Of a stretch of 26,390 bases of DNA, positions 1 to 26,390 are shown one piece after another. The first letter of the stretch is position 1. Each line of letters begins with the position of its first letter. The notes under the pieces were generated by a model, which worked only from the letters and a program-made list of their open reading frames with translations, did not search any database and was not told the origin of the DNA. The stretch comes from a virus. Location: IMG/VR virus record IMGVR_UViG_3300049811_000048, positions 1 through 26,390 of that record; one strand, given 5' to 3'. A program made the translations under genes and the position numbers.

Positions 1-1136
1 GGCGTGACTGTGAAATACAGCGGCTCTAGCGGAGCGAAGTTGGGCAGCCCGTATGGATCATCTTCCACCCAGATAGGCCAGTCCCACTTGTTCGCTGCGT
101 ATAGATACACTCGCCGCGTTGTGCGATCCCAGATGCGATAGCACTCTGTGTATAACGCACGCTCATAGTCCTGACGAGTGCTGTAGCCGTATTCTGCATA
201 CGCAGCATTCTCACTCAGAACGGAATACATCTCGTCCGTTTTGGACGTGCCTGTGAGGACGCACGTAGGCTCGTAGATGGAGTAGTAACGTCCATCATCG
301 CGCTTCTCGCCGTAACGAGCGTTGAGATACGCCGTCGGGTAGTATTCACGCACAACGATTGAGCGAGCATCCGAGTGATCAGGGAGCGTTGATCCAATGG
401 GGATGACGTTGTGCGGCAGATGGATGCGCACAAACGGTCCAGGTGGCGACGCGATATCCACTTCTTCTTCAAGCGCCATGAGCTTGCCTTCAATCTCGCG
501 AAGCTCTTTCTCGTCCTTGGCGTTTGCATACTGCTCGCTAAGCTCCATAATCTCGCGCTGCACGCTTTCAGCAGACTTCGCGCGGTCGGTGTAGCCGTAT
601 TCAGCCCATGCGGTGTTAGTTAGCTCTGCCATAGTTACAGCAAGCTCACCGTGCATAGTCATGTTCAGCCCAGGCTTGTGCTGCATAGCGCCAAGCTGAT
701 TGACTAGCTTCTCTAGTGTCTGCACGAATGCGCTGTGCTCTTCATTCGCATGCGTAAATTCCACAGTCGGGTTCTTTGCATACACCGCAGGCACTGCGAT
801 AGACACATTTGCATAAACGAGGTTCTCAGTCTCAGTCCATGCTTGTCCCTTGCGGATCGCGAAGTAGCGATTGCCGCTTGTGTGTCCGTCACCACCTTCG
901 CGGTGCGCTTGCTGATTGTTATTGTAATAACGAATGGCTTCATCCCATCCGTCCATATGCACCTTGCGTCGCGCGACTTCCGCATCAATACGCGACTTCC
1001 ACAGCGCGCCGAGCTTCTTCGATACAGGAATCTTCGTCTCTGCATCAATGCGATAAGATGGCTGAAACTCCTGCTCCGGCGGAACCGGCGCAGGCACGCC
1101 ACTCTCTTGCATCATGCCTTCAATGTTGTCGCTCAT
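1..1136 (-). CDS. Portal protein-like, N-terminal part (runs off left edge)
   Basis: An open frame of 378 codons starts at 1136 and is still open at base 1, so the C-terminus is missing. The start ATG overlaps the stop of the large terminase gene (ATGA), which indicates translational coupling. The protein begins MSDNIEGMMQESGVPAPVPP, followed by a charged region, a helical segment (YTDRAKSAESVQREIMELSE, about residues 180-200) and a Trp/Tyr-rich stretch ending DPYGLPNFAPLEPLYF. A long protein of this kind directly downstream of a large terminase is normally the portal, the dodecameric ring through which DNA is packaged. The DPYG..NFxPLxPLYF stretch resembles portal/head-tail connector proteins as I remember them. 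The family call is inferred mainly from gene order; a structural protein of another kind cannot be excluded. Confidence 0.7.
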   Translation of the reverse strand, partial: MSDNIEGMMQESGVPAPVPPEQEFQPSYRIDAETKIPVSKKLGALWKSRIDAEVARRKVHMDGWDEAIRYYNNNQQAHREGGDGHTSGNRYFAIRKGQAWTETENLVYANVSIAVPAVYAKNPTVEFTHANEEHSAFVQTLEKLVNQLGAMQHKPGLNMTMHGELAVTMAELTNTAWAEYGYTDRAKSAESVQREIMELSEQYANAKDEKELREIEGKLMALEEEVDIASPPGPFVRIHLPHNVIPIGSTLPDHSDARSIVVREYYPTAYLNARYGEKRDDGRYYSIYEPTCVLTGTSKTDEMYSVLSENAAYAEYGYSTRQDYERALYTECYRIWDRTTRRVYLYAANKWDWPIWVEDDPYGLPNFAPLEPLYFTVT

Positions 1137-2674
1137 GCGTAATGCCTATGCGAACGAGGATCGGGACGGTCTTCATCTTCCTGCTCGTGCCACTGGCGCA
1201 CTACAGGCGGAACCACTCTTACCAGCTTGCTAGTCCGGCGTCCAGGACTAACTTGACCGCCTAGCATATAGCGAAGTGCATCCATAGCGTGATCGTCTTT
1301 ATCTACTGTAGTGTCAGTAGATGTGTCAGTGCGGTCACGTCGCCAGCGGTAAGTGTTAAACTCGTCATGCAGAAAGCCTAGCTTGTCCGAGAAGAACAGC
1401 TTAGGCGCGCCCATCTCTCCGGTAAATGGGTTAACGCGCGTCTTCTGCAAGCGCACATACTGCATGACATTGACAATACCGGACATGCGTTCATTAGGCG
1501 CACGCCGCATGCGAATGCCCCGTTCAGCGAATAGCTGCGCAGGCGCGACTGGCACACCATTCTGCATGCTGTTCTTGCGGAAGATAGCAGGATCAGCGTT
1601 AATCTCGTCCATGTTATCACTGCCGCGAATGGCGTTCATACGCTTCACCTGCTCTTGCAGATCGAACGGTGATGTATAGAAGCCATCAGTAATGTAAACA
1701 TTCTGTTGACTGTCCACCAGTGCATATAGATAGCAGCTAGGCACAGTCAATCCGAGATCGTATGACTCCACTACGTTAAATTGTTCTCCCGCGTCGCGTA
1801 GTGCGGATAGGTGTGCGTGTAGATACCGATCACTAACACGGTGGATTGCTGCGTCGTAGTCTTGATAAACGACTCCATCAAAGGCCACCCACTTGCCCAG
1901 GAGATACCTGTCCCGCATCTTGCCAGTGTATTTTGCTTCAAGACCGGCGATGAAGTCTGCGGGGAGGTTTTGCGCGTTGTCATATGTTGTCGCCTCGAAG
2001 ACTTCGATTAGCGGAATAGGGCGGCCTTGCGCATCAAGCACTGGCTGCTGCGTCTCGCGGTCACGCTCGCAGAGCAGGTCGGGGTTGTAGCGTCCAGCTT
2101 TGAAGTCGTGATACGGCTTGACAAGCTTATGATACACCCATCCTAGCGACGGGTTAGCAGTAAGCAGCATCATGCGCGGGCCAGTGCTTGGCAGCGTTGG
2201 ATCACCGTCTTCCGCGCGCTCGACTTGCTGGCGTAGTCGGCCAAGCATGTCGTCAAAGTCTTTCTCACTAATGTCTGGGTCTTCAATCTGGTCAACAACG
2301 ATTAGACCGTAGTTAGCTGATAGCAGGTTAGATGAGCCTGTGCCGTCTGCGCCAACACTCTGCGATAGATGTGTGAAGTCAACAGTGCTGCCGTTGACAA
2401 GGCGAACGCTGCCACTGCGCAGTGTTCCACTCTTGATCCAAGAAGGCGGACACCAGTTGAAAAACTCACGCCCAAGCGTGCGTTCTAGGTTCGCGAACGT
2501 GTTGCGCGCGAAGAGCGCACTCATTCCCGGATAAGTCTTTAGCAGCTTCAACGCTTCGATAACGACGCCAGTAGTCTTGCCGTTACCGAAGCCGCCTGCA
2601 TACATGCGCACCTTAGCGCGGCTTTGATGAAAGCGATCTACTGCACTACCGCTGATTAACTTATAGCGTGGCAT
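1133..2674 (-). CDS. terL: Terminase large subunit
   Basis: This 513-residue protein is the packaging motor, an ATPase plus nuclease that translocates DNA through the portal and cuts the concatemer. Walker A is GGFGNGKTT at residues 27-35. The Walker B region is LIVVDQIED around 124-132, with a DQIE arrangement instead of a plain DE pair. The C-terminal RNase H-like nuclease is suggested by SYDLGLTVPSCYLYALV near residue 305, NADPAIF near 360 and DDHAMDALRYML near 465, which fit the three acidic motifs. The length is usual for the family. The start ATG at 2674 lies one base after the TGA of the upstream gene and has no strong Shine-Dalgarno, so translation is probably coupled. The 3' end overlaps the portal-like gene by four bases. 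Confidence 0.95.
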   Translation of the reverse strand: MPRYKLISGSAVDRFHQSRAKVRMYAGGFGNGKTTGVVIEALKLLKTYPGMSALFARNTFANLERTLGREFFNWCPPSWIKSGTLRSGSVRLVNGSTVDFTHLSQSVGADGTGSSNLLSANYGLIVVDQIEDPDISEKDFDDMLGRLRQQVERAEDGDPTLPSTGPRMMLLTANPSLGWVYHKLVKPYHDFKAGRYNPDLLCERDRETQQPVLDAQGRPIPLIEVFEATTYDNAQNLPADFIAGLEAKYTGKMRDRYLLGKWVAFDGVVYQDYDAAIHRVSDRYLHAHLSALRDAGEQFNVVESYDLGLTVPSCYLYALVDSQQNVYITDGFYTSPFDLQEQVKRMNAIRGSDNMDEINADPAIFRKNSMQNGVPVAPAQLFAERGIRMRRAPNERMSGIVNVMQYVRLQKTRVNPFTGEMGAPKLFFSDKLGFLHDEFNTYRWRRDRTDTSTDTTVDKDDHAMDALRYMLGGQVSPGRRTSKLVRVVPPVVRQWHEQEDEDRPDPRSHRHYA

Positions 2675-2675
2675 G

Positions 2676-4034
2676 TCACACCGGGATCGCGCTTACGAGT
2701 GCTGGAAGCTGCCCAGCAGGCGTAGCGAATGGATAGAAGTCTAGATATGCGAAGTCGCCGATTAGCGGCGCATCACCGGCAGCGTTGTTGCCGAAGCGTG
2801 CGGTGTTCAATGCACCTGGCGATCCTGCAAGCGTCTGATTGCTGCCGCCGTTTAGGTTGCCAATCAGCGTTGTGCCATCCCATGTCATGCCGACGCGATA
2901 ATCTGTGCCAGCAGTGATTGTGCCGAGTGCGGTTGCATCTGTCGGCGTGCCAGCAATCACATTGCCCATCACTACGTTAGTAGTGCCAGCATTGATGCGC
3001 ATGCGGAAGCGTGCAGCATCCGTGCCATTGTCAATGTTGAATAGCTCTTGCTCTGGAATGCCGGCAGCAGCGTATCGCGTTACGCCAGATGCTACGACTG
3101 TCCATACACCAGTAGGCGCAAGCGTAGATAGCACGCTTGTTGCAAGATCAGCGCCAGTTGTCGCGTTGCCACCAGTTGTTAGTGGCAGCACTGGATTAGT
3201 CGCGAATAGACGGTTCTCCGTATGCGGCCAGCGAATTGCAATTGTCATGTCAACCGCAGAGCCGCTTGTCAAGCCGAAGCTGATGCTGTTTGCAGGACGT
3301 GGTGATGTAACGCCAAGCGTGCGTGATGTGGAGAAGCGTTGCGGCGTGCCTGTTGGCGTGATTGCGGTTGATCCGCTATCGCCTCCTTGCAGGTTGCCGC
3401 CAGCAGCTACGCGCTGAATAGTGATGGACAGGTTAGAGAAGTTAGTCGTTGCCCCAGCAACAAGCATCACTTCTGCACTTGTCGTGACTGTCGCAGGGTT
3501 CCACGATGTCGTGACAAGCCCACGCGCTTCCATGCCTACATGGATGCGTGTAAAGCTTGCACTAGGCGTGCCAAAGATGCGCAGTTGCACACCAGGACCG
3601 CCACCGGGCCATTGATCACTGACTACTTCCCACGTTACGCCAGTCGCGCCGATTGCTGTATTAGTGTCGTCACTAATCCATGTGCTGCCACCCCAGAATG
3701 CAGGACCGCTACCTGTGCCAAGTGCGCCAGCAGCGTCGCGAAACACGCCGACTACAGCGCCGGTAGCACGTGGATTGCGATTTACGTTCGTTGTAGCAGG
3801 CATGAAGCTAAGCCGCTGCGCGGCGCTACTGTAGCGCTCAGCATTTGCTGCAAACTCTGCCCATCCAGATGCACTAGGCGCAGTTGCTGACGCATCTGTA
3901 GGCGTGTGCGTGCGTGCAAGCGTGATGACGCCGCCACCAGCGAGCGCGCCTGGTTGAATGAGGCGAATGCCTAGCGGTGAACCAGCACCGCCACCGCTGC
4001 TACCGCCTAGGCGGCGTCCAATGAGCGCGCGCAT
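2676..4034 (-). CDS. Virion adhesin/fibre-like protein, Gly/Thr/Ala-rich
   Basis: This 452-residue protein has no catalytic motif I recognise. The N-terminus is Gly/Ser-rich (RRLGGSSGGGAGSPLG), followed by long stretches rich in Thr, Ala, Gly, Asn and Ser with alternating hydrophobic residues, typical of beta-sandwich virion proteins. Two repeated themes are visible: a middle region with SFTRIHVGMEARGLV and IAIRWPHTE, and a C-terminal region with RFRMRINAGTTNVV, TDYRVGMTWDGTTLIGNLNG and IGDFAYLDFYPF. The C-terminal part looks like a concanavalin/LamG-type carbohydrate-binding fold (inference). A Shine-Dalgarno-like AGGA overlaps the end of the preceding gene. It sits between the small fibre-like gene and terL, an unusual place for a tail-fibre gene. 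It may be a head decoration or receptor-binding protein. Confidence 0.6.
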   Translation of the reverse strand: MRALIGRRLGGSSGGGAGSPLGIRLIQPGALAGGGVITLARTHTPTDASATAPSASGWAEFAANAERYSSAAQRLSFMPATTNVNRNPRATGAVVGVFRDAAGALGTGSGPAFWGGSTWISDDTNTAIGATGVTWEVVSDQWPGGGPGVQLRIFGTPSASFTRIHVGMEARGLVTTSWNPATVTTSAEVMLVAGATTNFSNLSITIQRVAAGGNLQGGDSGSTAITPTGTPQRFSTSRTLGVTSPRPANSISFGLTSGSAVDMTIAIRWPHTENRLFATNPVLPLTTGGNATTGADLATSVLSTLAPTGVWTVVASGVTRYAAAGIPEQELFNIDNGTDAARFRMRINAGTTNVVMGNVIAGTPTDATALGTITAGTDYRVGMTWDGTTLIGNLNGGSNQTLAGSPGALNTARFGNNAAGDAPLIGDFAYLDFYPFATPAGQLPALVSAIPV

Positions 4035-4040
4035 GTGTGA

Positions 4041-4250
4041 TTATCCTAGATTAGCATATGGCGTCCACGCGGTAGCAGTAAGCCCCGCGGCGAACCACAG
4101 ATCGCCGTTAGAAGTGTTCTGCACAATCTCACCAGAGAAGAGCGGAACGAGTGAAAGCGTCGCAGGTGCGTCAGCTACACGGCGGTTTGGGCTGGATAGC
4201 GGCGGGTCAACCACGTCACCAGGACGCGCTAGATCGGGAACAATGCTCAT
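4041..4250 (-). CDS. Small fibre-type virion protein
   Basis: The protein has 69 residues and begins MSIVPDLARPGDVVDPPLSS. An in-frame TTG lies at 4262, but the ATG at 4250 is preceded by a strong GGAGGG six bases upstream, so it is the better start. That Shine-Dalgarno overlaps the end of the upstream gene (stop TGA, then C, then ATG). The C-terminal half, GEIVQNTSNGDLWFAAGLTA followed by TAWTPY, resembles short segments common in phage fibre and head-fibre proteins, where Gly-x-Leu-Trp is followed by an aromatic pair. Virion role and partner are unknown; co-transcription with the adhesin-like gene suggests they work together. Confidence 0.6.
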   Translation of the reverse strand: MSIVPDLARPGDVVDPPLSSPNRRVADAPATLSLVPLFSGEIVQNTSNGDLWFAAGLTATAWTPYANLG

Positions 4251-4251
4251 G

Positions 4252-4803
4252 TCACCCTCCAATGTCTAGTGATGGTAGAGTAGCATCACGCTTGTCAACG
4301 ATTTCGATATGCAGCGCTTCCATGCTGCCGTTGCGCTGCGATGCGATCTGCTCCGCAGCTTTGCTTAGCACAGTCTCAGCAGCGCGCAGTGAGATAGCAT
4401 CAAACTCACTGTCCATATGCGCTTCTAGCTTCTCAGCAGCCTTGCGCTTTGCGCGGATTAGAATGTCCGCTGCTTCGCCAGTGAAGTTCTCACGCACGGC
4501 CTGCACTACGTTGCTTTCTAGCGCGCAATACGCAGGCGTGTTGCGAATGCTTGCTACCTGCGGCGCAGGCATGCCGGTTGCTAGACTGATTTCATCATCG
4601 CTTAGTCCGCTGAGTGAATACACAAGCACTGCGCTAAGAGCATTAAGCTGCTTAGGCAGTGCCGGAAGATCAACAAGCTTGCGACGGGCGCTGACCACGA
4701 GACGCTGCGCTTGCGAGCGCGTAGGGATTTCTACGCGCGTCGCACGCGGCGGGCTCTTCTCTTGCAGCACACGCCCGTCAGGCGTGATGATTACCTCACT
4801 CAT
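4252..4803 (-). CDS. Helix-turn-helix protein, putative terminase small subunit
   Basis: The protein has 183 residues. The start is taken at the ATG at 4803, inside CAATGAGTGA, so that it overlaps the stop of the upstream gene by eight bases. The open frame extends further upstream but would run deep into the preceding gene. A helix-turn-helix is visible at about residues 67-92 (LSDDEISLATGMPAPQVASI), followed by a long charged helical region at 95-155. This order, an N-terminal DNA-binding helix-turn-helix and then an oligomerising helical core, is that of many small terminases, which recognise the packaging site. Lying two genes upstream of terL supports the call. A virion-associated or regulatory DNA-binding protein is the alternative. 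Confidence 0.6.
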   Translation of the reverse strand: MSEVIITPDGRVLQEKSPPRATRVEIPTRSQAQRLVVSARRKLVDLPALPKQLNALSAVLVYSLSGLSDDEISLATGMPAPQVASIRNTPAYCALESNVVQAVRENFTGEAADILIRAKRKAAEKLEAHMDSEFDAISLRAAETVLSKAAEQIASQRNGSMEALHIEIVDKRDATLPSLDIGG

Positions 4804-5752
4804 TGTTCTGCGAACGGCGTGCGTTAGATTGTCCGCGCGGACCGCCGCTGCGCACACGCGAACGCTGTGCAAGTGCTTGCGGACCACGCAGCGAGCCTAG
4901 CATAACTTCCTGTGCACGCTGATTGCCCGCACGTGCTGCGTCATTTAGCATTGTAGCAGCATCGTCAGCAGCATTGCCGGTGCTTTGATTATACACTTGT
5001 GGACGCGACCAAGGACGCTTTGCAGCAGTTTGCGCAGCAGGCGCTACTTCTGGTGTAACGCGCATAGCACGTGCTGCCATTCCAGCAGCAGGCGCTCCCA
5101 TTAGCATTGTAGGAAGGCCGAAGAATGCTGGTGATAGCGGATTGTTTGTGCCTTCTGCGCGGGGCATGCGCATCGTTGGGCGCCCGTATGCGTCTAGCTC
5201 TTCTGTTTGCGGATCATAGCCCAATCCGCCTGTTTCATCAGGCCGATAACGCTCAGTAGATACAACAGGCATACGCTGATTTGCGCTGCCGCGGCTGCGA
5301 GGCGCAAACATGTCTGCACGCGGGTCAAGCGCGGGCTCTTCTGGAATGCGGCCAGAAGGAAACTCACCAGCAGCTCGCGTTGGCGCAACAATAACTGCTT
5401 GCGTAGGAAGCGCATCCGCTGGTGTTGCTGCGCTTCCCATTGCACCAGGATTTACACGCATTGCAGGAGCATTGCCAGGATCAGCAGCAAGTTGCGCATC
5501 AACGGCTGCTTCTAGCGGATTAGCCGCAACCGCAGGTGCTTCTGGCGTCGAAGGAGGCGGTGTTGGTAGCTCTGCACGATTACGTGTCTGCATGCTGCGC
5601 TGCGCTGGACGATCTTCCGCGCCTTCTGTGCTTAGCGAAGTCTCACCACGCGCAATAGCAAGCGACGCGCGGTTGAGGTTCGCCGTGTTAACAGGCAGAT
5701 TGTTCGCTTGCAGCAAAGCTCGCGCTTGCTCAAGCATTGCTGATGCGCTCAT
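4796..5752 (-). CDS. Pro/Ala-rich low-complexity protein of unknown function
   Basis: The predicted protein has 318 residues starting MSASAMLEQARALLQANNLP. The ATG at 5752 is one base after the TAA of the upstream gene. An earlier in-frame ATG at 5779 would give nine more residues and a 26-base overlap, so the start is uncertain. Residues 60-200 are dominated by Pro, Ala, Thr and Arg (for example AELPTPPPSTPEAPAVAANP), suggesting disorder. The region near residues 205-235 (SPAFFGLPTMLMGAPAAGMA) is hydrophobic, and the C-terminus is basic and Gln/Arg/Asn-rich. No family is recognised. Position in the late operon suggests a virion, internal or assembly protein; scaffolding or ejection are possibilities only. 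Confidence 0.6.
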   Translation of the reverse strand: MSASAMLEQARALLQANNLPVNTANLNRASLAIARGETSLSTEGAEDRPAQRSMQTRNRAELPTPPPSTPEAPAVAANPLEAAVDAQLAADPGNAPAMRVNPGAMGSAATPADALPTQAVIVAPTRAAGEFPSGRIPEEPALDPRADMFAPRSRGSANQRMPVVSTERYRPDETGGLGYDPQTEELDAYGRPTMRMPRAEGTNNPLSPAFFGLPTMLMGAPAAGMAARAMRVTPEVAPAAQTAAKRPWSRPQVYNQSTGNAADDAATMLNDAARAGNQRAQEVMLGSLRGPQALAQRSRVRSGGPRGQSNARRSQNNE

Positions 5753-5753
5753 G

Positions 5754-6170
5754 TTAGTAGCCTCGCTTTCCGCCGCCACCGTTGCCGCTTAGATCAGGCG
5801 GGAAGTTTGCAATGGGCGGCGTCATCGCATAGATGCGATCAATGATGTTCGCGTTAACGTATGTAACATCGCCCGCAGTGGTGTTGCGGTTGACTTCTGT
5901 CACAGTCTCTACAACGCGCGCACCGCCGCCTGTTAGTGTGTTAAATGGCGTGGCCGCTTGCACACGTGCATACGTCTCTGTCGCATTGCTACCAGGAGCA
6001 GCGCCTGTCAGCACACGCATTACACGGCGCACGCCACGCTGTCCAGCACGTCCAAGCGCCATTGCAGCATGATAATCATTGCTGCTACGCCCGAATAGCT
6101 GCTGATACGCATTAGGCGTGTTGCCGTATAGCGGCGACCAGCCTGTTACTGTTGGAAGAGTAGTCGCCAT
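5754..6170 (-). CDS. Small virion-like protein, first gene of the leftward late operon
   Basis: This 138-residue protein begins MATTLPTVTGWSPLYGNTPN. The start at 6170 is preceded by AGGAG about 11 bases upstream. The middle is basic and helical (MALGRAGQRGVRRVMRVLTG), followed by a Thr/Val-rich segment (GGGARVVETVTEVNRNTT) and a C-terminal Gly-rich tail ending GGGGKRGY. No family is recognised. As the most upstream leftward gene it probably lies just after the late promoter, although no convincing sigma70 promoter is visible on this strand. A head or head-tail component is the likeliest role by context. Confidence 0.55.
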   Translation of the reverse strand: MATTLPTVTGWSPLYGNTPNAYQQLFGRSSNDYHAAMALGRAGQRGVRRVMRVLTGAAPGSNATETYARVQAATPFNTLTGGGARVVETVTEVNRNTTAGDVTYVNANIIDRIYAMTPPIANFPPDLSGNGGGGKRGY

Positions 6171-6186
6171 CTCTGCATGCTCCTGC

Positions 6187-6215
6187 TTGACATTGACGCA
6201 TTTATATGCTATATA
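6187..6215 (+). promoter_or_regulatory. Sigma70-like promoter facing the non-coding region
   Basis: TTGACA at 6187-6192 and TATATA at 6210-6215 are separated by 17 bases, and TGC immediately precedes the -10, giving an extended -10. It lies in the 5' leader of the leftward operon but reads rightwards, so the first product would be an RNA covering the repeat region and possibly the small gene at 6921. Confidence 0.65.
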
Positions 6216-6360
6216 TTACAAGCGGTGGATGCTTTGCGGTGCATTGCGCATTACTCTGCACGCTTTGCTGTTAGCATTGTGTGTAAACCTACGCACTTAC
6301 AGTGCTACCCACCCACCGCCCTATTGTATGGACTTTGTCCCTACGGGAGCATCATGTCAA

Positions 6361-6376
6361 GTGGCAAATGTGCCAC
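6361..6376. repeat. GTGGCA palindrome, copy 1
   Basis: GTGGCA and TGCCAC form a perfect six-base inverted repeat around AATG. It is the same motif as in the two tandem palindromes at 6467-6508. Confidence 0.7.
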
Positions 6377-6404
6377 AGGGGGCCGAGCGGCAGCGAGGCC
6401 CCCT
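6377..6404. repeat. G/C-rich inverted repeat
   Basis: AGGGGGCC (6377-6384) pairs perfectly with GGCCCCCT (6397-6404) around a 12-base loop, GAGCGGCAGCGA. It immediately follows the GTGGCA palindrome. There is no T-run on the plus strand, so it does not look like a simple rightward terminator. Confidence 0.7.
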
Positions 6405-6466
6405 AGCCACTCTCTCCCCTGCTAACCCTCTGAAATAGCTGAGCATTCCTCTCTGCGCATGGACAC

Positions 6467-6508
6467 TGTGGCATTTCTGCCACACTAGCCTGTGGCTTCT
6501 ATGCCACA
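6467..6508. repeat. Tandem TGTGGC palindromes, copies 2 and 3
   Basis: TGTGGCA-TTTC-TGCCACA (6467-6484) and TGTGGC-TTCTAT-GCCACA (6491-6508) are two hairpin-forming repeats whose starts are 24 bases apart; both are followed by CT. More half-sites (GCCACA) occur at 6541 and 6705. The arrangement resembles iterons or operator pairs. Confidence 0.7.
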
Positions 6509-6583
6509 CTGTGCTCTGGCTGCAGCACTGTTGCTGAATAGCCACAGTATAGAGCTAGTATAGAGAGCGTCATACAATAGCAT

Positions 6584-6639
6584 CTATGCTATAGAGCATG
6601 CTCTAATAGAGCATAGCAGTGCTATTAGCGCTGTAATAG
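6584..6639. repeat. AT-rich nested palindromes
   Basis: TAGAGCATGCTCTA (6592-6605) is a perfect 14-base palindrome. It is nested inside CTATGCT (6584-6590) and AGCATAG (6610-6616). TAGAGCAT recurs at 6607-6614, and CTATTA/TAATAG (6622-6627, 6634-6639) flank a further dyad. Such a duplex would melt or extrude easily. Confidence 0.65.
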
Positions 6640-6861
6640 CTCGCACTTGCACGCATTCCAGCCTAGTGGCGAGAGCGTTAGCGAAGAGTGTAGGAATTGA
6701 TATCGCCACACACTATCCACCCACTCACACAAGCCCCCCTTTTGGATTTGCGCATGACGGGGGGAGGGGTGCGCGTGCCATCTCGCTTATCCCCGCCGCG
6801 TGCATACGCAAAGCACGCATGCATCATGCGCATAGCAGCCATGCGTTCTAAGACGTATCTC

Positions 6862-6874
6862 TGTAAATTTTACA
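6862..6874. promoter_or_regulatory. Palindrome upstream of the 56-residue gene; weak promoter overlap
   Basis: TGTAAA-T-TTTACA is a 13-base dyad about 47 bases before the ATG at 6921. Its right arm TTTACA could serve as a -35 element, with TGTGAT at 6892-6897 as a -10 after 17 bases. The promoter reading is weak. Confidence 0.35.
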
Positions 6875-6920
6875 AGCGTAGAGTGATGACTGTGATTGAT
6901 GGATAGAGGGAGTGAGAGAG

Positions 6921-7091
6921 ATGAACGCGCATAATCGGTTTAACGTCATGCTCTACATGCCGCATGGCGGTTACTTCTACGGGTTTCGCACGGCGCAATG
7001 CTTCCGCGACACTGCCGCGGATTACGCGCTGGATTGGGAGTATCGCGTAGGCATGCCAGCGCGCGTAATTTCGTGGAGCAGCGGTTACTAG
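6921..7091 (+). CDS. Small 56-residue protein of unknown function
   Basis: The frame ATG AAC GCG CAT to TAG encodes 56 residues, MNAHNRFNVMLYMPHGGYFY at the start and RVISWSSGY at the end. AGGGAG lies nine bases before the ATG. The protein is rich in Tyr, Phe, Trp and Arg, with no signal peptide or known motif. It is the first apparent gene on the rightward side and is followed immediately by the promoter within an inverted repeat at 7103. An opposing open frame on the minus strand has no ribosome site and is taken as a shadow. Confidence 0.6.
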   Translation: MNAHNRFNVMLYMPHGGYFYGFRTAQCFRDTAADYALDWEYRVGMPARVISWSSGY

Positions 7092-7102
7092 CTCCACGCG
7101 AT

Positions 7103-7131
7103 TTGACGTAACGCTTGGATTGTGATACTTT
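7103..7131 (+). promoter_or_regulatory. Promoter for the first major early gene
   Basis: TTGACG at 7103-7108 is followed after 17 bases by TACTTT at 7126-7131, with TGA directly before it. This is the same TTGAC-N14-TGn layout as other promoters here, with a weaker -10. An alternative is the extended TGTGATACT with -10 at 7124-7129. The -35 lies in the left arm of a 13-base inverted repeat. Confidence 0.55.
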
Positions 7132-7146
7132 CTAAGCGTTACGTCA
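7104..7146. promoter_or_regulatory. 13-base inverted repeat, likely operator
   Basis: TGACGTAACGCTT (7104-7116) and AAGCGTTACGTCA (7134-7146) are perfect inverted copies separated by 17 bases, with arm centres 30 bases apart. The left arm contains the -35, the spacer contains the -10 and the right arm covers the expected start of transcription. A regulator binding both arms would occlude the promoter. Confidence 0.6.
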
Positions 7147-7252
7147 GATTGCATCTGGATCAATCCAGACTGCTAGTATGCGCTGGCAATCTCGATTGCT
7201 TCAAGCAAGCATCGCTCGCCGCATGGTGCGGCGTGTATTAGGAGAGTGTGAA

Positions 7253-8044
7253 ATGTCGAGCAATGACTGGGGCGCGCGCCTTGTGCGCGAAGCTAAGGGC
7301 TTCATGGGCGAAGAGCGCAAGGGCAGCGGCGCCATTGCGCGCTACGTCGCAAAGACTGTCACCCCGTATATCGGCGTTCTCGTTTCGGAAGGCGCTGCCG
7401 TGTGGCGTCCTGACAGTGACGAGGCGGTGAAGCAAGTCACGGCGCGCCTTCTTGAAGACGCGAACGTGGCAAGCATCGCGGGCTTGAAGCCGGAAGCCGC
7501 GCAGGACGTACGCAACGTTCAAGGCTTCATCCGCCGCGCGGTGAAGCTCTATCGCGCGTGCTGCATTCTCGCTGATCGGCACGAAACCGGCGTTGACTGG
7601 AGCAAGCCGGAACCTCTGTTCCCCGTCGCGTGGTTTGTGCCGGAAGGCCGCATCCGCGTAATCAAGTCAAAGTCTGCGCACTTCCTGCCCATGACTGGCA
7701 AGGAAGCGCAAGTCATGCGGCTGGAAACCGACGATGATGAGGATGAGACGCATAAGTTCACTGTGAGCGAGAAAGCTATCATCTCGCTCGCATTCCCTGC
7801 TGCCGCGCGGGGCACGCCGGAAGAAAGCGGCGAAGCGGCCGAGCTTACCACGCTTTCCGGCGCGGTAGATGCGACTCTGAGCATGCTTGCGAAAGCAGAT
7901 TACGCCATCTCCGGTGAAGCTTCGCAAGCATTCGTGGCGATGCTTGAAGCCTTCATGGATGCGTCGCCTTCCAATCTCGCGCTCATTGCCGGGCTTGTGG
8001 AAGCCCGCGCCAGCAAGCGCGACGCTGAGAGCGTGGCAGCCTGA
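7253..8044 (+). CDS. Early protein of unknown function, 263 residues
   Basis: The ATG at 7253 is chosen because TTAGGAGAG lies just upstream. An in-frame ATG at 7178 would add 25 residues but has no good ribosome site. The protein begins MSSNDWGARLVREAKGFMGE. It has an N-terminal helical region, a central Trp/Pro-containing stretch (PLFPVAWFVPEGRIRVIKSK), an acidic cluster (ETDDDEDETH) near residue 165 and an Ala-rich helical C-terminus. No membrane segment or catalytic motif is evident. It is the first sizeable gene after the operator-like promoter and has its own trailing stem-loop. Codon choice resembles the genes at 17532 and 18065 more than its neighbours. A host-takeover or DNA-binding early protein is possible but not shown. 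Confidence 0.7.
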   Translation: MSSNDWGARLVREAKGFMGEERKGSGAIARYVAKTVTPYIGVLVSEGAAVWRPDSDEAVKQVTARLLEDANVASIAGLKPEAAQDVRNVQGFIRRAVKLYRACCILADRHETGVDWSKPEPLFPVAWFVPEGRIRVIKSKSAHFLPMTGKEAQVMRLETDDDEDETHKFTVSEKAIISLAFPAAARGTPEESGEAAELTTLSGAVDATLSMLAKADYAISGEASQAFVAMLEAFMDASPSNLALIAGLVEARASKRDAESVAA

Positions 8045-8053
8045 CGCAACACT

Positions 8054-8082
8054 GTGGCAGGGGATCAAGCATCCCCTGCCAC
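8054..8082 (+). terminator. Strong stem-loop after the 263-residue gene (no T-run)
   Basis: GTGGCAGGGGAT (8054-8065) and ATCCCCTGCCAC (8071-8082) form a perfect 12-base stem with loop CAAGC. No T-run follows, so it may be an RNA-stabilising or processing hairpin rather than a classical terminator. The arms start with the same GTGGCA as the palindromes at 6361-6508. Confidence 0.55.
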
Positions 8083-8158
8083 GCTTCGCACGCTTGCTAT
8101 GCGTAGCAGGCTCGCAAAGCGTGGCAATGTCGCGACGCTGATTTGGGGAGATTGATTT

Positions 8159-8377
8159 ATGCAAAGCAAACCCGACATCGGCAAGCCGGTGACGCTGTAT
8201 CTAGTCATGGATGTAGCGTTGCCCGATGGCACAATGCCAAGCGCAGAGATGCGCATTCAGGGGCCGCAGGTTATGGTGTATGCCGCCATGACGAGTGCGA
8301 TTGTTCTATTCGCGCGGCGTGTGGGTGTAGCGCCTGACAAGGTAAGCTACTCGCAAACATGGGAGGACCATGCATGA
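8159..8377 (+). CDS. Small protein of unknown function, 72 residues
   Basis: GGGGAG lies about eight bases before the ATG. The protein starts MQSKPDIGKPVTLYLVMDVA and has a mostly beta-type first half, then a hydrophobic helix (MVYAAMTSAIVLFARRVGV, residues 39-57) and the tail WEDHA. The helix could be amphipathic or membrane-associated. The stop overlaps the start of the next gene (ATGCATGA), so the two are probably co-translated. No family is recognised. Confidence 0.6.
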   Translation: MQSKPDIGKPVTLYLVMDVALPDGTMPSAEMRIQGPQVMVYAAMTSAIVLFARRVGVAPDKVSYSQTWEDHA

Positions 8378-8634
8378 CGCGCCCCCTCTCATACATCGCG
8401 CAAGACATCTTGCGTGCATGGCCCAAGCCTAGCCCGTATGCGCTGCCGTATATCCGTGCGATGCACGAATGCAGTGCGATAACGGATAGCTACGGCGCAG
8501 ACACAGCCGAAAGCGTGGTGCGTTACTTCCTGTCCAATGCACAATCATGGCGTGGCGATGCAGCGCGCGCTATAAAAGCGGAGTTGAACGCGATGCTCCG
8601 CGAGTGTGAAGCGCGCAGGAAAGCAAAGCGCTAA
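8374..8634 (+). CDS. Small protein of unknown function, 86 residues
   Basis: The ATG at 8374 overlaps the preceding stop and follows GGGAGG by seven bases, which decides this start over an upstream in-frame ATG at 8359. The product begins MTRPLSYIAQDILRAWPKPS and continues as a helical, Arg/Ala-rich protein with the basic C-terminus RECEARRKAKR. The composition suggests a soluble protein that may bind nucleic acid or a protein partner. It ends the first small-gene cluster, just before a strong terminator. Confidence 0.65.
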   Translation: MTRPLSYIAQDILRAWPKPSPYALPYIRAMHECSAITDSYGADTAESVVRYFLSNAQSWRGDAARAIKAELNAMLRECEARRKAKR

Positions 8635-8658
8635 GCCTAGCTTTCCTGCCGCAAACCG

Positions 8659-8690
8659 CCCCGCCTGGATACGTCCGGGCGGGGTATTGT
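8659..8690 (+). terminator. Rho-independent-type terminator with TACG loop
   Basis: CCCCGCCTGGA (8659-8669) pairs with TCCGGGCGGGG (8674-8684), including one G-T pair, around a TACG tetraloop. TATTGT follows, only moderately T-rich. It closes the cluster 7253-8634 just before the promoter at 8701. Confidence 0.65.
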
Positions 8691-8700
8691 CGTATGACAT

Positions 8701-8729
8701 TTGACACTAGCCGCATTCTATGCTATGTT
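8701..8729 (+). promoter_or_regulatory. Sigma70-like promoter
   Basis: TTGACA at 8701-8706, 17 bases, TATGTT at 8724-8729, with TGC immediately before the -10. It lies between a terminator and the gene at 8822. The leader contains small hairpins (GTTGC-GTCAA-GCAAC at 8746-8760 and TGCTTT-ATGC-AAAGCA just after it). Confidence 0.75.
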
Positions 8730-8821
8730 ACACACATAAACTAGCGTTGCGTCAAGCAACCTTGCTTTATGCAAAGCAGCGTTGCTTCACGCAATGATGC
8801 GTGGATGTAGGGAGAACCGAC

Positions 8822-9076
8822 ATGCTCGACAGAACCAAAGCGTTCCGCATCAATCAAGCACGCTCGCAGGGATGGGGCGAGCGGGCTGAAGCATTCGTAA
8901 CGTGGCAGGATGATATGGATAAGCACGTTCAGGCGCGCTGCGGCATAGGCATTCATGACCTGCCAGATTGGGATTTCGCAAGCGCATTTGAGCGCGGCGA
9001 GAGCGCGAAGGATGCAGCGGAGCGCTTTATTGAGGATTTGTCCGAAGCGCTTGGCATAGATGAATACGATTTCTGA
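8822..9076 (+). CDS. Small acidic protein of unknown function, 84 residues
   Basis: GTAGGGAGAACC precedes the ATG at 8822 and favours it over the in-frame GTG at 8801. The protein begins MLDRTKAFRINQARSQGWGE, carries many Trp/Asp/Glu residues and ends in the acidic GIDEYDF. The second half (FASAFERGESAKDAAERFIE) is predicted helical. The gene follows the 8701 promoter directly and heads a run of small genes up to 11261. No family is recognised. Confidence 0.65.
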   Translation: MLDRTKAFRINQARSQGWGERAEAFVTWQDDMDKHVQARCGIGIHDLPDWDFASAFERGESAKDAAERFIEDLSEALGIDEYDF

Positions 9077-9104
9077 TTTACACAAAGCAAAGAGGAGAAC
9101 TGAG

Positions 9105-9536
9105 ATGAGCAAGAAAGAATTGCCCCGCGTGGGGGATACGGTGTGGGTGCGGGCGGAAGTGACCGAGATTGAGGGCTCCGGTCACATGCTGCCTATCCGT
9201 ATCTACGACTGGGTGTCGGCATCCGACTGGCGCCCCGACGCCCCCGCCGAGGTCGAGCGCAAGCCGTGGGAGGTGCTGCGCGAGGCGGCAGAAATTATCC
9301 AGAAGCGCAGCACCGGGGGAACACCTGCGCTTCTGCGTCAGCACGCAACGATGATGGAGCGCGAGGCCACCACGCCGCCCGATCCGGTGGAGGTGCTACG
9401 CGAATACGACCGCGTGCAATCAGAGGCGTGGCCCGGCGGTCCAGAAGAAATGCCGAGTCACCACCCGGGGCTGTCAATTTGGCGCGATGCCCGTCGCGTT
9501 CTCGCCGCGCACGACGCGAAAAAGGAGCGCAAGTGA
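9105..9536 (+). CDS. Accessory protein of unknown function, GC-rich gene
   Basis: The ATG at 9105 follows AGAGGAGAACTG, which fixes the start. The 143-residue product has a beta-type N-terminal region with VGDTVWVRAEVTEIEG, then two similar helical stretches, KPWEVLREAAEIIQKRS (about 55-71) and DPVEVLREYDRVQSEAW (about 91-107). This suggests an internal duplication of an EVLRE helix. Base composition is clearly richer in G and C, with codons such as GCC, CCC and GAG, than the surrounding small genes. The gene overlaps the next by one base (TGATG) and also supplies its AAGGAG. It looks like a modular phage accessory gene acquired separately. Function unknown. Confidence 0.65.
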   Translation: MSKKELPRVGDTVWVRAEVTEIEGSGHMLPIRIYDWVSASDWRPDAPAEVERKPWEVLREAAEIIQKRSTGGTPALLRQHATMMEREATTPPDPVEVLREYDRVQSEAWPGGPEEMPSHHPGLSIWRDARRVLAAHDAKKERK

Positions 9537-9757
9537 TGCGTATAATCTATCTTGGCGGTGATAATGACATGCAATGGCTGCGCACTACGCACTGGCAGAA
9601 CCTTCCTGCCGATGCGCGATGCGCGCTACTGCATGGCAACGAAGATGCGCCAGAGAAGATCGAAGCATGGCGCAGTGATAACCCCAAGCACCAACAGCCT
9701 GCGGATTACACGCTCACGCCTGTTCGCTTTGTGCAGCCCTTTGAAGGAGAGCAGTGA
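9536..9757 (+). CDS. Small protein of unknown function, 73 residues
   Basis: The start is the ATG of GTGATG, after AAAAAGGAG in the end of the upstream gene. The product begins MRIIYLGGDNDMQWLRTTHW and ends VRFVQPFEGEQ. A short beta strand with Gly-Gly-Asp near the N-terminus is visible, but no complete nucleotide-binding motif. Larger open frames in the same reading frame further upstream are artefacts of the GC-rich neighbour. Confidence 0.6.
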   Translation: MRIIYLGGDNDMQWLRTTHWQNLPADARCALLHGNEDAPEKIEAWRSDNPKHQQPADYTLTPVRFVQPFEGEQ

Positions 9758-9758
9758 C

Positions 9759-10025
9759 ATGCGCATCATCTGCATTGACCGCGCACTCGGCAACACAGCG
9801 TGGGTGCAAATCTGCAACCGCGCTGGCGTTAACGAAGTGCTGCGTGTGAAGCTTGTGCATCAACCACAAGGTGTGCAAGCAATCGCGCATCTCGATGGCG
9901 ACGAAGAGAACCTAGTGCGCGTGATGAATTGCGGCATTCATCGCGTAGTGCTTATCTGGATCGAACACTTCATGCCGCGCTTCAAGCGTGAAGCGCATGG
10001 CGCAATCATGGAATGGGAGTGCTGA
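9759..10025 (+). CDS. Small protein of unknown function, 88 residues
   Basis: GAAGGAGAGCAGTGAC precedes the ATG, and the upstream TGA ends one base before it. The product begins MRIICIDRALGNTAWVQICN. It contains hydrophobic strands (HRVVLIWIEHFM, about residues 61-72) and a basic stretch after them. The start resembles that of the preceding protein (MRII followed by two hydrophobic residues), so the two could be distant relatives. No known domain is recognised. Confidence 0.6.
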   Translation: MRIICIDRALGNTAWVQICNRAGVNEVLRVKLVHQPQGVQAIAHLDGDEENLVRVMNCGIHRVVLIWIEHFMPRFKREAHGAIMEWEC

Positions 10026-10026
10026 C

Positions 10027-10254
10027 ATGAGCGTCAAGTTTGACCGTGATGTGCCAATCCCCAGCAGCGCAGCAGGAAGACCTCGCAAATCTCCCGCGTG
10101 GCATATGCAGCCAGGAGATAGCACAATCATTCCAATAGGACAGCGCCCAGGGTGGCTGGAAATTCTCAAAGCACGAGGACTGCGTGGCATTACACGTTCC
10201 GCTAACTGTCCGAGCAAACACGTGCGCATCTGGTGCGTGGAGAAGAAGTCATGA
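10027..10254 (+). CDS. Small conserved phage protein (GRPRK/GDS type)
   Basis: The 75-residue product begins MSVKFDRDVPIPSSAAGRPR, followed by KSPAWHMQPGDSTIIPIG and ending SKHVRIWCVEKKS. This pattern (IPxPxxxxGRPxK, then MxxGDS, then a C-terminal VRxW strand) occurs in many small phage proteins of unknown role, as I remember them. It probably forms a small beta-rich fold. The preceding stop ends one base before the ATG, with GGGAGTGC as ribosome site. Confidence 0.65.
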   Translation: MSVKFDRDVPIPSSAAGRPRKSPAWHMQPGDSTIIPIGQRPGWLEILKARGLRGITRSANCPSKHVRIWCVEKKS

Positions 10255-10418
10255 GCGACACGCTTGAACGCATCTACGTGATGGCAATCCGCACGCGCGA
10301 TGGTGCAGTGTATATCAACGGCGAGCGGTATGTGAATTTCCCGAAGCATCTTATTGTGGAAGACGAGAAGGACAAGCAGGAATGCGAAGCATCATTACAA
10401 TCACCGCAATCGCGCTGA
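10251..10418 (+). CDS. Small protein of unknown function, 55 residues
   Basis: The ATG overlaps the previous stop (ATGA) and follows GGAGAAGAAG. The protein starts MSDTLERIYVMAIRTRDGAV and is charged throughout. A hydrophilic central beta hairpin is likely (AVYINGERYVNF). Its last 37 bases overlap the next gene in another frame. Confidence 0.55.
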   Translation: MSDTLERIYVMAIRTRDGAVYINGERYVNFPKHLIVEDEKDKQECEASLQSPQSR

Positions 10419-10567
10419 TCACCTCTGCGTGTGAGGCGCCTCCGCGTGAGCCTCCATGCGACACACTGTTCTGCGCACAAGCGCGCTTGGACAGCGTGAA
10501 CCGAATGCTTGATGCAAGACGCAGTGTGGTGTGTGTCAGCTTTGGACATACACTCGTTTGTGAATAG
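10382..10567 (+). CDS. Small lipoprotein-like protein
   Basis: The 61-residue product begins MRSIITITAIALITSAC, a short basic start and hydrophobic stretch ending in TSAC with Cys17, consistent with a lipoprotein signal, although the -3 residue is Thr rather than Leu. The mature part would be about 45 residues with four further Cys (26, 31, 51, 60), so two disulfides are possible in the periplasm. AAGGA lies nine bases upstream, inside the preceding gene, giving a 37-base overlap. Phage lipoproteins of this size include spanin subunits and superinfection-exclusion proteins; context does not decide. Confidence 0.55.
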   Translation: MRSIITITAIALITSACEAPPREPPCDTLFCAQARLDSVNRMLDARRSVVCVSFGHTLVCE

Positions 10568-10578
10568 GAGCAGTCAAG

Positions 10579-10785
10579 ATGACGCGCAAAGATTATAACG
10601 CAATCGCGGCAGCGCTTAACAAAGTGCAGCCGTGCAAGGGAATTCCAATGGAGCAACAGACAGCAACACAGCTTGCGTCTGTTGCTGCATGGGAGCAGTG
10701 CGTCGAAGCCGTAAGCGGCGCGCTATACGGAACCAATCCATTATACAACGCAAGCAAGTTTCGTGCTGCATGTAAGGGAGAGTGA
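10579..10785 (+). CDS. Small conserved phage protein, 68 residues
   Basis: ATAGGAGCAGTCAAG precedes the ATG. The product begins MTRKDYNAIAAALNKVQPCK, a helical start of a type seen in many small phage proteins, followed by a helical Ala/Glu-rich middle and NPLYNASKFRAACKGE at the end. It is probably a small all-helical soluble protein. Function unknown. Confidence 0.65.
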   Translation: MTRKDYNAIAAALNKVQPCKGIPMEQQTATQLASVAAWEQCVEAVSGALYGTNPLYNASKFRAACKGE

Positions 10786-10786
10786 C

Positions 10787-11083
10787 ATGAGCGACACTCC
10801 CAAAAATCGGCGCGAGTTGCTTGAATTGTTAAAGCGTGGAATGGCTGAGCGCTTTGCGCATCCAAATCCTAATGCTGCTGCATATGCGTATGATGCGTTT
10901 GCCAACATAATGCTGGATAAAATCGAGGCCGCAGGCTGCGTGGTGGTGCCGAGGGAGGCGACGGAGGAGATGTGGCGCGCCGCAGTGGATGCGCCGTTTG
11001 AGCATGTGCGCCACATTTACCTTGCCATCCACCGCGCCATGACCGCCGCCAGCCCCTACGCGCCCGAACAGGAGGACAAGTAG
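10787..11083 (+). CDS. Small modular protein of unknown function, 98 residues
   Basis: AAGGGAGAGTGAC precedes the ATG, and an upstream in-frame start at 10763 is rejected. The N-terminal half (MSDTPKNRRELLELLKRGMA, then helix to residue 45) uses AT-richer codons. The second half, starting near KIEAAGCVVVPREATEEMW (residues 45-63), is GC-rich. The GxVVVPxEATxEMW module appears in many phage and prophage accessory proteins as I remember. The composition change inside the gene suggests a mosaic junction near 10920. Confidence 0.6.
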   Translation: MSDTPKNRRELLELLKRGMAERFAHPNPNAAAYAYDAFANIMLDKIEAAGCVVVPREATEEMWRAAVDAPFEHVRHIYLAIHRAMTAASPYAPEQEDK

Positions 11084-11084
11084 C

Positions 11085-11261
11085 ATGGACATGATCACAC
11101 TTGTCACACTTCTATTCACAATCTGCACAACACAACCATTCTCCAATGAGGATCGGTGCGAGCATGGCCAGGTGCGAGCACCTACATGCGAGATCGCAAT
11201 CCGTCACGTGCTGCAAGGGCTGCGGCCGACGCAGAATGTTTATTTGCATTCGTGCGTGTGA
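11085..11261 (+). CDS. Small secreted or membrane-anchored Cys-containing protein
   Basis: The 58-residue frame starts at the ATG after GGAGGACAAGTAGC. The N-terminus MDMITLVTLLFTICTTQPFS is a short hydrophobic segment like a signal peptide or anchor. The remainder has Cys at 25, 36 and 57 besides Cys14 in the hydrophobic part. There is no standard lipobox. The product is probably exported to the periplasm or held in the inner membrane. The gene ends a cluster and is followed by about 220 non-coding bases. Confidence 0.5.
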   Translation: MDMITLVTLLFTICTTQPFSNEDRCEHGQVRAPTCEIAIRHVLQGLRPTQNVYLHSCV

Positions 11262-11409
11262 TGCACTCACATGCAAGCTGCATCGCAGCGTAGGGCGCAG
11301 GCACATCTCGCGCCGATCAGTCGCCTGCGGGGCCTCCCTGCGGGGCGAACGAACGGACGCAGGGTAGCACACACAAACCGTGGCATGGGTAGTAGCCCGT
11401 TACCACTCA

Positions 11410-11448
11410 CATCACCGGCCTGAATAACCATCATTCAGGCCGGTGATG
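11410..11448 (+). terminator. Perfect 16-base stem-loop without T-run
   Basis: CATCACCGGCCTGAAT (11410-11425) and ATTCAGGCCGGTGATG (11433-11448) form a 16-base perfect stem with loop AACCATC. It sits in the 220-base gap after the gene ending at 11261. No T-tract follows, so termination would need another factor. A transcript-stabilising hairpin or protein site is possible. The rest of the gap (11262-11409) shows nothing else I can support. Confidence 0.55.
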
Positions 11449-11482
11449 AGGTATCCCCATACCACAATATGCAGGAGAGCGC

Positions 11483-11704
11483 ATGTATGACCCACTCTCA
11501 TTCACCATTCAGCGCACTTCACGACTATTCGTGCAGCAGTGCGCTGGAGGGTGGATCATTTGGATAGCAGGCACGCCTGCTACTAGATACAACAGCTATT
11601 TAATTCTCTACAACAATGGCCGCATCGAGCAGCACACCGATGGTGGTGATGATGACGTGCGGGTCAAAGTTATTCAGGAGGAAGAACACGATGAACAACA
11701 GTAA
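11483..11704 (+). CDS. Small protein of unknown function, 73 residues
   Basis: GCAGGAGAGCGC lies just before the ATG. The product starts MYDPLSFTIQRTSRLFVQQC, continues with a Trp/Ile-rich strand region (GGWIIWIAGTPATRYNSYLI) and ends in an acidic tail, VIQEEEHDEQQ. It is likely a small beta-rich cytoplasmic protein. The gene overlaps the next by 14 bases, and its tail carries that gene's ribosome site. Confidence 0.6.
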   Translation: MYDPLSFTIQRTSRLFVQQCAGGWIIWIAGTPATRYNSYLILYNNGRIEQHTDGGDDDVRVKVIQEEEHDEQQ

Positions 11705-12008
11705 CAAGCTAGACGCTTTGCGATATCTGCAAGAGATTAGCGCTCTTGTAGATAAAGCAACTACAGAGCTGGCACGTGCGCGCAAAATGATGCGCTTCCA
11801 CCTGTTCTTATTCAGTGTGAACGTTATAATGTTCCTGCTGCTTGATGCACCATTTAGCTACATCTGCCTAGGTGCCGCAGCAATTTCTACTGTGCTTATC
11901 ATAGTGTATGATCAAAGCGTGCGCGCAATTGCGACAACATCTCTGCTCGCATGCAACACTGCGCAGATCACTATCATGCTGCTACCGGATTTGACAGAAG
12001 ACGGCTAA
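11691..12008 (+). CDS. Small membrane protein with two to three helices
   Basis: The ATG at 11691 follows CAGGAGGAAGAACACG, which decides it over an upstream in-frame start. Of 105 residues, 1-36 form a charged helix (NKLDALRYLQEISALVDKAT). Hydrophobic segments follow at about 37-51 and 57-73, with a weaker one at 82-98. The topology is a cytoplasmic helix followed by membrane hairpins. The next promoter (11991-12019) begins inside its 3' end. No family is recognised; a membrane-modifying early protein or holin-like protein is possible, but no lysis genes surround it. Confidence 0.6.
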   Translation: MNNSNKLDALRYLQEISALVDKATTELARARKMMRFHLFLFSVNVIMFLLLDAPFSYICLGAAAISTVLIIVYDQSVRAIATTSLLACNTAQITIMLLPDLTEDG

Positions 12009-12019
12009 TCTGCTATATT
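11991..12019 (+). promoter_or_regulatory. Sigma70-like promoter, near consensus
   Basis: TTGACA (11991-11996), 17 bases, TATATT (12014-12019), with TGC before the -10. It is the best promoter match in the window. It begins inside the preceding coding region and drives the genes from 12065. Confidence 0.8.
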
Positions 12020-12025
12020 AACCCT

Positions 12026-12045
12026 TGTCAGCGCGAATGCTGACA
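12026..12045 (+). promoter_or_regulatory. Dyad at the transcription start
   Basis: TGTCAGC (12026-12032) and GCTGACA (12039-12045) surround GCGAAT. The repeat covers the predicted +1 of the 11991 promoter, so it is either an operator or a 5'-end RNA hairpin. Confidence 0.5.
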
Positions 12046-12064
12046 TCAACGTGGAGAGTGCGTT

Positions 12065-12379
12065 ATGCAAATCAATGAACCGCTGGTCTTCGAGCACAAG
12101 CTGCGTGAGCACGTGCGTGCGCAGACGCTGCGCTGCGACGAGTTTGACACGCGCGAGAATGCGCATTCATCTTCGCTTGATTGGGAGTTTACGTATAAGC
12201 ATGCTGATGGCGGGCTGTGGCATGTCACACCACCATGGCGTTACAAGCTTCACGCAAGCTTCCAAGCTGCGCAGCTTTGCGATGCAGTGACTAACGCATT
12301 CAATGCTATCCGTGCGCAGCAGGCTACAAAGACGCTGCCAACGCAGCTTACGTATTCCGGCTTTGCACAAAGCGAGTAA
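12065..12379 (+). CDS. Small protein of unknown function, 104 residues
   Basis: GTGGAGAGTGCGTT precedes the ATG. The protein begins MQINEPLVFEHKLREHVRAQ. It has a central Trp-containing beta region (DGGLWHVTPPWRYKLHASFQ) and a helical Ala-rich second half. It is the first gene after the near-consensus 11991 promoter, so it is probably well expressed early. No known domain is recognised. Confidence 0.65.
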   Translation: MQINEPLVFEHKLREHVRAQTLRCDEFDTRENAHSSSLDWEFTYKHADGGLWHVTPPWRYKLHASFQAAQLCDAVTNAFNAIRAQQATKTLPTQLTYSGFAQSE

Positions 12380-12394
12380 TCAGGAGCAACAACA

Positions 12395-12775
12395 ATGACC
12401 AATCCAGCAGACACGCTAACGGCACTTGTCGCCAATGCGAATGCAGGCACGGCTCCTAACACTCCTGACGGTGTGCTATGGCATGAGTTTGCTGTAGCAC
12501 GCACGCTTGCAAGCGCGGCAGACAAGCGCAAGAAGGCGGCGGATAAAGCAATCGCTGCGCATGTAAACAAGACGCTAGGCCAACACGTTGTCTATGACGG
12601 AGCACACCTCACGGTTGCATGCAAGACTGTTGAGACACGCGGCCAGCTAAACGAAGACGGCCTTCGTGTTGCAATGCACAAGGCTGGTCTCAAGCACGAG
12701 ACTATCGAACAGGTCTTGCAAGAAGCGCGCGGTGGTGGCAGCACTATGACTACTTATACCGTGCTGTTCAAGTAA
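12395..12775 (+). CDS. Protein of unknown function, 126 residues
   Basis: CAGGAGCAACAAC precedes the ATG at 12395. The product begins MTNPADTLTALVANANAGTA. It has a Lys/Ala-rich helix (ADKRKKAADKAIAAHVNKTL) near residues 42-61 and a C-terminal region ending GGGSTMTTYTVLFK. It may be a soluble DNA- or protein-binding factor. It follows the preceding gene by 15 bases in the same transcription unit and is followed by a 187-base gap. Confidence 0.65.
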   Translation: MTNPADTLTALVANANAGTAPNTPDGVLWHEFAVARTLASAADKRKKAADKAIAAHVNKTLGQHVVYDGAHLTVACKTVETRGQLNEDGLRVAMHKAGLKHETIEQVLQEARGGGSTMTTYTVLFK

Positions 12776-12901
12776 CCGCACCACCTGCGAAGGATACAAG
12801 ACGCAGCTTTGCTGTGCGTGTGAACGCGACACCCCACACGCGGGGGCAGCGCTAGCGCGAAAGCTTGCACACACTAGCCGCTCTCCCTGGGCAGTGTGCA
12901 T

Positions 12902-12920
12902 CCCCGCTTTATATCCGGGG
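12902..12920 (+). repeat. Small G/C hairpin in the 12776-12962 gap
   Basis: CCCCG (12902-12906) and CGGGG (12916-12920) flank CTTTATATC. The surrounding 187-base gap is otherwise without a recognisable gene or promoter. The hairpin may be a leader structure for the membrane protein at 12963. Confidence 0.35.
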
Positions 12921-12962
12921 CCTTCGCACCTTTGCATTGCGCAACACAGAAAGGATGTTGAT

Positions 12963-13205
12963 ATGGATTACATCAAAGCGACCGCCGCCGCGGCGGCGTG
13001 TTTACTACTTGTGTTGGTGGTGGTGTTCGCACTAGCAATCGTATTAGCAGTGATTACGCAGCCAATCGCATCATACGAATGCCGCGCAAAATACTCAGGC
13101 GTCGCAGTAGGTGTAAGCACTGAGTATTCAATCTTCTCCGGCTGCATCATCAACATGCCCGATGGCAGGCGCATTCCTGCTTCGGCATTTCGGGAGGTTA
13201 AGTAA
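12963..13205 (+). CDS. Small single-pass membrane protein
   Basis: The 80-residue product begins MDYIKATAAAAACLLLVLVV. One long hydrophobic helix spans about residues 8-32. The remaining 45 residues contain two Cys (40, 61) and the pattern YECRAKYSG...YSIFSGCIINMPDG. A Cys-x-hydrophobic-x-x-x-Asp-Gly pattern like this is common in small phage membrane proteins of unknown role, as I remember. AAAGGATGTTGAT gives the ribosome site. The stop directly abuts the next start. The Cys-containing part is probably periplasmic. Confidence 0.65.
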   Translation: MDYIKATAAAAACLLLVLVVVFALAIVLAVITQPIASYECRAKYSGVAVGVSTEYSIFSGCIINMPDGRRIPASAFREVK

Positions 13206-13601
13206 ATGAGTGACGAAACACCAATGACGGCAGAAGAGTTTGCCAAGCGGCGTCACGCAGAGACGCTTGACGGATTGCTAGAACAGTATCGCATGTTCCA
13301 TGATACTGTAGAGAATACGCCAGTGCATATAGATGAAATGGAGTATGCACATCAGCGCATTCTGCACGGCGCAATCGGTCTAAGCACCGAAGCAGCAGAG
13401 CTTCTTGATATCTTCAAGAAGCATCTATACGGAAAGCAGAAGCCGTTTACTACTGAGACTGCTGCACATCTCCGTGAAGAAATCGGCGACGCATTCTTCT
13501 ATCTCTTCCTCATAATGAAAGTCATGGGCTACGAGTTTGAAGACATGCTTAGTGATAACATCACCAAGCTTAGCAAGCGTTACAGCAAGGGAGCAGAATG
13601 A
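13206..13601 (+). CDS. MazG-like nucleotide pyrophosphohydrolase
   Basis: The protein has 131 residues. The central motif GLSTEAAELLDIFKKHLYGK (residues 58-77) and EEIGDAFFYLFLI (91-103) hold the two metal-binding signatures of the all-alpha NTP pyrophosphohydrolases: Glu62-x2-Glu65 and Glu92-x2-Asp95. NITKLSKRY at 118-126 matches the usual C-terminal N-x-x-K-L-x-x-R-Y. The family hydrolyses (d)NTPs to monophosphate plus pyrophosphate; phage members may cleanse the dNTP pool or lower ppGpp-type alarmones. The length fits a single-domain enzyme. The neighbouring deaminase supports a nucleotide-metabolism role. The ATG directly follows the preceding TAA. Confidence 0.88.
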   Translation: MSDETPMTAEEFAKRRHAETLDGLLEQYRMFHDTVENTPVHIDEMEYAHQRILHGAIGLSTEAAELLDIFKKHLYGKQKPFTTETAAHLREEIGDAFFYLFLIMKVMGYEFEDMLSDNITKLSKRYSKGAE

Positions 13602-14083
13602 TGAAAGAGCTTAATGACGCAATGGCGCATCTTGGCCTAGCTGACCGCTGGACCGCCGAGGTTATTGAATTGCACGCCAACGTAGATGGTCATCATATGA
13701 TGGTGCCCATCACTGCGTTTATTCATCGTGATCGTGGCATCGCATTTGGACATGCTAATAGCTTCGACGGTAAGGATGATCCACTTGGATTGTTCACCAC
13801 AGATATCATCCACGTTCCATCACGCAAGCGCATGCTTACGGTTGCCGCGCGGCTTGACGATGCGGCGTCTATTGCACTAATTATCGCATCACTCGCACCA
13901 TGGCAGCAGCACGAGGACGCAGAACTACTGTTAAGCACGGACAAGAACCTACTCATGGCAGTGCTCGCACTCATGCGCAAAGAGTTTACGCTTGTCGTGT
14001 CAGGATCACGAAATGAAAAGCGCCTATACGAACGTGCATCTGCCGTGGCGCGCGCATCGCAAAGCCCCGCTGGCAACGCATGA
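13598..14083 (+). CDS. Protein of unknown function, 161 residues
   Basis: ATGATG at 13598/13601 offers two starts, with AAGGGAG just upstream; the first overlaps the MazG stop. The product starts MMKELNDAMAHLGLADRWTA. It contains a beta-type region (HHMMVPITAFIHRDRGIAFG), a segment DIIHVPSRKRMLTVAARLDD and helical parts further on. It lies between MazG and a deaminase-like gene, so a nucleotide-related role is possible, but no catalytic motif is recognised. Its 3' end overlaps the deaminase gene by 71 bases in another frame. Confidence 0.6.
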   Translation: MMKELNDAMAHLGLADRWTAEVIELHANVDGHHMMVPITAFIHRDRGIAFGHANSFDGKDDPLGLFTTDIIHVPSRKRMLTVAARLDDAASIALIIASLAPWQQHEDAELLLSTDKNLLMAVLALMRKEFTLVVSGSRNEKRLYERASAVARASQSPAGNA

Positions 14084-14465
14084 CTACGCGCATCTAGCGC
14101 ATGCGCAGACAATCGCCGCATCTTCGCCAGTATCACGCTGGCGCATGGGCGCGGTGATTGCAAAGCGTGAGTGTGTGCTTGTAAAGAGCAGCAACCTGCC
14201 ACATGCACACGCAGTGCAGCGACGTTGGCACAAGCTCACTACACACACTCACGCAGAAATTGCTTGTTTAATCAAGTCACGGCCAGACGATATTGCAGAT
14301 GCAACGCTATACGTAAGCAGAGAAACAAGAACCGGGCAGCCATCCTGCACCTATCCATGCGCAGCGTGCTACGCTGCCATACTCACCACACGCCTGCGTT
14401 ATGTAGTCTGCTATGACGAGCAACATCAGCCAGTCAAGCTTGACTTACGCAGCCCCGTGTTATAG
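14013..14465 (+). CDS. Cytidine/deoxycytidylate deaminase-like protein
   Basis: The protein has 150 residues. The zinc-dependent deaminase signature is present: THAEIACLI (His80, Glu82) and YPCAAC (Cys116, Cys119), that is HAE followed by PCxxC with about 30 residues between. The N-terminal SPVSRWRMGAVIAKRECVLV fits the first helix and strand of the fold. The likely reaction is deamination of dCMP to dUMP; substrate cannot be read from sequence and tRNA or free-nucleoside deaminases share the motif. AGGA precedes the ATG at 14013, giving a 71-base overlap with the upstream gene. The deaminase fold needs sequence well upstream of the next Met, so the start must lie in this overlap. Confidence 0.8.
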   Translation: MKSAYTNVHLPWRAHRKAPLATHDYAHLAHAQTIAASSPVSRWRMGAVIAKRECVLVKSSNLPHAHAVQRRWHKLTTHTHAEIACLIKSRPDDIADATLYVSRETRTGQPSCTYPCAACYAAILTTRLRYVVCYDEQHQPVKLDLRSPVL

Positions 14466-14466
14466 T
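14440..14466 (+). promoter_or_regulatory. Candidate promoter with short spacer
   Basis: TTGACT (14440-14445) and TATAGT (14461-14466) are 15 bases apart, with TGT before the -10 (extended form). The short spacer lowers confidence. It overlaps the end of the deaminase gene and precedes the gene at 14493. Confidence 0.45.
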
Positions 14467-14492
14467 ATATAAGCCTGCTGCATGGAGAAGTC

Positions 14493-14708
14493 ATGGCCGA
14501 TGTTATTCGACTACCACCACGCACATTGCGTGGCACACTCAATGGCGCCAAGTGGGAAGTTAAGTATGTCCCGCATACTGGCAAGCATACATGGTGCATC
14601 GAAATCCCGCGCGAACCGTTGATGATTGCAGACAGTGCGGCGACTGCGCATGACGCGCAGCAAGCAGCACTCGCTGCTATTCGCGCATTCCAGAAGAACG
14701 GGAAATGA
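14493..14708 (+). CDS. Small protein of unknown function, 71 residues
   Basis: ATGGAGAAGTC precedes the ATG. The product begins MADVIRLPPRTLRGTLNGAK. It has a beta-type centre (WEVKYVPHTGKHTWCIEIPR) and a C-terminal Ala-rich helix. The last bases overlap the next start (ATGA). It may be a small nucleic-acid-binding protein, judged only by its basic strands. It follows the candidate promoter at 14440. Confidence 0.6.
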   Translation: MADVIRLPPRTLRGTLNGAKWEVKYVPHTGKHTWCIEIPREPLMIADSAATAHDAQQAALAAIRAFQKNGK

Positions 14709-15013
14709 AAGACACACCGTTCAGCCGTCAGCTATTCATTGACATGAGCGTTGCTGAGCAAGACGCATTCCTTGCAGGAGTGCGCGAGCGCAGGCTTACG
14801 TCATTACGCAAGTATGAGGATATGCAACGTGCGAAGAAGTTAGCGAAGGACGAAGCTGCCCGCGCGAAGATTGACAAGCTTGTCGAACGCTTCGAGAAGC
14901 AGCTTGCTGCTGTAGATAAAGCATACGAGAAGCTAGAGAAGATCGCGCTGGATATGCAAGTGCTCGGACAATTCTTGGAGCAGGAGGCTGAGAGTGGGAC
15001 CAATCTCTCTTAA
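14705..15013 (+). CDS. Coiled-coil protein of unknown function
   Basis: The 102-residue product begins MKDTPFSRQLFIDMSVAEQD. From about residue 25 onward it is highly helical and charged (AKKLAKDEAARAKIDKLVER, then KQLAAVDKAYEKLEKIALDM), a probable coiled coil that would oligomerise. Small coiled-coil proteins next to recombination genes can be annealing or regulatory partners, but this is not shown. The ATG overlaps the preceding stop, and the 3' end overlaps the next gene by 20 bases. Confidence 0.65.
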   Translation: MKDTPFSRQLFIDMSVAEQDAFLAGVRERRLTSLRKYEDMQRAKKLAKDEAARAKIDKLVERFEKQLAAVDKAYEKLEKIALDMQVLGQFLEQEAESGTNLS

Positions 15014-15293
15014 GATCGCAGCATACCGCAAGGACGGCGGCGATCCACGACTGTGCGAAATCCTCTACATGATCGGTGAGAAACAAGTCGCGCTTAATCA
15101 AGCGATGACGCAGATTGCTAATCAGTTTGCAGAGCTGGCGCGGCTGATGAACATGCAATCAACGGTGATGAATAACCTAGTCGCAAGTGAGACTGCTAAG
15201 CGTGCGCGCATGACTGGCATTAGCGTTGCCGCCGATCCAATCCTATCAGGAGAAGCAGATGCGGATAATCTACCGCCTAGCCCGGGTCGATGA
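14994..15293 (+). CDS. Helical protein of unknown function, GTG start
   Basis: The product begins with GTG at 14994, preceded by AGGAGG six bases upstream; no other in-frame start fits better. It has 99 residues, starting MGPISLKIAAYRKDGGDPRL. The central part (ALNQAMTQIANQFAELARLM) is helical. The C-terminus (GEADADNLPPSPGR) is unstructured and overlaps the next gene, whose AGGAG is inside this coding region. It is probably co-translated with the coiled-coil protein upstream; they could form a complex. Confidence 0.6.
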   Translation: MGPISLKIAAYRKDGGDPRLCEILYMIGEKQVALNQAMTQIANQFAELARLMNMQSTVMNNLVASETAKRARMTGISVAADPILSGEADADNLPPSPGR

Positions 15294-16344
15294 TCGGCAT
15301 CTGCCGACATTCGACTTCACTAAGCTAAGTGCGATCAACACGTGTCCCACATGGGGCATCATGCGCTACACGCACCATAAGACTATGAGCTATGGCGGGC
15401 GTGCTATGGCACTAGAAGCAGGCAAGCTGTTGCATGATTGCTTTAGCGTAGTGCGCTTGTATCAGCTTGGCATTGTGCAAGAGCTTCCACATCTCATGCA
15501 CTACCATGGCGTGCGCTTGTTTGGTGCGGATCGCTGGAATGAAATCTACAGTGATAGTGACAGCGATGAACACTCGCGTGCGGCAACACGCCTATGCTGG
15601 CGCGTCATGGAGACAGCTAATTGGGTAGATGATCCAGACGACAAGAAGCGCACGTATGCTGCGATGGAAAGCTGCATTGCGTATTACTGCCAGCGATGGG
15701 ACTTCAAGCGTTATCCAGTATGGGTGCGTGATGCTGCCGATCCGAAGGCGGATGTCGGGATTGAAATCCCGTTTGATGTTGTAGTGACTATTGAGAACAC
15801 AGACGAGGTTCCATACGCGACTAGTATTGATGGTGAAGCATGCTATCCAATGGTGCAATTCCGCCTAACCGGTCGTATTGATGGACTACACGTGGACAAG
15901 GACGGCGCGCTTATTCTACAAGAGAACAAGACTGGCAAGGTGGATAACGTCTGGCGCCGTGCGATTGAAATGTCGCATCAGCCAACAGGCTACTGCGTAG
16001 CTGCGTCTGCGTTCACTGGTGAGCACGTCTCGCGTGGACTGATGATCGGATTATCACTGCCGCTTGGCAAGAGTGTTGTTGACAGCGTAGCATATCAACC
16101 GATCGAACGCCCGCAGCACATGTTTGACACATGGGCCAGATGGGTGTATCATACTGTTGAGTTGCATGAGCAATACGTAGGCGATGTGCGTAAAGCGCCT
16201 CGCTATACGCATAGCTGCAATCGCTACTTCCGCCCGTGTTCCCTGCTACCATTCTGCACAGCTGATGCGGACGAACAGCAGTGGATCATGGCGGACATGC
16301 ACACGGATGAATGGTCGCCACTAGGAGAAGAAGCTGGTGAATGA
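15259..16344 (+). CDS. Cas4-like PD-(D/E)XK nuclease with predicted 4Fe-4S cluster
   Basis: The protein has 361 residues from ATG 15259 after ATCAGGAG. Nuclease motifs are His60 in GKLLHD (motif I), Asp208 in RLTGRIDGL, Glu222-x-Lys224 in LILQENKTG and a later Gln241-containing helix. Four cysteines fit an iron-sulfur site as in Cas4/AddB: Cys29 (INTCPTW) at the N-terminus and Cys320, Cys327 and Cys333 (C-x6-C-x5-C) near the C-terminus. Enzymes of this kind degrade or resect DNA ends. No CRISPR array is in the window. With the adjoining Sak4-like ATPase and SSB-like protein it suits a phage recombination or replication-end-processing role. It overlaps the next gene by eight bases. Confidence 0.82.
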   Translation: MRIIYRLARVDDRHLPTFDFTKLSAINTCPTWGIMRYTHHKTMSYGGRAMALEAGKLLHDCFSVVRLYQLGIVQELPHLMHYHGVRLFGADRWNEIYSDSDSDEHSRAATRLCWRVMETANWVDDPDDKKRTYAAMESCIAYYCQRWDFKRYPVWVRDAADPKADVGIEIPFDVVVTIENTDEVPYATSIDGEACYPMVQFRLTGRIDGLHVDKDGALILQENKTGKVDNVWRRAIEMSHQPTGYCVAASAFTGEHVSRGLMIGLSLPLGKSVVDSVAYQPIERPQHMFDTWARWVYHTVELHEQYVGDVRKAPRYTHSCNRYFRPCSLLPFCTADADEQQWIMADMHTDEWSPLGEEAGE

Positions 16345-17161
16345 AATCACACTAGGGCAAGCAACAGTCACACCGCTTACACAGAAGCGTGAGCGCATGA
16401 CTATGCTTCTGTGGGGTAAACCTGCGTGCGGCAAGACAGTCTTTGCGTCAACGGCGCCAGGAAAAAAGTTAATCCTACTATTCGATCCGAACGGCACTGC
16501 GTCTATTCGCAAGCGCGATGATATCCTTGTCGTTGATCTATCCACGTATCCACTAAACAAGCTACAAGACTTTCGACAAGGCACGTCATTCGAGCGTGAT
16601 CTAGTGCAGCTTATTCGTGACGAGAAGATTGAGACTGTCGTGCTAGACAGCCTCACGTCATTCTCGCAGCTTGCGCTAGAGTATGCAATCAAGCATCCGA
16701 CTAGCAGCGGTAAGGAGTTTAAGGCATCGCTAGAGATGCCCGGGCTCAAGGCATACGGCACTCGCACTAGCGCAATCATCGCGCTATGCCTGATGGTAGA
16801 GATGGCTGCGCGCAGTAACAACGCGCACCTAATCTACATTGCGCATGACAAGGAGGAGTATAACGACAAGGGTGAAGTCGAGGAGATTACCATCTCACTG
16901 CGCGGACAGGCAAGCGAAGCTGTGCCTCCGCGCATTAGTGAAATCTGGCGCATCGAAGATGATGGCAAGCAGCGCTGGATTTACGTGCGCAACCATGGCA
17001 AGTTTAAGCCCATGCGCACACGCATGTTCGCAACGCCTGACGGCATTACAAGGATGAAGCTTACCTATGACCAAGACAAGCAGCAAGGCACCACGCTCGA
17101 AGCGCTCTACCAAGCGTGGGAAGCAAATGGCTTCGACAAGCTTACTCTCCCCGCGAGTTAG
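16337..17161 (+). CDS. Sak4-like RecA-family P-loop ATPase
   Basis: The 274-residue product starts with GTG at 16337, ten bases after TAGGAG; the following ATG is in another frame. Walker A is GKPACGKT (residues 27-34) and Walker B VVLDS (101-105), both in the compact RecA-type core. The remainder (for example NAHLIYIAHDKEEY and the arginine-containing beta strands) fits phage Sak4/nucleotide-binding proteins, which are ssDNA-stimulated annealing or strand-exchange factors. Position beside the Cas4-like nuclease and an SSB-like gene is the usual company of this family. A DnaB-like loader is a less likely alternative. Confidence 0.8.
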   Translation: MNEITLGQATVTPLTQKRERMTMLLWGKPACGKTVFASTAPGKKLILLFDPNGTASIRKRDDILVVDLSTYPLNKLQDFRQGTSFERDLVQLIRDEKIETVVLDSLTSFSQLALEYAIKHPTSSGKEFKASLEMPGLKAYGTRTSAIIALCLMVEMAARSNNAHLIYIAHDKEEYNDKGEVEEITISLRGQASEAVPPRISEIWRIEDDGKQRWIYVRNHGKFKPMRTRMFATPDGITRMKLTYDQDKQQGTTLEALYQAWEANGFDKLTLPAS

Positions 17162-17435
17162 TTCTACGCAGCGAGCAGAAGACAAAGCTCTGCGTGCTTG
17201 CCGCAACAGTATTACAGAGATGATTAACTGCCTTGCTACAGCAGAGGCGCACATGTTTGACGCAATGGACGCGCTTGCTAGCACTCGCCACGAATGGCGA
17301 GGCAAGGCGATCATCGAGGCATTCGACGGCTTTGTGCAGACGAACGATTTGCGCAACGCAATTGACCGCATCATGGATGATGTAATCGAACAACGCGTTT
17401 ACATCAACCCCACTTTCACGCGCCCCAAGGGCTAG
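17127..17435 (+). CDS. Helical protein of unknown function (start uncertain)
   Basis: The ATG at 17127 follows GTGGGAAG and overlaps the preceding gene by 35 bases. An in-frame ATG at 17067 would extend it by 20 basic residues with a 95-base overlap, and ATG 17220 would remove 31 residues and all overlap. The clearly protein-like part is NSITEMINCLATAEAHMFDA onwards, a helical segment, then RNAIDRIMDDVIEQRV. No family is recognised. It may assist the ATPase upstream. The end is followed by a palindrome-rich 96-base leader. Confidence 0.5.
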   Translation: MASTSLLSPRVSSTQRAEDKALRACRNSITEMINCLATAEAHMFDAMDALASTRHEWRGKAIIEAFDGFVQTNDLRNAIDRIMDDVIEQRVYINPTFTRPKG

Positions 17436-17455
17436 TAGCCCGGCGCTGGAAGGCA

Positions 17456-17516
17456 CGCTAGATGTAGCGGTTGCGTCTAGCGCGTCACTATGCTACAACC
17501 GCGGTTCCTCTAGAGG
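17456..17516. promoter_or_regulatory. Cluster of palindromes before the SSB-like gene
   Basis: CGCTAGA/TCTAGCG (17456-17462, 17476-17482) is followed by AACCGCGGTT (17497-17506) and CCTCTAGAGG (17507-17516). TGTAGC (17463-17468) can also pair with GCTACA (17492-17497), and GCGGTTG (17467-17473) with CAACCGC (17496-17502), so alternative RNA hairpins compete. The last palindrome abuts the ribosome site of the next gene. Confidence 0.45.
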
Positions 17517-17531
17517 GAAGAAGGTAATACA

Positions 17532-17963
17532 ATGGCTGAAGATATCTCACCAGTATTTGAGTTTGAGACTGACATTAACGACGCGGCACCACCGCCGCCG
17601 CTGCCGGAAGCGGAGTATCCTGCTACGGTGCAGGCCGTCGAGATGACGAAGAACAAGAAGGGGCAGCCTATGGCTGTCATCTCTCTTCTTATCTCCGCAT
17701 CTGCTTATCCGCCTGACTTCGCGGATGGCGATCCTGATGGCACGGTGCTGCGTGACTATCGGACAGTGCACACTGAGCGTCGTCTGCTGTATCTAAACAA
17801 GCAGACGATGAACGCCTATGGGGTCCGCATCAAGCGCCGTGGCGATGGCACCTCCTCCATTGACATGAACGACCTACAGGGTCAGGACGTGCTTGTTACG
17901 GTAAAGCATGGCGAGTATCAGGGCCGGACCACTGTCGGCGTCGGCAGCGTCCGCCCCCGGTAA
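17532..17963 (+). CDS. DUF669-like / ssDNA-binding-type protein
   Basis: The 143-residue product begins MAEDISPVFEFETDINDAAP. Early residues PEAEYPATVQAVEMTKNKKG, then PMAVISLLISA, and DLQGQDVLVTVKHGEYQGR near the end recall the DUF669-type phage proteins, with an SSB-like beta-barrel order of G-Y-x-A-x-V, T-x-x-G-x-P and D-L-x-G. Such genes usually sit beside Sak-type recombinases and nucleases, as here. The probable role is binding single-stranded DNA during replication or recombination. Ribosome site GAAGG before the ATG at 17532. Codon use is rich in C-ending codons, as in the next gene. Family assignment is by pattern only. Confidence 0.65.
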   Translation: MAEDISPVFEFETDINDAAPPPPLPEAEYPATVQAVEMTKNKKGQPMAVISLLISASAYPPDFADGDPDGTVLRDYRTVHTERRLLYLNKQTMNAYGVRIKRRGDGTSSIDMNDLQGQDVLVTVKHGEYQGRTTVGVGSVRPR

Positions 17964-17991
17964 AAATCAGCGCGGCAGCCTCACATTTCTA

Positions 17992-18020
17992 TTGACGCTG
18001 CCGCGCTCTCTTACTATGTT
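17992..18020 (+). promoter_or_regulatory. Sigma70-like promoter
   Basis: TTGACG (17992-17997), 17 bases, TATGTT (18015-18020). It is identical in its -10 to the 8701 promoter, without the TGn extension. It drives the small basic protein at 18065. Confidence 0.7.
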
Positions 18021-18064
18021 CAACCCACGGCACGAACGCCGCTGATATGAAGGAACAGACTACC

Positions 18065-18319
18065 ATGGCTCGCACTCCCAAGGCTGCCGCTGACGGCACT
18101 CCCGCCAAGCCCGCTCGTCCTGCCGGTCCTCTCACTGTCTTCGCCATCCTTCGCGAAGGCGCCGACAAGGCGGCCATCAAGGCGTCCATCGCCAAGGTGA
18201 CGACCAACAAGGCGGAGCTTTTCAAGCTTCTCTCTAATGAGGACGCTGGCGCCTCTTTCATCTCGTTCACTGTCGAGCGCGGCAAGCGTGGCAGCAAGGA
18301 TGAAGTGTCGGTTGACTAA
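18065..18319 (+). CDS. Small basic Ala/Lys/Pro-rich protein
   Basis: AAGGAACAGACTACC precedes the ATG at 18065, which is favoured over the in-frame ATG at 18047. The 84-residue product has a disordered basic start (MARTPKAAADGTPAKPARPA) and then a compact alpha/beta part (VFAILREGADKAAIKASIAK; FISFTVERGKRGSKDEVSVD). The composition suits a nucleic-acid-binding protein. It has its own promoter, strong codon bias and a structured 3' region with a strong terminator, all consistent with high expression. Function unknown. Confidence 0.7.
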   Translation: MARTPKAAADGTPAKPARPAGPLTVFAILREGADKAAIKASIAKVTTNKAELFKLLSNEDAGASFISFTVERGKRGSKDEVSVD

Positions 18320-18342
18320 CGCGCGCAAGTCGCATACGCCTC

Positions 18343-18363
18343 TGCTTTGTGAAATGCAAAGCA
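18343..18363 (+). repeat. Inverted repeat after the small basic protein gene
   Basis: TGCTTTG (18343-18349) and CAAAGCA (18357-18363) flank TGAAATG. It resembles TGCTTT-ATGC-AAAGCA in the leader near 8764. It is probably a 3'-end hairpin of the upstream transcript. Confidence 0.45.
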
Positions 18364-18373
18364 TGTCTCTGGG

Positions 18374-18409
18374 GTTTGACTAGATCAAACGTGTGCGACT
18401 AGTTACACA
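18374..18409. promoter_or_regulatory. Two CTAG-centred palindromes, candidate operator
   Basis: GTTTGA-CTAGA-TCAAAC (18374-18390) and TGTG-CG-ACTAGT-TA-CACA (18392-18409) lie side by side, with dyad centres about 18.5 bases apart. The first contains TTGACT (18376-18381), a possible -35; the -10 region is weak. They lie 110-150 bases before a ribbon-helix-helix regulator gene, a plausible autoregulator. Confidence 0.5.
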
Positions 18410-18442
18410 GTGCTAGCTGAACCGTCCGCCGGAGGCTAGCAC
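18410..18442 (+). repeat. GTGCTAGC stem-loop
   Basis: GTGCTAGC (18410-18417) pairs with GCTAGCAC (18435-18442) around a 17-base G/C-rich loop. It comes directly before the terminator hairpin, so a transcript here would fold into two successive hairpins. Confidence 0.6.
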
Positions 18443-18449
18443 ATGTGGA

Positions 18450-18485
18450 GAGAGGCGAGTGGTCGCAACACTCGCCTCTCTTTTT
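18450..18485 (+). terminator. Rho-independent terminator
   Basis: GAGAGGCGAGTG (18450-18461) and CACTCGCCTCTC (18469-18480) form a perfect 12-base stem with loop GTCGCAA, followed at once by TTTTT. It is the clearest intrinsic terminator in the window and separates the SSB/small basic protein unit from the helicase/polymerase unit. Confidence 0.9.
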
Positions 18486-18520
18486 ACGCACATTTGTCAT
18501 ACGAATTTGGAGGCATCCTA

Positions 18521-18769
18521 GTGGCAGCGAAGCTCCACCTGGCAATCCCGCATCCAGTGCCGCAAGGACACAGGCGCGGGCTAGAAGGCTATGAGCATGC
18601 AGGCAAGGTTGCATCTGTTCGCATGACAGTGGATGACTACGTGCTGCTTGCAGAAGAAGCAGCAGAATACGGCATGACACCATCGGCGCTAATGCGCTGG
18701 ATCACCATGCACGCAGTGCAACAGCTGCGACAGCAGCGAACACATGAGAAGATTGAGGTAACACCATGA
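18521..18769 (+). CDS. Ribbon-helix-helix DNA-binding protein
   Basis: The start is GTG at 18521, seven bases after GGAGG. An open frame reaching back to 18443 would begin inside the terminator and is rejected. Of 82 residues, about 30-75 read as beta strand ASVRMTV, helix DDYVLLAEEAAEYG and helix PSALMRWITMHAVQQL, the order of an Arc/MetJ-type ribbon-helix-helix dimer. Such proteins are usually repressors. Candidate operators lie just upstream at 18374-18409. The stop overlaps the helicase start (ATGA), so regulator and helicase are co-translated. Confidence 0.65.
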   Translation: MAAKLHLAIPHPVPQGHRRGLEGYEHAGKVASVRMTVDDYVLLAEEAAEYGMTPSALMRWITMHAVQQLRQQRTHEKIEVTP

Positions 18770-20070
18770 GCGATGTGACGCTTGAGATGCTTGATGAAAA
18801 GCAGCGAGAGGCAGTAGATCGCTGCCTAGATACTAACCGCCGCTGCGTTGCAGTTACAGGCGAAGCTGGAAGCGGTAAGACGACTATCATCAAGTTTGTG
18901 TATCAGGCGCTGACAGAAGCGGGTTACAGCGTTGCACTATGCGCGCCTACAGGCAAGGCTGCCAAGCGCATCCGCGAAGCTACTGGCATCTTCGCGCAGA
19001 CTATGCACAAGCTGCTAGAGTTTACCGCTCCTACGGACATTGATCCGAAGACTGGTCGCCCATACGGGCGCACATTCCCACGCCGTGATGCGCAAAACAA
19101 GCTTGACGTTGATGTAATCATCGGCGACGAGTATGCGATGGTTAACCGCGATATGCACAAGTGCATGATCGAAGCCATGCCTTCCGGCTCTCGCCTACTC
19201 GCATTCGGTGATGACCAGCAGCTTCCTCCCATCGAAGATGGCAAGACGGAATACAAAAACGGCAAGCCCGTATCCGCATTCAGCTTGCTGATTGACAAGT
19301 TTGGTGTGCGCCTCGGCGCATCGCATCGCCAAAGCGAAGGCAGTGATGTGTTGTTCAATGCACATCGCATTCGCGCTGGCATGATGGTGCAGGCGCGTGA
19401 TAAGTTTCGCGTTGTCACCACGGATGATCTAGTTAACAAGGTGCTGCAAGCGTGCGGTGACATTGACGTAGCATCCATGCACAATCAAATTCTCACGCCA
19501 GCCAATCGCTCCTGGATTGGAACGCAAGCGCTGAACAATTCCATTCAAGCATTCTTGTGGGCAGATCGTGACGAGCAGCCGACATACAAACCTATGCGCT
19601 GGAAGAATGAAAAGACTGGTAAGGGCGCACCGCCCATCGTGCTAGGCGTCGGCGACAAGGTAATCATCACACGCAACTGTTACGATATTGAATGCAGTGA
19701 TGGCACGAAGGGCGTGTATAATGGCGAGATGGGCATCGTTAAAGAGATTACCGAGCTCGAAGAAATCGTGCTTGATCTAGGTGATCGCATTGCGACTATG
19801 CCTTACGCAATGGAAGTTGCAATCGAAGGGCGCGTGTATATCAACTATCCGCACCGCGACATTGATCTAGGCTACGCCATTACAACGCACAAGGCACAGG
19901 GCAGTGAGTTTGAGCATGTCATCGTCGTGCTAGGCAAGAGCGTATTCGGCATGCTCAATCGTCGTAATCTATACACAGCAGTCACGCGTGCGCGCGAGAG
20001 TGTGCAGATTGTGACTGATCGCGTAGGACTAGCAACAGCTATTCGTCAAGCAGAACAGAAGGAGTGGTAA
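18766..20070 (+). CDS. RecD/Dda-like SF1B DNA helicase
   Basis: The 434-residue protein shows most SF1 helicase motifs in order: I GEAGSGKTT (32-40), Ia APTGKAAKR (60-68), II IIGDEYAMV (about 118-126), III LAFGDDQQLPP (145-155), V THKAQGSEF (374-382) and VI LYTAVTRAR (402-410). This combination is typical of RecD2/Dda-type 5'-3' helicases, which unwind DNA at replication or recombination forks. The length matches a single-polypeptide phage member without the long N-terminal domain of bacterial RecD2. It is the second gene of the replication unit, coupled to the ribbon-helix-helix gene and followed one base later by a kinase-like gene. Confidence 0.9.
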   Translation: MSDVTLEMLDEKQREAVDRCLDTNRRCVAVTGEAGSGKTTIIKFVYQALTEAGYSVALCAPTGKAAKRIREATGIFAQTMHKLLEFTAPTDIDPKTGRPYGRTFPRRDAQNKLDVDVIIGDEYAMVNRDMHKCMIEAMPSGSRLLAFGDDQQLPPIEDGKTEYKNGKPVSAFSLLIDKFGVRLGASHRQSEGSDVLFNAHRIRAGMMVQARDKFRVVTTDDLVNKVLQACGDIDVASMHNQILTPANRSWIGTQALNNSIQAFLWADRDEQPTYKPMRWKNEKTGKGAPPIVLGVGDKVIITRNCYDIECSDGTKGVYNGEMGIVKEITELEEIVLDLGDRIATMPYAMEVAIEGRVYINYPHRDIDLGYAITTHKAQGSEFEHVIVVLGKSVFGMLNRRNLYTAVTRARESVQIVTDRVGLATAIRQAEQKEW

Positions 20071-20071
20071 T

Positions 20072-20659
20072 ATGCCTAAGCTAATCCTACTCAACGGTCC
20101 TCCACGCAGCGGCAAGGATGAATGCGCAAAGCATCTATTCAAGCTACCGCTGACCAAACATCGCGCCGGAATGTTCCCTCATTGGTTCCGCATGTCGCAG
20201 CCTATCAAGGATGCAGTTAAAGTGATGTGGGACATGACGAGTGAAGAAGTCGCGCTGCTAGAGAAGCACAAGGAGAAGGAGCAGAAAGGCTTTGCAGGCA
20301 AGAGTTATCGCCAAGTGCAGATCAGCCTATCCGAAGACTGGATGAAGCAGCAATTCGGCCCACGCATCTTTGGCGAGTTAGCGCTGCGTCGTATCAAGAA
20401 GAGCATCGCAGAAGTATTCGTATGTTCCGACTGCGGCTTTCCAGAAGAAGTCGTCCCGCTGTTTGAGATGTTCAGCAAGGATGACATTCTACTCGTCAAG
20501 CTGCATCGTCCTGGATACACGTTCGCAGGAGATAGCCGCAGCTACATTCGCATTCCTGGCGTGCGTGAAGTGCATGTGCAGAATGACAGCACGCTAGGTC
20601 ATCTAACAATGCAAGTCGAAACTCTCGTGCGAGCATGGGTGAATGGCGAAGCTGAGTGA
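20072..20659 (+). CDS. P-loop nucleotide kinase-like protein
   Basis: The 195-residue protein begins MPKLILLNGPPRSGKDECAK; Walker A is GPPRSGKD (residues 9-16). A Lys/Glu-rich helical segment follows at about 55-75, and later VFVCSDCGFPEEV and ILLVKLHRPG. The layout matches phage deoxynucleoside-monophosphate kinases (T4 gp1-like) as far as can be read. The function would be phosphorylation of dNMPs for the phage DNA polymerase encoded next. AAGGAGTGGTAAT precedes the ATG. The substrate is not determined, and the 3' end overlaps the polymerase gene by 17 bases. Confidence 0.7.
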   Translation: MPKLILLNGPPRSGKDECAKHLFKLPLTKHRAGMFPHWFRMSQPIKDAVKVMWDMTSEEVALLEKHKEKEQKGFAGKSYRQVQISLSEDWMKQQFGPRIFGELALRRIKKSIAEVFVCSDCGFPEEVVPLFEMFSKDDILLVKLHRPGYTFAGDSRSYIRIPGVREVHVQNDSTLGHLTMQVETLVRAWVNGEAE

Positions 20660-22310
20660 CATTAACCGCACACTGCGCGAACGGTGTGCGGCAATGGGCC
20701 TCGAATGGCAATGCCTCGGTGATGGTGATACGAATAGCAAGCTAGTCATCATCAGCGAGGCGCCCGGCCGTCGCGAGTGTGAGATGAAAATCCCACTTGT
20801 CGGCGGCAGTGGGCAATATCTATGGAAAGCGCTAGAACGCTTCGGCATTCGTCGCAGCCAATGCTACGTGACGAACGTTTGCAAGCGCTTTCTACTAGAT
20901 GATGGTGGAGGCATCAGCAAGAATGAGCTATCGCACTGGCGCGCGCTACTCGAATGGGAGTTATCGCAGTTGCCTAATGCGCAGCACTTCTTGCTGCTCG
21001 GCGGTAGTGCTATCGAAACTCTCACTGGACACACAGGCGTCGAGAAGTGGCGCGGCAGTGTATTCAACGTCGAAGGGCGCACGTTTACTTGCAGCTATAA
21101 TCCTGCCAACCTACTGCGAAAGCCAGACCTGGGACCCATCTTTGCACTCGATTGCAGTAAGTGGGACATGTGCATCCGCGGAGTATGGAAAGAGCACGCC
21201 ATTCACGCAATCATCAACCCTTCACCAGCTGATGCAATCGCGTTCTGCGAGAGACTCAGTAGCGAAGGCGCTCCTATCAGTGTGGATATCGAAGTTAAAG
21301 ACAACGAAACCGCCTGCATCGGACTAGCGAACAACGCACACGAAGGCATGTGCATTAACTTCCGTAGTCTCAAAGATAACCGCTTCACTGTGCGTGAAGA
21401 GGCGCAAGTGCGCATCGCTATTCAGCGCGCGCTGCGTCATCCGAAGGCTCGGCTGATTATGCAGAACGGCGCATTCGACTTGTCCTGGCTTTGGTATAAG
21501 GATCGCATTCGATGCAAGGCGCTGTGGATGGATACACTACTTGCACATCATGCGCTGTTCCCCACATGGCCGCACAATCTAGGCTTCCTCACTGCGCAAT
21601 ATACGACGCATCCATTCTACAAAGACGAGAAGACCAGTTGGCAAGAAGGTGGCGACATTGACTCGTTCTGGTCGTATAACGTTAAGGATGCGTGCATCAC
21701 ATGGGAAGTAGCGCGTAAGCTAGAGCTAGAGCTAAAGCAGCGTGGCATGCATAGCTTCTACCATGGGCATGTTATGCAGCTACAACCGTATCTTGTGCAA
21801 AGCACGGTGCTTGGTAACGCAGTTGACTTGGTGATGAAAGCTGCGCTAGAAGAGCAATACGGTGCTGATGTGGAGAAGAAGCGTCTGCGTGTGCAGGAGC
21901 TTGCGCGCATTGCCACTGACGATCCCGCACTAGAGCTAAATCCGAATAGCCCTAAGCAGATGGCAGAAGTGTTGTTCAAGAAGCTGCGCTTGCAAGGCAA
22001 GACAACTAGCACAGACAAAGCTAACCGCGCATTCATGCTTGCTAATCCGCGCACACCGGAACCTGCCCGGCAATTGCTTATCGCGATCAATGAGTATCTC
22101 ACAGAACACAAGCTATACAGCGTATACATCACAGCGAAGGTGGATGAAGATGGGCGCATGAGAAGCGATTACAAGCAATTCGGCACGCAGTTTGTGCCCG
22201 GCCGCCTATCCTCTAGCAGCACGCTATGGGGCAGCGGCGCTAATCTACAAAACCAACCTGAACGGCTGAGAGGCATGTTCATTGCAGATAGGATGACATT
22301 CGATGAGTGA
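20643..22310 (+). CDS. Split DNA polymerase, part 1: UDG-like domain, 3'-5' exonuclease and N-terminal polymerase
   Basis: This 555-residue protein has three regions. First, residues 30-165 resemble a family 4/5 uracil-DNA glycosylase (SEAPGRRE 39-46, PLVGGSG 51-57), with SYNPANLLRKP (151-161) in place of the usual HP-S/A-LLR. Second, residues 205-360 form the proofreading exonuclease: Asp215-x-Glu217, Asn275-x3-Asp279, Tyr345-x3-Asp349. Third, residues 370-555 hold the thumb and first palm motifs of family A: NPNSPKQM (433-440), TSTDKANR and GRLSSS (520-525), then NLQNQPERLRGMF (534-546). It stops at MTFDE, before motif A (DxSQxExR), which is in the gene at 22584. The two products must assemble to be active. 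Confidence 0.85.
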   Translation: MAKLSDINRTLRERCAAMGLEWQCLGDGDTNSKLVIISEAPGRRECEMKIPLVGGSGQYLWKALERFGIRRSQCYVTNVCKRFLLDDGGGISKNELSHWRALLEWELSQLPNAQHFLLLGGSAIETLTGHTGVEKWRGSVFNVEGRTFTCSYNPANLLRKPDLGPIFALDCSKWDMCIRGVWKEHAIHAIINPSPADAIAFCERLSSEGAPISVDIEVKDNETACIGLANNAHEGMCINFRSLKDNRFTVREEAQVRIAIQRALRHPKARLIMQNGAFDLSWLWYKDRIRCKALWMDTLLAHHALFPTWPHNLGFLTAQYTTHPFYKDEKTSWQEGGDIDSFWSYNVKDACITWEVARKLELELKQRGMHSFYHGHVMQLQPYLVQSTVLGNAVDLVMKAALEEQYGADVEKKRLRVQELARIATDDPALELNPNSPKQMAEVLFKKLRLQGKTTSTDKANRAFMLANPRTPEPARQLLIAINEYLTEHKLYSVYITAKVDEDGRMRSDYKQFGTQFVPGRLSSSSTLWGSGANLQNQPERLRGMFIADRMTFDE

Positions 22311-22584
22311 CCGCACCGCATCACGCGCTACTGTGCGTGACGAGCTTGTAGCAAAGCTAGATCGCATCGTTAGTGACACGCCTAGCGCGCCTAATGAAGC
22401 AACGCAAGCATTCGTTGAGCAGATGAATGCGCTGCTTACAGACGCTACGCGCTTCGCAGAAGAGATGCGCACAGCGCTGCGCCTCGGCGTAGGCGTGCCG
22501 CCTGAGCGCATTGATGCCCACATCACAGAAGTGCTAGAGCGTCTTGTGCGCCTAGCAGAAGCTGCGAAGGCGATGCGGCAATAA
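22303..22584 (+). CDS. 93-residue helical protein between the polymerase halves
   Basis: The ATG at 22303 overlaps the end of polymerase part 1 by eight bases, and its stop TAA overlaps the ATG of part 2 by one base. The product, beginning MSDRTASRATVRDELVAKLD, is predicted almost wholly alpha-helical, with many Glu, Arg and Ala residues and only one short loop (LGVGVPPERI). It has no homing-endonuclease, intein or transposase motif. It may be a bridging or stabilising subunit of the split polymerase, or an unrelated gene inserted at the break. The tight overlaps argue for coupled translation of all three. Confidence 0.65.
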   Translation: MSDRTASRATVRDELVAKLDRIVSDTPSAPNEATQAFVEQMNALLTDATRFAEEMRTALRLGVGVPPERIDAHITEVLERLVRLAEAAKAMRQ

Positions 22585-23363
22585 TGCCTGAAGAAAGTCT
22601 TGTCTATGTCTACTTCGACGGTGCGCAGGCAGAAGCTCGTATCGTCGGATGGGAAGCGCGCATTGACAAGTGGAAGGAGCAGTTTGAACGTGCAAGACTT
22701 AACCCAGGATCATACGACGCTCACATTGCGCTTGCAAGCGACATGTTTGGAGTGCGGTATGAAGATGTCCCGAAGCATGACTATGAACCTGACGGTTCCC
22801 TTACACTACGAGCAATCTCTAAGCGCTGCCGACACGGACTTAATTATCGAATGCAAGCCGCGAAGCTTGCCGAGGTCACAAAGCTGTCCTTGGCTAAAGC
22901 TACGGATGCATGGCATGCTTACCATCGAACCACCCCAGAATTGCGAAAGTGGTGGGATGATATCATCGCAGAAGTGCGCCAGCATAGAAAGCTAATCACA
23001 TGCAAAGGGCGCGTGATGCCGTTCTACGGTCATGCGATTGACGAAGAGCTATTCGATAGCATCATCGCATTCAAGCCGCAAAGCACGCTTGGCGATCACG
23101 TGTGTGAAGTGCAGTGGAAGGCGCAAGCTGATGATGACTGGCCTCGCTACGCGCGCATTCCGTATAACAATCACGACAGTCTCACTGCGATGTGCCGTGA
23201 GCGCGACGTTAAGACTATCGCACGAATCATGCGCAAGTATATGGAAGCACCGCTTTACATTCACGGCGAACCGTTAATCATCCCTAGCGACTTCAAAGTC
23301 AGCTATCCAGATGCAGAAGGAGTGCACCGATGGAGCAATCTCAAGAAATTAGTGCTGGATTAA
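22584..23363 (+). CDS. Split DNA polymerase, part 2: fingers and palm with motifs A, B, C
   Basis: The 259-residue product begins MPEESLVYVYFDGAQAEARI. Motif A is FDGAQAEAR (11-19, catalytic Asp12, Glu17). Motif B is RAISKRCRHGLNY (76-88), with Arg76, Lys80 and Tyr88 of the O-helix. Motif C is NNHDS (195-199, His197, Asp198). All the residues needed for metal binding and dNTP selection in family A polymerases are present. The exonuclease, thumb and first palm elements are in part 1. The start is the ATG of TAATG with no strong ribosome site, so it depends on coupling. The protein ends soon after motif C (NLKKLVLD), as in compact phage polymerases. Confidence 0.85.
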   Translation: MPEESLVYVYFDGAQAEARIVGWEARIDKWKEQFERARLNPGSYDAHIALASDMFGVRYEDVPKHDYEPDGSLTLRAISKRCRHGLNYRMQAAKLAEVTKLSLAKATDAWHAYHRTTPELRKWWDDIIAEVRQHRKLITCKGRVMPFYGHAIDEELFDSIIAFKPQSTLGDHVCEVQWKAQADDDWPRYARIPYNNHDSLTAMCRERDVKTIARIMRKYMEAPLYIHGEPLIIPSDFKVSYPDAEGVHRWSNLKKLVLD

Positions 23364-23367
23364 CGCT

Positions 23368-23709
23368 ATGCTGACCCGCCGTCTATTCTCTCTAGCAGCA
23401 CCAGCGTTAATCCTAACGCCTGGCGTTGTGATGCCTGTTAAGCCGTTTTCACGCGAACACATCGTATTCACAGATGAATATCACTATCAGCCTGTAACGC
23501 TGTATCACACCGACACAGGTATTATGGGGCATCTCACGTTTGAAACGTGGTATAGGCGTGTTTATGTTAAGCGCGTTTACAGCGAGGACATGCGGCGCTT
23601 GATCAAGCGCGAAGTGATTAGCGAAGGTCCGACACTTCCGTTCAAGGACCAGTATATCAAAGAGAATTGGCGAATGCACGGTGGTGTGTATGTTCCGCGA
23701 AGCAGCTAA
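23368..23709 (+). CDS. Small protein with signal peptide, possible Tat-type start
   Basis: The 113-residue product begins MLTRRLFSLAAPALILTPGV. The twin arginines in TRRLFSL followed by a hydrophobic segment resemble a Tat signal, although short; the signal would end near residue 25. The mature region is basic and aromatic with no metal-binding or enzyme motif (HIVFTDEYHYQPVTLYHTDT). It lies between polymerase and ATPase genes and overlaps the next by 20 bases. An exported protein in a replication operon is unusual. Weak ribosome site. Identity unknown. Confidence 0.55.
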   Translation: MLTRRLFSLAAPALILTPGVVMPVKPFSREHIVFTDEYHYQPVTLYHTDTGIMGHLTFETWYRRVYVKRVYSEDMRRLIKREVISEGPTLPFKDQYIKENWRMHGGVYVPRSS

Positions 23710-24943
23710 GGAAGGCACCTTCCTAGACGCATACATGCAGCATCTAGACCCGCTAGAGACGCCACGCGCGTATGATTTCTGGACGGGCATGTGGATGTTG
23801 TCTAATGCTGTAGGAAGGCGCCTTGTCATCAACCGTCCGCGTGCGCCTGTCTTTCTGAATACGTATATCATCCTCGTAGCAGAGGCAGGCACAACTCGGA
23901 AGAGCACAGCAGTGCGGATTGCTACTAGCATTCTGCAAGACGCAGGCATGTTGGAACATGCGCACCTAGTCACAAGCTCTAGCAACAAGGCAGCGATGGA
24001 TGAAGGACTTTCAAAGCTTACAGCAGATGGCAATGATGCGCAGCTTTGCATCAGCGTTAGCGAACTCGTCTCGTTCATGGGTAAAGAGGTTCATGCAATC
24101 TCCACCCCAGGCTATCTTACAGACATTTATGACTGTCCGAGTGAACGTGTGGTCGAACGGGCAGTTGGAGCTAAGAGAATTTCAAATCTCTACCCAACCT
24201 TACTTAGCGCCAGCACCCCTAGTTGGCTCGTTAGAGCTATCAATCCAGACGTTATCGAAGGTGGCTTTACAAGTCGTTGCCTCTTCATCTGGGAAGAACA
24301 GCCTAAGCGGCGAGTAGCATGGCCGCAAGAGAATGCGCTTGCAGGCATGCTACGTGGGCAGATGTTTAGTGAATTAAAGCGAGTGCGCGAGCTTGCGAAT
24401 AAGCACAACGCACGTGGCATTGGCATTACGAAGAATGCACTTGCACGCTTCGTGCAGTGGTATGAGGATCGCGAGCTAGTAGTTAACAACTCATTCCTAG
24501 CGAGCTTCCAAGCGCGTGAAGATCACCACGTCCTGCGCGCTGCGGGCTTGCTTGCATGCAACGATTGCTCATTCATGATCGACCATCATCACATTGGACA
24601 CGCGATTAAGCTAATCACTAGCGCACGCGACAAAGCTAGTCACATCTTCGCTCCGCCAGAAGCAGATCACACGCGACTAGCTACAGGCATCGAGCGTGTG
24701 CGAGCAGTCATTCACGAAGCAGGCGAGCTAGGTGTGCAGCGCACACGCATCTTGTATGCCACACGCCGCTATGTTAGCGTGCGCGAGCTTAACTATGTAC
24801 TGCAACTAATGCACGATCTAGGCATGATCCGTGTGTTTGAAGAAAGCACACGCGGACGCAAAGCAACGATTTACCGCCGCACAGACAAGCTAAACAGCCG
24901 CGCGGCATTCGAGGCGCTGCTAGATGGAGTGAAGCAGGAATGA
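23690..24943 (+). CDS. DUF3987-like P-loop ATPase with C-terminal winged helix
   Basis: The 417-residue protein (ATG at 23690; a GTG at 23681 is less likely) has an N-terminal helical part, then a P-loop region, NTYIILVAEAGTTRKSTAVR (57-76). AGTTRKST carries Arg where the canonical GK[ST] has Gly, so the Walker A is non-standard but still G-x3-K-[ST]. A SVSELVSF stretch near 122-129 may be the Walker B/catalytic Glu. The C-terminus (about 350-400; RTRILYATRRYVSVRELNYV) reads as a winged helix. Proteins like this are phage helicase/primase-associated ATPases of the DUF3987 type. Function in replication is inferred from position after the polymerase. Confidence 0.6.
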   Translation: MFREAAKEGTFLDAYMQHLDPLETPRAYDFWTGMWMLSNAVGRRLVINRPRAPVFLNTYIILVAEAGTTRKSTAVRIATSILQDAGMLEHAHLVTSSSNKAAMDEGLSKLTADGNDAQLCISVSELVSFMGKEVHAISTPGYLTDIYDCPSERVVERAVGAKRISNLYPTLLSASTPSWLVRAINPDVIEGGFTSRCLFIWEEQPKRRVAWPQENALAGMLRGQMFSELKRVRELANKHNARGIGITKNALARFVQWYEDRELVVNNSFLASFQAREDHHVLRAAGLLACNDCSFMIDHHHIGHAIKLITSARDKASHIFAPPEADHTRLATGIERVRAVIHEAGELGVQRTRILYATRRYVSVRELNYVLQLMHDLGMIRVFEESTRGRKATIYRRTDKLNSRAAFEALLDGVKQE

Positions 24944-25185
24944 GTGAGAAGCGCACAGCACGTCTGTCTGTCATGGAGAAGGCTATCGTGCGTGAATTAC
25001 GCACTGCGCCATTCTTGACACACGACGAGTTACGTGATAGATTATATCCCAAGTCGCCGCCACATGCGACTAATCCCAAGCGGATTATTAACGTCCTTAT
25101 CATGCGCGTGCGGAAGAAGCGTGGTAAGGATTACATAAAACACGTAACTGGTTTTAGCATCAACGAAGAGGAGAGAAAGCGATGA
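24940..25185 (+). CDS. Winged-helix DNA-binding protein
   Basis: The 81-residue product begins MSEKRTARLSVMEKAIVREL. TAPFLTHDELRDRLYPKS (residues 22-39) and NPKRIINVLIMRVRKKRG (45-62) read as a helix-turn-helix with a Lys/Arg-rich recognition helix, and ITGF-like ending KHVTGFSINEEERKR as the wing. It resembles the C-terminal DNA-binding domain of response regulators without a receiver. It is probably a phage transcription factor for later genes or self-control. ATGA overlaps join it to the ATPase upstream and to the next gene. Confidence 0.7.
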   Translation: MSEKRTARLSVMEKAIVRELRTAPFLTHDELRDRLYPKSPPHATNPKRIINVLIMRVRKKRGKDYIKHVTGFSINEEERKR

Positions 25186-25547
25186 GCGCGGATACGAGCC
25201 GGGAGGCTGTGGAGCGGTTGGCGGCGACATTGAAAGAAGCCGCAGCTTTCGATGCGCAGAATGAACTTCAAGTGCGTGCGAAATGGAATGCAGGGCTGGC
25301 CGACACTCTTTTCGCCCTGCTCGCCCGCGCCGAGAAGGCGGAGGCGGAGCGCGACGCAGCGGCGCAGGAGATGCGGGAGGCGTGTGCGGCGTGGCATGAC
25401 GAGCAGGCGCGCATCGCCGACGAAGAGATGTGCCACGCCGATTGCCCTGCGCATGGCTTTGAAATGTGGCAAGACACGCGCGAGCATCACGAAGAAAGTG
25501 CCATTGCCCTCCGCGCCCTTCCGCTGCGTGGGGAGGCCGGGCGATGA
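25182..25547 (+). CDS. Helical accessory protein, GC-rich gene
   Basis: The 121-residue product begins MSADTSREAVERLAATLKEA. Residues 40-90 are Ala/Glu/Arg-rich helix (EKAEAERDAAAQEMREACAA), a likely coiled coil, followed by a Cys/His-containing stretch (MCHADCPAHGFEMWQDTREH). Cys-x3-Cys and His could hold a metal ion but the spacing is not a known finger. Base composition is much more G/C-rich than the upstream replication genes, as in the genes at 9105 and the end of 10787. AGGAGAGAAAGCG precedes the ATG. Confidence 0.6.
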   Translation: MSADTSREAVERLAATLKEAAAFDAQNELQVRAKWNAGLADTLFALLARAEKAEAERDAAAQEMREACAAWHDEQARIADEEMCHADCPAHGFEMWQDTREHHEESAIALRALPLRGEAGR

Positions 25548-25861
25548 GTGACCCGGAGAAGCTGCGCGCACGCCGCGAGCGCCGCCGCGAGATCATGGCG
25601 GAGATGGAAAACGAGACCGACGGATGCACGGCGGGTAGCTTGGCCGTCGATTTCGTCTTGGACGTTCTTTCCGAGGCGCTTGGCGATCCTGCGTGGACCA
25701 TCTGCGACGGCAGCGAGACTTGGGACGGAGACGTGGCGGGCAGCGTCTATTCCCTGTTGTACGCGGCTGGAGTGATTGACGAGGAGACCGGCGAGACGGC
25801 CATGCAGCGCGCCGCCGCCCTCCGCGCGCGGCTCGCGGAGATGGAGGGGCGCGATGCGTAA
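25544..25861 (+). CDS. Acidic accessory protein, GC-rich gene
   Basis: The ATG at 25544 overlaps the previous stop (ATGA). The 105-residue product begins MSDPEKLRARRERRREIMAE, a basic helix. It then shows an acidic, Ala/Gly-rich region (ALGDPAWTICDGSETWDGDV) and a helical end (AAALRARLAEMEGRDA). No known domain. It is the last rightward gene. A 12-codon frame starting at 25855 (MRKAITPPSMFH) follows but is too short to call. The convergent spike-like gene ends five bases away. Confidence 0.6.
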   Translation: MSDPEKLRARRERRREIMAEMENETDGCTAGSLAVDFVLDVLSEALGDPAWTICDGSETWDGDVAGSVYSLLYAAGVIDEETGETAMQRAAALRARLAEMEGRDA

Positions 25862-25866
25862 AGCAA

Positions 25867-26390
25867 TCACGCCGCCGTCCATGTTCCATTAGGCGCACTT
25901 GCAATCCATGCAGATGCGCCCATCGCGTTGACAGTGATAGATGCCCCAATTGCATTCGCCTCTAGATAGCCGCCGCTGCTGCTTACAGTAGTAGGATTAA
26001 GGCGAATAGTCACGCCCGCAGGCGCACGAATGCGCAGCGTCTGCGCCGCCGTCACCACGAACTCAAAGCGGCCCGTGGAGACGGTCGGCGGTAGCGTCAA
26101 CTCCACAAGGCCCGTAGCACCTGTGTTGTTGATCACTTCGTTGTTGTCAGTGAGCGCCAGCGTGCGGCTGGTGGTGATCGCCTCATGGCGTCGCGGCATC
26201 ACAAGAGCGATATCGCGCGTGTCGCTCCAGCCCGCGTTGATGGGCGTGGCCACGTCATCATAGTTGTTCGGGCCGATGATCACGCGCGTGGCATTCGTGC
26301 CGCTCGCGTTCACGCCGGTCGTGCCAGTCGCGCCCGCCGCGCGGGTGAAGGTGTTGCCCGACACTTCGATTTGCGAAGCGTTGTTCACCG
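25867..26390 (-). CDS. Tail-spike/beta-helix-like protein, C-terminal part (runs off right edge)
   Basis: An open frame on the minus strand is still open at the right edge; the stop is at 25867-25869 and at least 174 codons are seen. The visible part starts with short Gly/Asn/Thr turns (IEVSGNTFTRAAGATGTTGV and RVIIGPNNYDD), the pattern of right-handed parallel beta-helix coils in pectate-lyase-like phage spikes. It ends with a Thr/Val-rich region, LTLPPTVSTGRFEFVVTAAQ, and the terminal WTAA. The likely role is receptor binding or polysaccharide cleavage by the virion tail. The true start is outside the window, so the full length is unknown. Confidence 0.7.
   Translation of the reverse strand, partial: VNNASQIEVSGNTFTRAAGATGTTGVNASGTNATRVIIGPNNYDDVATPINAGWSDTRDIALVMPRRHEAITTSRTLALTDNNEVINNTGATGLVELTLPPTVSTGRFEFVVTAAQTLRIRAPAGVTIRLNPTTVSSSGGYLEANAIGASITVNAMGASAWIASAPNGTWTAA

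Follow-up and report, generated by a model that had tools for sequence, protein, structure and literature searches.

Replicative polymerases made as two chains are known from T4-type phages, where the two gp43 halves of Aeromonas phage 25, gp43A and gp43B, are recovered together on purification and are active as a polymerase (Petrov 2010, as reported in PMC2988022). Among family A DNA polymerases (PolA), the genes of the OM43 (Methylophilales) phages MEP401 and MEP402 (OP830906, OP830907) are split by a small reading frame, ORF14, for which an intron was suggested (PMC10580990). Splitting of an essential replication enzyme is usually taken as damage by a homing element. Here we describe a group of environmental phages whose only known DNA polymerase consists of two proteins, with genes parted at one spot, and in which the split is instead stable throughout the clade. 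The group includes the phage represented by the window, i.e. the whole 26,390-nucleotide stretch of DNA that was analysed. The polymerase of the window shares the order UDG (uracil-DNA glycosylase), exonuclease, PolA with the UDG-fused phage PolA enzymes (PHROG_17; UOF77826, Microcystis phage Mel-JY34), but the latter are encoded by a single continuous gene.

The original prediction, made from the sequence alone, had placed a family A polymerase in two genes at this locus, with a further ORF between them and overlaps of eight and one bases. ORF1, ORF2 and ORF3 are present as described, both overlaps were confirmed, and the features of the locus are as follows.

20643 to 22310, plus strand: ORF1 (pol1), 555 aa; UDG domain, 3′-5′ exonuclease, thumb and first palm part of a family A DNA polymerase
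20718 to 21125, plus strand: uracil-DNA glycosylase-like domain within ORF1, N-terminal (PF03167, E 5.5e-19)
21240 to 21734, plus strand: 3′-5′ exonuclease domain within ORF1 (PF01612, E 1.4e-9)
21891 to 22289, plus strand: N-terminal PolA part within ORF1, as far as FIAD before the break (PF00476 columns 15-148)
22290 to 22293, plus strand: AGGA, Shine-Dalgarno-like as read from the sequence, 9 nt 5′ of the ORF2 start and within the conserved FIADRM codons
22303 to 22310, plus strand: 8-nt overlap of the ORF1 stop and ORF2 start, ATGAGTGA
22303 to 22584, plus strand: ORF2, the cargo gene of the slot, 93 aa; predicted three-helix bundle, no recognised family
22584 to 23363, plus strand: ORF3 (pol2), 259 aa; catalytic palm part and fingers of PolA (PF00476 columns 148-359, E 2.2e-13)
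22614 to 22640, plus strand: motif A, FDGAQAEAR; catalytic Asp D12 equals E. coli D705 (aligned to Klenow via the intact relative L013)
22809 to 22847, plus strand: motif B, RAISKRCRHGLNY; K80/Y88, with His at E. coli position 762
23172 to 23177, plus strand: motif C, HD (residues 197-198), equal to E. coli H881 and D882; invariant in A1 and A2

The Pfam matches of ORF1 (PF03167 at residues 26-161, PF01612 at 200-364 and PF00476 at 417-549) add an N-terminal UDG domain to the earlier description, and type-4 UDG structures match the corresponding part of the relative L013. The locus belongs to family A (PF00476) by its PolA domain with motifs A, B and C, all of which lie in ORF3 together with both catalytic aspartates (motifs A and C) and were aligned to Klenow through L013; the motif A Asp is invariant in A1 and A2. 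The PF00476 profile is shared out between the two proteins without loss of columns (15-148 in ORF1, 148-359 in ORF3), each half scoring above the Pfam cut-off, and PHROG_17 is divided likewise (columns 546-1003 in ORF1, 1009-1235 in ORF3). ORF3 had been said to begin nine residues before FDGAQAEAR; the number is ten (MPEESLVYVY). The nearest relatives are 58-64% identical over pol1 and 71-74% over pol2. ORF2 and ORF3 overlap by 1 nt (TAATG), the AGGA string is identical in L012, L014, L017, L018, L020 and L021, and in split relatives with an RMxFDD-type end a similar stop/start overlap of a few bases lies behind the conserved AGGA.

Within motif B, H84 of ORF3 (22833-22835) stands where E. coli has F762 (KRCRHGLNY vs KAINFGLIY), and this histidine is invariant throughout the family. 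A published polymerase survey retained only Phe, Leu or Tyr at position 762 (PMC9069017) and so would drop polymerases bearing H762.

About 100 relatives were obtained from scans of IMG/VR contigs with pol1, pol2 and the pol2 alignment; a scan of genome contigs with the pol2 alignment gave no relative. Of the 72 distinct sequences placed in a tree, 62 have an intact gene and 10 encode one polymerase in two separate genes, proportions that, like all E-values and counts here, refer to the sequence collections searched and could shift with wider sampling. Eleven distinct split loci were counted after merging near-identical ones: the window, L012, L014, L015/L016, L017, L018, L020, L021, L052/L056, L054 and L055, of which L014 and L021, being incomplete, were not placed in the tree. 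Close relatives have an uninterrupted gene at the very turn where the profile is divided in the window, as the prediction of a split gene would have it. Sequencing error was excluded: several stops lie in the polymerase frame between the halves, so that a point error cannot account for the break, and an assembly artefact is ruled out by the recurrence of the split in ten further distinct loci.

The intact junction reads FIADPKYVYVYFDGAQ or similar. Split pol1 extends a few residues beyond it, ending in RMTFDE, RMMFDD or FIAPKIKIPEGM, each followed by a stop, and split pol2 starts a few residues earlier than the junction, as a rule on its own start codon. Such extra residues at both ends (terminal RMTFDE in pol1, MPEESL in pol2) are without counterpart in intact genes. 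This bears on the suggestion that the inserts are self-splicing introns and that the mature message encodes an intact polymerase, a possibility raised by the authors of the MEP401/402 study (PMC10580990) and in keeping with PolA genes being known intron targets. Besides the added residues and the separate pol2 start codons, no Rfam intron of group I or II was matched in the window at a relaxed threshold or in the 11 split loci at the gathering threshold; the inserts are filled with coding genes that overlap by 1-8 nt, some of them under purifying selection; and the pol1-pol2 gap spans 143-823 nt in the clade of the window and 47-3607 nt in the MEP401 lineage. We therefore regard splicing as very improbable. 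Two other candidates were rejected. A programmed frameshift or bypass does not fit because pol1 and pol2 share one frame in the window but not in L012 and others, with several stops between them. Nor does a split intein, since pol1 runs only 6 residues past FIAD, pol2 begins about 6 before the conserved strand and no intein family was matched. The palm turn itself tolerates insertions, because the intact relative L100 carries an in-frame insertion of ~20 aa at exactly this turn, just upstream of its position 4993.

The break had been judged functional from its retained motifs, and the relatives bear this out. Both halves of the split genes have dN/dS values of 0.03-0.10, compared with 0.05-0.13 for intact genes; purifying selection on both halves is as strong as in intact genes. 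The split halves are the only PolA on the 42-45 kb contigs of relatives, where PolB and PolIII alpha were not found although positive controls were detected; PF00136 (family B) had no match in the window or its relatives. Because the window is a 26-kb fragment, a second polymerase could lie elsewhere in this particular phage. That the gene is interrupted relative to most relatives might suggest a broken polymerase in decay, but this is scarcely credible given the selection on both halves, the retention of all motifs, the occurrence of the split in eleven loci and the lack of another polymerase in the searches above; neither premature stops nor lost catalytic residues were seen in the relatives.

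The intact sister L013, modelled with a 45-sequence alignment (mean pLDDT 92.1), has the PolA fold (Foldseek E down to 1e-28; VIA Z up to 34.7, rmsd 3.7 over 546 residues), a result that concerns the intact relative and not the two-chain form of the window. On this model the break maps to the turn 558-561 between palm strands 556-557 and 562-569, the second of which bears motif A. By analogy with the split gp43 reported for Aeromonas phage 25 (PMC2988022), the two halves most likely assemble into one polymerase, and the two-chain form would be expected to have polymerase activity.

We then consider what lies between the halves. ORF2 is coding by codon log-odds (+0.34 in frame vs -0.27 and -0.31 in the other frames) and resembles the neighbouring genes; by the length criterion alone, an open frame as long as ORF2 is expected in about 2% of Markov shuffles. 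A single-sequence AF2 model gives a three-helix bundle (mean pLDDT 82.5) without a fold match in the PDB. Comparison with Pfam, PHROG and PADLOC yielded no confident family, only a weak PADLOC match (E 0.014), and the protein (P0002) has no relative in the viral contigs searched, the contigs of ten relatives or any compared locus. The original prediction noted that the insert lacks endonuclease motifs, and indeed no endonuclease family occurs in the slot of the window or the scanned relatives, nor in that of any split locus of the clade; the locus thus departs from genes of the mobE/nrdA kind, in which the homing endonuclease gene lies within the split.

The content of the slot differs wholesale among relatives: the window has the 93-aa protein, L015/L016 a protein of 48 aa with four cysteines, L018 proteins of 71 and 80 aa, and L020 proteins of 111, 71 and 98 aa; other loci have others. 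BLASTP separates at least 11 unrelated cargo families, some shared in new combinations. Replacement is bounded exactly by the pol1 stop and the pol2 start. Thus, L054 and L055 are 99.0% identical through the pol1 stop and collinear again from the pol2 start, with unrelated genes between, and the slot is their only break over 8.8 kb. None of the cargo families was found outside slots among the compared loci, and a dedicated scan for one of them returned slot copies only. A number of cargo genes fall into PHROG families that lack an assigned function and are also present in other phages, as expected for ordinary accessory genes, and those of relatives have dN/dS values of 0.04-0.33 (the 93-aa ORF2 of the window being without a relative). 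Because small variable genes also follow pol2 in this clade, there are no fewer than two points of exchange, of which the slot is one; what sets the slot apart is its location inside the polymerase.

In the MEP401 lineage, every relative in which both halves were found is split, and most inserts belong to a single family (about 70-92 aa). In MW202697 a 68-aa protein stands in its place; MW202796 has an expanded insert of eight ORFs, one of them a cytosine methyltransferase; and in Alcaligenes phage QDWS535 the slot is empty and the halves overlap by one base. In MW202697 (L128:2485-2530) the start of pol2 is apparently frameshifted in an A-run within motif A, by sequencing error or programmed frameshift. 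The dominance of one insert family here, together with the tight coupling of the genes of the two halves, could be taken to mean that ORF2 is a dedicated third subunit bridging or regulating them, and the conserved MEP401 insert would fit a third subunit there too. However, near-identical polymerases carry unrelated cargo (L054, L055, L056), QDWS535 has split halves with no cargo at all, and P0002 lacks relatives in every collection named above. A third subunit thus seems quite improbable for the window. Going beyond the original prediction, ORF2 is exchangeable cargo rather than a fixed third component.

We consider it highly probable that the replicative PolA of these phages is made as two assembling polypeptides and that the gap between their genes is a slot for exchanged, unrelated small genes. 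According to this model, the PolA gene would have been interrupted within the palm, in the turn that joins the short strand FI(A) to the strand bearing motif A, leaving ORF1 to supply the UDG, exonuclease, thumb and first palm part, and ORF3 the catalytic palm core and fingers. One transcript would yield both chains via overlapping start and stop codons, the gene overlaps suggesting translational coupling, and the chains would join into one working polymerase without splicing or covalent linkage. The gap between the half-genes would then accept complete small genes, such as the 93-aa helical ORF2, and these passengers, which need bear no relation to the polymerase, would be swapped among related phages; the simplest route would be homologous recombination within the conserved polymerase sequence on either side.

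How the split arose is a separate matter. In one split subclade of five loci an HNH gene of 85-89 aa (PF01844, E about 3e-11) lies directly 3′ of pol2, although in L016 one small ORF intervenes; this gene was beyond the scope of the original prediction and adjoins pol2 in several relatives, not in the window.

L012, 6803 to 7060: HNH gene after pol2
L016, 8798 to 9067: HNH gene after pol2
L017, 9074 to 9343: HNH gene after pol2
L018, 7960 to 8220: HNH gene after pol2
L020, 5563 to 5820: HNH gene after pol2

In the window a 113-aa ORF (23368-23709) takes this place, lying after pol2 and before the DUF3987 gene; its N terminus (MLTRRLFSLAAPALIL) resembles a signal sequence and the protein belongs to no known family. 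HNH or other genes stand here in relatives. No HNH gene follows pol2 in the intact relatives examined. A free-standing HNH gene next to pol2 might have created and spread the split, with the slot as its scar and the small genes as later arrivals or replacements. Such genes are linked to the splits of T4-type phages (PMC2988022), and in the intact sister L013 DUF3987 follows the polymerase with no gene in between; on the other hand, the slots of the clade are free of endonucleases, and the window and L054-L056 lack an HNH gene after pol2 though all are split. We hold this origin tentatively, as somewhat less than an even prospect. It concerns origin and is compatible with the two-chain model, and mobilisation of the junction by the HNH gene is conceivable. 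The intact L013 falls within the split clade, beside the window. An AU test rejects monophyly of the split genes for the concatenate (p 0.023) and for pol1 (p 0.015), though not for pol2 (p 0.29), and over the 3′ end of pol1 the DNA of the window is 78-85% identical to the L012 group vs 72% to L013. Given these three results, it is possible that L013 re-fused, that the window gained a split junction by local recombination, or that the split arose repeatedly.

The split recurs at the same palm turn in a further PolA lineage, a point that the original prediction did not cover, and it marks a site of gene exchange. More speculatively, and on balance doubtfully, unrelated PolA lineages may have repeatedly broken their polymerase at one permissive palm turn and maintained the break as a protected docking site. 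Deletion would not easily remove genes held between two essential half-genes, and the conserved sequences on both sides would act as homology arms for exchanging accessory genes, perhaps for counter-defence. The turn is a naturally occurring position at which to divide PolA into a two-part enzyme, and the slot is a place to seek new small accessory phage genes. Annotation that relies on a full-length polymerase miscounts phages with a split PolA.

Division of the gene is also seen at another position in a distant relative, Caulobacter phage Kuura (L004:2289-5693), in which the UDG/exonuclease part and the polymerase part are in different genes with two small ORFs between.

Compared with the described systems, the locus resembles the T4-type gp43A/gp43B of Aeromonas phages 25 and 44RR in having a replicative polymerase in two chains and sequence inserted between the genes. 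The gp43 proteins reportedly work together. Unlike the polymerase of the window, gp43 is a family B enzyme, with a seg endonuclease or untranslated sequence, not exchangeable small genes, between the halves. MEP401 and MEP402 share with the window the position of the break, in the palm turn immediately preceding motif A (LFLSRYGE and stop / MILNADAKALEW), a first gene containing the exonuclease and N-terminal part, a small ORF of unknown function between and tight spacing. They differ in belonging to another PolA lineage without a UDG domain (the halves of the window have no BLAST match in MEP401) and in an insert that is mostly one conserved family, and their authors described no exchange of cargo. 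Vibrio phage vB_VspS_VS-ABTNL-3 (MF497422; PVS_29/28/27) likewise has a UDG-type PolA, about 25% identical, that is divided close to motif A and has an unrelated ORF of 184 aa in the gap; here, however, the break lies ~20 residues earlier, after NLQNLPKG, and the cargo family was matched in 423 phage records. Low similarity between the polymerases, rather than a joint tree, suggests that the splits of MEP401, VS-ABTNL-3 and the window are independent.
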